Source: Halarchaeum rubridurum (GTDB taxonomy: Archaea > Halobacteriota > Halobacteria > Halobacteriales > Halobacteriaceae). From it: DNA of 64,000 bases. Positions 1-64,000 of the stretch are shown one piece after another (within the stretch, counting starts at the first letter, position 1; each line of letters starts with the position of its first letter). The translations under genes were made by a program, and so were the position numbers. The notes under the pieces were generated by a model. The model was not told the origin of the DNA and did no database searches. It saw only the letters and a program-made list of their open reading frames with translations. The stretch lies in contig NZ_BMOO01000005.1 in the NCBI RefSeq assembly GCF_014647115.1, positions 248,001 through 312,000 on the forward strand, read 5' to 3'.

Positions 1-504
1 CTTCTGGAGTTGCCCCTCGGCCCAGTGGATGGTGAAACTGGAGACGACGAGCAGGACGGTGTTGATGACGAGGACGCTCGTGAGGATACCGCTCTCGGGG
101 AGGTACTCGGTGTGCCAGCCGCCGGCGCGGATGAAGAAGTAGTACGCGAACCCGGCGCCGAACGTGGCGATGTCCGTCCCGAGGAAGAGCAGCATCCCGA
201 GGCGGAGCGACGAGCCGCCGTTGTGCGAACCCCGATCCCAGAAGTCGACGATGAACGCCTGATAGATCCAGCCGAACATCCCGAGGACCGTGACGGCCCA
301 ACCCGCGGCGAACGCGCCGAGGCCGATGCTCGACGAGACGAGGTCGGTGCCGCGACCGATCACGTACAGCGATGCGCCGGTGTAGACGACCAAGAGCCCG
401 ATGGCCGTAACGAACGGCCACCAACTCGCCTCGCCGTAGCCGCGCGGCCAGTCGCGGACGGCGGGCAGGAAGTGTCCGTGGTCTTCGCTTTCCTCCGTAG
501 CCAT
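1..504 (-). CDS. coxC: Cytochrome c oxidase subunit III, partial (C-terminus beyond left edge)
   Basis: This is subunit III of a haem-copper terminal oxidase, an integral membrane subunit that supports the catalytic core. The reverse-strand ATG at 504-502 opens about 168 readable codons and the frame runs off the left edge with no stop. A short hydrophilic N-terminus (MATEESEDHGHF) precedes four hydrophobic segments at about residues 28-50, 59-85, 103-126 and 138-160. The third contains RLGMLLFLGTDIATF and the fourth leads into HWAEGQL, as in COX3 proteins. The neighbouring subunit II gene on the same strand supports the call. What is missing is only the part outside the window, not a visible truncation. 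Confidence 0.9.
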   Translation of the reverse strand, partial: MATEESEDHGHFLPAVRDWPRGYGEASWWPFVTAIGLLVVYTGASLYVIGRGTDLVSSSIGLGAFAAGWAVTVLGMFGWIYQAFIVDFWDRGSHNGGSSLRLGMLLFLGTDIATFGAGFAYYFFIRAGGWHTEYLPESGILTSVLVINTVLLVVSSFTIHWAEGQLQK

Positions 505-623
505 ATACTGGCGGGTAACGCGGGATACGATAAAAAACCTCCCAACTGACTCCACGCGTCCCGTCGACACGAGCGGCTACGGAGCGGTGGAGAACGGGAG
601 AGAACGGGGGTGAGACGCCGGTA

Positions 624-1499
624 TCAGGCCGACGGCGCCGCGAGCGCCGCAGTCTCGTTGGCCGCGGTGGCGTTCATCGCGGTCTCGTTCGTCGCCGTGG
701 TGTTCGTCGTGTTCGAGTCGCTCGACGACTGGCTACCGCTCGATTCGCTCGCCTCCTCTCGGGCCTGCTGGGCCTGCTCGCTCGCCCACTGCTCGTACGC
801 CGTCTGGTTCTTCACGACGACGTCGGCGAGCATGCTGGAGTGGCCGGCCCCACAGAACTCCGCACAGTAGAGCACGTACGGTTCCTCGCGGACGGAGTCC
901 TCGTTGATCTCCGTGGCGATGTACGTCGTGCGGGCGGGGAAGGCGTCCTTCTTCAGGCCGAGCGCGGGGATGTGGACGGCGTGGAGGACGTCGCGTGACG
1001 TTATCCGCAACACCACCTGTTTCTCGGCGGGGAGGACGAGCTTGTCGGACGTGAAGTTCGTCCCGTCGTGCTGATAGTGGAACTGCCACGACCACTGGTA
1101 GGAGTCGACGTGGACGACGGTCGTGTCGGGTTGTTCCATCATCTGCTGGGAGTCCTCCTGGGAGGGGAGGACGTACGGCGACCCCATCGCCCCGTAGGCG
1201 ACGAGGCCGACGAACAGCAGGACGACCGCGGTCGCGGCGGTCCACGTGATTTCGAGGCGACGGTTCTCCTGAGTGGGCTTGGCTTCGTCGGCCTTCCGGA
1301 ACTTCCAGATGGCGTAGAAGAGGACCCCCTCGACGATGATCGTGATGGGGAGTGCAACGGCCAGCAGCAGGTTGCTGACGTTGTCGATGTACTGGCTCGT
1401 CACGGACGACGCCGCGGCTGCCGGTTGTGCGGCGACGACGAACGGCACCAGCCCCATCAGCCCCATCGCCAGGACGGACGAGAGCCGCTTCCGGGACAT
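624..1499 (-). CDS. coxB: Cytochrome c oxidase subunit II (CuA protein)
   Basis: Subunit II accepts electrons through the binuclear CuA centre. The 291-residue protein has a secretion-type N-terminus (MSRKRLSSVLAMGLMG, then AQPAAAASS), two membrane segments (about 40-67 and 82-104), the aromatic cluster DSYQWSWQFHY, and an outside-facing cupredoxin domain. The CuA ligands are all visible: H173, then C212, E214, C216, H220 and M223 in YCAEFCGAGHSSM. An upstream in-frame start would add a 30-residue non-conserved extension, so the ATG at 1499 before the signal sequence is preferred. The tail after residue 250 is rich in Ser, Thr and Asn and carries five N-x-T sequons. It lies upstream of coxC on the same strand. 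Confidence 0.95.
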   Translation of the reverse strand: MSRKRLSSVLAMGLMGLVPFVVAAQPAAAASSVTSQYIDNVSNLLLAVALPITIIVEGVLFYAIWKFRKADEAKPTQENRRLEITWTAATAVVLLFVGLVAYGAMGSPYVLPSQEDSQQMMEQPDTTVVHVDSYQWSWQFHYQHDGTNFTSDKLVLPAEKQVVLRITSRDVLHAVHIPALGLKKDAFPARTTYIATEINEDSVREEPYVLYCAEFCGAGHSSMLADVVVKNQTAYEQWASEQAQQAREEASESSGSQSSSDSNTTNTTATNETAMNATAANETAALAAPSA

Positions 1500-1568
1500 T
1501 GCTACCCGATGGTTGGGAAGTGCCGGACAAGTAACTACCGACTCGGGTCCTGGGCGGGAGTCGGGGGG

Positions 1569-1577
1569 GATAAGTAC
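1569..1577 (+). promoter_or_regulatory. Candidate TATA box for the ctaB transcript
   Basis: GATAAGTAC lies about 30 bp before the GTG start of the haem synthase gene, the spacing expected for a short-leader or leaderless haloarchaeal mRNA. The coxB start is divergent, so the gap holds two back-to-back promoters. Confidence 0.4.
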
Positions 1578-1606
1578 GCCGCGACCCAACTCTCGACAGA
1601 GTCATC

Positions 1607-2995
1607 GTGCGACCGATACGTCCCCGTCTCTCCCACGTGCTCGTCGTCGCCATCCTCGGCGTCTACGCGCTCCTCGTCGTCGGCGCGACGACGGCGCTGA
1701 CGGACGCCGCCGCGGCCTGCACCACCTGGCCGGCCTGCGACGGCCGGTGGTTCGCCCTCACCTCCTTCCCGCTGGAGGTCGTCTGGGCTCACCGCGTCCT
1801 CGCGGCCCTCGTCGGGCTTCTTCTCGTGGGCACGGTCGCGCTCGCGTACGTCCAGGACGCCGACGCCCGCGTCATCGCCGCCATCGGCGTCGCGCTCGTC
1901 TGCTACCCGCTCCAGGTGGCCGTCGGCGCGCTCGCCGCGACGGACTCCCTCGCGTACGTCCCCGCGGTCCACCTCGGGCTCGGCGTCACCATCTTCTCCG
2001 CGCTCGTCGTCGCGCTCGCGTGGGCGCTCGAGGCGCGGACGGCAGACAAACCCTCGGCAGAGTGGGACGGCGACCCGAAGGACGGTGACGACCCCGCGCC
2101 TGCGGCGGCCGCCTCGTCGCCCGACGACCTCGGGTGGCGGGCGCTCGCGAGCGCGTACTTCCGGATGATGAAGCCGCGGCTGATGTGGTTGCTCTGCCTC
2201 GTCGCCTCCGCCGGGATGGCGCTCGCGGCCGGCCCCGCGCTCACCGCCCGAACGGTCGTCCTCACCCTCCTCGGCGGCGTGCTCTCCATCGGCGCGAGCG
2301 GGACGTTCAACCACGTCCTGGAGCGCGACGTCGACCGGAAGATGAACCGTACCGCGGACCGGCCACTCGCGAACGACGCGATTCCGAAGCGCAACGCGCT
2401 CGCGTTCGGGGCGTTCCTCGCGCTCGCCTCGCTCGCGGTCTTCTTCCAACTCGGGCCCCTCACCGCGTTCCTCGGGCTGACCGCCATCGTCTTTTACTCC
2501 GTCGTCTACACGCTCGTCCTGAAGCCGAACACCGTCCAGAACACCGTCATCGGCGGCGCGGCGGGCGCGCTCCCCGCGCTCATCGGCTGGGCGGCCGTCA
2601 CGGGCTCCATCGGCCTCCCGGCGCTCGCGCTCGCCGGCGTCATCTTCCTCTGGACGCCCGCGCACTTCTACAACCTCGCGCTCGCCTACCGCGACGACTA
2701 CGAGCGCGGCGGCTTCCCGATGATGCCGGTTGTCCGGGGCGCGGCGGTCACGCGCAAACACATCGTCGGGTGGCTCGGCGCGACGCTCGTCGGCGCGGCC
2801 GCCCTCGCGGCCGTGACGGACCTCGGCTGGCTGTACGCCGCGACGGTCGTCGCCCTCGGCGGCGTCTTCCTCTGGATGGTCGTCCGCCTCCACGAGGAGC
2901 GCGACCGGGCGGCCGCGATGCGTTCCTTCCACGCCTCGAACGCCTTCCTCGGCGCGACGCTCGTCGCCGTCCTCGTCGACGCGCTCGTGCTCTGA
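1607..2995 (+). CDS. ctaB: Protoheme IX farnesyltransferase with an N-terminal half-CtaA domain
   Basis: The C-terminal part (about 179-462) is a UbiA-type prenyltransferase that farnesylates haem B to haem O. It carries NHVLERDVDRKMNRT (Asp-rich site, D241/D243) and YRDDYERGGFPMMP. The N-terminal 145 residues form four membrane helices resembling one half of haem A synthase: a loop cysteine pair C38 and C44 (ACTTWPACDG), a glutamate and H62 in EVVWAHR, and H122 in AVHLGLG. A charged Ala/Asp linker (about 147-178) joins them. Compact half-size CtaA proteins are known in archaea, so one polypeptide may make haem O and oxidise it to haem A. The start is GTG, and the gene is divergent from coxB. 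Confidence 0.9.
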   Translation: MRPIRPRLSHVLVVAILGVYALLVVGATTALTDAAAACTTWPACDGRWFALTSFPLEVVWAHRVLAALVGLLLVGTVALAYVQDADARVIAAIGVALVCYPLQVAVGALAATDSLAYVPAVHLGLGVTIFSALVVALAWALEARTADKPSAEWDGDPKDGDDPAPAAAASSPDDLGWRALASAYFRMMKPRLMWLLCLVASAGMALAAGPALTARTVVLTLLGGVLSIGASGTFNHVLERDVDRKMNRTADRPLANDAIPKRNALAFGAFLALASLAVFFQLGPLTAFLGLTAIVFYSVVYTLVLKPNTVQNTVIGGAAGALPALIGWAAVTGSIGLPALALAGVIFLWTPAHFYNLALAYRDDYERGGFPMMPVVRGAAVTRKHIVGWLGATLVGAAALAAVTDLGWLYAATVVALGGVFLWMVVRLHEERDRAAAMRSFHASNAFLGATLVAVLVDALVL

Positions 2996-3005
2996 GTCGA
3001 GACCG

Positions 3006-3656
3006 ATGCACCCGACAATCGAACGCCACGTCCCGACGCTCGACGCCGCGACCCTCCTGCGCTGGGGCGCGGTGGTGAACGCCGAGGTTCTGGTGACGCT
3101 TGCGTACGTCCTCCTCTCGCCGAACGTCCCGACTGACCCCCTGACCTACGTCTACCCGTGGGTGTGGGTGAACGTCGCGCTCTGGGCGGTCCTGCGCGTC
3201 CGGCCGACGTCGACGTCCCGGCGCGTCCGGTGGGCCGCGGCGGCCGTCGGCGTCGCGTACTTCGCCCTCGTCGGCTACGCCGGCGGGCTCTACCACCTCT
3301 CGGGCGCGGGTCTCGGGTTCTCGATGCACTGGCTCCCGCCCGGCTGGGGGCCCGCGCCCGTCTACAGCGCGAGCGCGTTCACGGTCGTCCTCATGCCGTT
3401 CAAGGTCGTCGGGTACGCCGCGCTCGCCTATCTCGTCGCCGTCACCGTCCGGGACGCCTCCGCGTCCGCCCTCTCCGGCGTCGTGGGGCTCGTCTCCTGT
3501 GTCTCCTGTACGTGGCCGGTGCTCGCCACGCTCGCCACCGGCCTCTTCGGGAGCGCCTCGGCCCTCTCGTCGCTCGCCATGACGCGAGCGTACGGCGTCT
3601 CGACGGCCGTCTTCGTCGTCTCCGTGCTCGCGCTGACGTGGCGGCCGACGCGCTAG
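3006..3656 (+). CDS. Polytopic membrane protein downstream of ctaB, function unknown
   Basis: A 216-residue protein with about six hydrophobic segments, starting 10 bases after the ctaB stop and therefore probably cotranscribed. A cysteine pair (SCVSCTW) sits near residue 165 in a membrane segment. I recognise it only as a haloarchaeal membrane protein that recurs near oxidase-assembly genes. A role in haem or copper delivery to the oxidase is an inference from position and from the paired cysteines. There is no enzymatic motif to support a more precise call. Confidence 0.6.
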   Translation: MHPTIERHVPTLDAATLLRWGAVVNAEVLVTLAYVLLSPNVPTDPLTYVYPWVWVNVALWAVLRVRPTSTSRRVRWAAAAVGVAYFALVGYAGGLYHLSGAGLGFSMHWLPPGWGPAPVYSASAFTVVLMPFKVVGYAALAYLVAVTVRDASASALSGVVGLVSCVSCTWPVLATLATGLFGSASALSSLAMTRAYGVSTAVFVVSVLALTWRPTR

Positions 3657-3715
3657 CGGAGCCGGGAGCGAGAGCGATAGCCTTACCGCCCAGTCGCACC
3701 CACACTCGGGTAGTG

Positions 3716-4636
3716 ATGGCTCCGGTCGTCGTCGCGGAGGACGTCCACGAGAGGTACGGCGACACCGTCGCGCTCGACGGCGTCTCGCTCGCCGTCGAGG
3801 CGGGCGAGGTGTTCGCGCTGATCGGGCCGAACGGTGCCGGAAAGACGACGCTCACCCGCTGTCTCACGGGCACGCGGACGCCCGACGGCGGGCGCGTCGA
3901 GCTGCTCGGCGACCCGCCCGCGGACGCCGCGAAGGAGCGCCTCGGGTTGCTCCCGCAGGACTTCGATCCGCCGGACCGGCTCACGGCGCGCGAGCTCGTC
4001 GCGTACTACGCGGGGCTCTACGACGACGCGCGCGACCCCGCCGACCTCCTGCGGACGGTGGGGATGGACCCCGCGGTCGACACCTGGTACGGCGACCTGA
4101 GCGGCGGCGAGCAGCGTCGCACCTGCGTCGCGGCGTCGCTCGCCAACGACCCGGACGTCCTCTTCGTCGACGAACCGACGACGGGCATTGACCCCGCGGG
4201 TCGGCGCGCGCTTTGGGACGTCTTCGAGGACCTCGCCGACGCGGGCACCACGGTCTTCCTCACGACGCACTACATGGCGGAGGCGGAGCGCCTCGCGGAC
4301 CGCGTCGGCCTCCTCGCGGACGGCGCGCTCGTCGCCACCGGGACGCCGGCCGACCTCATCGCCGACTACGGCGGCGAACAGTACCTCGCGGTCGAGACGG
4401 ACGCCGACGCCGCTTCGCTCCCCGACCTCGGCTACGAGGTGACGCGCGCGGGCGACGAGCTGCGCGTCGTGGGCGTCCCTCCCGAGGCCATCGGCGACGT
4501 CGCGGCGGAACTCGACGCGAACGGCGTCCCGTTCGACGCGCTCTCGTGGACGGAGCCCGACCTGGAGGACGTCTATCTCCGGCTCGCCGAGGACCCGAGT
4601 GCCGCCGAGACCGACGACGTGGAGGTGGTGGCGTGA
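3716..4636 (+). CDS. ABC transporter ATP-binding protein
   Basis: A 306-residue ABC ATPase of the CcmA/NosF class. Walker A is GPNGAGKT (37-44), the signature is LSGGEQ (129-134) and Walker B leads into VDEPTTGIDP (151-160). The switch histidine is in TTHYMAEAERLAD. A roughly 90-residue C-terminal domain follows, as in ABC-2-type exporters. The ATG at 3716 is chosen because homology begins at once (VVVAEDVHERYGD); a GTG three bases earlier is possible. Its stop overlaps the GTG of the next small ORF (GTGA). Substrate is unknown. Position among oxidase genes suggests a maturation role, in the way NosDFY serves nitrous oxide reductase. Confidence 0.88.
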   Translation: MAPVVVAEDVHERYGDTVALDGVSLAVEAGEVFALIGPNGAGKTTLTRCLTGTRTPDGGRVELLGDPPADAAKERLGLLPQDFDPPDRLTARELVAYYAGLYDDARDPADLLRTVGMDPAVDTWYGDLSGGEQRRTCVAASLANDPDVLFVDEPTTGIDPAGRRALWDVFEDLADAGTTVFLTTHYMAEAERLADRVGLLADGALVATGTPADLIADYGGEQYLAVETDADAASLPDLGYEVTRAGDELRVVGVPPEAIGDVAAELDANGVPFDALSWTEPDLEDVYLRLAEDPSAAETDDVEVVA

Positions 4637-4862
4637 GCAGCGTCGAGTCTCCCGACTCCACTGGCTCACACTCGCCGGGGGTGGCTCGCGTGAGTGGCGC
4701 GGCAACCGTAGAGCGCCGCGGAAGCGAACGCGCGACCGGAGGGATGTGCGTGAGTCGTGTCGAGTCTCCCGACTCGACTGGCTCACACTCGCCGGGAATG
4801 GCTCGCGTGAGTAGCGTCGAATCTGCGGCCCGACCGGCCCGCACTCGCTGGGGGTGGCTCGC
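4633..4862 (+). repeat. Imperfect tandem copies of a 56-57 bp unit, each starting GTGAG and ending GGCTCGC
   Basis: Copies occupy 4633-4689, 4750-4806 and (more diverged, one base shorter) 4807-4862. The piece at 4690-4749 has the same GTGAGT start but an unrelated interior. The permease itself begins GTGAGTCGC, like a fourth copy. Each good copy contains the hairpin GAGTC-TCCC-GACTC, which in copy 2 extends to TCGAGTC/GACTCGA and is flanked by GTGAG and CTCAC. No other copy was found in the window. Confidence 0.85.
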
Positions 4863-4866
4863 GTGA
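4633..4866 (+). CDS. Repeat-built 77-codon mini-ORF between ABC ATPase and permease
   Basis: An open frame that starts with GTG overlapping the ATPase stop (GTGA at 4633-4636) and ends with TGA overlapping a GTG start of the permease (GTGA at 4863-4866). It is made of copies of a 56-57 base unit, so its peptide repeats VSSVESPDSTGSHSPG-type segments. The peptide is hydrophilic, rich in Ser, Arg, Gly and Pro, and resembles no family I know. It may be an expanded intergenic element that stayed in frame, or a coupling device that carries ribosomes from ATPase to permease, not a functional protein. Confidence 0.35.
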   Translation: MSSVESPDSTGSHSPGVARVSGAATVERRGSERATGGMCVSRVESPDSTGSHSPGMARVSSVESAARPARTRWGWLA

Positions 4867-5627
4867 GTCGCTCCTCGCGGGTCGTCGCCGAGGCACGCGC
4901 GGCCTACAAGTCGTTCGTCCGGCGACGCGTCGCCGTCTTCTTCACGTTCTTCTTCCCCATCCTGCTCATCGTCATCTTCGCGGGCCTCGTCCGCACGGGC
5001 GGTGGCGGGACGGGGCTGTTCAGTCAGCCGCCGGGCTACTACGTGCCCGCGTACCTCGCGGTCGTCGTCCTCTTCACGCCGCTCTCGCGCGTCGGGAGCG
5101 AGGTGGCGCGTTTCCGCGAGGGCAACCGCTTCGAGAAGCTCGCGGCGTCGCCGATGCGCCGCTGGGAGTGGCTGGTCGCCCAGACCGCCGTCAACACCGC
5201 GCTCATCGCGCTCGCGTGTGCCGCCCTGCTCGCGCTCCTCGCCGCGACGGGCGCGCAGTTCCGCCTCTCCCCGTGGCTCGTCCCGTTCGTCCTCACCGGT
5301 TCGGTGCTGTTCTGCGGGATCGGCGCGGTCCTCGGCGCGCTCGCGGACAGCCAGGACGGCGCGATCACGGCGTCGAACGGCGTCGCGCTCCCGCTGCTCT
5401 TCCTCTCGAACACGTTCCTGAGCCCCGCGTCGCTCCCCGCGTGGTTCCGACCGGTGACGGACCTCTCGCCGCTCAGCTACTTCGCGTACGGCGTGCGCGC
5501 GGCGACCTACCCGGGGAACCACGCCGGGTGGCCGGGGTCCGTGGGCGCGGACTACGCCGTGCTCTGCGTCCTCGCGGTCGTCGCGTTCGCGCTGGGCGCG
5601 TGGCTGATCCCGTGGACGGAGCGCTGA
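4863..5627 (+). CDS. ABC-2 type transporter permease
   Basis: The membrane partner of the ATPase at 3716. About 254 residues with six hydrophobic segments: the first is AVFFTFFFPILLIVIFAG, and later ones flank GNRFEKLAASPMRRWEW, the typical cytoplasmic loop of ABC-2 permeases, and FLSNTFLSPASLP near the end. The GTG at 4863 overlaps the stop of the mini-ORF; a GTG at 4854 would add MAR. The gene ends three bases before the convergent DUF420 gene. The substrate cannot be read from the sequence. Confidence 0.85.
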   Translation: MSRSSRVVAEARAAYKSFVRRRVAVFFTFFFPILLIVIFAGLVRTGGGGTGLFSQPPGYYVPAYLAVVVLFTPLSRVGSEVARFREGNRFEKLAASPMRRWEWLVAQTAVNTALIALACAALLALLAATGAQFRLSPWLVPFVLTGSVLFCGIGAVLGALADSQDGAITASNGVALPLLFLSNTFLSPASLPAWFRPVTDLSPLSYFAYGVRAATYPGNHAGWPGSVGADYAVLCVLAVVAFALGAWLIPWTER

Positions 5628-5630
5628 CGC

Positions 5631-6236
5631 TCAGCGCGCCATCGGCACCCACGAGTAGACGTGGTTCAGCATCCAGTAGGTGACGACGCCGAGGCCGAGG
5701 CTGAGCGTCCACGCGACGACGGCGACCTTCCCCACGGTCGGGTGCGACGTCTCCGGGAGTTCGTCCGTGTCGAAGGTGAGCCCGAGCACGACCGCGTGGA
5801 GGACGACGGGAACGGAGACGACGCTCAGGAGAATGTGGACGGCCAGCATGGCGAGGTAGACGACGTGGACGACGTCGGCGTACTGCCAGAGGAACTGGCC
5901 CTGCTCGATGACGATCCGCTTCTCGAAGCCCCCGCCGACCTTCCAGAGGTAGAGGACGAGGAAGGCCATGATGAGCGCGAACGCCGTCAGCATCGCCGCC
6001 CGGTGCGCGCGGACCTTCCCCCGGCGGATGCAGTAGTAGCCGACGAGGAGCGCGGTGAGCGCGCAGGTGTTGATGACGGCGATGAGGTCGGAGAAGAGCA
6101 ACACCGTCCCCCGGCTTATCTCGGGGAATATCGGCACGACGCCGGCGAACGTCCCGATGACGAGCGCGTAGCCGACGACGGAGACGACGGCCGTCACCCA
6201 CCGCGGGTGGGTACGGACCGCGCCGCGTACGTTCAT
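5631..6236 (-). CDS. DUF420 family membrane protein (CtaM/YozB-like)
   Basis: A 201-residue protein with five or six membrane segments and conserved histidines in VVHVVYLAMLAVHILL and VVLHAVVLG, the layout of the DUF420 family. The Bacillus member YozB/CtaM is required for assembly of the copper-containing terminal oxidase, so finding it a few genes from coxB, ctaB and a copper ATPase supports an oxidase-assembly role here. The family assignment rests on overall pattern and the role on context. It is convergent with the ABC permease gene. Confidence 0.8.
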   Translation of the reverse strand: MNVRGAVRTHPRWVTAVVSVVGYALVIGTFAGVVPIFPEISRGTVLLFSDLIAVINTCALTALLVGYYCIRRGKVRAHRAAMLTAFALIMAFLVLYLWKVGGGFEKRIVIEQGQFLWQYADVVHVVYLAMLAVHILLSVVSVPVVLHAVVLGLTFDTDELPETSHPTVGKVAVVAWTLSLGLGVVTYWMLNHVYSWVPMAR

Positions 6237-6322
6237 ACGTCCGATTTCGGCGCGCGCGCCTTATCCTGTACGCTTCGCGCCGGACCATCGGGCACGCCCC
6301 GCGCTCCGTCTCGCCCGCCGCG

Positions 6323-6607
6323 CTACATCCCCATGTCGGCGGCGCGCTCGGGGACGGGGAGGTCGTTCGGGTCGCAGTCGAGGAGTTCGGCGGCGTGGTC
6401 GAGCGCCATGTCGAAGCCGTAGTACCGTTCGAGTTCGTCGCCGTCGGCGCTCGGGCGGACCTTCAACATCGCGTACCCCTCGCGGTTCTGCGCCACGCAG
6501 GCGCTCCGGCCGTCCCGCTCGAACTCCAGCACGCGCTCCTCCGCCGTCTCGCGGTAGCGCGCCGTGATGCCGTCCGCCTCGGCGGTGTCGGCGTCCGTGT
6601 CGGTCAT
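6323..6607 (-). CDS. Small conserved haloarchaeal protein
   Basis: A 94-residue acidic soluble protein. The ATG at 6607 is used because residues before it in the same frame (MRGRRADSLTYRAREG) look unlike haloarchaeal coding sequence. A predicted beta-rich stretch (ARYRETAEERVLEFERDG, then SACVAQNREGYAMLKVRP) is followed by a helical end. There is no catalytic motif and I do not recognise a function. It lies between the DUF420 gene and the LOG gene on the same strand, without close spacing. Confidence 0.7.
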   Translation of the reverse strand: MTDTDADTAEADGITARYRETAEERVLEFERDGRSACVAQNREGYAMLKVRPSADGDELERYYGFDMALDHAAELLDCDPNDLPVPERAADMGM

Positions 6608-6710
6608 TACCGCGCCTTCTCGCGCCCGATAGGTGAGGCTGTCGGCTCGCCGCCCGCGCATGCGCCCTCGGCCGCGTCCGCGAGCGACGACCGCACCGAG
6701 GCCACGTTCG

Positions 6711-6755
6711 TCGCGCCCGTCGCATCCGCCGCGCCCGTCGCGTCCGTCGCGTCCG
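6711..6755 (-). repeat. 9-bp tandem repeat abutting the LOG gene stop
   Basis: Five consecutive 9-base units of the form TCGCGTCCG (variants TCGCGCCCG, TCGCATCCG and CCGCGCCCG) run from 6711 to 6755 and end against the stop codon at 6756-6758. On the reverse strand they would encode a T-D-A or T-G-A tripeptide repeat in a frame other than that of the LOG protein. Confidence 0.7.
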
Positions 6756-7340
6756 TCACGTCTCCTCGGCCTCGGAGAGCACGGACTTCACCGAGGGAGC
6801 CTCGTAGGTCTCGTAGGCCTCGAAGAGCGCCTCGACGTCGTCCGCGAACGTCACCATCTCGCGGTGTTTCGCCTCGACGAACCCTTCGGCCACCTGACCG
6901 TTGAAGAACGCGGCGAGGTCGTCGTAGTAGCCCGCGACGTTCAGGAAGCCGCAGGGCTTCTCGTGGAAGCCGAGTTGCGCCCACGTGAGCACCTCGACTA
7001 TCTCCTCCAGGGTGCCGAAGCCGCCGGGGAGCGCGACGAAGCCGTCCGCGAGCTCGGCCATCCGGGCCTTCCGGGCGTGCATCGAGTCGACGACGTCGAG
7101 GTCCGTGAGGCCCTCGTGGGCGATCTCCTTCGCTTCGAGGGACTCGGGGATGACGCCGTGGGCCTCGCCGCCGGCGGCGAGCGTCGCGTCCGCCACCGCG
7201 CCCATCAGGCCGACGCGGCCGCCGCCGTAGACGAGCGTCACGTCGCGCGTGGCGAGCTCGCGCCCCAGCGCCTCGGCGGCGGCGCGGTACGCCGGCCGTT
7301 CGCCCGGGCTCGAACCGCAGTAAACACAGAGTGCGTCCAT
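6756..7340 (-). CDS. LOG family protein (TIGR00730-type phosphoribohydrolase)
   Basis: A 194-residue Rossmann-like protein of the LOG/YvdD family, whose studied members hydrolyse nucleoside 5'-monophosphates to base and ribose 5-phosphate. The N-terminal [18 protein letters not shown], the phosphate-binding [10 protein letters not shown] and the family motif PGGFGTLEE (about 105-113) are all present, as are the R-K and E residues used in catalysis. Length fits the family. The physiological substrate in archaea is not known; older annotation as lysine decarboxylase is unlikely to be right. The 3' end runs into a 9-bp repeat. Confidence 0.88.
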
Positions 7341-7499
7341 GTCCGCCCGTCCGTCGCCGGCCGTGTAAAGCCCATCGGGCTCGCGCGGGTCGCACGGTGT
7401 CGCGGGCAGCGGGGAGTCGCGGGCGGCGGGGCGAACCGCACGGACGACGCCGAACCCGGTGAGGGTTTAGGCGCGAACGCCGTAGGTCGAGGCGAACAG

Positions 7500-8285
7500 A
7501 TGCCCCCGCTCGTCGCGCCGACCGAACTCGCGCTCTTCGCGCTCGTGGGGTTGCTCGGCGGCGCGCACTGCCTCGGGATGTGCGGCCCGCTCGTCACGAC
7601 GTACGCCGAGCGGATGCCCGCGGACGACCGCGGGCGCGGCCCGTCGTGGTTCGAGCTCCGCCAGCACGCCCTCTTCAACGCGGGGCGGACGGCGAGCTAC
7701 GCGCTCGTCGGCGGCCTGCTCGGCCTCGTCGGCGCGACCGTCTACGCGGGTGCCGGCGCGGCCCTCGGCGGTGCGGGCGCGGGCGACCTCCTCCGCGGCG
7801 TCGTCGGCGTCGTCGTCGGCTGCGTCGTGATCGCCGTCGGCCTGACACGCGTCCTCGGCACCGACCGGCTCCGCGGGCTCTCGCCGGTGTCGCTTGGCTC
7901 CGGCGCGCTCTTCTCGCGCGTGGCCGGCTACGCGAGCGCGCGCGTCGACGACTACGCCACGGGGCCGAAGATCGCGCTCCTCGGCGCCATCCACGCCTTC
8001 CTCCCCTGTCCGCTCCTCTACCCGGCGTTCGTCTACGCGCTCGGGCAGGGCCGCCCCGTCGCGGGCGCGCTGAACCTCGCGGCGCTCGGCGTCGGGACCG
8101 TCCCGACGCTGTTCCTCTACGGGACCGTCCTCGGCTCCGTCCCCGCGGCGCGGCGCGCCGCCGCCCACCGCGTCCTCGGCGGCGCGTTCGTCCTCCTCGG
8201 GCTCCTCCCGCTGCTCGCCGGCCTCGGCCTGCTCGGGGTCCCCGTCCCGCACGTCCACGTTCCGCACTACGCGGCGACGCCGTAA
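7500..8285 (+). CDS. Sulfite exporter TauE/SafE-like membrane protein (copper ATPase partner)
   Basis: A 261-residue protein with six or seven membrane segments. The first segment contains the cysteine motif GGAHCLGMCGPL (about 21-32), and a later one has FLPCPLLYP. These features mark the SafE/UreH-like family related to DsbD membrane domains. In bacteria such genes often neighbour the CcoI/FixI copper ATPase; here the P1B ATPase starts nine bases after the stop, so the two almost certainly form an operon for copper delivery or membrane thiol chemistry. A possible TATA (GTTTAGG) lies about 30 bp upstream of the ATG at 7500. Confidence 0.8.
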   Translation: MPPLVAPTELALFALVGLLGGAHCLGMCGPLVTTYAERMPADDRGRGPSWFELRQHALFNAGRTASYALVGGLLGLVGATVYAGAGAALGGAGAGDLLRGVVGVVVGCVVIAVGLTRVLGTDRLRGLSPVSLGSGALFSRVAGYASARVDDYATGPKIALLGAIHAFLPCPLLYPAFVYALGQGRPVAGALNLAALGVGTVPTLFLYGTVLGSVPAARRAAAHRVLGGAFVLLGLLPLLAGLGLLGVPVPHVHVPHYAATP

Positions 8286-8294
8286 CACGATACC

Positions 8295-10829
8295 ATGACC
8301 GACACGACCGACACCTGCACCCTCTGCGACCTCCCGATCCGCGGCGACCCCGTGACGGCGGACGACGACGCCGACGAGACGTTCTGCTGTCGGGGTTGCC
8401 GTGAGGTGTACCGAACGCTCGGCGACGCGGACCCGGAGAGCGTGTCCGCGGACGACCTCGACGCCGCGCGCGACGGGGACGGCTCGGAGAACGACGTCCC
8501 CGAGGACGCCGCGACGGCGTTCCTCGCCGTCGACGGGATGCACTGCACGGCCTGCGAGGCGTTCTTGGAGACGACTGCACGGGACGGCGACGGCGTCTAC
8601 GACGCCGAGGCGAGCTACACGACGGAGATGCTGAAGGTCACCTACGACGACTCGGTGACGGACGAGGGGACGCTCGCGGAGTCGGTGAGCCGCCTCGGCT
8701 ACCGGGCGAGCGTCCCGGAGGTCGGGACGGCCGCCGCAGAGGAGGAGCGCTTCGGCCGCGACGAACTGCGCACCGTCCTCGGCGTCCTCGGCGCGATGGC
8801 GGTGATGATGATATACGTCCTCTTCGTCTACCCGACCTACCTCGGGATATACCCCGAGTCGTTCCTCTACGAGCCGGCGACGCACGTGATGGTCTTCGTC
8901 CCCATCCCGCTGCTCTCGACGTTCGTCGTCTTCTTCGTCGGCTACCCGATCATCCGCTCGGCGTACGTCAGTTTGCGCGCCGGGACGCCGAGCATGGACG
9001 TGCTGATAGCGGGCGGCGCGCTCGCCTCGTACGCGTACTCGATGTACGTCGTCGGGACGGGCGGCGTCGTCATCTACTTCGACGTCGCGGTCGCCATCGT
9101 CGCCGTCGTGACGCTCGGCGACTTCGTGCAGCGCCGCGTGAAGCGCCGCGCGCTCGGCTCCATCGGGGACCTCGACTTCGGCCGCGTCACGACGGCGCTC
9201 GTCCGCGACGCCGCGGGCACACACGAGGTGGACGTCGACGACCTCGAACCCGGTGACGAGGTCGTCGTGAAGCGCGGCGAGCGCGTCCCGCTCGACGGGA
9301 CGATCGTTGAGGGCGAGGCCGCGCTCGACGAGGCGCTCGTCACGGGCGAGTCCGTCCCGGAGGCGAAGGGGCCGGGCGACTCGGTCATCGGCGGCTCGGT
9401 CGCCACGGACGGCCGCCTCGTCGTCCGCGTCGGCGAGCGCGCCGCGAGCACGTACGACCGCCTGCTCGGGCAGCTCTGGAACGTCCAGTCGGGCTCCGGG
9501 GGCACACAGCGCCTCGCGGACACCATCGCGGCGCTCTTCGTGCCGTTCGTCCTCGCGCTCGCGCTCCTCGTCGCCGCCGGCTGGCTCCTCACGGGCGCGC
9601 CCGTCCGCGAGGCGCTCACGGTCGGCGTCTCCGTGCTCGTCGTCTCCTGTCCGTGCTCGTTCGGCCTCGCCACGCCGGTCGCCGTCGCCGCGGGCGTGAG
9701 TCGCGCCGCCGACGACGGCGTGCTCGTGACGAACACGGACGCCGTGGCGTCGCTCGCGGACGTCGACGTCGTCGCCTTCGACAAAACGGGGACGCTCACC
9801 GAGGGGAAGATGCGCGTCACGGACGCCGCGGTCGACGACGCCGCCGAACGCGACGTCCTGCGCTACGCGGCCGCCATCGAGCGCGAGGCCAACCACCCGG
9901 TCGCGGACGCCGTCGTCGGCCACGCGGCGGAACGCGGCGCGCTCGCGGCCGGCGGGCGCGGGGCCGACGACGCGGCGGGTGACGAGAACGGCGCGGCGAG
10001 CGACGGCGGACGCCCGAGCGTCGTCGGGGAGTCGCCGGACGCCGACGGTGACGCGAGCGCCGCGACCGACGAATCGCCCGCGCTCCGCGTCGCGGACTTC
10101 GAGGAGCGACGCCGCGGGGCGGTCGGGACCGTCGACGGCGCGCGCGTCCTCGTCGGTCACCCCGACCTGTTCGCGGGCGACGACTGGACCGTGCCCGACG
10201 CCGTCTCGCGCGCCGTCGCGGGCGCACAGGGCGACGGGGCAATCGCCACCGTCGTCGGCTGGGACGGCCGGGCGCGCGGCGTCCTCGCGGCGCGCGACAC
10301 CCCCCGTGAGGACTGGACGGAGACGGTCGAGGCGCTCGCGCGCGACGGCCGGGAGGTCGTCGTCGTGACGGGCGACGACCAGTCCCGCGTGGCGGCGTTC
10401 GAGTCCCACCCGGACGTCGCGGACGTCTTCGCGGGCGTGCTCCCGCAGGCGAAGGCCGCCGTCGTCGAGCGCCTGCGCGGCGCTGAGGGGACGGTGGCGA
10501 TGGTGGGCGACGGGACGAACGACGCGCCCGCGCTCGCCGCCGCGGACCTCGGCGTCGCCTTCGCCTCCGGGACCGAACTCGCCACGGAGGCTGCGGACGC
10601 CACCATCACGCGGGGCGGTCTGCGCTCCGTCCGGCGGCTCTTCGGCATCGCGACGACGACGCGCTCGCGCGTCCGGCAGAACTTCGGGTGGGCGCTCGGC
10701 TACAACGCGATAACGCTACCCCTGGCCGCGCTCGGCCTCGTCGACCCGCTGCTCGCGGCGCTCGCCATGGCCGCCTCCAGCCTGCTCGTCGTCGCCAACT
10801 CCGCGCGCTCCTACGCGCTGGACGAGTGA
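8295..10829 (+). CDS. P1B-type copper-translocating ATPase (CcoI/FixI-like)
   Basis: An 844-residue P-type ATPase that would move Cu(I) across the membrane. In order: an N-terminal cysteine-rich metal domain (CTLC at 8-11, CCRGC at 31-35), an HMA domain with GMHCTAC (C84, C87), the TGES actuator loop (350-353), the intramembrane CPC (452-454, as SCPCSFGLATP), the phosphorylated Asp of DKTGT (D496), the nucleotide-domain HP (534-535), and GDGTNDAP (738-745). The extra N-terminal cysteine domain is typical of oxidase-assembly (FixI) ATPases, as opposed to detoxifying CopA. A low-complexity Gly/Asp/Ala insert at about 545-595 lies within the nucleotide-binding domain. Confidence 0.92.
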   Translation: MTDTTDTCTLCDLPIRGDPVTADDDADETFCCRGCREVYRTLGDADPESVSADDLDAARDGDGSENDVPEDAATAFLAVDGMHCTACEAFLETTARDGDGVYDAEASYTTEMLKVTYDDSVTDEGTLAESVSRLGYRASVPEVGTAAAEEERFGRDELRTVLGVLGAMAVMMIYVLFVYPTYLGIYPESFLYEPATHVMVFVPIPLLSTFVVFFVGYPIIRSAYVSLRAGTPSMDVLIAGGALASYAYSMYVVGTGGVVIYFDVAVAIVAVVTLGDFVQRRVKRRALGSIGDLDFGRVTTALVRDAAGTHEVDVDDLEPGDEVVVKRGERVPLDGTIVEGEAALDEALVTGESVPEAKGPGDSVIGGSVATDGRLVVRVGERAASTYDRLLGQLWNVQSGSGGTQRLADTIAALFVPFVLALALLVAAGWLLTGAPVREALTVGVSVLVVSCPCSFGLATPVAVAAGVSRAADDGVLVTNTDAVASLADVDVVAFDKTGTLTEGKMRVTDAAVDDAAERDVLRYAAAIEREANHPVADAVVGHAAERGALAAGGRGADDAAGDENGAASDGGRPSVVGESPDADGDASAATDESPALRVADFEERRRGAVGTVDGARVLVGHPDLFAGDDWTVPDAVSRAVAGAQGDGAIATVVGWDGRARGVLAARDTPREDWTETVEALARDGREVVVVTGDDQSRVAAFESHPDVADVFAGVLPQAKAAVVERLRGAEGTVAMVGDGTNDAPALAAADLGVAFASGTELATEAADATITRGGLRSVRRLFGIATTTRSRVRQNFGWALGYNAITLPLAALGLVDPLLAALAMAASSLLVVANSARSYALDE

Positions 10830-10913
10830 CGGGAACGAATTAACTCGGGTCGTAGTTTCTCGTTTCTGCCCGTCGGGCGCTGTACCGCGTGAAATCACCG
10901 TCTCGTCGGAAAG

Positions 10914-10920
10914 GGTTAAG
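10914..10920 (+). promoter_or_regulatory. Candidate TATA box for fbp
   Basis: GGTTAAG lies 26-32 bp before the ATG of the bisphosphatase gene, so transcription should begin at or just before the start codon. No Shine-Dalgarno sequence is visible. Confidence 0.45.
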
Positions 10921-10945
10921 TCGATAGAACGGCCACAGTGAAGCG

Positions 10946-11800
10946 ATGACGATGTCCGACGTGGTGCCGGTGGCGGACGTGTTCGACGCGCTCGCCGCGG
11001 CCGCGCCAGAGATACGGGCGGGGTTCGCGGGACGCGCCGGCGAGACCGACGACCACAACGCGACCGGTGACCGTCAACTCCACGCGGACATCCACGCCGA
11101 CGAGCTGCTGCGCGCACACCTCGGCGGGCTCGACGCCGTCGGCCAGTACGCCAGCGAGGAAGCCGAGGACGTCAGCGACGTCGGAACGGGGCCCCTCTCC
11201 GTCAGCGTCGACCCGCTCGACGGCTCCTCGAACCTCGGCGCGAACAACCCGACCGGCACCATCGTCGGCGTCTACGACGCCCCGCTCCCCGCGGCCGGGA
11301 GCGACCTCGTCGCCGCCGCGTACGTCCTCTACGGCCCACTCACGACGATGGTCGCCGCGACCGACGACGGCGCGACGCGATACGCGATCACGCCCGACGG
11401 GCGACGCGACGGCGAGCCGGCCGACCTCCCCGACGAACCGACCGTCTACGGCTTCGGCGGCCGCGTCCCCGACTGGACGGCCGACTTCACGGACTACGCG
11501 CGCCGCGTCGAGGACGAACTGAAGCTCCGCTACAGCGGCGCGATGGTCGCCGACGTCAATCAGGTGCTCACCTACGGCGGCGTCTTCGCCTATCCCGGTC
11601 TCCGCGACCGACCGGCGGGCAAGCTCCGCACGCAGTTCGAGGCCATCCCCATGGCGTACATCGTCGAGGCCGCCGGCGGCGCGTCCACGAACGGGACCCG
11701 CTCCGTCCTCGACGCCGAACCCGAGACCCTCCACGAGCGCACGCCCGTCTTCCTCGGGAACGACGCGCTCATCGAGCGCGCGGAGCGGGCGCTCGACTGA
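10946..11800 (+). CDS. fbp: Class 1 fructose-1,6-bisphosphatase
   Basis: A 284-residue metal-dependent phosphatase of the FBPase/inositol monophosphatase fold that hydrolyses fructose 1,6-bisphosphate in gluconeogenesis. The metal-binding signature DPLDGSSN is at 89-96, with an upstream acidic site (QYASEEAEDV). The class-1-like C-terminal region holds KLRYSGAMVADVNQVL, GGVFAYPG and EAAGG. It is shorter than bacterial class 1 enzymes (about 330), which fits archaeal members. The ATG at 10946 follows a TATA at the right distance; a second ATG two codons on is also possible. Confidence 0.9.
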   Translation: MTMSDVVPVADVFDALAAAAPEIRAGFAGRAGETDDHNATGDRQLHADIHADELLRAHLGGLDAVGQYASEEAEDVSDVGTGPLSVSVDPLDGSSNLGANNPTGTIVGVYDAPLPAAGSDLVAAAYVLYGPLTTMVAATDDGATRYAITPDGRRDGEPADLPDEPTVYGFGGRVPDWTADFTDYARRVEDELKLRYSGAMVADVNQVLTYGGVFAYPGLRDRPAGKLRTQFEAIPMAYIVEAAGGASTNGTRSVLDAEPETLHERTPVFLGNDALIERAERALD

Positions 11801-11813
11801 CCCGCGGGCCGCA

Positions 11814-11820
11814 CCTTTAT
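11814..11820 (+). promoter_or_regulatory. Candidate TATA box for gdh
   Basis: CTTTAT-type A/T-rich core about 28 bp before the ATG at 11846. A small perfect inverted repeat GCACC-G-GGTGC lies between it and the start codon. Confidence 0.4.
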
Positions 11821-11845
11821 TCGGGCACCGGGTGCACGTCCCGGT

Positions 11846-13105
11846 ATGGACTCCGAGGAGAACCCCTTCGAGAACCTCCAAGAGCAGATCGACGACGCGG
11901 CGTCCTTTCTCCCCGCCGACGTCAACGCCGACGTCATCACGCGGCTCAAACACCCCGAGCGCGTACTGGAGGCGAACCTCACCGTCGATATGGACGACGG
12001 GAGCCTCGAAACCTTCACCGCGTATCGCTCGCAGTTCAACGGCGACCGCGGCCCGTACAAGGGCGGCGTTCGCTACCATCCGGGCGTCTCGCGTGACGAG
12101 GTGAAGGCGCTCTCCGGCTGGATGGTCTACAAGTGCGCCGTCGTCGACATTCCCTACGGCGGGGCGAAGGGCGGCATCGTCGTCGACCCGAGCGAGTACA
12201 GCGCCGACGAGCTCGAACGCCTCACGCGCTCGTTCGCCGAGGAACTCCGGCCGCTCGTCGGCGAGGACCGCGACATCCCCGCGCCCGACGTCAACACCGG
12301 CCAGCGGGAGATGAACTGGATCAAAAACACCTACGAGACGCTCGAACACACCACCGAGCCCGGCGTCGTCACCGGGAAGGCCATCGAGAACGGCGGGAGC
12401 GAGGGCCGCGTCGAGGCCACCGGCCGCTCCGTCATGCTCGCCGCGCGCGAACTCTTCGACCACCTCGGGACGGACGTCGAGGGCGCGACGGTCGCCGTGC
12501 AGGGCTTCGGAAACGCCGGCTCCGTCGCCGCGACGCTCATCGACGACCTCGGCGCGACCGTCGTCGCCGTCTCCGACTCCTCGGGCGGCATCCACGACCC
12601 CGATGGCCTCGACCCCGAGGCGGTCAAGGGGTTCAAGAACGAGACCGGCACCGTCTCGGACTACGAGGGGAGCGAGAACATCACCAACGAGGAGCTCCTC
12701 ACGCTCGACGTCGACCTCCTCGTCCCCGCCGCCCTCGAGAACGCCGTCGACGGTGACCTCGCCGCGGACGTGCAGGCCGACGCCGTCGTCGAGGCCGCGA
12801 ACGGTCCGCTCACCCCGGACGCCGACGACGTCCTCCAGGAACGCGGCGTCACCGTCGTCCCCGACATCCTCGCCAACGCCGGCGGCGTCACCGTCTCCTA
12901 CTTCGAGTGGGTGCAGAACCGCCAGCGCTTCTACTGGTCCGAAGACCGCGTCAACGACGAACTCGAAACCGTCATCGTCGACGCCTTCGACGACCTCGTC
13001 GAAGCCAAGGAGACGCTGGACCTCCCGAGTTTCCGCATCGCCGCCTACGTCGTCGCCATCCGGCGCGTCGTCGACGCCTACACCGGCAACGGGAACTGGC
13101 CCTGA
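11846..13105 (+). CDS. gdhB: Glutamate dehydrogenase (Glu/Leu/Phe/Val dehydrogenase family)
   Basis: A 419-residue cytoplasmic dehydrogenase interconverting glutamate and 2-oxoglutarate plus ammonium. The substrate site is [11 protein letters not shown] (69-79), the catalytic lysine K97 is in [11 protein letters not shown], followed by GGAKGG, and the catalytic Asp is D148 in APDVN. The Rossmann motif GFGNAG (220-225) binds the cofactor, and [19 protein letters not shown] marks the C-terminal closure. Length fits the family. Haloarchaea carry several paralogues with different NAD/NADP preference; this one cannot be placed by eye. Confidence 0.93.
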
Positions 13106-13132
13106 AAGCCGGGGAGAGACTGCCGAACTCGC

Positions 13133-13166
13133 CGGGCCCGGAAAACAGCCGGTTTTCTCCGGCCCG
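13133..13166 (+). terminator. Hairpin downstream of gdh
   Basis: CGGGCC...GGAAAAC and GTTTTC..CCGGCCCG form a stem of about 12 pairs with a bulge and one mismatch around a short loop, starting 28 bases after the gdh stop. No oligo-T tail follows, so termination is inferred from position and structure. Confidence 0.4.
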
Positions 13167-13334
13167 TGAGGGCCGCCTACAGCGACCCTCGACCCCGTTT
13201 CGTATCCCAATCCTGCCCCCCACTCCGTCGGAGTGCGCCCCGGCGTGCTCGCGTGCTCTCACGCGAACGTCGGCTGATGCATCCGGGCGGCGCTAGTCGC
13301 CCGAAGACGTCGTGTGGAGAAGGGGTCGTACCGT

Positions 13335-13386
13335 GCCGCGACCGACTGCGACGACACCGCGCCGCGACCGACCGCGACGACACCGC
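13335..13386. repeat. 26-bp tandem duplication
   Basis: Two adjacent copies (13335-13360 and 13361-13386) beginning GCCGCGACCGAC and ending GACGACACCGC differ at one base of 26. They lie in the gap between gdh and the miniprotein genes. Confidence 0.85.
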
Positions 13387-13420
13387 TATCGCATCGCGCC
13401 GCGATTTCGACGGTGCCGTT

Positions 13421-13603
13421 TCAGGTTCGCTTTTTCAGCGACTGCTCGAAGTTGTCGAGGTGTTCGCGCGCCTTTTGAAGCGCCTCGCGCTTCTTGCCGT
13501 CGGAGTCGCGCTCGGCCTCGTCGATGTGCTTGCGGAGTTCGTCGGTCGTCTTCTCGATGGCCTCGTTCGCGTAGTCGCTCGCGCCGTCGTTGGAGTTCGA
13601 CAT
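13421..13603 (-). CDS. Helical miniprotein, tandem paralogue 2
   Basis: A 60-residue acidic, mostly helical protein that starts MSNSNDGASDYANEAIEKTT and ends HLDNFEQSLKKRT. The helix from about residue 14 on has heptad-like spacing and could form a coiled coil. It resembles the next upstream gene in length, charge and ending (ERTLKKTA), so the two look like a tandem duplication of a small haloarchaeal family. The ATG at 13603 is preferred over one eight codons upstream. Function is unknown. Confidence 0.65.
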   Translation of the reverse strand: MSNSNDGASDYANEAIEKTTDELRKHIDEAERDSDGKKREALQKAREHLDNFEQSLKKRT

Positions 13604-13648
13604 GACGTCTCGACGGTCACTCGGCACACGGAAGAAGACGGTGGCCGC

Positions 13649-13840
13649 TCACGCGGTTTTCTTGAGTGTCCGTTCGATCTTTTCGAGCAGGTCGCGGGAG
13701 CGCGAGAGCGCAATGGCCCGCGCGCCCGAGGCGTCCGCCTCGGCGCGCTCGATCTCCGTTTCGAGCGTCTCGAACGCCTCGCCGATGGCGTTCGAACCCC
13801 ACCCCTCCTCGGTTCCGGAGTCGGCTCGCTCGCTGGACAT
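13649..13840 (-). CDS. Helical miniprotein, tandem paralogue 1
   Basis: A 63-residue acidic helical protein (MSSERADSGTEEGWGSNAIG..., ending LLEKIERTLKKTA). Residues 18-60 are predicted helix. The 45-base gap to the following paralogue suggests one transcript. The frame stays open far upstream inside the divergent kinase gene, but coding character begins at this ATG. No function is recognised. Confidence 0.65.
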   Translation of the reverse strand: MSSERADSGTEEGWGSNAIGEAFETLETEIERAEADASGARAIALSRSRDLLEKIERTLKKTA

Positions 13841-13930
13841 GGCGTCTAGCCGGTGAGTTGTGTCCGCCCGACGGAAAAATCCGGGGGCGACGACGCACCG
13901 GGCCGGGCTCGCGGGCGCGGTGCGAAAGGA

Positions 13931-13937
13931 ACTATAC
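13931..13937 (+). promoter_or_regulatory. Candidate TATA box for the kinase-like gene
   Basis: ACTATAC about 27 bp before the ATG at 13961, standing out in a GC-rich background and fitting a leaderless transcript. Confidence 0.45.
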
Positions 13938-13960
13938 GTCGAGGCGGCCTTTCGGTGGGT

Positions 13961-14776
13961 ATGAGCCTCCGGCGGTTCGTCCGCGGCACCGTCCCGTGGT
14001 CGTCGCTCGAAGCGGTCGCCCGCGAGATGGCCGAGCGCTACGACCAGGAGCGCGTCCGCGTCGAGTTCCTGGAGGCGGACAACTGGTTCTCCACGCCCGT
14101 CGTCGTGAACGACCGGTGGTTCTGCAAGATCGTCTCCGCACAGAACGCCTTCGTCCACTCGCTGTTCACCGGGATGCGGAACCTCGGGGTCTTCTCGGCG
14201 GGCGCGGAGGGCTTCTTCGAGCCCTTCGACGGCCCCGTCGAGATGGCGGAGCACGAACTCGTGGCGACGCGGCGGATGCGCGAGGCCGGTCTGAACGTCC
14301 CCGAACCGATCGAGGTGTTCGCCGTCGACGACCTCGGCGTCCTCGTCATGGAGTACCTTCCGGACTTCGAGACGCTCGACGACCTCCCGCCCCGGGCCAT
14401 CGCGGCCCGCGCCCCCGAACTGTTCGCCGCGCTCCGGACGATGCACGACCACGGCCTCGCGCACGGCGACCTCCGCGCGGAGAACGTCCTCGTCCACCGC
14501 GGCGACCTCTACTTCATCGACGCGACGCGCGTCCGCGAGGACGCGGACGTCGAGCGCTCCGCGCAGGCGTACGACCTCGCGTGCGCGCTCGCCGTCCTCG
14601 AACCGCTCGTGGGTGCCGAAGTCGCCGTCGGTGCGGCCCGCGAGGCCTTCGACGTCGCGGCGCTACTCGCCGCCCGCGAGTTCCTCGACTTCGTCGCCAT
14701 CCGCCCCGACCACGACTTCGACGCCGCCGCGCTCCGCGGCGAACTCGAGGGCGCTGCGAGCGACCGGGACGGATGA
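13961..14776 (+). CDS. RIO/ABC1-like protein kinase fold protein
   Basis: A 271-residue protein with a compact kinase fold. A probable ATP lysine is K56 (RWFCKIV), the catalytic loop is HGDLRAENVL (H168, D170, N175), and the metal-binding Asp is D187 in YFIDATR, an I-D-A form in place of DFG that is common in RIO and Kdo-kinase-like proteins. EHELVATRRMREAG gives the C-helix region. The first 50 residues are unrelated to kinases. The substrate is unknown. It is divergent from the miniprotein pair. Confidence 0.75.
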   Translation: MSLRRFVRGTVPWSSLEAVAREMAERYDQERVRVEFLEADNWFSTPVVVNDRWFCKIVSAQNAFVHSLFTGMRNLGVFSAGAEGFFEPFDGPVEMAEHELVATRRMREAGLNVPEPIEVFAVDDLGVLVMEYLPDFETLDDLPPRAIAARAPELFAALRTMHDHGLAHGDLRAENVLVHRGDLYFIDATRVREDADVERSAQAYDLACALAVLEPLVGAEVAVGAAREAFDVAALLAAREFLDFVAIRPDHDFDAAALRGELEGAASDRDG

Positions 14777-14852
14777 GCCACGGCACCCGGCGAGCCGGCG
14801 TTTCCTGCAGCCTCCGTCACACCTATCCGTCCCGGTTTGGAACGCGACGACC

Positions 14853-14993
14853 ATGGAGGGGGACGAACGGTCCGCGACGGTACAGGAGAAACTCGAGGAC
14901 GCCTTGGAACACGCGGAGAACGACCGGACGCGATTCTTGCTCCGGAGCGCGCTGCAGGACCTGCTCATCGACGCGGACGTGGGGTCGGACTGA
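14853..14993 (+). CDS. 46-residue acidic helical protein
   Basis: A very small protein (MEGDERSATVQEKLEDALEH..., ending LLIDADVGSD). The whole chain is predicted helical, with a charged N-terminal half and a leucine-rich second half. It starts 76 bases after the kinase gene. Its composition is haloarchaeal in character, but no family or function is recognised. The next 214 bases up to the nitrilase gene show nothing coding. Confidence 0.5.
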   Translation: MEGDERSATVQEKLEDALEHAENDRTRFLLRSALQDLLIDADVGSD

Positions 14994-15207
14994 ACGCTCT
15001 CGGGTGACGTGAGAGGCGGGAGGCGATGGGGGTGGCCCCACCTGGTCGGTAGGGGCCGATGGTCGTCCGGCGCGGGCTTCCGGACGACTCGGGGTCGGCG
15101 TGGAGACGAGGTGCGGGCGTTAGTGCCAACACGCGACGAGAAAAGCGTCTCGCGTCGGCAGTTCCCACTATTCCCTCCGCGCGTAAAAAGGTATCCACCG
15201 ACGGCCG

Positions 15208-16017
15208 TCAGCGCCGCCGGTCGTCGAGCGCGGGGAACGAGTCCCGGACCTCCCGGACGCGCTCGGGCTCGACGTCCGCGACGACGAGCGTCGCCTCGTC
15301 GCCGGCGCTCGCCATCGGCGTCCCCCACGGGTCGTAGACGGTGGAGCGCCCGAGCAGTCGCGCGTCGCCCTGTGCGCCGACGCCGTTGACCGCGCCGAGA
15401 TACCACTGGTTCTCGACGGCGCGCGCCCGCGCGAGCGTCCGCCAGTGCTCGACGCGCGGGTACGGCCACGCGGACGGGACGAGGACGAGCGTGACGCCCG
15501 CATCGAGGAGGTCACGGTAGAGTTCGGGGAAACGAAGATCGTAGCACGTCGTCGCGGCGACGGTGAAGCCGCCGACGTCGGCGGTATCGAGGCGTTCGCC
15601 CGCCACGAGCAGGTCGGCTTCGCGCGAGTCGTAGCCGAAGAGGTGGCGTTTGCGGTAGACGAGCCGCCGCTCGCCCGACGCGTCGAGGAGGACGCTCGTG
15701 TTCGCGTACCCCTCGTCGGCGGGCGTGTCGAACCCGGCGGCGGCGCTCGCGGCGAGGTCCTCGACGACGCTCCCCGCGAGGACGGCGACTCCGTGCTCGG
15801 CGGCGACGTCGGCGAGCGCGTCGAGACGCGACCCGTCGAGGCCCTGGGCGGCGGCCGGGTAGTCGTCGAAGGCGAAGTAGCCGACGTCCCACAGCTCGGG
15901 GAGGGCGACGAGGTCGGCGTCGCGGTCGGCGGCGGCCGCGACGGCGTCGCGTGCCGCGCGTTCGTTCGCCGCGACGTCGCCCGCGGTTGGGTCGAGTTGG
16001 GCGAGCGCGAGACGCAT
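15208..16017 (-). CDS. Carbon-nitrogen hydrolase (nitrilase superfamily, Nit2/omega-amidase-like)
   Basis: A 269-residue cytoplasmic amidohydrolase. The catalytic triad is visible: E41 (LPELW), K123 (YRKRHLFGYD) and C158 (TTCYDLRFPELYR). The last sequence matches the omega-amidase/Nit branch, whose members hydrolyse omega-amides such as 2-oxoglutaramate. Substrate assignment within the branch is uncertain. The gene is followed by no close neighbour on its strand, while its upstream side abuts the START-like gene. Confidence 0.87.
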   Translation of the reverse strand: MRLALAQLDPTAGDVAANERAARDAVAAAADRDADLVALPELWDVGYFAFDDYPAAAQGLDGSRLDALADVAAEHGVAVLAGSVVEDLAASAAAGFDTPADEGYANTSVLLDASGERRLVYRKRHLFGYDSREADLLVAGERLDTADVGGFTVAATTCYDLRFPELYRDLLDAGVTLVLVPSAWPYPRVEHWRTLARARAVENQWYLGAVNGVGAQGDARLLGRSTVYDPWGTPMASAGDEATLVVADVEPERVREVRDSFPALDDRRR

Positions 16018-16023
16018 CGTGGA

Positions 16024-16434
16024 CTACGCCCCCTTGGAGGCGAGTTCGCGTTCGAGGTTGTCGAGTTCGTCGTCGAGCTCGCGTTTGAAGAAGGACTCGA
16101 CGCCGGGGAACTTCCCCTCGACCACGAAGGTGTTGTGGAGCCGACAGCCGCCGTCGGTCGCCTCCAGTTCGTGCTCGCCGGTGACGTTCAGCACGGAGGA
16201 TTTCCCGACGAACTCGACGTACTCGCCCTCGCGGCGGTCGACGTCGCGCGTCTCGACCTCGATGGTCCGTCGGACGACGGGGAGTTCGACGAACCAGACG
16301 GTGACGTCGCCGCGGCGCTCGTAGCCGGTGACGACGCTGATGGCCGAAGCGCGCTTCGTCGGGTCGGCGATGAACTCCCAGACGTCCGCTGCGGGAACGT
16401 CCAACTCGAACGTCCGTTCGACCCGCACAGTCAT
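16024..16434 (-). CDS. SRPBCC (START-like) family protein
   Basis: A 136-residue protein with the SRPBCC pattern: an N-terminal strand MTVRVERTFELDVPAADVWEFIADP, repeated beta strands, and a long C-terminal amphipathic helix (FPGVESFFKRELDDELDNLE) that closes a hydrophobic ligand cavity. Such proteins bind lipids or polyketide-like molecules or act as coenzyme Q-binding or polyketide-cyclase-like proteins; no ligand can be deduced. It starts 40 bases downstream of the winged-helix gene and ends six bases before the nitrilase gene. Confidence 0.8.
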   Translation of the reverse strand: MTVRVERTFELDVPAADVWEFIADPTKRASAISVVTGYERRGDVTVWFVELPVVRRTIEVETRDVDRREGEYVEFVGKSSVLNVTGEHELEATDGGCRLHNTFVVEGKFPGVESFFKRELDDELDNLERELASKGA

Positions 16435-16477
16435 ACGCGGTGGTCGGCCAGCGCGAGCAAAAAACCGCCGATTCGAC

Positions 16478-16702
16478 TCAGGCGGGTTCGACGCGCCACG
16501 TCGTCGACTTCGAGCGCCCCCACTTCTCGATGTCGACGTCGTCGGACTTCTCGGCGAGGCGGGGGAGGCGCGCCCCGACCTGTTTGGCGGTGAGGCCGAG
16601 GTTGCCGGCGATCCTCTTCGCCCGGAAGTACCGCTCGCCGCCCTCGACGCTCTCGGTGAGGTAGTCGAGGATGCGGCGCTCGTCCTCGGTGTACTCCGTC
16701 AT
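16478..16702 (-). CDS. Small winged-helix protein
   Basis: A 74-residue protein with a winged helix-turn-helix pattern: helix DERRILDYLTES, then the recognition unit AKRIAGNLGLTAKQVGARLPRLAE, and a wing ending SKSTTWRVEPA. It is a likely DNA-binding regulator widespread in haloarchaea. It may be cotranscribed with the SRPBCC gene 43 bases downstream. The target is unknown. Confidence 0.7.
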   Translation of the reverse strand: MTEYTEDERRILDYLTESVEGGERYFRAKRIAGNLGLTAKQVGARLPRLAEKSDDVDIEKWGRSKSTTWRVEPA

Positions 16703-16753
16703 GGTTCCGTGTACACGACTCGCGTGCTTAACCGTTTCCGGTCCCGGGACTCC

Positions 16754-16921
16754 TCACGCGAACGCGTGGAACGCCGCGACGGAGAGCGCGCCGAACGCGA
16801 CCGCGGCGGCGAACCCGACCGGGACCGCCATGCCCGTGAGTACGCCGAGCGCCCCGACCGTCGCGACCGCACCGCAGACCAACCCGACGCCGAGCCCCTT
16901 GTCAGTGGTAGTTTCTGCCAT
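16754..16921 (-). CDS. Small two-helix membrane protein
   Basis: A 55-residue protein: a short polar start (MAETTTDKG) followed by two hydrophobic segments rich in Gly, Ala and Val. The start ATG at 16921 is the only one leading straight into the hydrophobic part. I know it only as a haloarchaeal small membrane protein. It is divergent from the LEA14-like gene. Confidence 0.6.
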   Translation of the reverse strand: MAETTTDKGLGVGLVCGAVATVGALGVLTGMAVPVGFAAAVAFGALSVAAFHAFA

Positions 16922-17009
16922 ACGTCGGTCTATCGACGCGCGGGACTTAGCGCCTGCGGTCCCCGTCGCGTGACGCAAGGCTTTCGACGGTCGCGGTCGC
17001 TCTCGGGGC

Positions 17010-18350
17010 ATGGACATCCGCGCGCTCGCGTTCGGCACGCGCCGCCGCTCCGTCCTCGTCGCGCTCGTCGCCGTCGTCGGCGTCACCGGCGGGGCCGTCG
17101 CCCTGGGGTGGGTCGGCGCGCCGTCGGTCGCCGCGACGCAGAACAGCTTCGGTGACGTGAACGAGACGACGACGACCGTCGACACCTCGCTGACGGTCCA
17201 CAACCCCAACCCGCTCTCGGTCCGCCTCGGCGGCGTGAGCGTCGACTACACCGTCTCGATGAACGACATCGGGCTGGCGCGCGGCGAGAAACGCGGCGTC
17301 GCGGTCGGCACCGGGAACACGACCCTGCGATTTTCGAGCTATATCCGCAACGAGCGCATCCCGTCGTGGTGGACGAGCCACGTCCGCAACGGCGAGGAGA
17401 CGACCGTCTCCGTGGCCGCGGACGTCACCTCGGGCACCCTCGGGCGCACCGTCCACGTCGTCCCCGTGACCCGCACGGTGACGACGAACATCAGCGACCA
17501 GTTCAACTCCACCGAGGACCGGCCGGTGAACGCCGGCTTCCCGCTCGTGAGCGACCCGGTCCTCGTCGTCGAGGAGACCAGCGCGCACTGGGGGACCGTG
17601 ACGAACGAGTCGACGCCCCTCGAAACGTCGTTCGTCGTCCACAACCCCAAATCCGTCCCGGTCGCCATCGGCGGGGTCGGTTACGACGTGACGATGAACG
17701 ACGTCGCGGTGGGGAGCGGCGAGACGGAGAACACCGTCGTCATCCCGCCCGGCGGGACGCGGACCGTGCGCGCCGAGACCGTCATCGACACCGACCGTAT
17801 CGACGAGTGGTGGGTGACGCACCTCCAGCGGAACCAGCGGACCGAGGTCGTCATCGACTTCTACGCGCGCCTCTCCGTCGACGGGGCGGGGGAGATGCGC
17901 GTCCCGCTGCGCGCGCTCACCTACCGGGACTCGGTCGAGACGGACATCTTCGGGACGAAGAACGCGAGCGCGAGCGCGAACGCCTCGGCCGGTGGGGCGG
18001 GCTCGGACGGCTCCGCGAACGCGTCGTCGAACGAGTCCGACGACGGGAGCGCACTCGACGGCCTCGTCTCGGACGGGTCGAACACGACGACCGACGACGG
18101 GGGGACGCTCGACGGCGTTCTCAGCGGTGAGACGACCGCGAGCGACGGGGCGAGTGATGACACGACGACGGCAGACGGGACGACCACGACGAGTGACGGG
18201 ATGACCACGACGAGTGACGGCACGACGGACGGGACGACGGATGATACGAGGACGACGACTGACGGCACCACGACGGCGGAAAATACGACCACCGATGGGA
18301 CGTCGTCGTCGACGACCGGCGGCTTGCTCGTCCTCGGGGCGTCGCGCTGA
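17010..18350 (+). CDS. LEA14-like (WHy-domain) surface protein with Thr-rich tail
   Basis: A 446-residue protein with an N-terminal membrane anchor (VLVALVAVVGVTGGAVALGWVG), two tandem LEA type 2/WHy domains (about 55-170 and 190-300), each with a V-H-N-P motif (LTVHNPNPLSV and FVVHNPKSVPV) and a WW-containing strand (SWWTSHVRN, EWWVTHLQRN), then a roughly 130-residue tail of Ala, Ser, Asp and Thr repeats (NASASANAS, TTTSDGMTTTSDG) with many N-x-S/T sequons. The domains suggest an outside-facing, glycosylated stress or adhesion protein. LEA14 relatives are linked to desiccation tolerance. The gene is convergent with phoU. Confidence 0.78.
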   Translation: MDIRALAFGTRRRSVLVALVAVVGVTGGAVALGWVGAPSVAATQNSFGDVNETTTTVDTSLTVHNPNPLSVRLGGVSVDYTVSMNDIGLARGEKRGVAVGTGNTTLRFSSYIRNERIPSWWTSHVRNGEETTVSVAADVTSGTLGRTVHVVPVTRTVTTNISDQFNSTEDRPVNAGFPLVSDPVLVVEETSAHWGTVTNESTPLETSFVVHNPKSVPVAIGGVGYDVTMNDVAVGSGETENTVVIPPGGTRTVRAETVIDTDRIDEWWVTHLQRNQRTEVVIDFYARLSVDGAGEMRVPLRALTYRDSVETDIFGTKNASASANASAGGAGSDGSANASSNESDDGSALDGLVSDGSNTTTDDGGTLDGVLSGETTASDGASDDTTTADGTTTTSDGMTTTSDGTTDGTTDDTRTTTDGTTTAENTTTDGTSSSTTGGLLVLGASR

Positions 18351-18356
18351 CCCGGG

Positions 18357-19385
18357 CTACTCCAGGGTCGTGTGCGCGGACTGCTCGTTGAGCGCGAGGT
18401 TCGCGGCGATTTCGGCGTTCCGCATGGCGAGTTCGGCGATCTGCTGGAGGCTGACGAGGACGTCCCGGACGCGGAGCAGGCGGAGGTTCTCCATCTCCGG
18501 GAGGGCTTCGAGCATCTCGGTTTCGAGGTCGTCGACCTGGGCGAAGCGCTCGCGGCACTGGACGTGCTTGGCGTAGTCGCGCTCGACGACGGCCTCGACG
18601 GCGAGGCGCGTGAGCTCGTCGACCTCGTCGGTGAACTCCCGAATCTGGCGCATCGTCGCGTTGTCGACGTCGAGGGTGTGGCCCTCGGATTCGAGGACGA
18701 TTTCCGCGATGTCCTCGGCGTTGTCCGCGGTGAGTTCGAGGTTCTTGGCGACCGAGCGGTAGCCGATGAGCGAGAAGCCGTCGTCGAGGCCGACGGCGCG
18801 CGCGAGGTTCGGGTTCTCGTAGGCGGTGAAGATGAGCCGAAGGAGGAGGACGAATATCTTGTTCGCCTGTCGCTCGCGGTTGAGCGCGCGCTCGGCGAGG
18901 TCGGGGTTCCCGTGCGCGAGGGCCTTCACGGCCTCGCCGCGCATCGTGCTCCCCGTGTTCTCCAGACGCTGGAGGAGGTTGTCGAGCGTGAAGTCCTCGG
19001 GGTCGACGGAACACCGGATGGTGATGCGCTCGGGCGTCTCCTCGACGACGCCGAGGCCCATCAGCTGCGTTTCGGCCTTGTAGACGGCGTTGATGTGGTC
19101 GCTGTCGAGGGTGTCCTCGTCGGTGACGTGGATGACGCGCCGTCCGAGGACGTACTGGCCGACGATGGCGCGCTCGACGGCCGCGGCGTCGAACGTCTCG
19201 GCGTGTATCGTCGCCTCGCTCTCGTCGTCGCTCGCCGACGCCGGCGTCACCGTCAGCGTCCCCTTCCCGCTCTCGCGGACCGTGACCTCGTCCCCCTTCT
19301 CGACGTTCTGCGACCGGGCCCACTCCGCCGGGAGCGTCATCGCCAGCGTCGACGGCCCGAGTCGCTGCACTTTCCGGCTCTCCAT
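18357..19385 (-). CDS. AbrB-PhoU fusion, phosphate uptake regulator
   Basis: A 342-residue protein. The N-terminal 45 residues are a SpoVT/AbrB swapped-hairpin DNA-binding domain (MESRKVQRLGPSTLAMTLP, KGDEVTVRESGKG). The remainder is PhoU-like, with two helical bundles rich in acidic and Leu residues (MRQIREFTDEVDELTRLAVEA and LRLLRVRDVLVSLQQIAELA). PhoU proteins relay phosphate status from the Pst transporter; the fused DNA-binding domain suggests direct transcriptional control. No pst genes lie in the window. The ATG at 19385 starts the AbrB motif. Confidence 0.87.
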   Translation of the reverse strand: MESRKVQRLGPSTLAMTLPAEWARSQNVEKGDEVTVRESGKGTLTVTPASASDDESEATIHAETFDAAAVERAIVGQYVLGRRVIHVTDEDTLDSDHINAVYKAETQLMGLGVVEETPERITIRCSVDPEDFTLDNLLQRLENTGSTMRGEAVKALAHGNPDLAERALNRERQANKIFVLLLRLIFTAYENPNLARAVGLDDGFSLIGYRSVAKNLELTADNAEDIAEIVLESEGHTLDVDNATMRQIREFTDEVDELTRLAVEAVVERDYAKHVQCRERFAQVDDLETEMLEALPEMENLRLLRVRDVLVSLQQIAELAMRNAEIAANLALNEQSAHTTLE

Positions 19386-19407
19386 GCCCGAACCGAAGCT
19401 ACAGTAG

Positions 19408-19416
19408 TACCTTAAT
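19408..19416 (-). promoter_or_regulatory. Candidate TATA box for the AbrB-PhoU gene
   Basis: The reverse strand reads AAGATTAAGGT here, about 25-30 bp before the ATG at 19385. A second A/T-rich patch (AGAATATAATG) lies farther upstream at 19430-19441. Confidence 0.4.
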
Positions 19417-19565
19417 CTTGCGCTCGACACATTATATTCTCTAAGGAACGCCCCCTCGAATACCGGAGACGGCGAAGTGGAGCGGCGAACGACTAGACGA
19501 TCACGAACCTGGTGTACGAAGCGGGGCTCTCGGCCCCGATGTGGCCGTCGCCGCCCACCGAATCG

Positions 19566-19579
19566 CGTCCTTAAGGACG
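19566..19579. terminator. 14-bp perfect palindrome after the NAD-kinase-like gene
   Basis: CGTCCTTAAGGACG is a perfect palindrome directly abutting the stop codon of the reverse gene at 19580. Position suggests a 3' end or a protein site; there is no T-tract. Confidence 0.35.
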
Positions 19580-20734
19580 TTATTCGACCTTCACGAGCTG
19601 GCGGGTGTGACGGCCCGTCCGGACCTCCATCCACCCGCGCAGTTCGGCGTCGAGGTCGGCCTCGCCCGTGTCGACGTGGAGCACGCCGGTCGCCACGAGC
19701 TTCGACGGCGAGGCGACGACCGCGAGTTCGCACCGGCGCACGACCGCGGGGCTGAGCTGTTGGTTCCCCCGCCCGAGGACGAACCCCTGTCCGCCGATGG
19801 GCGAGACGACGGCGACGTTGCGCTCCCCGAGCGCGTCGAGGAGTTCGGCCTCGCTCCCGTCGCGCACCAGCACCTCGCCGTCGCGCCAGACGTCCACGCC
19901 GAGCGGGGAGCCCTCGATACCGAGTTCGCGCTCGATGGCTCCGACCGTCCCACCGGGCCCGAAGAGGTACGTCACGCCCGCCTCGACGTCCGCGGCGAAC
20001 CCGGCGGCGAGGGTGTCGACGCTCCCCGAGGTGCGCTGTTTGCCCGACTGGAGCGCCTCCGCGACCGGCACGGTCGCCACCGCCTTCAGCTCCGCGCGGA
20101 CCTCGCCGGCGCGGTACGCCTCCTCGTCGATGTCGTTCACCTCGCGGCGCTCCGTCCGCTCGAACGTCGCCGCGATTCGACCCGCGTCGCGCGGCGTGCG
20201 CGCGAACACGGAGGAGTAGACCTTCACGCCGGCGGGCACGCCCAGCATCGGGGCGTCGCTCCCCGCCTCGTCGAGCGTCGTGGCGACGTCCGTCGCGGTG
20301 CCGTCCCCGCCGACGAAGAGGACGAGGTCGACGCCGCGCTCCACGAACGCCCGCACCGCCGCGCGGGTGTCCGTGGCCGTTGTCTCCGTCTCCGCCGGGT
20401 GACCGACGACCGTCGGCTCGAAACCGGCCTCGCGGGCCTCCCGCTCGCCCATCTCGCCGCCGTACGCGAGCAGGACGATACCGTTCGTTCTCCCCGCCTC
20501 GGTGTCGTCCGCCGTCCCCGCGTCGTCCGCCCGTCGCGCGTCGCTCGTCGCGTCCGTGTCACCCGTCACTCCCGCGGCGTCAGCGAGCGCGCGGAGCGCC
20601 GCGCTCGCCCGCTCGGGTGCGCGCGGTTCCGCACCGCGCTCGCGTGCCTCCGCGACCCGCTCGTCCGTCCCCTTCAGGCCGACGCGCCCGCCCATCCCCG
20701 CAATCGGGTTGACGACGACGCCGATGGTTCGCAT
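19580..20734 (-). CDS. ATP-NAD kinase family protein (COG3199-like)
   Basis: A 384-residue protein with the NAD-kinase/diacylglycerol-kinase fold. It starts MRTIGVVVNPIAGMGGRVGLKG and has the nucleotide motif FVGGDGTATDVA (about 165), GVPAGVKVYSSVFA, and a late GGQGFVLGRGNQQLSP. These are hallmarks of the COG3199 branch, larger than canonical NAD kinase and of uncertain substrate. A low-complexity Ala/Asp/Thr insert occupies about residues 60-90. The ATG at 20734 precedes the conserved start; an earlier one adds a basic extension. Confidence 0.82.
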   Translation of the reverse strand: MRTIGVVVNPIAGMGGRVGLKGTDERVAEARERGAEPRAPERASAALRALADAAGVTGDTDATSDARRADDAGTADDTEAGRTNGIVLLAYGGEMGEREAREAGFEPTVVGHPAETETTATDTRAAVRAFVERGVDLVLFVGGDGTATDVATTLDEAGSDAPMLGVPAGVKVYSSVFARTPRDAGRIAATFERTERREVNDIDEEAYRAGEVRAELKAVATVPVAEALQSGKQRTSGSVDTLAAGFAADVEAGVTYLFGPGGTVGAIERELGIEGSPLGVDVWRDGEVLVRDGSEAELLDALGERNVAVVSPIGGQGFVLGRGNQQLSPAVVRRCELAVVASPSKLVATGVLHVDTGEADLDAELRGWMEVRTGRHTRQLVKVE

Positions 20735-20802
20735 TCGCTTGCGTTTCGCGCGCGCCGCGTAAAGCCCGTTCGCCACGGCCCCGACGGCGACGCGATGCTA
20801 AA

Positions 20803-20810
20803 CCGTTAAG
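20803..20810 (+). promoter_or_regulatory. Candidate TATA box for the 36-residue membrane peptide gene
   Basis: CCGTTAAG preceded by CTAAA, about 28 bp before the ATG at 20836. The promoter supports the reality of a very small gene. Confidence 0.4.
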
Positions 20811-20835
20811 GGCGCGCCCGCAGAACCGACCGCGT

Positions 20836-20946
20836 ATGTTCGCACCCCTCGCGGAGACCGCGCTCCCGATTGGCGCGGTGAGCTGGATCGTCCTCGTGCT
20901 CGGCCTCGTCCTCGCCGCCGCCTGGTGGGCCTACGAGGTCCGCTGA
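20836..20946 (+). CDS. 36-residue single-span membrane peptide
   Basis: A tiny open frame: MFAPLAETALPIGA, then a single hydrophobic segment (VSWIVLVLGLVLAAAWWAY) and the end EVR. A well-placed TATA box, lack of overlap with other genes and a proper stop argue that it is real. No family is recognised. Small one-helix proteins often stabilise larger membrane complexes, but no partner is adjacent. Confidence 0.5.
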   Translation: MFAPLAETALPIGAVSWIVLVLGLVLAAAWWAYEVR

Positions 20947-20964
20947 CCGCCCGCGTTCCCCTCC

Positions 20965-21648
20965 CTACTCGCCGCCCTCGACGCGCTCGCGGAGCCACGC
21001 CGCCGCCGCGTTCACCTCGCCCTCGTCCGTCCCCCTGAGTCGCACTCGCACGCCGTCACCCGGGTAGCTCCCGACGGTGACGTCGAAGCGCTCGCGGACG
21101 CCCTCGATTCGGTCGACGAGCGCGCTCTCCGGTTCGGCAACGAACACCGTCTTGACGACCGGGACCGCGCCCGTGAACGCCGCCGCGACGCGCTCGAATA
21201 CCGCCTTCATCTCGCTCGGCACGCCCGGGAGCACGTAGCAGTTCTCGACCACGGCCCCCGGCGCGACGCCCGCGTCGTTCGCCACGAACCGCGCGCCCTC
21301 GGGCAGCACCGTCGCGTCCGCCTCGGCGTTCGCGTAGCCGTCGTGCGTCTCGAAGTACGCGACCGCGTCTGGGTGCGCGACCAGGTCGCGGTCGAACGCC
21401 GCCGCGACCGCGGCCATCGTCACGTCGTCCGGCGTCGGCCCGAGACCGCCCGTGACGAGCACGGCGTCGTAGCCCGTCGAGAGGAGGCGGACCGTGGTCT
21501 CGATGGCGTCGCGGTCGTCGGGCACGACGACGACCCGCGCCACCGTCGCGCCCCGCTCGGTGAGGCGGCGGCCGAGCCACGCCGCGTTCGTGTTCGTCGT
21601 CTCGCCCGCGAGCACCTCGTCACCGACCGTCAACACGGCCACGTCCAT
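20965..21648 (-). CDS. CinA-like competence/damage-inducible domain protein (molybdopterin-binding fold)
   Basis: A 227-residue protein with the MoCF/CinA N-terminal fold: MDVAVLTVGDEVLAGETTNTNAAWL at the start, GGLGPTPDDVT (about 75-85), and VLPGVPSEMKAVFE. This N-terminal CinA domain has been linked to ADP-ribose pyrophosphatase activity and to molybdopterin-type binding. The C-terminal nicotinamide-nucleotide amidohydrolase domain of bacterial CinA is absent, the usual state in archaea. The ATG at 21648 begins the conserved strand. Confidence 0.83.
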   Translation of the reverse strand: MDVAVLTVGDEVLAGETTNTNAAWLGRRLTERGATVARVVVVPDDRDAIETTVRLLSTGYDAVLVTGGLGPTPDDVTMAAVAAAFDRDLVAHPDAVAYFETHDGYANAEADATVLPEGARFVANDAGVAPGAVVENCYVLPGVPSEMKAVFERVAAAFTGAVPVVKTVFVAEPESALVDRIEGVRERFDVTVGSYPGDGVRVRLRGTDEGEVNAAAAWLRERVEGGE

Positions 21649-21750
21649 GCCCGCATCGGCGCGCCGCGTCCTGAAAAAAGCGCCCGTCGCGGGCGTCGGC
21701 GGGCCGCGTCGCCCCGCGGTCGGCGTTCGGCCGTCGACCGCGTCTCTCAC

Positions 21751-22491
21751 TCAGTTCTCGTCGCGGACGTCGAGCCCGCTCTCCGCGCGCTCGCGTTCGA
21801 GGCGGCGAATCTGGAGGCGGTAGTAGACGATGCCGCCGATGGCGACGAGGCCGCCGAGCGCGAGCAGACCCGCGAAGAGGTAGACGTCGCGCATCAAGAA
21901 GAACTGGAGGCTGAGCGACTCGGCGTCGACGCTCCCCCAGCGGACGTGCACGCGGTCGTCGACGACCGTTCGCTCGTAGCCGCCGGGGCTGACGCTCCCG
22001 AAGACGGGGACGCGGACCCGCATCCCCGCGGGGAGGAGCACCTCGTGCGAACGCCCCGGGAGGACGACCGGCACGTCGAGCGAGCGGTCACCCATCGGCG
22101 CGGTGTACGCGAACTGCCCGCGCTCGCCGGGCGGCGTCACCGTCACGGCGTCGCGCGACTGCGAGACCTCGATGGCCGTCGCGTTCACCACCGTCCCGTT
22201 CGGGTAGCGAAACTGGATCGCGCGGATCGGAATGGGCCGCTCACCCGTGAACTGACTCGTCTGGGAGAAACGCATCGCGCTCCGGTTCGTCCCCGTGACG
22301 TTCAGCACGGCGGTGTACTGCCCGCCGGTCGCGTTCACGACCGCCGAGACGTTCTGCGCCTCGGTCGCGTTCCACTGATACGTCGCGTTCTGATTCAGCT
22401 GCTGATCGCTGACCGTGCTCGTGCCGAGACAGCCGGCGCTCACCGCGAGCAGTCCGACCGCCGCGAGCAGGAGGAGCCAGCGCCGTCGCAT
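21751..22491 (-). CDS. Membrane lipoprotein with C-terminal anchor, DUF5803-like
   Basis: A 246-residue exported protein. The signal peptide ends in the lipobox AVSAGC, giving a lipid-modified cysteine at about residue 21. A beta-rich outer domain with several N-x-T sequons follows, then a membrane helix near 205-227 (LFAGLLALGGLVAIGG) and a charged cytoplasmic tail (RRLERERAESGLDVRDEN). Function is unknown. It starts two bases after the stop of the DUF2110 gene, in the TFE gene string, so it is likely cotranscribed with tfe. Confidence 0.72.
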   Translation of the reverse strand: MRRRWLLLLAAVGLLAVSAGCLGTSTVSDQQLNQNATYQWNATEAQNVSAVVNATGGQYTAVLNVTGTNRSAMRFSQTSQFTGERPIPIRAIQFRYPNGTVVNATAIEVSQSRDAVTVTPPGERGQFAYTAPMGDRSLDVPVVLPGRSHEVLLPAGMRVRVPVFGSVSPGGYERTVVDDRVHVRWGSVDAESLSLQFFLMRDVYLFAGLLALGGLVAIGGIVYYRLQIRRLERERAESGLDVRDEN

Positions 22492-22493
22492 CG

Positions 22494-23168
22494 TCAGGGG
22501 ACCACGCACAGCAGTTCCGCGGGGACGTACTCGCCGATGCTGGCGAGCAGTCCCGGCGCGTCCGTGTCCTCGCCGCAGACGATGCTCTGCTCCAGGAGCC
22601 CGAGGCGCTCGACGGTCACGATGTCGCGGGCGTGGCCCGCGCGGTTGACGGTCGCGCGGACCTCCGCGCGCGTCGCCGAGTTCACGTTCACCCGACCAGA
22701 GTCGGCGCGCGTCCAGTCGTAGAGTCGGTCGCGCTCCGCGTCCGCGAGTTCGTGGCCGGTGTCCGCGTCGTAGACGAACCGCAGGGGGACGTGCTGGACG
22801 AGCCCGAAGCGCGTGCGCACCTGCTCGGGCGTCCCGGGACCGAGGCCGATGCCGTCGGCGGGGATTCGGACCTCCTCACCGGCGTCGAGGACGAAGCCGT
22901 CCTCGTCCCACCCCTCGAGGGTGCCGACGTACGTCTCGCCGTCCGCGAACTCGGGCGTGATCGCCCCCCACTCCTCGCGGAGGACGTTCCGCGCGACGGG
23001 CGCGTCGTCGCCGTCGAGCGTCACGGACGGGAAGCCGTCGTGTCGCAGGCCGACGTCGAAGGAGACGTCGAGGTCGCCGAGGGCGTTCCCGACGAGCGAG
23101 CCGAGGGAGTCGAGCGCGCGCTCGCGCGCGCCCCCCTCGACGTACACCTTCGTTGCGAGGACGACCAT
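22494..23168 (-). CDS. DUF2110 family protein
   Basis: A 224-residue cytoplasmic protein that matches the archaeal DUF2110 family in length and pattern (MVVLATKVYVEGGARERALD..., then the TLEGWDEDGFVLDAGEEVRIP beta region, and YDWTRADSGRVNVNSATRAEV). It sits immediately after tfe with no gap, a conserved archaeal arrangement. A role linked to transcription or RNA is a guess from neighbourhood only. Confidence 0.78.
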   Translation of the reverse strand: MVVLATKVYVEGGARERALDSLGSLVGNALGDLDVSFDVGLRHDGFPSVTLDGDDAPVARNVLREEWGAITPEFADGETYVGTLEGWDEDGFVLDAGEEVRIPADGIGLGPGTPEQVRTRFGLVQHVPLRFVYDADTGHELADAERDRLYDWTRADSGRVNVNSATRAEVRATVNRAGHARDIVTVERLGLLEQSIVCGEDTDAPGLLASIGEYVPAELLCVVP

Positions 23169-23684
23169 TCAGACGATACCCAGTTCGGTTTCGAGCGCTT
23201 CGAGGCGCTCGTCGATGGACTCGACCATGTCGTCGTTCCCCATCGCCTCCAGCGGCGAGCCACACTCGGGGCACTCGAAGCCGAAGTCCATCGCCTCGTC
23301 GAACTCGAAGCGGATGGAGTCCACCTCACAGAGGTAGAACTCGTTGTCCCGCTCGTACTCGCGGCGCTCCTCTAAGGCCTCGCGGAGGCGCTCCATCTCC
23401 TCGCGGAGGTTCGCCGGGACGTTCTCGTAGTGGAACGTCCAGAGGTAGGTGAGCCACCCCGAGTCCTCGTCGCGCACCCGGCGATAGGTCGCCAGGTCGT
23501 TCTCGTAGAGGATGAACAGCGCCCGGCGGACGTCGTTCAGTTCGAGGTCGAGGCGCTCCGCGAGCTCCTCGTCCGTCACCTCGCCGTCCGGCGGCGCGGC
23601 CGCCACCGGCATCCCCTTCGGGCCGACCAGCTCGTGGAGGTATTTCTGTACGACTGGGTCCTCCAACAACCCCTCGAAAGCCAT
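23169..23684 (-). CDS. tfe: Transcription factor E (TFE alpha)
   Basis: A 171-residue archaeal TFIIE-alpha homologue that stabilises open promoter complexes with RNA polymerase. The winged-helix domain covers about 1-80 (VTDEELAERLDLELNDVRRALFILYE), followed by a charged coiled helix (LREEMERLREALEERREYER) and a C-terminal zinc ribbon. In that ribbon the first knuckle reads C119-E-V-D122, whereas the second is normal, C138-P-E-C141, so one of four zinc ligands is an aspartate. The start at 23684 follows a TATA (CTTATAA, 23713-23719). It heads the tfe-DUF2110-lipoprotein gene string. Confidence 0.92.
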   Translation of the reverse strand: MAFEGLLEDPVVQKYLHELVGPKGMPVAAAPPDGEVTDEELAERLDLELNDVRRALFILYENDLATYRRVRDEDSGWLTYLWTFHYENVPANLREEMERLREALEERREYERDNEFYLCEVDSIRFEFDEAMDFGFECPECGSPLEAMGNDDMVESIDERLEALETELGIV

Positions 23685-23712
23685 GATACGTGTGACTCGG
23701 GGCCGAACGACC

Positions 23713-23719
23713 CTTATAA
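23713..23719 (-). promoter_or_regulatory. TATA box of tfe
   Basis: TTATAAG on the reverse strand, about 30 bp before the tfe ATG and the most A/T-rich stretch of the intergenic region. Confidence 0.5.
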
Positions 23720-23730
23720 CCATCGGGTAC

Positions 23731-23850
23731 GGTGCCGCTTCGCGGCACCGGAACACACGAACGGCGAACGGAGTGAGCCGTGAGTCACGCGGTTCCGAAC
23801 GGTAGTGCGGAACCGCGACCGGAACGCGCGAACGGGGAGCGACCCGCGAG
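23731..23850. repeat. Hairpin-rich element upstream of tfe
   Basis: It contains a perfect 8-bp stem GGTGCCGC-TTC-GCGGCACC (23731-23749), a 9-bp stem GCGGTTCCG/CGGAACCGC (23789-23797 with 23808-23816), and GAGCGACCCGCGAG (about 23837-23850), which shares GAGCGACCC with elements near purA and a cupredoxin gene. It occupies most of the tfe/membrane-protein divergent gap. Confidence 0.5.
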
Positions 23851-23912
23851 TCGAGCGGGGCGAGCCGCGACCAGCGCGAACGTTCTTGTCGGACCCATCC
23901 GTACGCGCTCGC

Positions 23913-24293
23913 GTGTCACTCATCGACCCCGAGGCGCTCCGCGAGGCCGCAGCGGAACGCGGCTTCCTCCGGCAGACCGTCGCCCTGCTCGTCGTCGCCG
24001 CGGCGCTGACCGCGCTCACGGGCCGCTCGCTCGCCGACTTCGCCGTCCTCGCCGTCGTGGCGGTCGCGGTGCCGACGGTCGCGGTCGTCGTCACCGCGGC
24101 CGACGTCTCCGAGCGCGCGCGGCGGGCCGGCGGCGGCCTCGTCGTCCTCGCGCTCGCCGCCGCGATGGTCTACTTCGGCCTCACCGACCCCGCGCCGCTC
24201 CTAGCGCTCGTCGGTGCCGTCTTCGCCCTCCTCGGTCTGTACACGCTCTGGCGCGTCGCCCGGGAGGCGGGCTGGACGCCGACCGGGACCTGA
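23913..24293 (+). CDS. Small membrane protein, tandem paralogue A
   Basis: A 126-residue protein with four hydrophobic segments after a charged N-terminus (SLIDPEALREAAAERGFLRQT). The GTG start is the one consistent with the paralogue that follows (SLAAVRETAADRNVARKT). Function is unknown. The upstream gap holds the hairpin element shared with the tfe promoter region. Confidence 0.6.
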   Translation: MSLIDPEALREAAAERGFLRQTVALLVVAAALTALTGRSLADFAVLAVVAVAVPTVAVVVTAADVSERARRAGGGLVVLALAAAMVYFGLTDPAPLLALVGAVFALLGLYTLWRVAREAGWTPTGT

Positions 24294-24353
24294 GGCGGTC
24301 CGCGTCGCGCGCGGTGCCGAAGGCTTAGGGCGGTCCGCACCGACGGGTCGGTC

Positions 24354-24716
24354 GTGTCCCTCGCCGCCGTCCGCGAGACCGCCGCGGACCGGAACGTCGC
24401 TCGGAAGACCCTCGGCGGTGCCGCCGTCTTCGCCGGCCTCGCGCTCGTCGCGGGGTGGCCGCTCCGCGACGTCCTCGGGGTGTACGCCATCGTCGTCGCC
24501 CTCGAAGCCGTCTTCGTCGTCACCGAGGCGTACGGCGTCCCGCGCGCCGTCGTCCACGTCCTCTTCGGCCTCGGGGTGCTCTGCATCACCGCGTACAGCC
24601 TCCTCGTGAGCGCCGTGCTCGGCCTCGGGACGGCGCTCCACGTCCTGCTCGCCGTCGGCGGCCTCGTCCTGTTCGCACTCGGACTGCGCGACTATCGGCG
24701 GGGGTCGACCGAGTAA
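24354..24716 (+). CDS. Small membrane protein, tandem paralogue B
   Basis: A 120-residue protein with four hydrophobic segments. The amphipathic start, spacing of helices and the final charged end (LRDYRRGSTE) parallel the preceding gene, which suggests a tandem duplication. The start is GTG. A CTTAGGG patch about 28 bp upstream could be its own promoter. No function is recognised. Confidence 0.6.
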   Translation: MSLAAVRETAADRNVARKTLGGAAVFAGLALVAGWPLRDVLGVYAIVVALEAVFVVTEAYGVPRAVVHVLFGLGVLCITAYSLLVSAVLGLGTALHVLLAVGGLVLFALGLRDYRRGSTE

Positions 24717-24781
24717 TCCGTGCGACCGCGAGCTGGTGCGGACCGCCGCCGTTTTGCCCGCGTCGTGCGTCGTGACCCGTG

Positions 24782-25468
24782 ATGTCGTCCGTTCGCACCT
24801 TCGGCTGGCGCGCCGCGGAGGCCGCGGTCCTCGCCGGGTTCGCGTTCGCCGTCGGGCTCGGCCTCCCGGTCGCGCTCGCCGTCGGCGTCGGTGCGCTCGG
24901 CGTCGCCCTCGCGGAGGCCGCGGGCGAACGGCACGACGCCGCGACGGCGGCCCGGCACGCGGCGCTCGCGCTCGCCTCCGGGCTGGTCGCCGCGCTCTCG
25001 TTCGCCCGCGGGGTGCACTGGCTCGCGCTCGTCGCGCTCGTCCTCGCGGGCTGGCTCGCGCTCGACGCGCTCGCACAGCGACCGGGGGCGACGGGCGTGA
25101 GTGCGGATGGGGGGACGAACGCGGACGCGCGAGGGGTGTGGAGTACGAACACGACGGCCACCGACGCCGGCGCGACGCGCGAGTCGCCGGCCGTCGACGT
25201 CGACCCCGAGGCGTTCGCGGACGCGGACCTCGCGGGCGAGTGTCTGCGCGCGCTGCGCGACGGCCCACGCGCGCCCGCGGCGCTCGCCGACGACCTCGGC
25301 GTCGAAACCCAGCGCGTCCGGCGCGCGCTCGCCGTCCTCGACGCCCGCGGGGCCGTCGAGTGCGACGACGAGGGCCGCTATCGGCTCTCCGGGGACGGCG
25401 TCGACCCGTTCGCGGTCCTCGCGCGGGCCGCCGACCGGCTCGTCGCCCCGCTCACCCGCCTGCGGTGA
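24782..25468 (+). CDS. Membrane-anchored winged-helix protein
   Basis: A 228-residue protein. Residues 1-95 hold four hydrophobic segments (for example AVLAGFAFAVGLGLPVALAVG), a Gly/Thr/Ala linker spans about 100-140, and the last 85 residues form a winged helix (EFADADLAGECLRALR is the lead-in, then APAALADDLGVETQRVRRALAVLDARGAVECDDEGRYRL). The layout suggests a one-component regulator that senses at the membrane and binds DNA. Its stop abuts the convergent trm56 stop to form TGATCA. Confidence 0.65.
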   Translation: MSSVRTFGWRAAEAAVLAGFAFAVGLGLPVALAVGVGALGVALAEAAGERHDAATAARHAALALASGLVAALSFARGVHWLALVALVLAGWLALDALAQRPGATGVSADGGTNADARGVWSTNTTATDAGATRESPAVDVDPEAFADADLAGECLRALRDGPRAPAALADDLGVETQRVRRALAVLDARGAVECDDEGRYRLSGDGVDPFAVLARAADRLVAPLTRLR

Positions 25469-26023
25469 TCAGTCCTCGACGTCCTCGGGCGCGACGACGG
25501 TCTTGCCCGTCGCCTCGGGAACGACGACCTGCTCCGCGTCCCGCCACTCCCGGTCGAGTTCGCGGCCCTCGAAGAGCCGGTCGAGGAAGACGGCGAGGCC
25601 CGCGACCTCGGAGTGGGGTTGGTTCGTCACGCCGACGTTCCAGTCCGCCTCGTCGTACACCTCGAAGGGGACCTTCTCGCCGCCGACGACGACGAGCAGG
25701 GGCTCCGCGGCGTCCCGGTGGGCCGCGCGGACCTCGCCTTCGACGTCCTGCACGCGCTCGCCGTACATCGTCAGGTGGACGACGCGGCCGTCCCAGTCGC
25801 GAATCGTCGCCGGCTGGGAGTCGTCGAGTTCGGCCTCGAAGGGGCCGCCGAAGCGGGTCGTGATGTCGCGGATCGTCTCCAGCGACTGGCCGGCGTTGTC
25901 GGGGAGGATCACGCGGTCCGCGCCGAGCGCGCGCGCCGTCAGCCCGACGTGCGTCGTCATCCGGTCGTCGCGTCCGGGCCGGTGGCCGAACCGGAGCACG
26001 GCGACCTCGGGGTCGTTCTGCAT
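25469..26023 (-). CDS. trm56: tRNA (cytidine(56)-2'-O)-methyltransferase
   Basis: A 184-residue SPOUT-class methyltransferase that modifies C56 in the T-loop of archaeal tRNAs using S-adenosylmethionine. Family marks: VAVLRFGHRPGRDDRMTTH at the start, GLTARALGADRVI, and the knot region VVVGGEKVPFEVYDEADWNV followed by GVTNQPHSEVAGLAVFLDR. The start at 26023 begins the conserved block. It is divergent from the epimerase gene. Confidence 0.93.
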   Translation of the reverse strand: MQNDPEVAVLRFGHRPGRDDRMTTHVGLTARALGADRVILPDNAGQSLETIRDITTRFGGPFEAELDDSQPATIRDWDGRVVHLTMYGERVQDVEGEVRAAHRDAAEPLLVVVGGEKVPFEVYDEADWNVGVTNQPHSEVAGLAVFLDRLFEGRELDREWRDAEQVVVPEATGKTVVAPEDVED

Positions 26024-26121
26024 ACGTCCGGAGAGGGGCGTGGGCGGGTAACGGCTTACGGAACGACCCCGGTGGGGCGAGAAAGGGAAAGGCACTTGCG
26101 CCGCCTCGCGCACCGTCGCGT

Positions 26122-27078
26122 ATGGACTTCTCCGGGAAGACGGTGGTCGTGACGGGCGTCGCGGGCCTCGTCGGCTCGCACCTCGCGGCGCGACTCGTCG
26201 ACGACAACCGCGTGATCGGCGTGGACGACCTCTCGAAGGGCGAGCGCGCGGCGGTCCCCGACGGCGTCGAGTTCGTCGAGGCGGACCTCCGCGACGCCGA
26301 CGAGACGGCCGAGGCGATTCCCGCGGGGACGGACGTCGTCTTCCACTTCGCGGCGTACACGGACACGAACTTCGACGACGACCGGACGCTCTTCGAGGAG
26401 AACCAGACGATGACGTACAACGTCCTCGAACGGATGGACGACGTGGGCGCCTCGAAGGTCGCCTTCACGTCCTCCTCGACCGTGTACGGCGAAGCCCCGA
26501 TGCCGACGCCGGAGGATTACGCCCCCCTCGAACCCATCAGCATCTACGGGGCGAGCAAGCTCGCCGACGAGGGCCTCCTCTCCGTCTACGGTCACTCCTA
26601 CGACTTCCAGGTGTGGCTCTTTCGCTTCGCCAACATCGTCGGGCCGCGCCAGCGCGGGACCGTCATCCCGGACTTCATCGAGAAGCTCCTCGCGGACCCC
26701 GACGAGCTGGAGATACTCGGGAACGGCCGCCAGCAGAAGTCCTACATGCACGTCGAGGAGTGCGTCGAGGCCATCGAGTACGTCGTCGAACACGCCGACG
26801 CCGACGTGAACACGTACAACCTCGGGACGCGGACGACGACCTCCGTCACCCGTATCGCGGACGTCGTCGCGGACGTCCTCGACGTCGAGCCCGACTACGC
26901 GTACACGGGCGGGGACCGGGGGTGGACGGGCGACGTGCCGAAGATGCGCCTCTCCATCGAGAAGCTCGCGGCGCTCGGCTGGAGTCCGAGTCGGTCGAGC
27001 GACGAGGCGGTCCGGGAGGCGACCGAGCAGCTCGCGGCGGAGCTGCGCGCGGAACGCGACGCGTCGCACGACGTGTGA
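26122..27078 (+). CDS. NAD-dependent epimerase/dehydratase (extended SDR)
   Basis: A 318-residue Rossmann enzyme acting on nucleotide sugars. It has the cofactor motif TGVAGLVGSHLA (11-22), ADLRDAD for adenine binding, the catalytic S-S-S-T-V-Y-G and Y-x-x-x-K (IYGASKLADE), and FRFANIVGPRQRG as in UDP-glucose 4-epimerase and related enzymes. The exact sugar cannot be assigned. A possible role in supplying sugars for surface glycosylation is inference. Confidence 0.87.
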   Translation: MDFSGKTVVVTGVAGLVGSHLAARLVDDNRVIGVDDLSKGERAAVPDGVEFVEADLRDADETAEAIPAGTDVVFHFAAYTDTNFDDDRTLFEENQTMTYNVLERMDDVGASKVAFTSSSTVYGEAPMPTPEDYAPLEPISIYGASKLADEGLLSVYGHSYDFQVWLFRFANIVGPRQRGTVIPDFIEKLLADPDELEILGNGRQQKSYMHVEECVEAIEYVVEHADADVNTYNLGTRTTTSVTRIADVVADVLDVEPDYAYTGGDRGWTGDVPKMRLSIEKLAALGWSPSRSSDEAVREATEQLAAELRAERDASHDV

Positions 27079-27122
27079 GTGTCGCGCCGCGGGACCGAGT
27101 GCCCCCCGGCGCGGGGGTCGGT

Positions 27123-27132
27123 ACGTTTTAAC
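27123..27132 (+). promoter_or_regulatory. Candidate TATA box for the RecA-like gene
   Basis: ACGTTTTAAC about 28 bp before the ATG at 27158. An earlier out-of-frame ATG at 27148 is not used. Confidence 0.45.
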
Positions 27133-27157
27133 CGCCGTCGGTCGAAGATGCCGGGCG

Positions 27158-27808
27158 ATGGGGGACAGTTACGACGTAAGCGATACCCTCCCGATAGACG
27201 AGGTCGCGGCGGGGACGAACCTGATGATCGGCGGGCCGCCGCTGACCGGAAAGCGGGACCTCGCGCGCTCGCTCGTCGAGGCGGGGTGTCGGCGGGGCGA
27301 GGGGGCGCTCGTCATCACGATGCGCGAGGACGCGGACCGGTTGCTCGATAAGTCACCACCGCTCGCGGACGCGGTCGCGGAGGGACGGGCGGGCGTCGTC
27401 GACTGCGTGACGCGCGAGCGCGGCGAGGAGGTCCGGGACACCCGGTGGGTCCGCTACGCGTCCTCGCCGGGCGACGTGACGGACATCGGTATCCGCTCCG
27501 CGGGGCTCTTCCAGGCGCTCGACGAGGGGGGTGTCGGGCGCGTCCGCTCCGGCTTCGTCTCCATCCCGACGATGCTGATGTACACGGAGCCCCGCCGGCT
27601 CTTCCGGTTCCTCCACGTCTACACGGGCCGGATACAGTCGGCCGACCAGCTCGGGTTCGCGCTCATCGAACTCGGCGACCGGGAGGCCTTCGACCGGTTC
27701 GCGCCGCTCTTCGACGGGATGGTGCAGACGCGGACGAACGAGGACGGCGAGCGCCAACTCCGCGTCGTCGGCGTGACGTCGTCGCCGACGGAGTGGGTCC
27801 CCTACTGA
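27158..27808 (+). CDS. RecA/KaiC-like ATPase domain protein
   Basis: A 216-residue single-domain NTPase relative. A modified Walker A, IGGPPLTGKRDLARSLVEAG, lies near residues 24-43, strand-plus-acid patterns (GALVITMRED, GVVDCVTRE) follow, and FVSIPTMLMYTEPRRLFRFLHVYTGR resembles the KaiC/GvpD core. The usual Walker B Asp is not obvious. It belongs to a broad haloarchaeal family found near regulators; no specific role is supported here. Confidence 0.65.
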   Translation: MGDSYDVSDTLPIDEVAAGTNLMIGGPPLTGKRDLARSLVEAGCRRGEGALVITMREDADRLLDKSPPLADAVAEGRAGVVDCVTRERGEEVRDTRWVRYASSPGDVTDIGIRSAGLFQALDEGGVGRVRSGFVSIPTMLMYTEPRRLFRFLHVYTGRIQSADQLGFALIELGDREAFDRFAPLFDGMVQTRTNEDGERQLRVVGVTSSPTEWVPY

Positions 27809-27815
27809 AGGACGC

Positions 27816-28268
27816 TCAGGAGAACTGTTCTTCGACGGCGTCGTCGAGTTCCTCCCCCTCGGGTTCGCCCTCGGTCTCGCGGAACTCGCTCCCGGGGCTC
27901 TCGATGTAGTCGAGCGCGATGTCGGTGAACGCGCCCGTGTCGACGACGCTGTCGCGGTCGAAGGAGACGATGACGCCGCTCCACTCGCCGAGCGGCACCT
28001 GGAGGACGACGACGTCGTGGAACCACCGGACGCTCAGGTCGAGGTGGCCAAAGCGGGCGAACTCGGGCTGGTCGAGCTCGTCGTCGAACCCCTTGAGGAT
28101 GAGGTTCTTCGTGGTCTCCTCGATCTCCTCGGGCGTCTGGGCGTCCGTGACGTCCTCGCGGGTGTAGAGGTGGTCGTACGCCTCGCCGTCGTACGCAATC
28201 GCGCGCCTAATCTGTCCCACGTCGGCCTCGCGGAGGGCGTCGACGAACGCCGCGGCTTCCTCGTTCAT
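27816..28268 (-). CDS. Conserved haloarchaeal protein, unknown function
   Basis: A 150-residue acidic soluble protein. The N-terminal helix (MNEEAAAFVDALREADVGQI) is followed by a mixed alpha/beta central part (HLDLSVRWFHDVVVLQVPLGEWSGVIV) and a very acidic disordered tail (EGEPEGEELDDAVEEQFS). No catalytic motif is recognised. It is convergent with the RecA-like gene seven bases away. Confidence 0.65.
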   Translation of the reverse strand: MNEEAAAFVDALREADVGQIRRAIAYDGEAYDHLYTREDVTDAQTPEEIEETTKNLILKGFDDELDQPEFARFGHLDLSVRWFHDVVVLQVPLGEWSGVIVSFDRDSVVDTGAFTDIALDYIESPGSEFRETEGEPEGEELDDAVEEQFS

Positions 28269-28352
28269 ACGTTTCAGTGTGGCGCGCCGTGAGGTTAACC
28301 TTACCCCTCGTCCGTCAGAGCGTTCTTGTACGCGGCGCACCGACGGTGTGGC

Positions 28353-28973
28353 GTGCACGCCGCCGTCGTCGTCGCGGGCGGTCACTCGACCCGCTTCGGG
28401 GAGCGCGACAAGGCCACCGCGTCGCTCGCCGGCACGCCGTTGATCCGCCGGGTCGCGGACCGACTCGCCGGCCCCATCGATGCGCTCGTCGTGAACTGCC
28501 GGCCCGCCCAGCGCGAGCGGATCGCGGACGCGCTCGCCGACTACCCGCGACCTGTCACCTACGCCCTCGACGGCCCCGACCGGGCGGACGAGGGACCGCT
28601 CGCCGGGATGTGCGCGGGATTGCGCGCGACGGACGCCGAGCGCGCGTTCGTCGTCGCCTGCGACGTGCCGTTCGTCGACCCCGCGTTCGTCCGCTACCTC
28701 TTCGACCGGGCGGCGGCGCGCGAGGCCGCGGTGCCGTACCGCGAGGGGTACCCCGAAGCGCTCCACGCGGTCTACGCCGTTGAGCCGGCCGTCGGCGCGG
28801 TCGAGCGCGCGCTCGCCGAGGACCGCCGGCGCGCGGACGCGGCGCTCGCCGACCTCGACGTGAGCGCGGTCGGAGAGGCGGCTATCGGGACGCACGCGGC
28901 CCCCGGGACGTTCACGAACCTGAACACGCGGGCGGCGTTCGACGCCGCAGAAGAGCGGTTGGGTCGGCGATAG
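28353..28973 (+). CDS. mobA: Molybdenum cofactor guanylyltransferase
   Basis: A 206-residue nucleotidyltransferase that attaches GMP to molybdopterin. It has the N-terminal AAVVVAGGHSTRFGERDKA (a G-G-x-S-x-R-x-G variant of the usual LAGGxSxRMGxDK), EGPLAGMCAGLRA, and VACDVPFVDP. The GTG at 28353 starts the nucleotide-binding strand. Relevant context: a Moco-dependent oxidoreductase-fold gene lies at 54296, though not nearby. Confidence 0.82.
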   Translation: MHAAVVVAGGHSTRFGERDKATASLAGTPLIRRVADRLAGPIDALVVNCRPAQRERIADALADYPRPVTYALDGPDRADEGPLAGMCAGLRATDAERAFVVACDVPFVDPAFVRYLFDRAAAREAAVPYREGYPEALHAVYAVEPAVGAVERALAEDRRRADAALADLDVSAVGEAAIGTHAAPGTFTNLNTRAAFDAAEERLGRR

Positions 28974-28982
28974 GGCCTCGGT

Positions 28983-29288
28983 CTAGTGGGCGCGCTCCGC
29001 TTCCTCTTCGAGGAGCTCGGAGATGTACTGGTGCTCCCAGCTCTCCCGGTCGACTATCTCGCGGCGACCCCGCCGCGTCAACGAGTAGGCGTTCGTCCGC
29101 TCGTCCTGCTTGCGCTTGTCGAGGAGGCCCTTCTCGCAGAGCGTGTCGAGGTTCGGGTAGAGCCGACCGTGGTTGATGGTCGTCCCGTAGTAGTCCTCGA
29201 GCTCGTCCTTGATGTCGAGCCCGTTGGGCTCGTCCAGCCCGCAGGTAACGAAGAGGAGGTCGCGCTGAAAGCCGGTGAGGTCGTGCAT
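28983..29288 (-). CDS. PadR family transcriptional regulator
   Basis: A 101-residue winged-helix regulator: MHDLTGFQRDLLFVTCGLDEPNGLDIKDELE, then NHGRLYPNLDTLCEKGLLDKR, which is the PadR recognition and wing region, and a short C-terminal helix for dimerisation. The gene next upstream on the same strand is the propeller gene at 29345; regulation of that gene is possible but unsupported. Ligand unknown. Confidence 0.87.
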   Translation of the reverse strand: MHDLTGFQRDLLFVTCGLDEPNGLDIKDELEDYYGTTINHGRLYPNLDTLCEKGLLDKRKQDERTNAYSLTRRGRREIVDRESWEHQYISELLEEEAERAH

Positions 29289-29344
29289 CGCGTATCCGAA
29301 CCGAAGTTCGACCGCCGCTTAACTCCGGCGGCCAACATGTCGCC

Positions 29345-30394
29345 TCAGTTGGTGGTCGTGGTGCCCTCGACGATGACGCCGCTGGAGCCGACGGCGACCG
29401 GGGGCGTGTCGCTGAAGCGCGGGAGGGCGACGGCGTTCAGGGCGCTGGACGTGCCGGTCTCGAAGGAGGTCCAGCCGCCGCTGCCCGAGAGCCGGTAGCC
29501 GACACCGGCGGAGCCGACGACGACCTTCGTGCCCGTGTCGGGGTTCCGCGAGATGGAGCGGAACGCCTTGGAGCCGAGCTGGACCGGCGTCCAGCGGTTA
29601 CAGACGCAGTCGCGGCGGAAGAGGCGACCGCCACCACCCGTGATGTAGACGCGCTCGGCGTCGGCCGTCTGATAGGTGAGGATGTCGTAGAACTTCACCT
29701 GGGCGTTCGGAACGCCGATGCGCTCCCACGTGTCGCTCGCGTCCGTCGTCCGGAAGCCGTTGCCGGAGGTGTCGGCCGCGAACCCCTTCGTGAGGTTCTG
29801 CCCCTGGAAGTCGAGGGCACTGATCTTCGACCCGCTGCCGGGCTTGACGAGCTTGTCGAAGACGATACAGCCCTCGTCGTCGGTGTGCGCGTCGTACACC
29901 TCGCCGGACCCGTTCGAGATGTAGACGTTCTCGTTCTCGCGGTTCCCGGTGACGGAGATACCCTCCCACGTCGAGGTGTGCTCGTGGGGTGCGGAGTAGT
30001 CGTACTTCATCCCCTTCTCGACGTCGTACGCACCGAGCGCACCGGAGGAGCCGGCGAACCAGATGCGCTTCCCGTCGTCCGTCACGTCGACGGCCTTCAG
30101 CATGTTCTCGCGGGTCGCCGGGCCGTGCTTGACGACGGCGTTCCACTCGCCGCCCTGTCGCGCGAGCACGGTCCCGCTCTTCCCGACCGCGTGGGGGCCG
30201 GCGCGCGTGTCGACGACACCGTAGAGCGTCTGCGAGATCGGCGACTCGACCTCGCTCCACGCGTCGCTCGTGTCCCCGCTCGCCGCCGATACCCCGTTCG
30301 TGACGAGCGCGCCGCCGCCGACGGCGGCTGCAGCCCCGCCCGCGACTTTCAGGAAGGTCCGTCTACCCGAACCGCCGTCACTGGTCTCTGTCAT
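29345..30394 (-). CDS. Tat-exported beta-propeller protein, paralogue 1
   Basis: A 349-residue exported protein. The Tat signal is SGRRTFLKVAGG followed by a Gly/Ala-rich hydrophobic stretch. The mature part is built of about six or seven propeller-type repeats of the form V-x-x-x-G-x-x-G, for example HAVGKSGTVLARQGGEW, WFAGSSGALGAYDVEKG, VYISNGSGEVYDA and VYITGGGGRLFRRDCVCNRW. The C-x-C motif in RRDCVCNRWTPV is shared with the next gene. Ycf48-like or BNR repeats are the closest known fold. Function is unknown; a surface binding role is inference. Confidence 0.75.
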   Translation of the reverse strand: MTETSDGGSGRRTFLKVAGGAAAAVGGGALVTNGVSAASGDTSDAWSEVESPISQTLYGVVDTRAGPHAVGKSGTVLARQGGEWNAVVKHGPATRENMLKAVDVTDDGKRIWFAGSSGALGAYDVEKGMKYDYSAPHEHTSTWEGISVTGNRENENVYISNGSGEVYDAHTDDEGCIVFDKLVKPGSGSKISALDFQGQNLTKGFAADTSGNGFRTTDASDTWERIGVPNAQVKFYDILTYQTADAERVYITGGGGRLFRRDCVCNRWTPVQLGSKAFRSISRNPDTGTKVVVGSAGVGYRLSGSGGWTSFETGTSSALNAVALPRFSDTPPVAVGSSGVIVEGTTTTN

Positions 30395-30517
30395 CGTTTA
30401 CTCTCAAGGCCGGCCCCTAAAAGGAATTTGTGGCCCGAAATCCAACACAAATGGTCCGCGCGCGGCTACGGGTCGGTCGACGAACGCGAGACGGAGTGGG
30501 AGAACGCGAAACGCGGG

Positions 30518-31492
30518 TCAGACGCGGCGTTCGAGAATCGCGCCGCTGTCGCCGACGACGACATCGGGTTCGTACTCCTCGCCGATGGCGACGCCGTTCA
30601 GGTGGTTGCCGGTCGCCGTCCCGTACAGCGTGTAGCCGGTGTCGGACGGCTCGACGACGTTGCCCGACCCCCCGGCACCGAGCAGTCGGTCGGCCGTGCG
30701 CTCGAACGCCGAGATGGTCACGCTCCCCGCCTTGAACGGCGTCCATCGGCGACACCGACAGTCGAGACGGAAGACGCGCCCGGCACCGCCGGCCACGTAG
30801 ACGTGCCGTGCGCCGGAGGAGACGTCCTTCAGCGGGACCTGGGCGTCCTCGATACCGACCCACTCCCAGGTCGCCCCGCCGTCGGTCGTCCGGTAGACGG
30901 CCGACCCGTTCGTCACCGCGTGCCCCCGCTCGCGCGTGTGGAAGTCCACGGCGGTCACGGTGTCGCTCGCGCCGGTGTCGCGTTTCGTCCACGTCATCCC
31001 CTTCTTGCCGTGGTGACCGACGACGACCGTGCCGCTGCTCGACGCGAGGTAGACGCGTTCGCCGCCGACGCTCCCCGCGACGGCGACGTCCGTGAAGCCG
31101 TTTCCGGCCTCGATGGGCTTCGAGTGGCTCGTGACCTCCCCGGACTCGACGTCGAGCGCCCCGACCGTCCCGGAGGCTCCACAGAACCAGAGGCGGTCGC
31201 CGCCGCGGGTCGTGTCACAGGCCTCGAGGGTCTTGCTCCGCCCCGCGCCCTCGTCCGTGTGAATCGACCACTCGCCGGCGACCCGGCGCAGAACGAGGCC
31301 GCTCGACCCGACGGCGTGCGCCATCCCCGACGTGTGTGTGACGTCGTTGATGGCGTTGCCGGTCGGCGAGCCGACCGCGTTCCACTCGTCGTCGGCCGAC
31401 GCACCCGTCGTTGCCGCGACGCCGAGCGCCGCCGCACCGACGCCGCCCAGCGCGCCCAGTACCCGCCGTCGCGTTAGTGCCGTCCCACCCAT
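30518..31492 (-). CDS. Tat-exported beta-propeller protein, paralogue 2
   Basis: A 324-residue protein with the Tat motif TRRRVLGALGG. Repeats align one by one with the neighbouring paralogue: HAVGSSGLVLRRVAGEW, WFCGASGTVGALDVESG, VYLASSSGTVVVGHHG, and VYVAGGAGRVFRLDCRCRRW followed by TPF. It lacks the first copy's longer loops and has extra cysteines (EACDTT, WFCGAS). Both genes are on the same strand with 123 bases between them, so they arose by duplication but may be transcribed separately. Confidence 0.75.
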   Translation of the reverse strand: MGGTALTRRRVLGALGGVGAAALGVAATTGASADDEWNAVGSPTGNAINDVTHTSGMAHAVGSSGLVLRRVAGEWSIHTDEGAGRSKTLEACDTTRGGDRLWFCGASGTVGALDVESGEVTSHSKPIEAGNGFTDVAVAGSVGGERVYLASSSGTVVVGHHGKKGMTWTKRDTGASDTVTAVDFHTRERGHAVTNGSAVYRTTDGGATWEWVGIEDAQVPLKDVSSGARHVYVAGGAGRVFRLDCRCRRWTPFKAGSVTISAFERTADRLLGAGGSGNVVEPSDTGYTLYGTATGNHLNGVAIGEEYEPDVVVGDSGAILERRV

Positions 31493-31662
31493 TGCTGCGT
31501 GCTACACGGTTCTCGGCTCCCGTACAAAAGGGCGCTGGCCGTCCAGGGCCGCCGCGAACCAGAAACACTTGCCGGCTCCATCGACGGCGCGTCATCGGTG
31601 CCGGTACGGTCGTACCGTAATGCGGCCAGTTATCCCGTCGAAACCGATAGCGGTGGGCACCC

Positions 31663-32829
31663 GTGGTATCACAACTACTCGTCGCGGCCGTCGTTGGCCT
31701 CGGAATCGGTGCCTGCCTCCAGAAGGGCCGATTCTGCTTCGTCAACGCCTTCCGCGACCTCTTCGCGTACAAGGACACCCGCGTCACGAAGGGCGTCATC
31801 GCCGCCGTCCTCGTGACGATGGTGTTCTGGGGCACCGCCTATCAGTTCGGCTACTTCCAGGGCTTCTGGACGCCCGGCTGGGGGCTCACCGGCCTCGTCG
31901 GTGGGTTCGTCTTCGGCATCGGGATGACCTACGCGGGGGCCTGCGCCTCCGGGACGCTCTACCGCGCCGGCGAGGGGTACGTCCAGTACTGGCTCACCCT
32001 CCTGTTCATGGGCGTCGGCTACGTCGCCTTCGTGGTCGCGTTCCCGACGCTCCAGTCCACGTATTTCGCCTCGCTGACGTTCGGCGAGGGGGTCTCGCTG
32101 TTCGAAATCTCGCCCGTCCCGGCCGGCCTGCTCGCCATCGGCGTCGCCGTCGTCGCCACGCTCGTCTACGCGACCGTCCTCGGCCGTCAGTACTCGGGGA
32201 ACGAGCGCGCGACCGCCGCCTCCGCCCGTCCCGCGACCATCGTCGGGACGCCCATCGTCGGCCTCCAGCGCCTCGCCGCCGGGACGCGCGCGTACTTTGC
32301 GGGCGTCCGCCAGGCGTGGGCGAACCCGGTCGCCGCGAGCAAGCGCCCGTGGGACCCCCGGAGCGCCGCGCTCGGCATCTCGGTCTTCGCGCTCATCTGG
32401 TTCACGACCGTCTCCATCGTCGGCGTCACCGGCCCCGAGGCCCGCTGGAGCGGCTACGTCCTCTCGCTCGCCGGCGTCGACGCCGGCTCGTTCACCTACT
32501 GGGGGTCCGTCCTCTTCCGCGGTGCGGGCGTCGGCGTCACGGTCGACATGGTGATGATTGCCTTCCTCGTCCTCGGCTCCGCGCTCGCCGCCTACTGGAG
32601 CGGGGACTTCTCCCTGCGGATGCCGCGCAAGCGCCGCCTCCCGAACGCCGTCCTCGGCGGCTTCGCCATGGGCGCCGGCTCCCGGCTCGCCCCCGGCTGC
32701 AACATCGGGAACATCTACTCCGGGCTCGCGGAGCTCTCCGTCCACTCCTTCATCGCCACCGTCGGCATCGTCGCCGGCGTCTACGTGATGACCCACTGGA
32801 TATACCGCGAGGTCGGCTGCGCCATCTAA
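31663..32829 (+). CDS. YeeE/YedE (TsuA-type) thiosulfate or sulfur-compound transporter
   Basis: A 388-residue membrane protein with about 11 hydrophobic segments. It has the conserved cysteines of YeeE thiosulfate transporters: C18 and C25 (GIGACLQKGRFCF), C94 (TYAGACASG) and a late one in APGCNIGNIYSG. In Spirochaeta YeeE three such cysteines line the thiosulfate path. The next two genes encode TusA and rhodanese proteins, matching the bacterial YeeE-YeeD(TusA) pairing. The start is GTG with MVSQLLVAAVVG leading into the first helix. Confidence 0.87.
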   Translation: MVSQLLVAAVVGLGIGACLQKGRFCFVNAFRDLFAYKDTRVTKGVIAAVLVTMVFWGTAYQFGYFQGFWTPGWGLTGLVGGFVFGIGMTYAGACASGTLYRAGEGYVQYWLTLLFMGVGYVAFVVAFPTLQSTYFASLTFGEGVSLFEISPVPAGLLAIGVAVVATLVYATVLGRQYSGNERATAASARPATIVGTPIVGLQRLAAGTRAYFAGVRQAWANPVAASKRPWDPRSAALGISVFALIWFTTVSIVGVTGPEARWSGYVLSLAGVDAGSFTYWGSVLFRGAGVGVTVDMVMIAFLVLGSALAAYWSGDFSLRMPRKRRLPNAVLGGFAMGAGSRLAPGCNIGNIYSGLAELSVHSFIATVGIVAGVYVMTHWIYREVGCAI

Positions 32830-32873
32830 CGGAACCGTCAGACAGACACCTATCCACCCACTAGAACACATCA

Positions 32874-33167
32874 ATGCCATCCATCGACGACGTCGTCGAC
32901 TCCCCCGACGAACTGGACGACGAGACCGCACAGGAGCTCTACGAGAACGCCGACCGCACCCAGGACATGATGGGCGAGGTCTGCCCGTACCCGCAGGTGG
33001 AGGCGAAGAAGGGCCTCCAGGACCTCGAATCGGGCGACCTCCTCGTCCAGGAGACGGACCACGTCCCCTGCACGGAGAACGTCCCGAAGGCCGTCGGCGA
33101 CGACGCCGAGGCCACCGTCTGGCGTAGCGGCGACGGCGTCTATCGCATCTACCTCCGCAAGAACTGA
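32874..33167 (+). CDS. TusA-family sulfur carrier protein
   Basis: A 97-residue protein with a 30-residue acidic extension, then the TusA core: the active cysteine C37 in GEVCPYPQVEAKK (C-P-x-P motif), a beta-alpha-beta unit and a C-terminal strand (ATVWRSGDGVYRIYLRK). It would carry sulfur as a persulfide. A second cysteine, C66 (DHVPCTENV), lies opposite. The gene follows the YeeE gene by 44 bases and is followed by the rhodanese gene after two bases. Confidence 0.87.
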   Translation: MPSIDDVVDSPDELDDETAQELYENADRTQDMMGEVCPYPQVEAKKGLQDLESGDLLVQETDHVPCTENVPKAVGDDAEATVWRSGDGVYRIYLRKN

Positions 33168-33169
33168 GC

Positions 33170-33511
33170 ATGCCCGCAGAACTCACCCCGACCGAGACCA
33201 GCGAGCGCCTCGACGACGAGGACTTCACGCTCGTCGACATCCGCGACCCCGAGGCCTACGCGGAGGGCCACGTCCCGGGCGCGGAGAACCTCACGCTCGA
33301 CGAGCTGGAGGCGATAGTCGAGGAGCGCGAGTGGAACGACACCGTCGCGTTCCTCTGCTACATCGGCAAGTCCTCCCAGCAGGCCGCGCGCTTCGTCGAG
33401 GAGTACGGCGACGCCGGCGAGGTGTACAGCGTCGCCGGCGGCATGGACGAGTGGGACGGCGACCTCGAAGTCGCGGACGACGTCGACGCGCTCGACGCCG
33501 GAAGCGACTGA
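33170..33511 (+). CDS. Rhodanese-like sulfurtransferase
   Basis: A 113-residue single rhodanese domain. It includes TLVDIRDPEAYAEGHVPGAEN at the start, and the active-site loop with cysteine C63 in LCYIGKSSQQAARF, followed by VAGGMDEWDG. It would accept sulfane sulfur from thiosulfate or a persulfide. Tight spacing to tusA (two bases) shows a shared transcript. The acidic tail is typical of halophiles. Confidence 0.88.
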   Translation: MPAELTPTETSERLDDEDFTLVDIRDPEAYAEGHVPGAENLTLDELEAIVEEREWNDTVAFLCYIGKSSQQAARFVEEYGDAGEVYSVAGGMDEWDGDLEVADDVDALDAGSD

Positions 33512-33560
33512 GGGAGGGGGCGACAGACAGTTTTTCCCGTCGGCCCCGCGAGGAGCCGAT

Positions 33561-34529
33561 ATGCGATTCGGTATCCTCAGCACCGCACACATCGCCCTCG
33601 ACGCCTTCGTTCCCGGCGTCGCCCGCACCGAACACGAGGTCGCGGCCATCGCCTCCCGCGACGCCGAGCGCGCCGCCGACGCCGCGGCCGCACACGACAT
33701 CCCGGCCTCCTACGGGAGCTACGAGGCGCTCCTCGACGCCGACGTCGATGCGGTCTACAACCCCCTGCCGAACGGCCTCCACGCCGAGTGGACGACGCGC
33801 GCCGCCGACGCCGGCCTCCCCGTGCTCTGCGAGAAGCCGCTGACGCGCGACGCGGGCGAGGCCCGCGACGTCGTCGAGCACTGCGCCGACCGCGGCGTCA
33901 CGCTCATGGAGGCGTTCATGTACCGCTACCACCCGCGGACCGAGCGCGTCCGCAGCCTCCTCTCCGACATGGGCGACGTCGTCGCCGCGGAAGCGTCGTT
34001 CGGCTTCCCCCTCCGCGGGGACCCCGAGGACGTCCGCCTCCAACCCGGTCTCGCCGGCGGGTCGCTGATGGACGTCGGCTGCTACCCCGTCAACGCCCTC
34101 CGGACCTTCGTCGGCGAACCCGACGCCGTCACCGCGACGACGCACGACAGCCGCGACTGCGGCGTCGACACGCGTCTCGCCGGGACGTTCGAGTACGCCG
34201 GGGGCGCACGCGCCACCCTCCGCTGTTGGTTCGACGCGCCCGAACACCAGCGCTATCGGATCGAGACGACCGACGGCTGGGTCGAGGCGAGCCCCGCGTT
34301 CAACGTCCCCGCGGACGCGCCCGCGGAACTCCGCTACGGTCGCGACGGCCGCACCGCCACGGAGACGTTCGAGCCCGTCGACCAGTACGCCCGCGAGGCC
34401 GAACACTTCGCCGACTGCGTCGAGAGCGGCATGACGCCGCGCACCGGCGGCGCGGACGCGGTCGCCAACATGCGCGCCATCGACGCGCTCTCGGAGGCGG
34501 CCGCGACCGACGAGCGCGTCACGCTCTGA
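33561..34529 (+). CDS. Gfo/Idh/MocA oxidoreductase (sugar dehydrogenase, gfo6-like)
   Basis: A 322-residue NAD(P)-dependent dehydrogenase. The Rossmann start is MRFGILSTAHIA; the family motif is CEKPLTRDAGEA with lysine near residue 95; GGSLMDVGCYPVNA carries the substrate-site aspartate and tyrosine; and the C-terminal half is the beta-sheet domain. The GILSTAHI start resembles haloarchaeal xylose dehydrogenase (gfo6) and related enzymes, but substrate cannot be settled by eye. It follows the sulfur genes on the same strand after a 49-base gap and is probably independent. Confidence 0.82.
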   Translation: MRFGILSTAHIALDAFVPGVARTEHEVAAIASRDAERAADAAAAHDIPASYGSYEALLDADVDAVYNPLPNGLHAEWTTRAADAGLPVLCEKPLTRDAGEARDVVEHCADRGVTLMEAFMYRYHPRTERVRSLLSDMGDVVAAEASFGFPLRGDPEDVRLQPGLAGGSLMDVGCYPVNALRTFVGEPDAVTATTHDSRDCGVDTRLAGTFEYAGGARATLRCWFDAPEHQRYRIETTDGWVEASPAFNVPADAPAELRYGRDGRTATETFEPVDQYAREAEHFADCVESGMTPRTGGADAVANMRAIDALSEAAATDERVTL

Positions 34530-34547
34530 GGGGCCGATTAGGCATAC

Positions 34548-34555
34548 CTATTAAG
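34548..34555 (+). promoter_or_regulatory. TATA box deciding the start of the small HTH gene
   Basis: CTATTAAG lies about 29 bp before the ATG at 34581, so that ATG, not the in-frame GTGs at 34563 and 34566, is the better start for a leaderless mRNA. Confidence 0.5.
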
Positions 34556-34580
34556 TGTTCGTGTGGTGTCACTCCTCGAT

Positions 34581-34790
34581 ATGGATGGGTCCGAGGTTCA
34601 AGAGGACGTGTACGAGGCGCTGCTCACGGTATCGGAGGACGACGACTGGGGATTGCGCGACCTCGCCGCCCACGCGGACGTCACGGAGGACGGGTTCGGG
34701 ATGCAACTCTGCGAGCGCTGCCTGAACCGACTCGAAGCGCAGGGGCGCGTCGAGTGGACGGAGGGGACGTGGCAACCCGCCGAGTACTGA
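34581..34790 (+). CDS. Small winged-helix-like protein
   Basis: A 69-residue protein (75 if the GTG at 34563 is used) with a helix-turn-helix pattern: VYEALLTVSEDDDWGLRDLAAHADVTEDG, then LCERCLNRLEAQGRVEW with a cysteine pair C-x-x-C near residue 45, and a short wing. It is a probable DNA-binding protein of a small haloarchaeal family. Function is unknown. Confidence 0.6.
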   Translation: MDGSEVQEDVYEALLTVSEDDDWGLRDLAAHADVTEDGFGMQLCERCLNRLEAQGRVEWTEGTWQPAEY

Positions 34791-34894
34791 GCGGCTGAGA
34801 CGCGCCGCCACCGCGACGCCGCCGCGCGCGGTGGTCCGCGACGGTTCGCGCCGCCACCGCAACGCACGTCCGGGCCCACGCCCACCATCGGCGT

Positions 34895-35911
34895 ATGGAC
34901 ACGAACCGCCAGTTCGTGCTCGCACAGCGCCCGGAGGGGAAACCGAGCGACGACGACTTCGACCTCGTCGAGGCCGAGGTCCCCGACCCCGGCCCGCGCG
35001 AGGTGCTCGTGCGCACCCGCTATCTGAGCGTCGACCCCTACATGCGCGGCCGGATGCGCGCCGGGGAGTCGTACGCCGAACCGTGGGCCGTCGGCGACGT
35101 CCTCCAGGGTGCCGTCGTCGGCGCGGTCGTCGAGTCCAACCACCCCGAGTTCGCGGCGGGTGACACCGTCACCGGGAACCTCCGGTGGGCAGACTACGCC
35201 GTCGCGGACGGCGACGACCTCGTCGGCGTCGAGACGGGCGGCGTCTCTGACTCCGCGGCGCTCGGCGTCCTCGGGATGCCCGGCCGCACCGCGTACTTCG
35301 GCGTCACGGACGTCCTCGACCCCGACCCCGGCGACACCGTCGTCGTCTCCGCGGCCGCGGGCGCCGTCGGGAGCGTCGTCGGCCAAATCGCGTCGCTGAA
35401 CGGCTGTCGCGTCGTCGGAATCGCCGGGGGCGACGAAAAGGTCGCACACCTCGAAGACGACCTCGGCTTCGACGTCGGGGTCAACTACGCCGAGGCGGAC
35501 GTCTCCGAGGCGCTCGCCGACGCCGCGCCGGACGGCGTCGACGGCTACTTCGACAACGTCGGCGGCCCGATCACGGACGCCGTCTTCGAGCACCTGAACG
35601 TCCGGGCCTCCGTCGCCGTCTGCGGACAGATCGCCCTCTACAACGACGAGGGCGTTCCGACCGGCCCGCGGAAGCTCCACACGCTCGTCGAGAAGCGCGC
35701 GAGCGTCGAGGGCTTCCTCGTCGGCGACTACGCCCCGCGCTTCGAGGAGGCCACCGAGCGCCTCGTCGAGTGGGTGCAGAACGGCGACGTCGCGTTCCGC
35801 GAGACCGTCGTCGACGGGCTGGAGAACGCCCCGGACGCCTTCGTCGGCCTCTTCGAGGGCGAGAACGTCGGGAAGCAGGTCGTGCGGGTCGAGGCCGAAT
35901 TCGACGCGTGA
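34895..35911 (+). CDS. NADP-dependent medium-chain oxidoreductase (curcumin/prostaglandin reductase type)
   Basis: A 338-residue zinc-independent MDR enzyme that reduces activated C=C bonds. Signs include the N-terminal NRQFVLAQRPEGKPSDDDF, RTRYLSVDPYMRGRM, VVSAAAGAVGSVVGQIA for nucleotide binding, and GVDGYFDNVGG. It lacks the zinc-site cysteines of alcohol dehydrogenases, as is normal for this branch. The physiological substrate in haloarchaea is unknown. About 160 bases of repeat-like DNA separate it from the convergent tfb gene. Confidence 0.88.
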   Translation: MDTNRQFVLAQRPEGKPSDDDFDLVEAEVPDPGPREVLVRTRYLSVDPYMRGRMRAGESYAEPWAVGDVLQGAVVGAVVESNHPEFAAGDTVTGNLRWADYAVADGDDLVGVETGGVSDSAALGVLGMPGRTAYFGVTDVLDPDPGDTVVVSAAAGAVGSVVGQIASLNGCRVVGIAGGDEKVAHLEDDLGFDVGVNYAEADVSEALADAAPDGVDGYFDNVGGPITDAVFEHLNVRASVAVCGQIALYNDEGVPTGPRKLHTLVEKRASVEGFLVGDYAPRFEEATERLVEWVQNGDVAFRETVVDGLENAPDAFVGLFEGENVGKQVVRVEAEFDA

Positions 35912-36050
35912 GCGTCGGGCACGCGGGAGCCGGCGAGAAGTAGGTCGGGAGCCGCGCCGCTCGTCGCTTCGGACGGGTCGCGTTCCTCGCCCGTCCCTCG
36001 CAGCTCTACGGGGTCCGTCACTCGCGGGCCGCTATCGCGCCCCGCCCGTC

Positions 36051-36078
36051 CGTTCGGTCGCCCCTTCGGGCCGACCTA
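36051..36078 (-). repeat. 28-bp stop-codon element at the end of tfb
   Basis: CGTTCGGTCG-CCCCTTCGGG-CCGACCTA includes the tfb stop (36076-36078) and folds as a GGTCG/CGACC plus CCC/GGG hairpin on either strand. It matches 25 of 28 bases with the element at the end of purA (49272-49299). Confidence 0.7.
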
Positions 36079-37038
36079 CTCGAAGCCCATCGCTTCGATC
36101 TGCTCCTGGTAGCGATTACGGATGGTGACCTCGGTGACCTGCGCGACGTCTGCGACCTCGCGCTGGGTCTTCTTCTCGTTGCAGAGGAGGCTCGCGGCGT
36201 AGATCGCGGCGGCGGCGAAGCCGGTCGGGCTCTTCCCGGAGAGGAGACCCTGCTCGGCGGAGATGTCGATTATCTCGTTCGCCTTGGCGATGGTCTCCTC
36301 GTTGAGGTCGAGTTCGCTGGCGAAGCGCGGGACGAACTGCTTGGGGTCGACGGGCTCCATCTCCAGGGAGAGTTCCTGGGCGACGTAGCGGTACGTGCGG
36401 CCGATCTCCTTCTGGTCGACGCGGGAGACCTCGGCGACCTCCTCGAGGGAGCGCGGGATGCCCTCCTTGCGGCAGGCGGCGTAGAGACAGGACGTAGCGA
36501 CGCCCTCGATGGAGCGCCCGCGGATGAGGTCCTCCTTGAGCGCGCGGCGATAGATGACGGAGGCGACCTCCCGGACGCTCCGGGGGACGCCGAGCGCGCT
36601 CGCCATCCGGTCGATCTCGGAGAGGGCGAACTGGAGGTTGCGCTCGCCGGCGTCCTTCGTGCGGATGCGCTCCTGCCACTTGCGCAGCCGGTGCATCTGC
36701 GAGCGCTTCTTCGAGGAGATCGAACGCCCGTAGGCGTCCTTGTCCTTCCAGTCGATCTGTGTGGTCAACCCCTTGTCGTGCATCGTCTGGGTGGTGGGCG
36801 CGCCCACCCGGCTCTTCTGTTGGCGCTCGGAGTGGTTGAACGCGCGCCACTCCGGCCCCCGATCGACGTTGTCCTCCTCCAGTACGAGGCCGCAGTCCTC
36901 ACAGATGAGCTCCCCCTGGTCCGCACTCACCGAGAGGTTCGTGGACTCGCACTCCGGACAGGTGCGCGTCCCCTCCTGCTCCCCGTCGGTCGTCTCCGCC
37001 TCGACGTCTCGCTCCTGCTGGCGGCTGCGGCGTGCCAT
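36076..37038 (-). CDS. tfb: Transcription initiation factor IIB
   Basis: A 320-residue TFB that bridges TBP-promoter DNA and RNA polymerase. The zinc ribbon has C27, C30, C46 and C49 ([17 protein letters not shown]). The B-reader/linker follows ([17 protein letters not shown]), then two cyclin folds (about 125-215 and 220-315), with GISDL-like HTH ends such as [13 protein letters not shown]. Haloarchaea have several TFB paralogues; which one this is cannot be decided. A TATA and a small inverted repeat precede it. Confidence 0.95.
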
Positions 37039-37062
37039 GTAATTGCATCAACGACACCGATA

Positions 37063-37096
37063 GTTTTAAGCCCTTTGCCTAGACCGATATAGGTCT
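37063..37096 (-). promoter_or_regulatory. tfb promoter: TATA box plus upstream inverted repeat
   Basis: The reverse strand carries CTTAAAACTA (37061-37070), about 27 bp before the tfb ATG. About 15 bp farther upstream is the inverted repeat AGACC-GATATA-GGTCT (37081-37096), a possible operator or BRE-adjacent site. Confidence 0.45.
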
Positions 37097-37172
37097 CTTT
37101 CGGCACACAGCGGCGATAGGGGCCGTCTCCGGTAGGTATCACCGCATTCGTCGTCTCCTCACGCGGCTGTGA

Positions 37173-37192
37173 GTCACTCCCGTGGGTCGCTC
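37173..37192 (-). repeat. GAGCGACCC-type element overlapping the cupredoxin stop
   Basis: The 20-base sequence GTCACTCCCGTGGGTCGCTC includes the first two bases of the cupredoxin stop codon and matches 17 of 20 bases in the purA downstream region (49243-49262). The core GAGCGACCC is also present in the tfe upstream element. Confidence 0.6.
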
Positions 37193-37610
37193 ACCCGTCG
37201 GTCGTCGTCGCGCCCCCCGACTCCGTGACGACGATGTCCCCGACCATGCCGAGGTTGACGTGCGGTTCGCAGACGATGTGGTAGGTGCCCGGGACGGTGA
37301 ACTCGTACTCGTACGTGTGCCCGCGCGGGAGGAGTTCGGGTTCGCCCTCCCACGTCGACTCCGCCGGCTGCTCCTCCGGGACGACGTTGTGCCCGCTCGT
37401 CCGCCAGACGAAGCGGACGGTCGTCCCGGCGTCGATTACGAGGGCGTCGTCCGTCCCCGGCCGGAAGGCGTAATCCACGAGGTCACAGCGGACGGTGTCG
37501 GGTGGGAGCGGTGTCGTCGTGGTCGTCGAGGAAGAGGAGTCGCCGCCACAGCCGGCGAGCGCGGGGGCGACGAGCGCGCCCGCGCCGGCGAGGTACGTTC
37601 GTCGTCGCAT
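37191..37610 (-). CDS. Lipid-anchored cupredoxin (halocyanin-like)
   Basis: A 139-residue exported blue-copper-type protein. The lipobox PALAGC gives lipid attachment at C21, after which a Ser/Thr linker (SSSSTTTTTPLPP) leads to the cupredoxin fold. Type 1 copper ligands are visible: H74 (TSGHNVV), then C114, H117 and M122 in HIVCEPHVNLGMVG. It would carry electrons on the outer membrane face, as halocyanins do in haloarchaea. The stop is fused to a GAGCGACCC element. It lies near, but not in an operon with, the DsbA-like lipoprotein gene. Confidence 0.85.
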   Translation of the reverse strand: MRRRTYLAGAGALVAPALAGCGGDSSSSTTTTTPLPPDTVRCDLVDYAFRPGTDDALVIDAGTTVRFVWRTSGHNVVPEEQPAESTWEGEPELLPRGHTYEYEFTVPGTYHIVCEPHVNLGMVGDIVVTESGGATTTDG

Positions 37611-37732
37611 ACACGCACGTAGCCCGCGCGCGAGAAAACGCGTATCGGTCGCGGGGTGACGGCGCGCGCTCAAGCGGCCCGCCGCGTCCCGGTCCGCCTC
37701 GCTCACCGCGCACCTCCCGCGGTCCGCGGTTC

Positions 37733-38440
37733 TCAGGCCGAGCGCGCGTCGTCGATGGCCGAGCTGATCGCGTCGTACCCCGGGTCACCGGTCTTCTCGC
37801 CGTCCACGAACACCGTCGGCGTCCCCTGAACGCCCATCTCGCGGCCGGTCTCGAAGTCGGCCTCGATCACCGGGTCGTACGCGCCGCCCTTCGCGGCGCG
37901 GACGACGGCCGTCGCGTCCGCACCGAGGTCGTCCGCGACCGTCCCGAGGTAGTCGTAGCCGGTCGCGCCCGCGCCGACGTACGCGTCCTGGTGCGCGAAG
38001 AGCGTCGCCGTGTACTCGAAGAACGCCGCGTCGTCGAGGGCGTCCTGCACCGCGCGGGCCGCGTTCGCCGCCGCCCACGACCACTCCTCGCTCACGGGGA
38101 GCGGGAAATCGTGGTGCTCGTAGCGGACCTCGCCGGGCTCGATGTACGACTCGACGAGTCGCGGGACGACCTCGGTGGAGTAGGTCGCACAGTGCGGACA
38201 GGCGTAATCCTCGAAGGCCTGTACGGTGACGGCCGCGTCCGGGTCGCCCCGGACCGGCGTCGGGAGCGAGTCCACCGTCTCGACGTCCGGGTCGTCGGGC
38301 ACGTCGACGTCGAGGAGGTCCCGGGTCGTGGTGGAGCCGCCCGACTCGCCACCCCCACCGTCGCCCGAGGAAGTACAACCCGCCAACAGTCCCGCGCCGA
38401 GCGCACCCGCCGTCGCCAGCACGTCGCGTCGCGTTCGCAT
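37733..38440 (-). CDS. DsbA-like thiol-disulfide lipoprotein
   Basis: A 235-residue exported thioredoxin-fold protein. It begins MRTRRDVLATAG, a Tat-type start, and has a lipobox (LLAGC, lipid at C22). After a Gly/Ser linker the DsbA core shows AFEDYACPHCATY with the redox pair C81-P-H-C84, an inserted helical domain, and the cis-proline region VQGTPTVFVDG. It would make or isomerise disulfides in outside proteins. The next gene in its direction is the cupredoxin, 123 bases away. Confidence 0.88.
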   Translation of the reverse strand: MRTRRDVLATAGALGAGLLAGCTSSGDGGGGESGGSTTTRDLLDVDVPDDPDVETVDSLPTPVRGDPDAAVTVQAFEDYACPHCATYSTEVVPRLVESYIEPGEVRYEHHDFPLPVSEEWSWAAANAARAVQDALDDAAFFEYTATLFAHQDAYVGAGATGYDYLGTVADDLGADATAVVRAAKGGAYDPVIEADFETGREMGVQGTPTVFVDGEKTGDPGYDAISSAIDDARSA

Positions 38441-38534
38441 GTGTCGTCGAACGGGGGTGCGACGCATAGGCTCACCGCCTCGAACCCGCGCCGTACCGCG
38501 CGGACGTGAGAGCGGCCCACGGGGCTGTTGAAAC

Positions 38535-38550
38535 GACGCTTTTATGCGTC
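38535..38550 (+). promoter_or_regulatory. Promoter of the L1-L10-L12 operon
   Basis: GACGC-TTTTAT-GCGTC: a TATA box (38540-38545) set inside a 5-bp inverted repeat. The start of transcription is expected near 38568-38572, giving a leader of about 75 bases. Confidence 0.55.
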
Positions 38551-38570
38551 GCATCCGCTTCCCTTCAGAG

Positions 38571-38644
38571 GAGACAGGCGTAGCCTGTTTCACTGACCCG
38601 TAGAAGCTCCCCTCACGGGGGCAGACACACTACGGAGGTGAAAG
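38571..38644 (+). promoter_or_regulatory. Structured leader of the L1 operon, candidate L1 autoregulatory site
   Basis: The leader begins with a 9-bp stem (38571-38591, core ACAGGC-GTA-GCCTGT) and has a second small hairpin with CCCC-TCAC-GGGG. It ends in a strong Shine-Dalgarno sequence GGAGGTGA (38634-38641), rare in this window, four bases before the ATG. Archaeal L1 is known to repress its own mRNA by binding a leader site that mimics 23S rRNA; whether this stem is that site is inference. Confidence 0.5.
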
Positions 38645-39280
38645 ATGGCAGACAACATAGAAGAGGCAGTCGCAAGCGCGATTGAGGACGCCCCGCCGCG
38701 GAACTTCCGCGAGACGGTCGACCTCGCTATCAACCTTCGCGACCTCGACCTCAACGACCCGTCGAACCGCGTCGACGAGAGCGTCGTGCTGCCGTCGGGC
38801 ACCGGACAGGAGACGAACATCGTGGTATTCGCCGAAGGCGAGACGGCCGTTCGCGCCGAAGACGTCGCAGACGACGTCCTCGGTGGGGACGACCTCGAAG
38901 ACCTCGGCGACGACGATGACGCTGCGAAGGACCTCGCCGATGAGACGGACTTCTTCATCGCCGAAGCCTCCCTCATGCAGGACATCGGTCGCTACCTCGG
39001 TACCGTCCTCGGTCCCCGCGGGAAGATGCCGACCCCGCTCCAGCCCGACGACGACGTCGTCGAGACCGTCAACCGAATGAAGAACACCGTGCAGCTCCGC
39101 TCGCGCGACCGGCGCACCTTCCACACCCGCGTGGGTGCGGAGGACATGAGCGCGGAGGAGATCGCGTCGAACATCGACGTGATCGTCCGCCGCCTGCACG
39201 CGAACCTCGAGAAGGGCCCGCTCAACGTCGACTCCATCTACGTGAAGACGACGATGGGCCCGTCCGTGGAGGTGGCCTAA
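38645..39280 (+). CDS. rpl1: Large ribosomal subunit protein L1
   Basis: A 211-residue protein that forms the L1 stalk of the 50S subunit and helps release deacylated tRNA. It has the family's central PTPLQPDDD and [15 protein letters not shown] segment, followed by VRLGAEDM-type RNA-binding strands ([16 protein letters not shown]) and the end [12 protein letters not shown]. An acidic insertion (about 84-96) is a halophilic trait. It overlaps nothing but abuts L10 exactly (stop then ATG). It is also the expected repressor of its own operon. Confidence 0.95.
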
Positions 39281-40327
39281 ATGTCCGCGTCCGAACGCAC
39301 CACCGAGACGATCCCCGAGTGGAAGAAGGAGGAGGTCGCGGAACTCACCGAGTTCCTGCACTCCTACGACTCCGTCGGCGTCGTCAACGTCGCGGGCATC
39401 CCCTCGCGCCAGCTCCAGGACATGCGCCGCGAGCTCCACGGGAGCGCCGAACTCCGGATGAGCCGGAACACGCTCCTCGCTCGCGCGCTCGACGAGGTCG
39501 ACGACGGCCTCGAACAGCTCACCGAGTTCCTCTCCGGGCAGGTCGGGCTCGTCGGCACGAACGACAACCCGTTCGGCCTCTACAAGGAACTCGAGGCCTC
39601 GAAGACGCCCGCGCCGATCAACGCGGGCGAGGTCGCCCCGAACGACATCGTCATCCCCGAGGGTGACACCGGAATCGACCCCGGTCCGTTCGTCGGCGAA
39701 CTCCAGCAGATCGGTGCCGACGCGCGCATCCAGGAGGGCTCCATTCAGGTGCTCTCCGACTCCGTCGTCACCGAGGAGGGCGAGGTCGTCTCCGACGACG
39801 TCGCCAACGTGCTCGGCGAACTCGGTATCGAGCCCAAGGAGGTCGGTCTCGACCTCCGGAGCGTCTACAGCGAGGGCGTCCTCTTCGACCCCGAGGACCT
39901 CGCCATCGACGTCGAGGAGTACCGCGCGGACATCCAGTCCGCCGTCGCCTCGGCTCGCAACCTCTCGCTCAACGCCGAGTACCCGACCGCCGCCACCGTC
40001 CCGGACATGCTCCGCAAGGCGTCCGGCGAGGCGAAGAGCGTCGGGCTGGAGGCCGCAATCGAGAGCCCCGACCTGATGGACGACCTCGTCAGCACGGCCG
40101 ACGCGCAGGTTCGCGCGCTCGCCGCCAACATCGACGACGAGGAGGCGCTCCCCGAGGAGCTCCGCGGCGTCGAAGCGCCCGCGGAGTCCGCGGCGGAGCC
40201 CGACGAAGACGAATCGGACGCCGACGAGACCGAGGCCGACGATACCGACGCCGAGTCCGAGGAGCCCGACGACGAGGGCGACGAGGACGGCGGTGCGGAA
40301 GGCCTCGGAAACATGTTCGGCGACTAA
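39281..40327 (+). CDS. rpl10: Large ribosomal subunit protein L10 (acidic P0 homologue)
   Basis: A 348-residue stalk-base protein that binds 23S rRNA through its N-terminal domain ([32 protein letters not shown]) and anchors L12 dimers on C-terminal helices. A very acidic flexible tail (about 295-335) ends with the factor-recruiting motif EGLGNMFGD, which is shared with L12. Length fits archaeal P0. It directly follows L1. Confidence 0.95.
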
Positions 40328-40354
40328 CCACCCCACACACAACACCCTAGACCA

Positions 40355-40699
40355 ATGGAATACGTTTACGCTGCGCTCATCCTGAACGAATCGGGCGACG
40401 AGATCAACGAGGACAACGTCACGGCCGTTCTCGAGGCCGCCGGCGTCGACGTCGAGGAGTCCCGCGTCAAGGCCCTCGTCGCCGCGCTGGAGGACGTCGA
40501 CATCGAGGACGCCATCGAGTCCGCCGCGGCCGTCCCGGCCGCCGGCGCGTCCGGTGGCTCCGCGTCCAGCGGCTCCGCCGAGGAGTCCGAGGACGAAGCG
40601 GAGTCCGAGGAAGCCGAGGCCCCCGACGAAGAAGAGGAAGGCGGCGAAGAAGAGGACGAGGAGGCCTCCGGCGAGGGCCTCGGCGACCTCTTCGGCTAA
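40355..40699 (+). CDS. rpl12: Large ribosomal subunit protein L12 (P1 homologue)
   Basis: A 114-residue stalk protein. Its N-terminal helical dimerisation domain ([36 protein letters not shown]) is followed by a Gly/Ala hinge, a long Glu/Asp tail and the C-terminal GEGLGDLFG that recruits translation factors. It is the last gene of the L1-L10-L12 operon, 27 bases after L10. Confidence 0.95.
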
Positions 40700-40720
40700 C
40701 ACTTCCGCGAATCCGAATCC

Positions 40721-40733
40721 GCGTTCTTTCTTT
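40721..40733 (+). terminator. T-rich terminator after the ribosomal operon
   Basis: GTTCTTTCTTT lies about 25 bases after the L12 stop and is the main pyrimidine/T-rich run in the area, matching intrinsic archaeal termination. It is preceded by CGCG flanks that could pair weakly. Confidence 0.5.
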
Positions 40734-40905
40734 CGACGCCACGCCGCGTAGCGACCGCGCCGCGCGCCGCCCCGCGGGACGCTCGACGACGCCGGTCGGT
40801 ACGACGAGCGCATAGTTCGGCGACCGGACCGACCGGCCGCGCGGTATCGCACAGCGCCCGCCGGGAGCGCGCGTTCAAGTGCGAAGGCGCGCCCACTCCG
40901 CCCCG

Positions 40906-42153
40906 ATGTACGCGTTCGGCGTCCGTGTCGGGCTGGAGACGCAGTCGGCGGCGGTCACGCTGGCCTGCGTCGCGGCCGGCATCGTCCTCGGTACGTGCTC
41001 GGGGTTGACCCCCGGCCTGCACGTCAACACGCTCGCGATGTTGCTCGCGGCCGCAACGCCGGTCCTCCCGGGGCCGGCGCGCGGCGTCGCCGTCACGGTG
41101 CTCGTCGCGGGCGTCGTCCACTCGACCCTCGACGTCGTGCCGGCGCTCGCGCTCGGCGTGCCCGACGCCGCGATGGCGCCGTCGACGCTCCCGGGTCACC
41201 GACTCGTCCTCGACGGCCGCGGGCGCGAGGCGCTCCGGCTCTCCGCGCTCGGGAGCGGCGCGGCCGCCCTGCTCGCGTGCGTCCTCGGGTGGCCGGTCAC
41301 GCTCCTCGTCCGCCCGCTCGCGCCCGCGGTCCGCGCCCACCTCCCGTTGCTCCTCGCGGCCGTCGTCGTCTTCCTGGTCTGCACCGAACCGACGCGTCGC
41401 CGGCGCGTCGGGGCCGCGCTCGCGTTCGCGCTCGCCGGCGCGTTCGGCCTCGTCGCGCTTCCACTTCCGACGACCCCCCTGCTCGGCGACGGCGACCTCC
41501 TGATGCCGGCGTTCGCGGGACTGTTCGGTCTCCCGGTCCTCCTCACGGCGCTCCGTGGTCGGGGGCCGCCCGCGCAGGCCGACGCCGCGATTCGCGCGTC
41601 GAAACCGACGATGTCGCTCGCGGCGCTCGCGGGGGCGGCGGCCGGCGCGGCGGTGAGCTACGTCGCCGGCGTGTCGAGCGCCGTCGCGGCCGTCGTCGCC
41701 CTCGCCGCGCTCCCGCGACTCGACGACGCGACGGGCGACCGGGCGTTCCTCGTCGCCACGAGCGGCGTCAACACCAGTAACACGATCTTCGCTCTCTTCG
41801 CGTTCGTCGCGCTCGGCGAGGCGCACACGGGCGTCGTGGTCGCGCTCGACCGGAGCGCGGCACCGCTCGACCTGCCGCTCTTCGTCGCGTGTCTCCTGCT
41901 CGCGGCCGCGGTGGGCGTCGTCCTCGTCGTCGTCGTCGGGGAGCGCTACCTCGTCGCGGTGACGTCGCTCCCGACCGCGTGGGTCTGTGCGGGCGCGTGC
42001 GTCCTCGTCGCGCTGTTGAGCGTCGTCCTCGCCGGCCCGGTCGGGCTCGCGGTGCTCGCGGGTGCGACGCTGCTCGGATTCGTCCCGCCGCATTTCGGCG
42101 CGCGCCGCGTCCACCTGATGGGCGTCCTCGTCGTCCCCATCCTCGTCGCCTAG
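40906..42153 (+). CDS. TctA-like tripartite tricarboxylate transporter permease family protein
   Basis: A 415-residue integral membrane protein with about ten helices. It has the signature CSGLTPGLHVNTLAM (about 27-41), a G-x-x-P-G-x-H motif of the TctA/DUF112 family, and a second, repeat-related stretch SYVAGVSSAVAAVVAL. Archaeal members occur without the TctB and TctC partners, so the transported compound is unknown. Its stop overlaps the convergent corA stop at CTAG. Confidence 0.75.
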   Translation: MYAFGVRVGLETQSAAVTLACVAAGIVLGTCSGLTPGLHVNTLAMLLAAATPVLPGPARGVAVTVLVAGVVHSTLDVVPALALGVPDAAMAPSTLPGHRLVLDGRGREALRLSALGSGAAALLACVLGWPVTLLVRPLAPAVRAHLPLLLAAVVVFLVCTEPTRRRRVGAALAFALAGAFGLVALPLPTTPLLGDGDLLMPAFAGLFGLPVLLTALRGRGPPAQADAAIRASKPTMSLAALAGAAAGAAVSYVAGVSSAVAAVVALAALPRLDDATGDRAFLVATSGVNTSNTIFALFAFVALGEAHTGVVVALDRSAAPLDLPLFVACLLLAAAVGVVLVVVVGERYLVAVTSLPTAWVCAGACVLVALLSVVLAGPVGLAVLAGATLLGFVPPHFGARRVHLMGVLVVPILVA

Positions 42154-43130
42154 AGCCAGCTCTCGCGGCGGAAGTGCCAGAGGAGTATCAGGGAGACGAG
42201 CCCCATCCCGAGCATGACGGCGGGGTAGGCGTAGGGCCACGCGAGCTCGGGCATGTTCCACGGGGCGTCGGCGAAATTCATCCCGAAGACCCCGACGACG
42301 AGCGTGAGCGGGAGGACGATGGTGGCGACGACGGTGAGCTTCTTCATCACCTCGTTCGTGCTCATCGAGAGCGTGTTGAGGTAGATGTCGCGCGCGCCCG
42401 ACGCGAGGTCCCGGTAGGTCTCCACGAGGTCGACCTGTTGGACGAGGTGGTCGTAGACGTCGCGGTAGTACTTCTCCGTCTCCGCGCGCACCTGCGGGGG
42501 GTCGCCCCGCGAGAGTGCGCCGAGGGCGTCCCGCGTCGGCCACAGGAGCTTCCGGAGGGCGAGGAGTTCGCGGCGTGCGTCGTTGATCTCCGCCAGCACG
42601 TCGGCCTCCGTCTCGTCGAGCACGGTGTCCTCGACGTATTCGAGGCGGTCCTCGACGTCGTCGAGCGCGCCGAAGTAGTCGTCGACGACGGTGTCGACGA
42701 TTCGGTAGGCGGTGAAGTCGGGACCGCGCTGGAGGACGCGGTGGTCCTCGGTGCGGACGAACTGCCACGTCCGCTCGACGGCGGTGCAGTCGTCGCTCGC
42801 GTACGTGACGAGCCAGTCGTCGCCGAGGAAGAGACCGACGGGGTTCGTGAGGAGCTCGCCGCGAAAGGAGGTGTCGCCGCTGGCGAGGCGGGCGGCCTTC
42901 ACGAGGACGAACGTGTGGTCGTCGAACTCCTCGACCTTCGGTCGAACGTCGTTCTGGACGTCCTCGACGGTGAGCGGGTGGAGCCCGTAGAGTGACGCGA
43001 CGGCGTCGAGTTCGTCGGGCGTCGGGTCGCTCAGTCGGACCCACGTCGTGCCGGCGGCGGCCTTCGCGGCGTCGAGGTCGGCGTAGGTCGTCACCCCGCC
43101 GGCGGCGTAGACGACGGCGTCGACGGTCAT
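42150..43130 (-). CDS. corA: CorA-like divalent cation (Mg/Co) channel
   Basis: A 326-residue CorA family protein. The long N-terminal cytoplasmic domain (HPLTVEDVQNDVRPKVEEFDD) and stalk helix are followed by two membrane helices, with the selectivity motif GMN at 283-285 (VFGMNFADAPW) at the end of the first. The short basic end is HFRRESWL. It would import magnesium. Its start overlaps the stop of a small membrane protein gene (ATGA). Confidence 0.9.
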   Translation of the reverse strand: MTVDAVVYAAGGVTTYADLDAAKAAAGTTWVRLSDPTPDELDAVASLYGLHPLTVEDVQNDVRPKVEEFDDHTFVLVKAARLASGDTSFRGELLTNPVGLFLGDDWLVTYASDDCTAVERTWQFVRTEDHRVLQRGPDFTAYRIVDTVVDDYFGALDDVEDRLEYVEDTVLDETEADVLAEINDARRELLALRKLLWPTRDALGALSRGDPPQVRAETEKYYRDVYDHLVQQVDLVETYRDLASGARDIYLNTLSMSTNEVMKKLTVVATIVLPLTLVVGVFGMNFADAPWNMPELAWPYAYPAVMLGMGLVSLILLWHFRRESWL

Positions 43131-43297
43131 TCGCCGCCCCCGACGAGTCGGCCCTCGCTGATGGCGCAGCAGGTGATTCCGACCATCACGGCGGTGATGG
43201 CGAACGCGCGGCCGGGGTAGGGGTGGAGGACGCCCGCGACGTATCCGAGGACGCCGAGCGCGCTGAGGGCGAGGCCGACCCCGGCGGTCCGATGCAT
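43127..43297 (-). CDS. Small membrane protein coupled to corA
   Basis: A 56-residue protein with two hydrophobic segments (VGLALSALGVLGYVAGVL and AFAITAVMVGITCCAI). Its stop overlaps the corA start by four bases, so translation is probably coupled. No family is recognised. A longer upstream start adds a Pro/Gly stretch and is less likely. Confidence 0.6.
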   Translation of the reverse strand: MHRTAGVGLALSALGVLGYVAGVLHPYPGRAFAITAVMVGITCCAISEGRLVGGGE

Positions 43298-43347
43298 ACC
43301 GCGTGGGTCGCCCGGCCCGGGCAAAAACGTTGTCGTCGTCGGTGTCG

Positions 43348-43998
43348 TTACTCGCTCCCGGTGTCGTGCTCGACGCCGTCGAAGAGCGTGCGGACGTGCT
43401 CGGATTCGCTGTCGTCGAAGCGCTGCGGGTAGACGGCGACGGCGAGGACGTAGTCGTCGCCGTGCTGGACGCGCGTCACGTGGACGTAGACGTCGACGGA
43501 CTGACCGCCGGCGAGCTGGGCTTCGGCGCTGAACTTCCCGACGGTGGCGTTCTCCCCGAGCATCGTCGTCGAGTAGTTCCCGACGGGCTGGACGTTGTCG
43601 ATGCTCTCGTAGCGCTGCTGGAGCATCATCACGATCCGCTCGCGCGAGTAGTCACCGATGGGGTTGAACGACTGGCCGAGGACGTCCACCTGCGGGGTGG
43701 CGACGACGCTGAAGACCGCGGCGCGCTGCGAACCCAGCGGCCCGAGGTCCATCGACCGGTCGTACTGGGCGATCCAGTTCGTCACCTTGACCGTCTTCGA
43801 CTGGTCGGCCGCGCTGACGTTCCGCGTGATGACGGACTGATTCACTGACTGCTCCTCGTAGCCGGTGTCGGAGAGCGCCTGCTCGCTCACCGTGGCCTTG
43901 TCGGCGGTGAACGTGACCGGGCCGCCGGTGAGCATCGAACACCCGGCGAAGGACACGAGTAACAACACTCCCGCGACCGCGGCGATCCGTTCTCGCAT
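43348..43998 (-). CDS. Exported lipoprotein, DUF6517-like
   Basis: A 216-residue protein with a signal peptide ending in the lipobox VSFAGC, giving lipid attachment at C20. The mature part starts GGPVTFTADKATVSEQALSDTGY, which recurs in a haloarchaeal lipoprotein family, and is beta-rich with a late YVHVTRVQHGDDYVLAVAVYP strand pair. The function is unknown; there is no enzymatic motif. It stands alone between two reverse genes. Confidence 0.72.
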   Translation of the reverse strand: MRERIAAVAGVLLLVSFAGCSMLTGGPVTFTADKATVSEQALSDTGYEEQSVNQSVITRNVSAADQSKTVKVTNWIAQYDRSMDLGPLGSQRAAVFSVVATPQVDVLGQSFNPIGDYSRERIVMMLQQRYESIDNVQPVGNYSTTMLGENATVGKFSAEAQLAGGQSVDVYVHVTRVQHGDDYVLAVAVYPQRFDDSESEHVRTLFDGVEHDTGSE

Positions 43999-44043
43999 GT
44001 CTGGACCGGGCTACTCACCACCCCGGAAAAAAGACACCGGCCG

Positions 44044-45522
<1,479 letters not shown>

Positions 45523-45572
45523 GGTCGCCGGATAGGGCGACCCCGGTGGTTAAACCATCGCTCTCGCGGTCG

Positions 45573-46076
45573 TCACGCCGTCGTCGGTACGGCGTCGAGC
45601 GCCGCCTCGACCGCGCGCAGGGCGTCCGGGCCGTCCCGGCGGCCCACGACCACGAACAGGGCCTCGTCCGCGACGCCGGCCGCCTCGACCGCGACGTCGG
45701 CGAGTGCGAGGCGCTCCAGCACGACCGCGAGCGCGGCCGCGTCCACGTCGCCGGCCGCGAGAATCCCGGTCAGCGACCCTTCACCGGGGACGAAGCCGAC
45801 CCCGTTCACCGCGAGGGGCCCCTCGCCCGTCCCCTCGACGCGCCCGAGACCGCTCTCCATCGTGACGCGCGCGTCGCGGGATTCGACCGCGTACGCCTCG
45901 CACGCGTCGGCGTACCGGCGGAGCGCGGTCGCGGCTGCCTCGACGTCCGCGTCGTCGGCGAGGTCGAGGAAGCGCGCCGCGGCGGCGTAGTTGACGACGC
46001 CGGCTCGCAGCGCCGCGTCGAGGAACGGGTGGTCGCGGAGCGCGTCCCGGGCGCGCTCGGCGAGCGTTTCGGTCAT
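45573..46076 (-). CDS. Conserved haloarchaeal protein of unknown function upstream of cysS
   Basis: A 167-residue acidic soluble protein. The N-terminal half is helical (LAERARDALRDHPFLDAALRAGVVNYAAAARFL), and the second half reads VVLERLALADVAVEAAGVADEALFVVVGRRDGP, an ACT-like alpha/beta pattern. No catalytic residues stand out. It lies upstream of cysS on the same strand with a 50-base gap. Confidence 0.65.
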   Translation of the reverse strand: MTETLAERARDALRDHPFLDAALRAGVVNYAAAARFLDLADDADVEAAATALRRYADACEAYAVESRDARVTMESGLGRVEGTGEGPLAVNGVGFVPGEGSLTGILAAGDVDAAALAVVLERLALADVAVEAAGVADEALFVVVGRRDGPDALRAVEAALDAVPTTA

Positions 46077-46253
46077 ACCGACGTGCAGGCTCACCGCGGG
46101 GGTAACGCTTGCGGGACGCGCGGAACGAGCGGGCGACGACGAGCGCGTGGCCTGGATCGGGGCGTCGGTGCGCGGACTGCGGGCGGGGCGGGGGCGTTGG
46201 TCCGGACCGCGGGAGACGGTGGTCCTAAGGTCGGTGCGTGCCAATCGCGTCCC

Positions 46254-47150
46254 ATGCAAGCGCTCGTCATCGCGGCCCACGGCTCGCACCTCAATCCGGG
46301 GTCGAGCGAACCGACGTTCGCGCACGCCGAGACGATTCGCGCGGCCGGCGCGTTCGACGAGGTCCGCGAGGCGTTCTGGAAGGAGGAACCGTCGTTCCGC
46401 GAGGTGTTGCGCACCCTCGAATCCGAGGAGGTGTACGTCGTCCCGCTGTTCGTCTCCGAGGGCTACTTCACCGAGCGCGTCATCCCGCGCGAACTCCGCC
46501 TGGCGGAGTGGGACGTCTCGGCGTGGGACTCCGACGGCACCGACGCCGACCACGCGACGCTGAGAGCGACGGACGTCGACAAGACCGTCCACTACTGCGG
46601 GCCGGTCGGGACGCACGACGCGATGGGCGACGTCATCGTCGAGCGCGCCCGCTCTATCACCGAGGGCCGGGACCTCACCGACTTCGGCCTCGCCGTCGTC
46701 GGCCACGGCACCGAGCGCAACGAGAACTCCGCGAAGGCCATCCACTACCACGCGGACCGGCTCCGCCGGAGCGGCCTGTTCGCGGAGGTCCGCGCCGTCT
46801 TCATGGACGAGGAACCCGAGGTGGACGACGTGGCGACGCTCTTCGAGACGGACGACGTCGTCGTCGTGCCGCTCTTCGTCGCTGACGGCTTCCACACCCG
46901 CGAGGACATCCCCGTGGACATGGGCCTCACCGACGACTACCGGACGGGGTACGACGTCCCGACGGCCGTCGACGGCGTCCGCATCTGGTACGCCGGCGCG
47001 GTCGGCACCGAACCGCTCGTCGCGGACGTCGTCCTCGAACGCGCGGCCGACGCGGGCGCGGACGTCGCCGACGCCATCGTGGCCGTGCGCGAGCGGACGC
47101 GGAGCGGCTCCGACGCGAGCGCCGAGGCGGCCACGGGGCGGTCGCGATGA
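46254..47150 (+). CDS. cbiX: CbiX-type sirohydrochlorin cobaltochelatase (two-domain)
   Basis: A 298-residue class II chelatase with two CbiX half-domains. The first carries AAHGS with H9 and PLFVSEGYFTE; the second has VVGHGTERNENSA with H151 and PLFVADGFHTREDIP. The long form inserts cobalt into sirohydrochlorin early in cobamide synthesis, though related enzymes insert nickel or iron. Its stop overlaps the next ATG (ATGA), tying it to the Fe-S DR2241-type gene. Confidence 0.87.
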   Translation: MQALVIAAHGSHLNPGSSEPTFAHAETIRAAGAFDEVREAFWKEEPSFREVLRTLESEEVYVVPLFVSEGYFTERVIPRELRLAEWDVSAWDSDGTDADHATLRATDVDKTVHYCGPVGTHDAMGDVIVERARSITEGRDLTDFGLAVVGHGTERNENSAKAIHYHADRLRRSGLFAEVRAVFMDEEPEVDDVATLFETDDVVVVPLFVADGFHTREDIPVDMGLTDDYRTGYDVPTAVDGVRIWYAGAVGTEPLVADVVLERAADAGADVADAIVAVRERTRSGSDASAEAATGRSR

Positions 47151-48331
47151 CGAGCGACGTCGCCGCCCTGATCGAGGCGGCCGGGGACGGCATCGACTTC
47201 GACGGCCTCGTCGTCGAGGACACCGCCTACGGCTATCGCTTCGAGACGCCCGCGGTCTCGAAGCGCGGAATCGACACGAGCGAACTCGCCGCGCTCGCCG
47301 ACGGCGACCCGTACGTCGCCAACTGGCGCTACTGGGTGGAGACGGTCGGCGGGCGCGGGACCGCGCGCCGGGCGTTCCTCCGATGGCTGGAGGGCGCGGA
47401 CGACGCGACGGTGGGCGAGGGCGACGCGGAGGACGAGGGAGGACACGGCGAAGCGAGCGACGGCGCGGAACACGCCGACGCGGACGACGCGAACGCCGAG
47501 GACGCCGACGGCGAAACCGACGATGAATCCGATGCCGTGGACGCCCGCGAGCGTCTCGCCGCGCTCCGCGACGGCGGCCGCGTCCGTACGTGGGGCGAAC
47601 TCCGTATCCGCGTTCGACTCGGCGGGGCGGGCGGCGAGCGCGTCTACGACGTCCGTCACCGGGACGACGCGGACGCCGACCCCCGCGACCTCGACACGCA
47701 CCGCGACCCGAGCGACGCTCACGACCTCGTGAAGCACGACGACCGCGGGCGCTACCGGCCGCTCTCGACCGCTCCCTCGCTCCCGCACGGCTGGCGGTTC
47801 GTCGACCTCGACGGCGGCGCGCTCGTCGACACCGTCGATTACGTCTACCCGGCGACCGTCGCCAACTGGCACCGCGAACGCGAGGGCGACCTCGACGTCA
47901 CTCACTGGCGCGAGACGGCGGACCGACAGAGCGGCATCTACGACCTCGTCTCCGACCTCCCGACAGAGGCGCTCGCGTGGGCCGCCGAGGCCTGCTGCGT
48001 CGACAGCCAGTGTCTGAAGCGCCGCGAGTGGGACCACGACGCCGACACCGACCTCGACGTCCCGCGGGGCGACGGCGAGTTCCCCTGTCGGGAGCCCTGC
48101 TCGCTGTTCGTCGCCGCGGCCCGCGAGTTCACGAAACTCGAACGCGAACCCGAGGAGACACGGGAGGTGACGCTCTCCGAGAGCGAGGTCGAGGGGCTCG
48201 GCGACCTCGTCGACGCCGTCGCGGAGGACCGGGTGAACGACGTCCGCGAGGCCGACCTCGACGACGGCGCGAACCGCTATCGCGTGCGCTACCTCCGCGC
48301 GAAACGCGGCCGCCGACTCGGCATGGACTAG
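47147..48331 (+). CDS. DR2241-family iron-sulfur protein
   Basis: A 394-residue protein that belongs with the DR2241/4Fe-4S family. Clustered cysteines are C283, C284, C289, C314 and C318 (EACCVDSQCLKRREW and FPCREPC). An Asp/Glu/Ala low-complexity insert covers about 85-130. In Deinococcus DR2241 a CbiX domain, a stabilising domain and a 4Fe-4S domain are on one chain; here the CbiX part is the separate, ATGA-coupled upstream gene. The cluster may serve metal insertion or electron supply. Its stop forms CTAG with the convergent gene. Confidence 0.8.
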   Translation: MTSDVAALIEAAGDGIDFDGLVVEDTAYGYRFETPAVSKRGIDTSELAALADGDPYVANWRYWVETVGGRGTARRAFLRWLEGADDATVGEGDAEDEGGHGEASDGAEHADADDANAEDADGETDDESDAVDARERLAALRDGGRVRTWGELRIRVRLGGAGGERVYDVRHRDDADADPRDLDTHRDPSDAHDLVKHDDRGRYRPLSTAPSLPHGWRFVDLDGGALVDTVDYVYPATVANWHREREGDLDVTHWRETADRQSGIYDLVSDLPTEALAWAAEACCVDSQCLKRREWDHDADTDLDVPRGDGEFPCREPCSLFVAAAREFTKLEREPEETREVTLSESEVEGLGDLVDAVAEDRVNDVREADLDDGANRYRVRYLRAKRGRRLGMD

Positions 48332-48876
48332 CGCAGCGCGTACCACGCCGCGACGCCACAACAGAGCGCGAGCGCGCCGACGACGACCCCGACGACCTCG
48401 TTCAGGAGCAACACCGCGAGCACCGCGAGCGCGAGGCCGACGACGGCCACCGCCGCGGGGACGAACGCCCGGAGGTCCGGCCCCTCCTCGTCCGGGTCCG
48501 GCGTCGTCACCTCACCCAGGGACTCGTCGACGTCGACCGTGTTCGGCGTCTCGCGTTCGACGATTCGCACGGGGATTTCGAGGCGTTCGGCCCCGTAGCC
48601 CGCGGCGATTCGGAGCGTCCCCTCGACGGGACGCGGCCCCGGCTCGCCGACGGCGACCGTGATCCGCTCGCGCGACTCCGGCGGGACGTAGTAGTTGCCG
48701 CTCTCCGGGCGTGCGACCCGGGAGAGGGCCTCGTCGGTGTGGACGTGGACGTGGCTCCCGGCGCCGTGGTTGACGATCTCGACGTCGAACGACCCGTCCG
48801 CCTCGAACGGGACGGGCGACGCGTCGAGCGCGTGCGCGTGGCCGTCGTTCAGGTCGACCGTGAGCGTCAGGGGCAC
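48328..48876 (-). CDS. C-terminally anchored beta-domain membrane protein
   Basis: A 182-residue protein. The first 125 residues form an immunoglobulin-like beta domain (FDVEIVNHGAGSHVHVHTDEA, RITVAVGEPGPRPVEGTLRI). Two C-terminal hydrophobic segments (about 136-178) anchor it. There is no signal peptide, so orientation is unclear. Its stop overlaps the convergent DR2241-type stop. Function is unknown. Confidence 0.62.
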   Translation of the reverse strand: MPLTLTVDLNDGHAHALDASPVPFEADGSFDVEIVNHGAGSHVHVHTDEALSRVARPESGNYYVPPESRERITVAVGEPGPRPVEGTLRIAAGYGAERLEIPVRIVERETPNTVDVDESLGEVTTPDPDEEGPDLRAFVPAAVAVVGLALAVLAVLLLNEVVGVVVGALALCCGVAAWYALR

Positions 48877-48930
48877 GTTCGGCCGGGGAGACGGCGGCCG
48901 ACGGCAAAAAGCTTCGTTCGTCTCGGCAGA

Positions 48931-49125
48931 TTACGCCGGGGTCTCCTCGCGCATGTCCGGCGGGAGGAGGTTCGGAATGCCGTCCTCGATAGGGTAGGTC
49001 TCGCCGCAGTCCGTGCACGTCAGCGTCCCCGCGACGACCTCGTCGTCCTCCTCGGACTCGACGTCGAGGTCGAGGTCGTGCTTGTCGAGCGGACAGCAGA
49101 TGATGTCCATGAGGTCCCGCTTCAT
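48931..49125 (-). CDS. Trm112-like zinc-ribbon protein
   Basis: A 64-residue protein with the Trm112/UPF0434 pattern: MKRDLMDIICCPLDKHDLDL, then a second knuckle LTCTDCGETYPIEDGIPNLLPPDM. In archaea and eukaryotes Trm112 is the activating partner of several methyltransferases acting on tRNA, rRNA and release factor. The start at 49125 is chosen because MKRDLMDIICCP is the conserved beginning. Confidence 0.83.
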   Translation of the reverse strand: MKRDLMDIICCPLDKHDLDLDVESEEDDEVVAGTLTCTDCGETYPIEDGIPNLLPPDMREETPA

Positions 49126-49271
49126 GCCTCGTGGGTGGGTGGCGGCCACCCAAAAGCCTTCCTCACTTTCCGCGCTCGCGGCTTCGCCGCTCGGTAATCG
49201 GCGACGCCTCGCTGGCGCTCGTTGTCGCCCTACTCCTCGCGTGTCGCTCCCACGGGTCGCTCCCGCTCGGG

Positions 49272-49299
49272 CGTTCGGTCGCCCCTACGGGACGCCCTA
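49272..49299 (-). repeat. 28-bp stop-codon element at the end of purA
   Basis: CGTTCGGTCG-CCCCTACGGG-ACGCCCTA includes the purA stop (49297-49299) and matches 25 of 28 bases of the tfb element. Farther downstream (49243-49262) lies a GAGCGACCC-type 20-mer shared with the cupredoxin gene end. Confidence 0.7.
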
Positions 49300-50667
49300 C
49301 TCCTCGAAGGGGTTCGTCCGCACGACCGTCTCCTCGCGGCCCGGCCCGACGCCGAGCGCGTACGCGGGGACGCCGAGTTCGTCCTCGACGTACTCGACGT
49401 AGTCGCGGGCTTCGGCGGGGAGGGCGTCGTAGCCCTCCTCCGCGACGACCTCGGAGTCGAACGCGTCCCAGCCGTCGAACGTCTCGAAGACGGGGTCGCA
49501 CGCGGCCCAGCGCTCCGTCGTCGCGGGAATCGTCGTGACCTCCTCGCCGTCGAGCTCGTAGGCGCGCCCGACTTTCACCTCGTCCAGTCCGGCGAGCACG
49601 TCGAGGTGGTTGATGACGATACCGGAGAAGCCGTTCGTGCGCGTTGCGTGCCGGAGCATCGGGAGGTCGAGCCACCCGACGCGGCGCGGTCGGCCCGTGA
49701 CGGTGCCGTACTCGCCGCCCTCGTCGCGGATGTACGTGGCGAGCTCCTCCTCGCGGCCCTCGCCGGGTGTGTAGCCGGGGGTGTCGCCCTCGACGCCACC
49801 GAGTTCGGTGGGGAGGGGACCGCTCCCGACACGCGTGAGGTAGCCCTTCACGATGCCGACGACGTCGCTGTCGTCCGCGCCGACGACGCTCGGGCCGAGG
49901 CCGGTGCCGGTCGCGGCGCCGCCCGCGGTCGGGTTCGAGGACGTGACGTAGGGGTAGTTGCCGTGGTCGATGTCGATGAGGGTGCCCTGTGCGCCCTCGA
50001 ACATGACGTTCGCGTCGTCGTCGAGGCGGTCGGCGAGGTAGTCGCCCGCGTTCACGAGCATGTCCTCCTCACGGAGGCGCTCCGCGTACTCGCTGTACTC
50101 GGCGTGGAGGGCGTCGACGTCGAACGCCTCGCCCGTCTCGACGCCGAAGACGTCCTCGGCGAGCGCGCGCTTTTGCGGGACGACGTACTCCAGTTTCTCG
50201 CGGAGCACGTCGGGGTCGACGAGGTCGCCCACCCGGATACCGCGACGGCCGGCCTTGTCCTCGTAGGTCGGGCCGATGCCGCGGCCGGTGGTGCCGACCT
50301 CCTCGCCGTCCTCGCTCTTCGCCTCCTCCTCGATACCGTCGAGGACGCGGTGATAGGGGAAGATGACGTGGGCGCGGCGGGCGACCCGGACGTCGGGGTC
50401 GAGACCGCGTTCTCGGAGGGCGTCGATCTCCTCGAAGAGCGTGGCGGGGTTGACGACACAGCCGTTACCGAGGACGCCGGTCTTGCCGCGGACGGCACCG
50501 CTGGGCACGAGGGAGAGCTTGTACTCCTCGCCCTCGTGCACGACGGTGTGGCCGGCGTTGTCGCCGCCCTGATAGCGGGCGACGACGTCGACGGCGTCGC
50601 CGAAGATGTCGACGACGCCGCCTTTGCCCTCGTCGCCCAACTGCGAGCCGACGATGGTGACGGTCAT
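49297..50667 (-). CDS. purA: Adenylosuccinate synthase
   Basis: A 456-residue enzyme that converts IMP, aspartate and GTP to adenylosuccinate in AMP synthesis. GTP-binding GDEGKG is at 11-16, with GNGCVVNPATLFEEID, GRGIGPTYEDKAGRRGIRVGDL, and VGWLDLPMLRHATRTNGFSG as typical blocks. The length agrees with the family. The region after the stop holds repeat-like elements shared with tfb. Confidence 0.96.
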   Translation of the reverse strand: MTVTIVGSQLGDEGKGGVVDIFGDAVDVVARYQGGDNAGHTVVHEGEEYKLSLVPSGAVRGKTGVLGNGCVVNPATLFEEIDALRERGLDPDVRVARRAHVIFPYHRVLDGIEEEAKSEDGEEVGTTGRGIGPTYEDKAGRRGIRVGDLVDPDVLREKLEYVVPQKRALAEDVFGVETGEAFDVDALHAEYSEYAERLREEDMLVNAGDYLADRLDDDANVMFEGAQGTLIDIDHGNYPYVTSSNPTAGGAATGTGLGPSVVGADDSDVVGIVKGYLTRVGSGPLPTELGGVEGDTPGYTPGEGREEELATYIRDEGGEYGTVTGRPRRVGWLDLPMLRHATRTNGFSGIVINHLDVLAGLDEVKVGRAYELDGEEVTTIPATTERWAACDPVFETFDGWDAFDSEVVAEEGYDALPAEARDYVEYVEDELGVPAYALGVGPGREETVVRTNPFEE

Positions 50668-50858
50668 ACGCCGGACGTTTCGCCCCCTCGGTGAAACTCG
50701 TTACGGTCCCCGCTCCCGAAATACACACGTCTATGGGTATGCCATCGGACGACGCTCGTTCGACTACCCACGAACGGACCCACCGAGGGCAGAAAGACGT
50801 AAATCCTCCCGGCGTGAAACCACGGGACACGTCCGCATTTTCCGGGGCGTAGGACAAC

Positions 50859-50865
50859 CTTTAAA
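50859..50865 (+). promoter_or_regulatory. TATA box of the small HTH gene, with a two-codon frame at the start
   Basis: CTTTAAA lies about 30 bp before the ATG at 50893. ATGCCATGA (50888-50896) forms a two-codon frame (Met-Pro-stop) that overlaps the true start by four bases. Confidence 0.5.
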
Positions 50866-50892
50866 CGCTGCCCCGACAAGTTAACAAATGCC

Positions 50893-51198
50893 ATGATAGA
50901 CCGACTTGAGAAAGAGGTCGATATGCTCGAACGCCACCTCGAAGTGCTCCGAATGGTCATCGAGAACGAGCCCATCGGGATCGTCAAGATGTCCAACGAG
51001 ACGGGCTACCCGCACCACAAGGTCCGCTACTCCCTGCGCGTCCTCGAAGAGGAGAACCTCATCGAGCCCTCCAGTCAGGGGGCCATCACGACCGACCACA
51101 CGCACGAGTTCGTCGAGGAACTCGACGAGAAGGTCGACGAGACCGTCCAGAAACTCCAGTCGATGAAGATCGAGTCCCCCGCCGAAGCGGAGAACTAG
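50893..51198 (+). CDS. Small winged-helix/coiled-coil regulator
   Basis: A 101-residue protein. A leading helix with heptads (DRLEKEVDMLERHLEVLRMVIEN) precedes the winged helix (PIGIVKMSNETGYPHHKVRYSLRVLEEENLIEPSSQGAITT), and a C-terminal helix (HEFVEELDEKVDETVQKLQS) could dimerise it. It is a conserved haloarchaeal type, a likely DNA-binding regulator with unknown targets. It has the clearest A/T-rich promoter in the area. Its stop overlaps the next, convergent stop at CTAG. Confidence 0.75.
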   Translation: MIDRLEKEVDMLERHLEVLRMVIENEPIGIVKMSNETGYPHHKVRYSLRVLEEENLIEPSSQGAITTDHTHEFVEELDEKVDETVQKLQSMKIESPAEAEN

Positions 51199-53531
51199 AG
51201 CCCGGGCACGGTCACGTGGAACGATCCCTCGCGGTCCTCCACGAGACAGAGGTGGTAGCCGTGTTTGCGCGCGACTTTCACGTAACTCTCCTTCTCGCTT
51301 CGCCGCAGGAAGCCGCCGCTCGCCGTCGCCTCGTCCGCCGCTTCCAGCGCGTCCGGTTCGAAGAACGACGCCGTGACGTAGAACGCTCCCGCGAGCGTCT
51401 CCGCGCCCGCGCGGACCCGGGACGCCGCCGCCGTCAACGCCTCCATCTCGCCGCCGGCGACGGGGTCGCGGCCCGTGTTCAGCGCCGCGACGACGAGCGG
51501 GTCGCCCATCCCGTCGCGTAACACGACGTCGAAGGACTCCGTCACCGTCTCGCCGTCGTCGGTCGTGACCTCCACCGTCCCGTCGAGTTCCGCGCGGTCG
51601 ACCTCCGGAATCGCCTCGTAGAGCTCCGCGAGACCCTTGCGGTGGCCGGTCGCGTCGATTTCGAAGGGAAGGTCGCGGACGACCCACGAGACGAACCGGT
51701 AGGGCGCGGACGACTCGAGGAACGTCCGGTAGTCGTCGCCCGCGACCGTCGTGTCGGCCGCGTCGAAGCTCGTGTGGTGTTCGAGGCGGAGGTTCGCGTC
51801 TATCGCCTCCGGGTCCGCCTCGCCGAGCGCGTCCAGCGTCGGCTCCGCTCTCGACTCGTAGCGCACGAAGAGGTTCGTCCCCGCGAGCACCGCCTCGGGG
51901 TCGCGCTCCGTCGCGGGGTCGACGCGTCCGCCCGCGGCCTCTAGGGCGGACTCCAACTCCGCGACGCGCTCCTCCAGCGTCGCCACCGTCTCGCGGAGGT
52001 CGTCGCGCTCCGCGCGGAGCCGCTCGAGGTCCGCCTCGCGCTCCTCGACGGCGGCCTCGGCGTCCTCCGCGCGCTCCCCCAGCGCCTCGATGCGGTCCTC
52101 GCGCTCGGCGAGGCGCTCCTCGTACGACTCGATGCGGGCCTCGCGCTCCGCGACGGCGTCGCGCAACTCCGCGACGCGCGCCTCGTGCTCGGCCGCCGGC
52201 ACGCCGTCCGTCCCGTCAGCCTCTGGCACTTCTGTTTCCGTTTCCGCGTCCTCGTCGTCATCCCCACCGGTCGCGTCGGCGGCGCCAACCTCGTCGTCGC
52301 CATCTTCGTCGGCGTCGTCGTTTCCCGCGTGCGCGCGCTCCGCTCCCGTCGCGCCCGCCTCCGGGGACGCCGTCTCACCATCACTGCCCGTTCCCGAGTC
52401 GGTGACTGCTACTCCGTCGTCGCTATCGTCGCCCTCGGCGTCGCGCGCCGCTGCGCCCTCACGACCGCTCGACGGCCCGCCACGCTCGGCGTCCACCGGT
52501 GAGTCGCTCCCGGCGCCGAGGGGGTCCAGCGTCGCCGAGGCTCCAGCGTTCGACGCGTCGTCCTCGTCTCCACCTGACGCATCGCTCTCCCTTTCACCCG
52601 GCTCGTCGCTCTCCGCTCCACTCGGCTCGCCGTCCTCCGCTCCATCCGAGGCGTCCCCTTCGCCGTCGGTATCGACGGGCGCGTCGTCCGCCGGCCCGGC
52701 CGCCGCGATGGCGAGCTCGTCGGGTACCGCCCGCTCGTCCGCCCCGCTATCGCGGTCGTCGGCCGGCTCGTCTGCCTCGTCGCTCCATCGCTCCCCGGCC
52801 GTCGCGTCGTCCCGCCGGGCCTCGCCCCCGCTCGCCCCGTCGTCCGCGTCCGCCGTCGCACCGGCCGCCGGCCCGGACGCCGTCCCGTCGGTCGTCGCGT
52901 CGCGCCTCCCGTCTCCCGTCGCCTCGCTCGCCTCGACGTCGGCGGCTCCGGCCCCGGCCGATACCGTCTCGGTCTCGTCGACCGGCTCCTCGGGCTCGGG
53001 GAGGTCGGGGAAGTCGAGGTCGACGGAGACGACGTCGTAGACCCCCACTTCGTCGGCCGCGCGCTCGAAGGCCTCCTCGCCGGTGAACACCTCCGGAACG
53101 TTCCCGACGAAGGCGACCGGGAACGAGCGACCGCCGTAGTAGGCGACGTAGTAGTCGCCGCTCAGGACGTTCTCGGAGAGCTCGACGTAGCCCGTGAAGC
53201 CCGCGTCGCGCAGCGCCTCGTCCGTCTCCGCGAGCGGCGTGTCGTTCGTGTAGTAGCTCGCGCGCGTCTCGCCGTCCGACTCGTGCATCGCCAGGAGGAG
53301 GGCGAGCGAGCGCTCCGGGGCGACGTGCGCCTCGCCGGACCCCTCGGCGACGTCCGCGACGGTGCCGTCCGCGACGGCGACGGCGCGGCCGTTGACGAAG
53401 AAGAGGTGTGCGCCGCCGGCGGTGACGACGCCGGAGAAGTCCGCGGCCGCGAGTCGAGCGAGCGCGTCCGCCCCACCCGCGTAGGGTCGGGCGTCCCACG
53501 ACTCGACGCGCTCGGTCGTGCGTGTCTGCAT
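51195..53531 (-). CDS. Large acidic coiled-coil protein with PATAN-like N-domain and nuclease-like C-domain
   Basis: A 778-residue protein in four parts. An N-terminal domain (1-180) includes FSGVVTAGGAHLFFVNGRA, similar to DUF4388/PATAN. A disordered acidic stretch (about 180-447) is rich in Asp, Glu, Gly, Ala and Ser. A coiled coil covers about 448-535. A C-terminal domain (545-778) has a strand-rich SFDVVLRDGMGDPLVVAALN and ends with YHLCLVEDREGSFHVTVPGL, reminiscent of a restriction-endonuclease-like fold. No function is established. It is convergent with the small HTH gene. Confidence 0.6.
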   Translation of the reverse strand: MQTRTTERVESWDARPYAGGADALARLAAADFSGVVTAGGAHLFFVNGRAVAVADGTVADVAEGSGEAHVAPERSLALLLAMHESDGETRASYYTNDTPLAETDEALRDAGFTGYVELSENVLSGDYYVAYYGGRSFPVAFVGNVPEVFTGEEAFERAADEVGVYDVVSVDLDFPDLPEPEEPVDETETVSAGAGAADVEASEATGDGRRDATTDGTASGPAAGATADADDGASGGEARRDDATAGERWSDEADEPADDRDSGADERAVPDELAIAAAGPADDAPVDTDGEGDASDGAEDGEPSGAESDEPGERESDASGGDEDDASNAGASATLDPLGAGSDSPVDAERGGPSSGREGAAARDAEGDDSDDGVAVTDSGTGSDGETASPEAGATGAERAHAGNDDADEDGDDEVGAADATGGDDDEDAETETEVPEADGTDGVPAAEHEARVAELRDAVAEREARIESYEERLAEREDRIEALGERAEDAEAAVEEREADLERLRAERDDLRETVATLEERVAELESALEAAGGRVDPATERDPEAVLAGTNLFVRYESRAEPTLDALGEADPEAIDANLRLEHHTSFDAADTTVAGDDYRTFLESSAPYRFVSWVVRDLPFEIDATGHRKGLAELYEAIPEVDRAELDGTVEVTTDDGETVTESFDVVLRDGMGDPLVVAALNTGRDPVAGGEMEALTAAASRVRAGAETLAGAFYVTASFFEPDALEAADEATASGGFLRRSEKESYVKVARKHGYHLCLVEDREGSFHVTVPGL

Positions 53532-53574
53532 ACGCGCCCCGTGGCGGCACCGACGTAAAACGTTTTCCGGGGAC

Positions 53575-53853
53575 CTACAGCTTGCCGCCGGCGTCGTCCG
53601 CGAGTTCCTCCATGCGCTTGGAGATTCGGCCGGCGTTCGAGAACTCGTCCTCGCTCATGGCGACGGCGAGCGCGTTCCCGAGGACGAAGACCGCGTGCTT
53701 GTGCTCGCTCTTCGACTTGTGGACGTGCGAGGGGTCGATGTCGAGTTCCTCGTACGGCTCGAAGACGCTCGCGTCGACGCCCTCGTACTCCGAGAACGTC
53801 TCCTTGATCTCCACCATCTCCTCGTGGAGTTCGAGCAGTTCGTCCTTGTGCAT
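53575..53853 (-). CDS. UPF0058 family protein
   Basis: A 92-residue helical protein: MHKDELLELHEEMVEIKETF, then HVHKSKSEHKHAVFVLGNALAVAM, which is the family's central motif, and a polar end. UPF0058 proteins are small archaeal proteins, often two per genome, with a four-helix fold and no known activity. It stands alone on the reverse strand. Confidence 0.82.
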   Translation of the reverse strand: MHKDELLELHEEMVEIKETFSEYEGVDASVFEPYEELDIDPSHVHKSKSEHKHAVFVLGNALAVAMSEDEFSNAGRISKRMEELADDAGGKL

Positions 53854-53920
53854 ACCGCGATTTGGGTACAGCGAGGGTTAAACCTTGCTCGCCAGCCGGT
53901 CACACACGCAAAAAGCCGAG

Positions 53921-54133
53921 TTAGAAGACGTACTCGTCGTCGTGGCCCATCATGCCCTCGTCTTCGAGGCCGGGCTCGTCGTCGTCCATCGGACCGCTCG
54001 TCTTGTACGCCTTGATACCGGCGGAGAGGAGGTCCTCGATGGCGTCCTCCCGCGTGAGGAACTCGCCCTGCTCGACGAGCTGGGCGATCTGCATCTCGAT
54101 GTGGTCGGGGATGTTGATTTCGACCTTTGGCAT
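53921..54133 (-). CDS. Ribbon-helix-helix (CopG-like) regulator
   Basis: A 70-residue protein. The N-terminal strand MPKVEINIPDHIEMQIAQLV, then QGEFLTREDAIEDLLSAGIKAY, is the ribbon-helix-helix DNA-binding unit. A very acidic, Met-rich tail ends DDEYVF. It likely dimerises to bind an operator. A TTTATACC stretch (about 54163-54170) lies about 30 bp before the ATG at 54133. The target is unknown. Confidence 0.78.
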   Translation of the reverse strand: MPKVEINIPDHIEMQIAQLVEQGEFLTREDAIEDLLSAGIKAYKTSGPMDDDEPGLEDEGMMGHDDEYVF

Positions 54134-54295
54134 TCGTCTACCCCGAGGTTTGGCGTCGCCTGGTATAAAGTTGGCGGGCCGATTTCCCGCTTCACGAAAC
54201 TCACGTTCACGTATCGGAAAGTGGAGTTGTCGTTCCGTGTCTCGGTGTTTCTCGATACCGGTACCCTCAGGGGCGCCCGGCGCGTGCCGTGAACC

Positions 54296-54901
54296 ATGGA
54301 CGAGACGGACGTCCGCGACGTTACGGGCCTCTACCGGGAGTTCGGTGACGCGCGTCTCCCACCGGGGCAACGCGAGGTCGAGCGCTTCCCCGTGCTCTCG
54401 ATGGGTGGCACGCCGAACTGGGACCCCGAGCGGTGGCGCTTCGACGTCGACGGCGCGGTCGAGACGCCGCGCTCCTTCACGTGGGACGAGTTCCGCGACC
54501 TGCCGAGCGAGACGCAGCGCCAGGACTTCCACTGTGTCACCGGCTGGAGCACGTTCGATTGCGAGTTCACGGGCGTCAGCGCGACGACGCTCCTCGACGC
54601 CGTCGGCGTCGAATCGGACGCCGTCCACGTCATGTTCCACGCCCTCGACGGCTACACGACGGACCTCCCGCTGGACGCCGTCGCGCGCGACGAGGTGCTG
54701 TTCGCGTGGGGGTACGACGGCGACGCGCTCCCGCGCGAGCACGGCGGGCCGCTCCGCGTCGTCACCCCGCACAAGTACGCCTACAAGGGCGCGAAGTGGG
54801 TGGACGGCGTCACGCTCCTCACCGAACCAGAGCGGGGCTACTGGGAGCAACGTGGCTACTCCGTGAGCGCGAACCCGTGGGCGGAGGAGCGCTACTCGTG
54901 A
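54296..54901 (+). CDS. Sulfite-oxidase-fold molybdopterin-dependent oxidoreductase
   Basis: A 201-residue protein with the Moco-binding domain of the sulfite oxidase/YedY family. The Mo-coordinating cysteine is C80 in HCVTGWSTFDCEF, and HKYAYKGAKWVDGVTL is the typical C-terminal block. The family's immunoglobulin-like dimerisation domain is absent, so this is the single-domain form. No signal peptide, so it appears cytoplasmic. The substrate is unknown. It stands without an obvious partner gene. Confidence 0.85.
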   Translation: MDETDVRDVTGLYREFGDARLPPGQREVERFPVLSMGGTPNWDPERWRFDVDGAVETPRSFTWDEFRDLPSETQRQDFHCVTGWSTFDCEFTGVSATTLLDAVGVESDAVHVMFHALDGYTTDLPLDAVARDEVLFAWGYDGDALPREHGGPLRVVTPHKYAYKGAKWVDGVTLLTEPERGYWEQRGYSVSANPWAEERYS

Positions 54902-55029
54902 CGCCGCGACTCGCCGGCCGATGGCGTTCCGTGGCCGGTGGCGTTCCGTGCGTCGCCCGCGCCCGCGAGCGCGTCCGGTGGGTCGTCGGTCGTAGGGGCT
55001 AAGGCGCGCGCCCCCCGACTCCGTAGTAG

Positions 55030-56418
55030 ATGGATTCACGCGAGGGCGTCGCGCGGGCCGACACCGGACGGCTCGTCAGCCGGACGGTCCGCCTCCCGGA
55101 CGCGTCGCTGACGGGCGTGCTGCGGACGCTCGGGCGACCGAACGCCGTGTGGACGGCCCCGGAGGAACCCGGCGTCGTCGGCTACGGTGCCGCGGCGCAG
55201 GTGACCGCCGACGGTCCCGAGCGCTTCGAGGCGGTCCGCGAGCGCGCGAACGACGTTCTCGCGTCGCCCGACCGGCCCGCGGACGCCCCCGCCGTGGCGC
55301 GCCCCCGCTTCCTCGGCGGCTTCGCCTTCCACGACGGTCACGCGGGCGCGGGGCCGTGGGCGGGCTTCCCGACGGCGGCGTTCGTCCTCCCGCACGTCCA
55401 GGTCGTCACCGGGACCGGCGAGACGTGGCTGACCGTGAACACGCACGGGCCGAACGCGGACGAGGCGACCGTCGAGCGGACGCTCCGTGACGTGACGGAG
55501 CGTTTCGCGCCGGACGAGCGCGGGGCCGCGTCCCCGCCGGGCGTCGTCTCGACGGAGCGCACGACGTCGCGTGCCGAGTGGCGCGAGCAGGTGACGGCCG
55601 CGACCGAACGCATCCGCTCGGGCGAACTGGAGAAGGTCGTCCTCGCCCAGGCGCTCGACGTGACGCTCGCCGAGTCGTTCTCGCTCCCGGACGCGATGGC
55701 GCGCCTCGGCGACACCTATCCCGCCTGTTTCCGCTTCGCGCTCCGGCCGACCGACGGCGCGACGTTCTTCGGGGCGTCGCCCGAGCGCCTCGTCACCCGG
55801 GACGGCGACGCCCTCCGGACGGGCGCGCTCGCGGCCACCGTCGGGCGCGGCGAAGAGCCGGACGAGGACCAGCAGCTCGCGGCCGACCTCCGCTCGTCGT
55901 CGAAGTACCGCCACGAGCACGAGGTGGTCGCAGAGCGCATCCGCGAGCAGCTCGCGGGCGTCGCCTCCGGCATCGAGACGGGCGAGCGCCGCGTGCGGAA
56001 GCTCGAAGCCGTCCAACACCTCTTCACGCCGATAACGGCGTCGAGCGACGCGCACGTCCTCGACCTCGTGGAGGCGCTCCACCCGACGCCCGCGGTCGGC
56101 GGGCTCCCGCCCGACGCCGCGCTGCGCGTGATTCGGGAGACGGAGACGTTCGACCGCGGCTGGTACGCCGCGCCCGTCGGCTGGTTCGACCGCTCGGGCG
56201 ACGGGACGTTCGCGGTCGCGTTGCGCTCCGCGCTCGCCGACGGGACGCACGTCCGGCCGTTCGCCGGCGCGGGCATCGTCGCCGACTCCGACCCGGACAC
56301 CGAGTGGGAGGAGGTCCAACTAAAGTATCGGCCCGTCCTCGACGTCTTCGAGGCGGACGGCGGCGCGGGCGATGCGGTGACGGAGGACGGACCGAATGGG
56401 GGGGACGGCGACGCGTGA
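55030..56418 (+). CDS. menF: Isochorismate synthase
   Basis: A 462-residue chorismate-utilising enzyme that starts menaquinone synthesis by converting chorismate to isochorismate. The C-terminal catalytic domain (about 180-450) has ELEKVVLAQALDVTLAE, ACFRFALRPTDGATFFGASPERLV, KYRHEHEVVAERI, HLFTPI, and FAGAGIVADSDPDTEWEE, all standard blocks. The first 175 residues are less conserved. The stop overlaps the menD GTG by four bases (GTGA). Confidence 0.92.
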   Translation: MDSREGVARADTGRLVSRTVRLPDASLTGVLRTLGRPNAVWTAPEEPGVVGYGAAAQVTADGPERFEAVRERANDVLASPDRPADAPAVARPRFLGGFAFHDGHAGAGPWAGFPTAAFVLPHVQVVTGTGETWLTVNTHGPNADEATVERTLRDVTERFAPDERGAASPPGVVSTERTTSRAEWREQVTAATERIRSGELEKVVLAQALDVTLAESFSLPDAMARLGDTYPACFRFALRPTDGATFFGASPERLVTRDGDALRTGALAATVGRGEEPDEDQQLAADLRSSSKYRHEHEVVAERIREQLAGVASGIETGERRVRKLEAVQHLFTPITASSDAHVLDLVEALHPTPAVGGLPPDAALRVIRETETFDRGWYAAPVGWFDRSGDGTFAVALRSALADGTHVRPFAGAGIVADSDPDTEWEEVQLKYRPVLDVFEADGGAGDAVTEDGPNGGDGDA

Positions 56419-58178
56419 GCGCGCCGAACCGCGCGACGCTCCACGCGCGCGTCCTCGTCGACGAACTCGCCAAGGCCGGCGTCGGGGCGGTCTGCGTCGC
56501 GCCCGGGAGTCGCTCGACGCCGCTGACCGTCGCCGCCGACGCCCACCCCGACCTCGTCGTGTTCTCGCACCTCGACGAGCGTTCGGCGGCGTTCTTCGCG
56601 CTCGGGCGCGCGAAGCGGAGCGACGACCCCGTCGCGCTCGTCTGCACCTCGGGGACCGCGGCCGCGAACGTCCACCCCGCCGTCGTCGAGGCCTCGCAGG
56701 CCCGCGTGCCGCTCGTCGCCCTGACCGCCGACCGGCCGCCCGAACTCCGCGACAGCGGCGCGAACCAGACCATCGACCAGGAGAAACTCTACGGCGACGC
56801 CGTCCGCTACTACGACGACCTGCCCGAACCCGCCGTCGAGGACCGCACGCTCCGCTCGCTGCGCGTCCGCGTCGACCGCGCCGTGACGGCCGCGACCGGC
56901 GTCGAACCCGGCCCGGTCCACCTGAACGTCCCGTTCGCCAAGCCCCTCGAACCGACCGACGTCCCGGCGGACTCGCCCCACGCCGTCCCCGAGGGGTGGG
57001 TCGACGACCATCCGCTGGCCGCGTACGGCCGCGACGGTCCGTTCGTGACGACGACCGCGGGACGGATGGCGCTCGACGACGCGGCGCTCGCGGACCTCGC
57101 GGCCGCCATCGACGACGCCGAGCGCGGCCTGCTCGTCGCCGGGCCGACCGACCGCGAGTGCGCGCCCGCGCTCGTCGCGCTCGCCGAGGCGAGCGGCTTC
57201 CCGATACTCGCCGACCCGCTCTCCGGGCTCCGCTACGGCCCGCACGTCGGCGACGTCCCCGTCCACGGGGGGTACGACGGCTACCTCGACGAGCGCGTCA
57301 CGGCGGAGTGGCCGGACCCGGACCTCGTCCTCAGAATCGGAGCGTCGCCGACCTCGAAGCCCCTGCGGCGCTACCTCGCGCGGTCCGGCGCGCGGCAGGT
57401 CGTCGTCGACCCCGCGGGCGGGTGGCGCGAGGCGACGTTCCACGCGAGCGACCTCGTCACCGCCGAACCCGGTCGGCTCGCCGTCGAGCTCGCGGAACGC
57501 CTCGATACGGAGAGTGCGAACTGGCCGGCGTCGACGTTCGAGCGCGCCGAGCGCGTCCACGCGGGCGAGGTCGCGGCCACGGAGGAACGCTTCGAGGGCG
57601 CGATTGCGCGCCGCGTCGTCGCGGACGCCCCGGACCCCGCGACGCTGGTCGTCTCGAACAGCATGGCGGTCCGCGACGTCGACCGCTTCGGCGCGCCCCG
57701 CGACGCCGACCTCGCCGTGTTGGGCAATCGCGGCGCGTCCGGCATCGACGGCGTCACCTCCACGGCGCTCGGTGCGGGGAGCGCGACGGACGACCCGCTC
57801 GTCCTCCTGATCGGCGACCTCGCGTACTACCACGATTCTAATGGGTTGCTCGCGCTCGAACGCTGCGGCGTCGACGCGACCATCGTCCTCGTGAACAACG
57901 ACGGTGGCGGCATCTTCCACATGCTCCCCATCGAGGCCTTCGACCCGCCCTTCGAGGGGCAGTTCAAGACGCCCCACGGCCTCGACTTCGCGCCGACCGC
58001 CGAGCTCTACGGCTTCGACTACGTGCGCGCCGACGACCCGGACGGCTTCGCGGACGCCTATCGGGCGAGCCTCGCGAGCGACGGCACGCAGGTGATCGAG
58101 GTGGCCTCGGACGCGGAACGGAGTCACCGGACGCGCGAGTCGCTCAGAGAGCGCGTCGTCGCTCGCCTCGCGGACTGA
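56415..58178 (+). CDS. menD: SEPHCHC synthase (MenD)
   Basis: A 587-residue thiamine-diphosphate enzyme that joins 2-oxoglutarate and isochorismate, the second menaquinone step. Marks: VCVAPGSRSTPLTVAA and HLDERSAAFFALG at the N-terminus, TSGTAAANVHPAVVEAS, TADRPPELRDSGANQTIDQ, and the ThDP/Mg region LIGDLAYYHDSNGLLAL plus NNDGGGIFHMLP. The GTG at 56415 overlaps the menF stop and starts the conserved NRATLHARVLVDEL segment. Its stop forms TGATCA with the next, convergent gene. Confidence 0.95.
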   Translation: MSAPNRATLHARVLVDELAKAGVGAVCVAPGSRSTPLTVAADAHPDLVVFSHLDERSAAFFALGRAKRSDDPVALVCTSGTAAANVHPAVVEASQARVPLVALTADRPPELRDSGANQTIDQEKLYGDAVRYYDDLPEPAVEDRTLRSLRVRVDRAVTAATGVEPGPVHLNVPFAKPLEPTDVPADSPHAVPEGWVDDHPLAAYGRDGPFVTTTAGRMALDDAALADLAAAIDDAERGLLVAGPTDRECAPALVALAEASGFPILADPLSGLRYGPHVGDVPVHGGYDGYLDERVTAEWPDPDLVLRIGASPTSKPLRRYLARSGARQVVVDPAGGWREATFHASDLVTAEPGRLAVELAERLDTESANWPASTFERAERVHAGEVAATEERFEGAIARRVVADAPDPATLVVSNSMAVRDVDRFGAPRDADLAVLGNRGASGIDGVTSTALGAGSATDDPLVLLIGDLAYYHDSNGLLALERCGVDATIVLVNNDGGGIFHMLPIEAFDPPFEGQFKTPHGLDFAPTAELYGFDYVRADDPDGFADAYRASLASDGTQVIEVASDAERSHRTRESLRERVVARLAD

Positions 58179-59180
58179 TCACTCGCCGGTGAGCGCCTCG
58201 CTCGCGGGCGCGAAGTCGATCTCTTTTCCCCGCCCGGCCTCGGCCGCGCGCTCGTAGAGCATGTGCGCGGCCGCGACGGTCTCGATGGCGGTGCCGCCGG
58301 AGTCGAAGACCGTGATCTCCTCGTCGTCCTCGCGGCCCGGGAGGCGATTCACGAGGACGTCGCCGAGTTCGCCGTGGACGTCGTCGTCGGTGACGACGCC
58401 GTCGGCCTTCGCCTGGATGAACGAGCCGGCGTCCGTCTCGGTGCGCGCCGCGAGGTCGAGGACGTACTTTCCGGCGCGTTCGAGCGTGCGCGCGTCGAGC
58501 TCGCGCTTCTCGGGGTCGTACTGGCCCATCGCGGTGACGTGCGTCCCGGGTTCGAGGTGGTCGCCGTCGAAGACGGGTTCCGGGGCGTTCGTCGCGGTGA
58601 CGACGATGTCGGCGTCCTCGACGGCGGCCGCGGAGGAGGCGACGGCGGCGACGCTGGCGTCGAGGCGTTTGTTCATCTCGCCCGCGAAGTCCTCGCGGTT
58701 CTCCTTCGTGGGGGAGTAGACCCACACCGTCTCTATGTCCCGGACGGTGTCGATGGCGCGGAGTTGCCCGCGGGCCTGCGCGCCGCTGCCGATGACGGCG
58801 AGCGAGGTGGCGTCGCGTCGCGCGAGCGCGTCCGTCCCGACGGCGCCGACCGCACCGGTCTTGAAGGGGTTCATGCTCGCGCCGTCGAGGAGCGCGAGGG
58901 GTTCGCCGCTCTCGGCGTCGAAGAGGGGGGCCACGAACCACGCGTCGCGTGCGTCGAAGCCCGCGCCGTACATGTAGCCGCCCATCGCGCCGGTCTCGGG
59001 GAGGACAGCCGCATACGTCGTGAACATGCCCGGCGGCTCCTCGTTCACGAGCTTGGTCCGGGGTTCGGCGGGCGCGCCCTCGCCGCGCTGGCGGTAGGCG
59101 TCGCGGACGGCGGCGACGTACGCCGCGGGCTCCGCGAGGTCGGCGACGTCCTCGCTCCCGAGGTAGAGGCAGTCGGTCAT
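58179..59180 (-). CDS. Ornithine cyclodeaminase/mu-crystallin family protein
   Basis: A 333-residue NAD(P)-binding protein. It has ASMNPFKTGAVGAVGTDALAR with the substrate-site lysine and SLAVIGSGAQARGQLRAI as the dinucleotide motif, plus VTAMGQYDPEKRELD. Members deaminate ornithine, or reduce cyclic imines or alanine; the archaeal alanine dehydrogenase belongs here too. The exact substrate is uncertain. It is convergent with menD. Confidence 0.87.
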   Translation of the reverse strand: MTDCLYLGSEDVADLAEPAAYVAAVRDAYRQRGEGAPAEPRTKLVNEEPPGMFTTYAAVLPETGAMGGYMYGAGFDARDAWFVAPLFDAESGEPLALLDGASMNPFKTGAVGAVGTDALARRDATSLAVIGSGAQARGQLRAIDTVRDIETVWVYSPTKENREDFAGEMNKRLDASVAAVASSAAAVEDADIVVTATNAPEPVFDGDHLEPGTHVTAMGQYDPEKRELDARTLERAGKYVLDLAARTETDAGSFIQAKADGVVTDDDVHGELGDVLVNRLPGREDDEEITVFDSGGTAIETVAAAHMLYERAAEAGRGKEIDFAPASEALTGE

Positions 59181-59225
59181 ACGGGAGGGTTAGACGAGCG
59201 CGCGGAAAAGGATTGAGGAGAGGGG

Positions 59226-59492
59226 TTACTCGGCGGCCGGCATCGGGGCGCGGTCGTCCGGCGTCGTGGCCGGTCCGGCCGTCGTGGCCGCGGTCGTCGT
59301 CGTGGCCGCGGGGACCGCGGGCTCGTCCGTGGGACCGCGAACGAAGAGGGCGTGGCCGACGAGCGCGACGCCCACACCACCCGCCGCGGGTATCGCCACC
59401 GCCGTCGAGTAGCCGGTGAGCGTGAAAATTGCGGCGACGGCGACGAACGCGAGGGGAATCAGCCCCAGGATGTGGTCGTAATAACTCGTCAT
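59226..59492 (-). CDS. Small membrane protein with Thr/Ala-rich tail
   Basis: An 88-residue protein. It has two hydrophobic segments (ILGLIPLAFVAVAAIFTLTG and a following AAGGVGVALVGHALFV) and a 35-residue Ala/Thr/Pro tail (AATTTTAATTAG). The ATG at 59492 lies about 25-30 bp after a TATA box set in a palindrome (59516-59529). No family is recognised. Confidence 0.6.
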   Translation of the reverse strand: MTSYYDHILGLIPLAFVAVAAIFTLTGYSTAVAIPAAGGVGVALVGHALFVRGPTDEPAVPAATTTTAATTAGPATTPDDRAPMPAAE

Positions 59493-59515
59493 AATGTATT
59501 ACGTACTACGCGCAG

Positions 59516-59580
59516 CACTCATATAAGTGTTTTGCGTGAATGATGCGTTGCTGCTGTATCTGCTACTCATAACTTATGAG
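59516..59580 (-). promoter_or_regulatory. A/T-rich promoter with two palindromes
   Basis: CACT-CATATA-AGTG (59516-59529) encloses the TATA box of the small membrane gene. About 36 bp upstream is CTCATAA-C-TTATGAG (59566-59580), a perfect 7-bp inverted repeat around one base. This is the most A/T-rich stretch seen in the window and looks like a regulated promoter. Confidence 0.5.
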
Positions 59581-59618
59581 ACGTTCGTCGACGGTGCATC
59601 GCCCCGAGAACCCCGCGT

Positions 59619-60023
59619 TCAGCGGAGGACGGCGGCGTACGCGACGCCGCGCGTGATGAGGAGGAAGAGCGAGCCGAAGACGGCGACCACGACCGCGAAG
59701 ACCGGGTCGTAGCCGATGGGGAACGCGCCCGTGCCGAGGAGGGCTTGACCGAGCGCGTCGGCGGCGAGCCACGAGAGGACCGTCCAGCCGACGAGTCCCC
59801 GCGGGCCGTGCGTCCGCGTGCTGTACGCCCGACCGAGCGGTGCCGCGACGAGCCAGCCGACGAGGAACGGCGCGAGGACGCCGAGGAGGCGAAGCGGGTG
59901 CGTCGCGGTGTACGCGAGCATCCCGTGTTGGTACTCGCCGACGAGCACGAACGCGACGATGGCGACGAGGTCGGCGAGCGCGAACGCCCGGACCGTCCGG
60001 CTATCGACGTCGAGGAACGACAT
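59619..60023 (-). CDS. DUF3054 family membrane protein
   Basis: A 134-residue protein with four hydrophobic segments. AFALADLVAIVAFVLVGEYQHG at the start and LAPFLVGWLVAAPLGRAY, then RGLVGWTVLSWLAADALGQAL, fit DUF3054. Function is unknown. The start at 60023 is preferred, since the longer form adds a polar extension. Confidence 0.8.
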   Translation of the reverse strand: MSFLDVDSRTVRAFALADLVAIVAFVLVGEYQHGMLAYTATHPLRLLGVLAPFLVGWLVAAPLGRAYSTRTHGPRGLVGWTVLSWLAADALGQALLGTGAFPIGYDPVFAVVVAVFGSLFLLITRGVAYAAVLR

Positions 60024-60112
60024 ACCCGCAGTTGGGCCGTCCGGGGCTTTCCCGTATCGGTTCGCGCGGACGGCGACGCCACCCACAAGGGCGTCGGGCG
60101 CCCACTTCGGGT

Positions 60113-60697
60113 ATGGAGTACGCCCTGCTCGGGTCGCCGCCGGACGCCCCCCGCCTCCGCCTCGACTGGCGGCGCTTCGCCTACGCCGGGAAGTTCGTGA
60201 CGGGCGACGCCGGGAAGGCCGTCGCCGTCGCGGACGGCGTGCGCAACGGGAAAGAGTGGCCGCCCGACGCCCGCGACGCCGAGGCCGAGGGCGTCCTCGG
60301 CGCCGTCTCCTTCAGCCCGCACCACGCGGACGACGACGCGGTCGTCCTCCGCTACGTCACGGTCCGCGACGACCGGCGCGGCGAGGGGATCGGCGCGCGC
60401 CTCTGCGCGTTCGCCGCCGAACGGCTCCTCGATGCGTACGCGCGCGTCCGCATCGACGTCAACAACCCCTACGCCTACGAGGCGCTCCACAAGGCCGGCT
60501 TCGGCTACACGGGCGAGCGGGCGGGGCTCGCCGAACTCGTCCTCGAACGACCCGCCGGGGCGCGCGCCGAGAACTACGCCGACGGCCTCGCGGCCTACCG
60601 GGAGCGCGACCTCGACGACGCCGAGCGGGCCTTCCTCGACGCGCGCGACGGCCCGCCGGCCGTCGTGGACGCCCCGGCCGGCGAAGGCGAGCGTTAA
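60113..60697 (+). CDS. GNAT family N-acetyltransferase
   Basis: A 194-residue protein. The acetyl-CoA motif is LRYVTVRDDRRGEGIGARLCAFAAERL (Q/R-x-x-G-x-G form), and VNNPYAYEALHKAGFGYTGE is the typical motif B end. An N-terminal segment LRLDWRRFAYAGKFVTGDAG is shared with a haloarchaeal GNAT subgroup. The acceptor is unknown. It ends 24 bases before the FEN-1 start. Confidence 0.85.
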   Translation: MEYALLGSPPDAPRLRLDWRRFAYAGKFVTGDAGKAVAVADGVRNGKEWPPDARDAEAEGVLGAVSFSPHHADDDAVVLRYVTVRDDRRGEGIGARLCAFAAERLLDAYARVRIDVNNPYAYEALHKAGFGYTGERAGLAELVLERPAGARAENYADGLAAYRERDLDDAERAFLDARDGPPAVVDAPAGEGER

Positions 60698-60721
60698 GAC
60701 CCGCGCGCCGATAGGGCGCGT

Positions 60722-61702
60722 ATGGGAAACGCGGACCTCCGGCAGCTCGCCGTCATCGAGGAGGTCGGGTTCGACGAGCTCGACGGCGTGGTCGCCGTCG
60801 ACGCGCACAACTGGCTCTACAAGTACCTCACGACGACCGTCCGCTTCACCCGCGACGACGCCTACACGACCGCGGACGGCACCGAGGTCCCGAACCTCAT
60901 CGGCGTCGTGCAGGGCCTCCCGAAGTTCTTCGAGAACGACCTCACGCCCGTCTTCGTCTTCGACGGCCGCGTCGTCGGCCTCAAGGACGAGGAAGTCGAG
61001 GAACGCCGCGAGGAGCGCGAGCGGCGCGAGGAGAAGCTCGAGGCGGCCCGCGAGGCGGGCGACGCCCTCGAAGTCGCGCGCCTCGACTCGCAGACCCAGC
61101 GCCTCACCGACGTCATCCACGAGACGACGCGCGAACTCCTCTCGCTCCTCGACGTCCCGATGGTCGAAGCGCCCGCCGAGGGCGAAGCGCAGGCCTCCTA
61201 CATGGCGCGCGTCGACGACGACGTCGACTACGTCGGGAGCGACGACTACGACTGCCTGCTCCTCGGCGCCCCTCTCACCCTCCGACAGCTCACGAGCAAG
61301 GGCGACGTCGAACGGATGGACTTCGAGGCCACCCTCGCCGAACACGACGTCACGTGGGAGCAACTCGTCGACGTCGGCATCCTCTGTGGCACCGACTTCA
61401 ACGAGGGACTCACCGGATACGGCCCGAAGACCGCGCTGACAGCCGTGCGAGAGCACGGCGACCTCTGGGGCGTCCTCGACGCCGAGGACGCGTACATCGA
61501 CGACGCCGACCGCATCCGCGAGCTCTTCTTCGACCCCGACGTCACCGACGACTACACCGTCGACGCCGACCTCGACCCGGACCTCGACGGCGCGCGGGCC
61601 TACCTCACCGAGGAGTGGGACATCCCCGTCGACGAGGTCGAACGCGCCTTCGAGCGCATCGAGGAGTCCGTGACGCAGACCGGCCTCGACCGCTGGACCT
61701 GA
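60722..61702 (+). CDS. fen: Flap endonuclease 1
   Basis: A 326-residue structure-specific 5' nuclease that trims Okazaki-fragment flaps. Metal-site acids include D27 ([12 protein letters not shown]), D81 (FVFDG), E153/E155 ([11 protein letters not shown]), D174/D175 ([11 protein letters not shown]) and D226 ([18 protein letters not shown]). A helix-rich clamp (about 90-120) is charged. The end QTGLDRWT fits a PCNA-interacting motif (Q-x-x-L-x-x-W). It is somewhat shorter than the usual 340. Confidence 0.94.
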
Positions 61703-61819
61703 CGGCGACGGTTCACGCCGCGGCGGCCGCGCGATTTCCCGACACGCCGCGTGCGCGACCGACCGTTCGCGCCTCCGCGCTCCGCGGTCCTTTTGTCCGC
61801 GCGCGCCCACTCTCCGGGC

Positions 61820-62065
61820 ATGAGCATGAGTCCCGAGGAAGTCCAGCGACGTATCGAGGACGCCCTCCCCGAGTGCGACGCCGACGTCACCCGCGCCCGC
61901 GGGAAGCACGACGACGACCACCTCGCCGCGACGGTCGTCTCGCCGACCTTCGAGGGCGAGACCATCGTCGATCAACACCAGCAGGTGTACGACGCGCTCG
62001 GGGACGCGATGACGACCGACATCCACGCGCTCGAACTGACGACGAAGACGCCCGACGACGCCTGA
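61820..62065 (+). CDS. BolA-like protein
   Basis: An 81-residue protein of the BolA class: SPEEVQRRIEDALPECDADV, then HDDDHLAATVVSPTFEGETIVDQHQQVYDALGDAM, giving the family's alpha-beta layout with H49 and a conserved H near residue 60. BolA proteins partner monothiol glutaredoxins and Fe-S clusters; that role in archaea is unproven. An ATG two codons later is a possible start. Confidence 0.82.
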   Translation: MSMSPEEVQRRIEDALPECDADVTRARGKHDDDHLAATVVSPTFEGETIVDQHQQVYDALGDAMTTDIHALELTTKTPDDA

Positions 62066-62276
62066 GGACGAGCGGATACCGCGACGGACGGCTGTGTGTC
62101 TTCCTGACGAATCGACTGACTCGACTGCACGACCGACGCACCGAGCGACTCGGTGACGAGCGCACGCCGGACGCGTCGCTCCGCCGTGGCGTGGCCGGAC
62201 GAACGAAAGAGGATGGGTCACGAAGCGCGGACCGAGCGGCGAACCCGAACCGCCGGCGCGCTCGTCGCGGGCCGTT

Positions 62277-63416
62277 CTACAGCGAGAGGTCGACGTCGGC
62301 TTCGTCGTCGAACTCCCGGTTGCGGAGCGCCTCGCCGCTGCGGCGGTCGAAGAAGTGGACCGCCTCCTCGGGGATGCGCGCGACGATGTCGTCGCCCTCG
62401 TCGACGAGCGTCCGGCCGTCGACGTTGGCGATGAACGTCTCGCCCGCCGGGCTGTCCGGAAGTCTGAGGTAGACGTTGTTCTCGTCGCCCATCGGTTCGA
62501 CGACGTCGACCGTGACGGCGACGTCGTGGCCCGACTCGACCTCCTCGACGAGCTCGATGTCCTGCGGGCGGATGCCGAGGACGAGCGCGTCGGTGTCGAG
62601 TTTCGCGCGGACGTCGTCGCTCACGGGGTAGTCGAGGCCGTCGCCGACGACCGAGTCGCCCTCCAGGTCGACGTCGAAGAAGTTCATCGACGGTTCGCCG
62701 ATGAACCCCGCGACGAACTGGTTCGCGGGCGCGTGGTAGGCTTCGAGCGGGGTGGCGACCTGCTGGAGGAGGCCGTCGTTGAGGATGGCGATTCGGTCGC
62801 CCATCGTCATCGCCTCCGTCTGGTCGTGCGTGACGTAGACGGTGGTGGTGTCGAGGTCCTCCTGGAGGCGCTGGAGCTCCGTGCGCATCTGCGCGCGGAG
62901 CTTCGCGTCCAGGTTGCTCAGGGGTTCGTCCATGAGGAAGACCTCGGGTTCGCGGACGATGGCGCGCCCGAGCGCGACGCGCTGTTGTTGCCCACCGGAG
63001 AGCTCGGACGGCTTCCGGTCGAGGAGGTCGCTGATGCCCATCGTGTCCGTCGCGGACTCGACGCGCTCGTCGATCTCGCTTCCGGAGAGGTCCGTGGACT
63101 CCTCAAGGCCGAAGCTCATGTTCTCCCGCACGGTCATGTGCGGGTAGAGCGCGTACGACTGGAACACCATGGCGATGTCCCGGTCGCGCGGTTTGGCCTC
63201 GTTGACGCGTCGGCCGCCGATGCGGAGTTCGCCGTCCGTGATGGTTTCGAGGCCGGCGATCATCCGGAGGGTCGTGGACTTCCCACACCCGGAGGGGCCG
63301 ACGAGGACGAGGAATTCGCCGTCCTCGATGTCGATGCTGGCGTCGTCGACGGCGACGATGGTCTCGCCGTCGTCGTCGAAGTGCTTCGTGATGTCGTCGA
63401 GTTCGAGTCTAGCCAT
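62277..63416 (-). CDS. Sugar ABC transporter ATP-binding protein (UgpC/MalK type)
   Basis: A 379-residue ABC ATPase with a C-terminal regulatory TOBE domain. Walker A is GPSGCGKST (39-47), the signature is LSGGQQQR, Walker B leads into LMDEPLSNLDAK, and THDQTEAM carries the switch histidine. DGLLQQVATPLEAYHAPANQFVAGFIGEPSMNFF is the MalK-type junction. It follows the permease gene at 63423 by six bases, so it belongs to the same operon. The sugar is unknown. Confidence 0.93.
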   Translation of the reverse strand: MARLELDDITKHFDDDGETIVAVDDASIDIEDGEFLVLVGPSGCGKSTTLRMIAGLETITDGELRIGGRRVNEAKPRDRDIAMVFQSYALYPHMTVRENMSFGLEESTDLSGSEIDERVESATDTMGISDLLDRKPSELSGGQQQRVALGRAIVREPEVFLMDEPLSNLDAKLRAQMRTELQRLQEDLDTTTVYVTHDQTEAMTMGDRIAILNDGLLQQVATPLEAYHAPANQFVAGFIGEPSMNFFDVDLEGDSVVGDGLDYPVSDDVRAKLDTDALVLGIRPQDIELVEEVESGHDVAVTVDVVEPMGDENNVYLRLPDSPAGETFIANVDGRTLVDEGDDIVARIPEEAVHFFDRRSGEALRNREFDDEADVDLSL

Positions 63417-63422
63417 GGTGTG

Positions 63423-64000
63423 TTAGGTGGAGACCCCTTCCGCGAACTGGTCGCCGAACAGGACGTAGACGATGATCGTCGGGAGCGCGGCGACGAACGC
63501 GCCGGCCATCCGGATGCCGAAGCCGACCTCGGAGAGGCTCGCACCGAGTTGGCTGAGCGGGACGGTGACCGGCGCGCCCGCGCCCGGGCCGACGAGCACC
63601 AGCGCGAACAGGAGGTCGTTCCAGACCTGCGTGAACTGGTAGATGAGCGTCACCGCGAACATCGGCACGGAGAGGGGGAGGATTATCCGCCGGTAGATCG
63701 TGTGCGTCGTCGCGCCGTCGAGACGCGCGGCCTCGATCATCTCCTCGTTGAAGTCCTTGTAGTAGGTCCGGAAGAGGAGCGTACAGATCGGGATGCCGTA
63801 CGCGACGTGTGAGAGTATCAGCCCGACGAGGTCGCCGACCCAGCCGGCGAGGCCGACGTAGCCGACGAGGTCGCTCACCGGGACGACCGAGGCCCAGAAC
63901 TTCGAGAGCGGGATGAGGACGGCCTGGTACGGGATGAAGATACCCGCGATGAACAGCATCAGGATCGGCACCTGATAGCGCCAGTCGAGGGTCGTTAGTC
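63423..64000 (-). CDS. Carbohydrate ABC transporter permease, partial (MalG type)
   Basis: The frame continues to the right edge, so the true start is outside the window; a GTG at 63971 is internal. Of the visible 192 residues, the EAA motif EEMIEAARLDGATTHTIYRRIILPL is intact, and several membrane segments surround it (for example HVAYGIPICTLLFRTYY and FAVTLIYQFTQVWNDLLFAL). MalG-like permeases pair with a MalF-like partner and a binding protein, which must lie beyond the window. It is followed by its ATPase. Confidence 0.9.
   Translation of the reverse strand, partial: LTTLDWRYQVPILMLFIAGIFIPYQAVLIPLSKFWASVVPVSDLVGYVGLAGWVGDLVGLILSHVAYGIPICTLLFRTYYKDFNEEMIEAARLDGATTHTIYRRIILPLSVPMFAVTLIYQFTQVWNDLLFALVLVGPGAGAPVTVPLSQLGASLSEVGFGIRMAGAFVAALPTIIVYVLFGDQFAEGVST

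Follow-up and report, generated by a model that had tools for sequence, protein, structure and literature searches.

A Bridging Mini-ORF between Haloarchaeal ABC Transporter Genes Is Probably an Array of Dispersed, MIRU-like Intercistronic Elements

Results

Organization of the ABC transporter junction

The window, the whole 64-kb stretch of DNA analyzed here, carries an ABC transporter ATPase gene and an ABC-2 type permease gene joined by a short open reading frame (mini-ORF). The features of the junction are as follows.

3716..4636, + strand: ABC transporter ATPase, upstream gene (Pfam ABC_tran PF00005, E 8.6e-28); ends in GTGA
4621..4627, + strand: Shine-Dalgarno (SD)-like GGAGGTG, 5 nt 5' of the mini-ORF start (sequence)
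4633..4866, + strand: bridging mini-ORF, 77 codons plus stop, GTGA overlap at each end (sequence)
4633..4689, + strand: element copy 1, 57 nt (repeat comparison, covariance model)
4642..4661, + strand: hairpin A of copy 1, GTCGAGTC TCCC GACTCCAC, one mismatch; hairpin A covaries across copies
4660..4694, + strand: hairpin B of copy 1 (model R1, 52.4 bits)
4690..4749, + strand: spacer of a second module type (..AGCGAACGCGCGACCGGAGGGATGTGC) that separates copies 1 and 2
4750..4806, + strand: element copy 2, 57 nt (repeat comparison, covariance model)
4759..4778, + strand: hairpin A of copy 2, GTCGAGTC TCCC GACTCGAC, perfect 8-bp stem (sequence)
4777..4811, + strand: hairpin B of copy 2 (model R1, 48.2 bits)
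4807..4862, + strand: element copy 3, 56 nt (sequence, repeat comparison)
4833..4867, + strand: hairpin B of copy 3 (model R1, 43.5 bits); includes the permease SD and start codon
4850..4856, + strand: SD-like GGGGGTG, 6 nt 5' of the permease GTG (sequence)
4863..5627, + strand: ABC-2 type permease, downstream gene (Pfam ABC2_membrane PF01061, E 1.6e-23)

The ATPase stop codon (TGA, 4634-4636) lies within the GTGA at 4633-4636, and the mini-ORF TGA (4864-4866) is overlapped by the permease GTG at 4863. An earlier sequence-only reading had described this linkage by a 77-codon frame with two GTGA overlaps, and its coordinates, 4633-4866, hold. A scan of gene-like frames over the 64 kb of the window detected no second double-overlap mini-ORF, showing that the arrangement is not background.

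The mini-ORF is made up of three 56-57-nt unit copies and one 60-nt spacer. The proposed units at 4633-4689, 4750-4806, and 4807-4862 were borne out by repeat comparison, with identities of 90% over 69 bp for 4750-4806 and 83% over 46 bp for 4807-4862. TRF placed an array at 4748-4868 (score 151), and a covariance model of the 3' hairpin matched three copies in the window (E = 1.7e-11, 2.1e-10, and 3.6e-9). The spacer at 4690-4749 is a recurring module (AGCGAACGCGCGACCGGAGGGATGYGCGTGAG) that also adjoins an element copy in the congener Halarchaeum acidiphilum (loci L009/L032).

Each copy had been thought to regenerate an overlapping start. The inner GTG codons at 4690, 4750, and 4807 are instead in the mini-ORF frame, and so a ribosome would read through them. 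The frame shift that makes GTGA a stop/start overlap occurs only in the final 56-nt copy, which is one base shorter and so brings the last TGA into frame as the mini-ORF stop. The permease start, previously likened to a fourth copy, shares only about GTGAGT-GC with the unit, a match that looks like a short target duplication rather than a further copy.

Structure of the element 3' end

The 3' end of the element has the form GG(A/G)GGTGGCTCGCGTGA, comprising an SD, six bases, and the start codon. The motif G[AG]GGTG was found just 5' of the start in 82 of 88 junctions. A congener (locus L298) has the complementary anti-SD CACCTCC at the 3' terminus of its 16S; a first anti-SD pattern had given no match in the assembly to which the window belongs. 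A conserved 5' arm, CACRCTCGCCACC, is predicted to be able to pair with the element 3' end. The start codon at the 3' side of the element had a predicted unpaired probability of 0.12, and that at the 5' side one of 0.49 (p = 2e-16); predicted SD pairing did not differ between the two (p = 0.28). At hairpin A 118 of 133 pairs were kept, compared with a mean of 108.6 and a maximum of 113 in shuffles. Covariation at hairpin B was modest because most of its pairs hardly vary. The window's copies of hairpin B lack three bases of the 5' arm in the covariance model; sequestration of the SD may for this reason be weaker at the window junction than in the consensus, and hairpin control there may be weak.

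The same junction in the genus and in outgroups

A bridging mini-ORF is present at the ABC junction in all four species of the genus, with lengths of 77, 47, 20, and 19 codons, and the bridging frame is open in all four despite the change in length. The proposal that the mini-ORF bridges the two genes by reinitiation is still the best reading of this architecture, which is always in frame. The number of hairpin-repeat copies varies among the species, so that the copy-number variation expected earlier was found, between species rather than strains. In the two species with 19- and 20-codon mini-ORFs the repeat is no longer recognizable, which speaks against the idea that copy number tunes the ATPase:permease ratio. 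Outside the genus the same gene pair exists without the repeat, a situation that the sequence-only reading had named as telling against it. Here the genes mostly overlap directly: of 18 outgroup pairs whose junction could be read, 15 had a direct 4-nt overlap (counted by eye, with an error of one or two possible), and the rest overlap or abut closely.

Dispersal across haloarchaea

Covariance-model matches to the 3' hairpin (E up to 1e-3) were obtained in 90 of 243 genomes, representing 41 of the 73 genera of Halobacteriales. No match was obtained outside Halobacteriales when 147 genomes of the phylum were sampled. The element sits at about 35 gene pairs other than the ABC junction in many haloarchaeal genera, and the claim that the unit was copied from the ATPase-permease junction can thus be discarded. 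The downstream genes of 92 junction records fall into 37 clusters, which is the safer count, since many filled junctions are orthologous rather than independent events and p-values overstate their independence.

The filled pairs include argC-argB, purS-purQ, gcvPA-gcvPB, sucC-sucD, nuoB-nuoC, L24e-ndk, natA-natB-like ABC, arsR-SBF, MbhD/E-MnhB, crcB-crcB, V-ATPase E-C, liv permeases, livG-livF, and metE pairs. Many of these encode subunits of one complex, as coupled pairs often do (PMC10666635). Elsewhere in the window's own genome the element is clearly present at two junctions, those of the crcB pair (L002, L139) and argB (L031, L124). A 28-codon type (M..RRSCSLRCAGCD..HTRHRGWLA) was found at unrelated gene pairs, indicating dispersal rather than common descent of an operon.

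A scan of 84,980 species genomes for an exact hairpin pattern gave matches in Halarchaeum, Halobacterium, Halorientalis, Natrialba, Halobiforma, Natronorubrum, Saliphagus, Halobaculum, Halogranum, Salinigranum, and Halegenticoccus, among others. Bacterial matches to the pattern were judged to be due to chance; none had the joined mini-ORF architecture, bar one with an unrelated long open frame.

A search of Rfam with region 4400-5000 gave no match at E up to 1, and no match to the element was found in phage records. In plasmid records the hairpin was absent, and all that matched was the 5' module of the 28-codon type; in three haloarchaeal plasmid records (L299, L300, L301) this module lies alone near gene ends, not at junctions. 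Low-scoring model matches ending ..TLASLA* (L231-L235) occur in several genera away from coupled junctions and are probably another repeat. No transposase or excision event was seen for the element; its patchy distribution across sequenced genomes suggests that it is mobile.

Reading phase and insertion site

In the relay phase the mini-ORF starts at the stop of the upstream gene and ends with the TGA at the downstream start. Of 67 strong hits, 65 had in this phase a mini-ORF that joins an upstream open frame of 60 codons or more, whereas only 7 and 3 had one in the remaining phases (binomial p = 1.5e-21, with orthologous hits counted as independent). An NTGA overlap was present at the 5' end in 60 of the 67, and five more had a stop within a few nucleotides. 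Mini-ORF lengths range from 11 to about 88 codons with peaks at 20 and 28.

Orthologous junctions without the element mostly have a direct NTGA overlap. The purS-purQ junction is filled with a 28-codon element in four Halobacterium-like genomes and is a direct ATGA in most others; sucC-sucD is filled in three genomes and overlaps directly in most of the rest. Filled sites have the pattern ATGAC[element]GTGAC or ATGAG[element]GTGAG. A match of at least 4 nt between the two NTGA sites was found in 68% of 88 junctions, versus 31% of shuffled pairings, and this extended match between the flanking sequences would fit a short target duplication.

Besides the three copies in the window, tandem arrays are present at loci L041 and L033/L046. 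At the mnhB junction (L033/L046) and the crcB pair (L019/L051), two bridging mini-ORFs lie in series, each with its own NTGA overlaps. At H. acidiphilum locus L220 the upstream frame runs into an element copy, and the mini-ORF is apparently fused to the upstream gene. In two other genera (L247, L256) purS-purQ has diverged double-overlap mini-ORFs with GGAGGTGTC near the end that are not strong model matches. To judge from these two loci, relay cistrons may commonly be missed by sequence search.

Discussion

A relay between coupled cistrons

We consider it probable that the mini-ORF consists of arrayed copies of a dispersed intercistronic element that resembles the mycobacterial interspersed repetitive units (MIRUs) and, as a relay cistron, keeps translation of the two genes coupled. 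The element is dispersed, precisely located, and in frame, with empty and filled orthologous sites, a short flanking duplication, and a start codon that is predicted to be paired. From this architecture we infer translation of the mini-ORF, reinitiation, and any regulatory value of the hairpin.

The element would enter an NTGA stop/start overlap such that its 5' side retains the old start codon, now that of the mini-ORF. Its 3' side would supply an SD (GGAGGTG or GGGGGTG) and, after a spacer of 6 nt, a new GTGA in which the stop of the mini-ORF and the downstream start overlap. A ribosome finishing the upstream gene would reinitiate on the mini-ORF, and translation of the mini-ORF would open the hairpin in which the SD and start codon lie. 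On terminating at the end of the mini-ORF, the ribosome would reinitiate on the downstream gene. Two 4-nt overlaps would in this way keep the genes coupled despite an insert over which a ribosome could not reinitiate directly. Coupling in Haloferax volcanii is lost with a gap of about 20 nt (PMC10666635), and the contribution of the SD to reinitiation in Haloferax is variable (PMC6728339). Given such a limit, genes separated by an insert of 60-230 nt would stay coupled only with a bridging ORF, which makes a relay cistron the best explanation.

Alternative explanations

The tandem copies in the window, the variation in copy number among the four species, and similar arrays at the SBF-transporter and Mrp junctions of congeners would also be expected had tandem duplication of the ATPase-permease junction made the unit, with copy number tuning the ATPase:permease ratio. 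This is very unlikely, since the unit is dispersed at unrelated pairs in other genera, which already refutes the origin part, the inner copies are read through in frame, and two species have a mini-ORF without recognizable repeat. We regard it as more improbable again that the mini-ORF is the gene for a functional micropeptide with the C terminus -HTRHRGWLA or -GWFA. C-terminal residues do recur at many loci; however, they are what the DNA of the SD, hairpin, and start encodes in that frame. In type II mini-ORFs no codon position is spared differences, which number 309/375/438 by position in the 5' part and 244/155/157 in the hairpin part, and so the peptide is probably not the product. Further points against a micropeptide are the spread in length noted above, the lack of a Pfam match for four peptides, and the flat codon-position GC of the window mini-ORF (0.66/0.73/0.71).

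An ordinary intergenic repeat, with a chance open frame and a downstream gene served by its own promoter or a free SD, could be envisaged because haloarchaeal genes that lie +50 to +150 nt apart are often transcribed separately (PMC10666635). To this we attach the least credence, in view of the phase test (65 versus 7 and 3), the 4-nt overlaps at both ends, the predicted pairing of the start codon, and the lack of an A/T-rich TATA-like stretch in the copies as read. The chances are evenly balanced, in our judgment, that the element is purely selfish, surviving at NTGA sites because its own SD and start keep the downstream gene working, with no regulatory benefit. This is a sub-reading of the relay-cistron explanation. 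The precise placement at junctions and patchy presence fit tolerance by selection, the peptide is without clear constraint, and the same reading has been given for MIRUs (review PMC12548453). Against it, the bridging frame survives length changes in orthologous sets (argC-argB, natA-natB) and the hairpin is conserved across genera.

A stronger form of the relay-cistron explanation is a mobile archaeal relay cassette that is independent of mycobacterial MIRUs and whose hairpin makes the downstream subunit strictly dependent on the mini-ORF, thereby setting stoichiometry. We put this forward tentatively and lean against it. If it were true, the core operons affected would be those for a Complex I-like enzyme, succinyl-CoA ligase, glycine cleavage, and purine synthesis.

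Some haloarchaeal gaps of about 50-80 nt classed as uncoupled may conceal an unannotated relay cistron. Empty and filled alleles of one operon in sister species are natural experiments on termination-reinitiation, and also bear on how a mobile element enters an essential operon without breaking it.

Comparison with known systems

No earlier description of the element in haloarchaea was found in the open-access literature, most subscription journals being outside the scope of the search. MIRUs insert at DTGA sites and form tandem arrays. They are described as mobile mycobacterial repeats that appear to insert at start codons and contain an internal ORF coupled at -4 nt (review PMC12548453, 2025). 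The haloarchaeal element is likewise short and dispersed, with an internal ORF coupled to its neighbors. However, its hosts belong to another domain of life (Halobacteriales only, 147 genomes of the phylum having been sampled), and the family is defined by a 3' hairpin with SD and start codon and by size classes of about 20 and 28 codons. We therefore call the haloarchaeal elements MIRU-like, a likeness of lifestyle that makes no claim to membership in MIRUs sensu stricto (Mycobacterium). The comparison suggests that MIRU-type insertion into coupled stop/start sites also occurs, and is widespread, in archaea.

NTGA pairs of Haloferax volcanii have an ATGA or GTGA overlap, use termination-reinitiation, and often encode subunits of one complex (PMC6728339, PMC10666635). 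Element-filled junctions share the junction type and the overlap but interpose a short cistron, such that two reinitiation steps would be needed, the second at a start within a hairpin. Small size, a palindromic and non-coding-sized sequence, and dispersal are shared with REP- and MITE-like repeats, including haloarchaeal MITEs, whereas the present element sits at operon stop/start overlaps with a conserved frame, and neither terminal inverted repeats nor a parent transposase were found for it. In bicistronic couplers a short ORF brings the ribosome to an overlapping start and cancels the effect of structure there (review PMC12548453). The haloarchaeal mini-ORF also overlaps the next start, but, unlike these synthetic devices, the element is natural and dispersed, and it lies between the genes of an operon rather than before the first gene.

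Follow-up and report, generated by a model that had tools for sequence, protein, structure and literature searches.

Ycf48 is already known as the guard of a photosystem II metal site. Excerpts of one study (PMC10403576) describe a seven-bladed propeller that lies over the future site of the Mn cluster and blocks premature metal binding, and that binds D1 through an arginine patch, seen by cryo-EM, of Arg180, 196, 215, 219, 220 and 237. In Synechocystis, Ycf48 is a lipoprotein, according to a passage of PMC8038367. Also relevant here is PpoB2, the former DUF2182, which an excerpt of PMC2855505 reports to deliver copper to tyrosinase in Marinomonas mediterranea. Literature searches found no paper that joins haloarchaea or archaea to Ycf48, to photosystem II stability, to the BNR repeat plus Tat, or to DUF2182, and a search on PSII_BNR and archaea returned nothing related, judged by title. 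From the literature on haloarchaea, beta-propellers and Tat, the passage retrieved from PMC3404096 concerns a gluconolactonase, and from that on haloarchaeal heme-copper oxidases and copper chaperones, the word "propeller" was not found in the passages of PMC9240420.

The locus described here lies in a window of 64,000 nucleotides (the whole stretch of DNA analysed) from Halarchaeum rubridurum. It holds two genes on the minus strand, P1 (29345..30394, 349 amino acids) and P2 (30518..31492, 324 amino acids), which an initial annotation had called adjacent Tat-signal genes with repeats that align between the two proteins; both parts of that description hold up. The genes are in tandem on the same strand with 123 bp between them, and the proteins align at 37% identity over 301 columns (E 2e-53). 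Each N-terminus has RR and a hydrophobic stretch and closes with an A-x-A-like sequence (GRRTFLK...VSAAS in P1, TRRRVLG...GASAD in P2), which places the putative signal regions at residues 1-39 of P1 (30278..30394, minus strand) and 1-32 of P2 (31397..31492, minus strand). The RR is present in all 16 P1-type and P2-type proteins. The Tat models of Pfam and NCBIfam matched P1 below their cut-offs only, the P1 leader has a weak likeness to a Tat target of the formate-dehydrogenase region (5.8e-4, below cut-off), and a lipobox was not seen in the P1 or P2 sequence.

A PadR-family regulator (28983..29288, minus strand; Pfam PF03551, 2.4e-14) lies 56 bp downstream of P1 and is possibly the third gene of a P2-P1-padR operon. 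This order and strand are repeated in the locus (L041) of Halarchaeum acidiphilum, the closest named relative among the matches, which carries both genes. The PadR neighbour, also reported at the outset, adjoins the pair in four of the seven pair loci (L038, L041, L042 and L043, and not L044, L045 or L058).

Both proteins were modelled with AF2 from a four-sequence alignment, and both models are seven-bladed (P1: pLDDT 82.1, pTM 0.85; P2: pLDDT 85.2, pTM 0.88). Each protein carries two close cysteines, in P1 within R-R-D-C-V-C-N-R-W-T-P (residues 260-270; 29585..29617, minus strand; C-V-C codons 29600-29608) and in P2 within R-L-D-C-R-C-R-R-W-T-P (residues 242-252; 30737..30769, minus strand; C-R-C codons 30752-30760). 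C263 and C265 of P1 (224 and 226 of the mature protein) fall between predicted strands 218-223 and 228-233, and C245 and C247 of P2 (mature 213 and 215) between predicted strands 208-212 and 217-221. In the models, then, the C-x-C of both proteins is at the c-d turn of blade 5, at the tip of a hairpin, which agrees with the expectation that the two motifs share a blade. When the three and four cysteines of the two proteins were placed randomly in 310 columns, two million draws gave a probability of 1e-6 for a C-x-C in shared columns. A third conserved cysteine, Cys176 of P1 (29867..29869, minus strand), lies in the predicted c-d turn of blade 3. Fold searches were made with the P2 model alone. 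Foldseek placed Ycf48 (5oj5) sixth, at TMq 0.77 and 14% identity, with several Ycf48 entries in the first 50; VIA-align ranked WD40 and designed propellers highest (Z 33.9), with Ycf48 absent from its 50 rows. Because the two rankings disagree on Ycf48, they were taken to show a seven-bladed propeller and nothing further.

A profile of 36 family members was searched against the PDB. Ycf48 came first, at 2e-17, and the first six of the 16 matches listed were all Ycf48 or HCF136, down to HCF136 at 3.5e-8, which bears out the Ycf48-type relationship that the initial annotation had suggested. Both proteins score under the cut-off of PF14870, PSII_BNR (22.2 bits for P1 and 23.7 for P2, against 27), and P2 reaches 12.1 bits against the 27 of the BNR/Asp-box model PF02012, where P1 was not listed. 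In the profile alignment with 8am5_S, read by eye, arginines 196, 215, 219 and 220 of Ycf48 align to s, t, s and t, Arg180 aligns to a weakly conserved r, which is Arg in P1 but Ser in P2, and 237 falls outside the alignment, so the patch is lacking in P1/P2 at four of the five aligned positions. Since the patch is mostly missing and the scores fall under the Pfam cut-off, P1 and P2 were not filed as Ycf48. A photosystem II is not expected in a haloarchaeon. By analogy, P1 and P2 may work like Ycf48.

The family is widespread in the order. Of 392 Halobacteriales genomes, 220 contain a match to P1 (E up to 1e-3) and 213 a match to P2 (E up to 1e-20). With the family profile, 15 of 246 genomes of the phylum matched at 1e-15, all of them Halobacteriales, a count to be read with the number of the 246 outside the order unstated. 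Within the GTDB family of the window, 7 of 26 genomes have a P1-type match at 1e-60, each time with the C-x-C. Outside that family, C-x-C P1-type genes were found in G316 and G249, and the 148 genomes of G316's own family gave, at 1e-70, only G316 and one gene without C-x-C. Ten plasmid records contain relatives (best 47.7% identity), nine of them annotated as hypothetical and one as YCF48-related. Single genes can hold several family propeller domains, four in L059 (6933-10931, G206) and three in L175 (7095-10193, G188), and the genome G175 has many family copies, some in tandem groups (L043, L149-L153).

To compare the hairpin across the family, 151 domains were aligned after duplicates and domains covering less than 75% of the profile had been dropped, and the cysteines were checked in fetched members only. 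The C-x-C is present in 9 of 9 P1-type and 6 of 7 P2-type domains, in line with the conservation on which the first proposal depended, and at the same place in 0 of the 135 other family domains; the one P2 that departs, in G175, reads R-H-C and is missing the first cysteine. The wording of the motif fared less well. Of the R-x-D-C-x-C-x-R-W-T-P proposed originally the C-x-C stands, but relatives show [DEN]-C-x-C-x-x-W-T-P, and the arginine before the tryptophan is not conserved. W-T-P as a part of the cysteine motif was rejected, since many members without the two cysteines also end the blade in W-T-P. In the other members the turn is mostly D/N-G-x-x-W or D-[DN]-S-Y-x-x-W.

The hairpin cysteines also divide by compartment, in counts for which signals were assigned by pattern and which represent few independent clades. 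Export-signal domains comprise 15 with C-x-C, 1 with a single cysteine and 62 with none; signal-less domains comprise 0, 20 and 41; and the 12 later domains of multi-propeller genes have none. In 16 of the 20 signal-less members linked to the oxidase cluster described below, the turn reads D-x-x-C-x-N-W, with its single cysteine at the second cysteine position (these 20 exclude a domain that had only PadR nearby and two of lipoprotein type in which the pattern failed to pick up the signal). The signal-less alignment group was selected by a cysteine three before the tryptophan, and its 21 of 21 is by construction. C176 is kept in 8 of 9 P1-type and 0 of 7 P2-type domains, and in the alignment of both types no His or Met conserved in both was found near the C-x-C.

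A further exported group was found with another family copy of the window's own genome (G000:C1:146042) as query. Of the 19 places matched, 8, in 8 of 26 genomes, have C-G-C, and all eight proteins have RR signals (L220, G000:C1:146042-147178; L221-L226; L228). From the alignment, this C-G-C is probably in blade 6, at its a-b turn, which in a propeller is on the same face as the c-d turn. Exported members thus bear a C-x-C at two different turns. No functional neighbours of this group stood out.

The supported tree comprises 69 of the 151 domains, with signal and hairpin columns left out. The seven P2-type rows form a clade (SH-aLRT 99), as do seven of the nine P1-type rows, P1 included (95). 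The near-identical P1-type rows of G129 and G146 join the P1-type clade and the signal-less members at an unresolved fork, and the P1-type label denotes place plus hairpin-free similarity. The P1-type groups with signal-less members (99) and the P2-type with a clade of exported genes (94), which are mostly single per genome among the matches listed. The two types are not sisters in the best tree; a single clade is not rejected (AU p 0.31), so the C-x-C may have arisen once or in parallel. Aminotransferase-like and argS-like clusters flank the genes in G316, G249, G129 and G146, and G316 has TFB-like and oxidoreductase-like clusters in common with relatives of the window, the TFB-like one being present in six of the seven pair loci (flanking gene names were read from sequence). 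These common flanking clusters suggest that these genes descended vertically, with losses.

Other members of the family lie in a recurrent cluster whose Pfam matches are COX1, an ArsP_1 permease with a TRASH-like stretch (23.7 against 27 bits, under the cut-off), HMA, PpoB2, PadR and TrkA_C. On plasmid NZ_CP083664.1 of Haloprofundus salinisoli (L246 1282-10214), one strand carries DUF2182, a propeller, HMA, the permease, a cbb3-type oxidase subunit I, an HTH gene and a propeller, where both propellers are annotated as hypothetical and were recognised by their places. The combination of oxidase subunit I, ArsP with the TRASH-like stretch and propeller, often with PpoB2, HMA and PadR, is also found at L051-L055, L060-L062, L201 and L207. 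Two types of propeller occur in the cluster, a Tat lipoprotein (by pattern) with no hairpin cysteine and a signal-less protein mostly with one. Genes were called by a home-made script, and some strands are mistaken.

The neighbourhood loci were picked around propeller matches, and the count from an oxidase search is less biased: among the matches listed, 21 of the 24 COX1 places at 66% identity or more have a propeller within 10 kb, and the three exceptions (G102:C2, G082:C2 and G074:C2) have neither propeller nor ArsP. As a check, 20 oxidase regions were fetched; 18 were without ArsP or propeller, three of these being the exceptions among the 24, and 2 had both (G175 and G206, the propeller of G206 being known beforehand). 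All 24 fetched loci with COX1 and ArsP have a propeller and 17 have two or more, 22 of the 24 having been fetched because of a propeller and G206 partly so. These loci contain PadR in 18 cases, PpoB2 in 16 and HMA in 14, so copper genes are frequent at the oxidase loci, not constant. Of 80 loci picked around family members, 17 have PadR no more than 5 kb from such a member.

At the level of the family, a link with copper is thus supported by gene neighbourhoods, where other members are grouped with the gene for heme-copper oxidase subunit I and, at most loci, with copper-handling genes. It would extend to the window pair by family only. No oxidase, ArsP, PpoB2 or HMA gene lies within 6 kb of the four family copies of the window's genome, and that genome gave no PpoB2 match. 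PpoB2 was matched in 3 of the 11 genomes searched (G088, G175 and G316), all three being among the 9 that have C-x-C P1-type genes. In two of them, G088 and G316, PpoB2 and the oxidase cluster are on different contigs.

The pair's own neighbourhood has genes for molybdenum, selenium and sulfur cofactors (window 28326-28973 and 31663-33511; L043 3344-6671; L044 9391-16380). MobA-like genes adjoin padR in the window and in H. acidiphilum; MobA-like, YqeC and aldehyde ferredoxin oxidoreductase genes are near the pair in G175, and a rhodanese-lactamase gene, YqeC and formate dehydrogenase alpha in G123. The window also has a divergent YedE-type gene, whose best match is selenium YedE/FdhT (2.2e-44, below cut-off); TusA and rhodanese genes come after it. 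Because four of the seven pair loci have such Mo/Se cofactor genes, a molybdopterin enzyme is a possible client of the pair. Among the minority of neighbours scanned there, Mo/Se-type genes were not recognised at L042, L045 or L058, nor beside the unpaired P1-type genes of G129 and G146 (L049, L050).

We tentatively propose, as a reading somewhat short of even odds, that P1 and P2 are exported Ycf48-like holding or assembly factors for a metal enzyme and that their C-x-C is a working dithiol. Like Ycf48, each protein would dock on a metal enzyme outside the cytoplasm that is still immature, and stay there until the cofactor is in place. The C-x-C on the hairpin of blade 5 would be a surface dithiol that carries or shields a soft metal, for example Cu(I), or that makes and breaks a disulfide with the client. 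The client might be a copper enzyme, by family context, or a molybdopterin enzyme, by local context. Client, docking and C-x-C chemistry are what we infer here; conservation of the motif, its position in the predicted fold, the Tat-type signals, the relationship to Ycf48 and the link of other members to heme-copper oxidase are observed. We counted in favour the Ycf48/HCF136 profile ranking, the C-x-C in 15 of 16 domains against 0 of 135, the compartment split of the hairpin cysteines, the oxidase-propeller linkage, copper transfer by PpoB2 and the separate exported C-G-C. Counted on the other side were the position of the pair outside the oxidase cluster, PpoB2 unmatched in 6 of the 9 genomes, cluster members without C-x-C, the missing arginine patch and the lack of a conserved His or Met nearby.

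Nearly as likely, and ranked just below the holding or assembly role, is that the C-x-C is a structural disulfide stapling an exposed hairpin, in which case the propellers would be ordinary exported modules for scaffolding or adhesion. The predicted place at a hairpin tip would suit a staple, as would the shorter D/N-G-x-x-W turn that many members have there, and the two types share no other conserved metal ligand nearby; the confinement of the C-x-C to export-signal proteins (15 of 15) is expected where disulfides form. Yet C-x-C disulfides are strained and rare, C176, kept in most of the P1-type, is without an evident partner, and a local disulfide leaves unexplained why 20 signal-less domains keep a single cysteine at the second position. 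The hairpins could instead join P1 and P2 in a heterodimer, via a four-thiolate metal site or disulfides. Tandem genes that both have the C-x-C at the same turn, as in six of the seven pair loci, and types that are not sisters in the best tree, even if one clade is not rejected, would fit such a dimer. We consider it improbable, the least probable of the readings weighed here, because G129 and G146 keep the C-x-C in their P1-type protein without a C-x-C P2; the P2 of G175, without its first cysteine, speaks against it too.

A role in molybdopterin or selenium/sulfur cofactor enzymes of the formate dehydrogenase type overlaps the holding or assembly role and differs from it in the client. The pair would act as a holding factor, or would supply a thiol for sulfur transfer together with YedE, TusA and rhodanese. 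The neighbouring MobA-like, YqeC, aldehyde ferredoxin oxidoreductase and formate dehydrogenase alpha genes point in this direction, as do the window's YedE, TusA and rhodanese and the weak likeness of the P1 leader. Against this, the four pair loci with such a context represent three genera of one family, and clustering found no homologue in the remaining 79 loci for the YedE, TusA and rhodanese of the window; we regard this version as unlikely. Equally doubtful, in our judgement, is a broader extension of the holding or assembly proposal, in which haloarchaea would metallate a heme-copper oxidase with two Ycf48-type propellers, a lipoprotein on the outer side and a cytoplasmic protein on the inner, together with PpoB2, HMA and the TRASH-like permease, all from one operon, and the C-x-C pair would be an exported branch carrying metal to other cell-surface enzymes.

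Compared with known systems, P1 and P2 resemble Ycf48 and HCF136 as exported, predicted seven-bladed propellers whose family finds these proteins as its top profile matches among solved structures; they differ in scoring below the Pfam cut-off, in lacking the arginine patch at four of five aligned positions and in showing no lipobox. Beta-prop_HVO_0234 (PF23366) is matched by 16 of the 36 family members scanned at 0.01, whereas P1 and P2 were not listed at E up to 1. The propellers of the oxidase cluster belong to the same family and often have PadR near them, but the cluster types are without the C-x-C that gives the exported branch a conserved dithiol. A haloarchaeal family of the same fold as Ycf48, beside a heme-copper oxidase and often beside copper chaperones, suggests that the assembly of metalloenzymes relies on propeller guards more widely.
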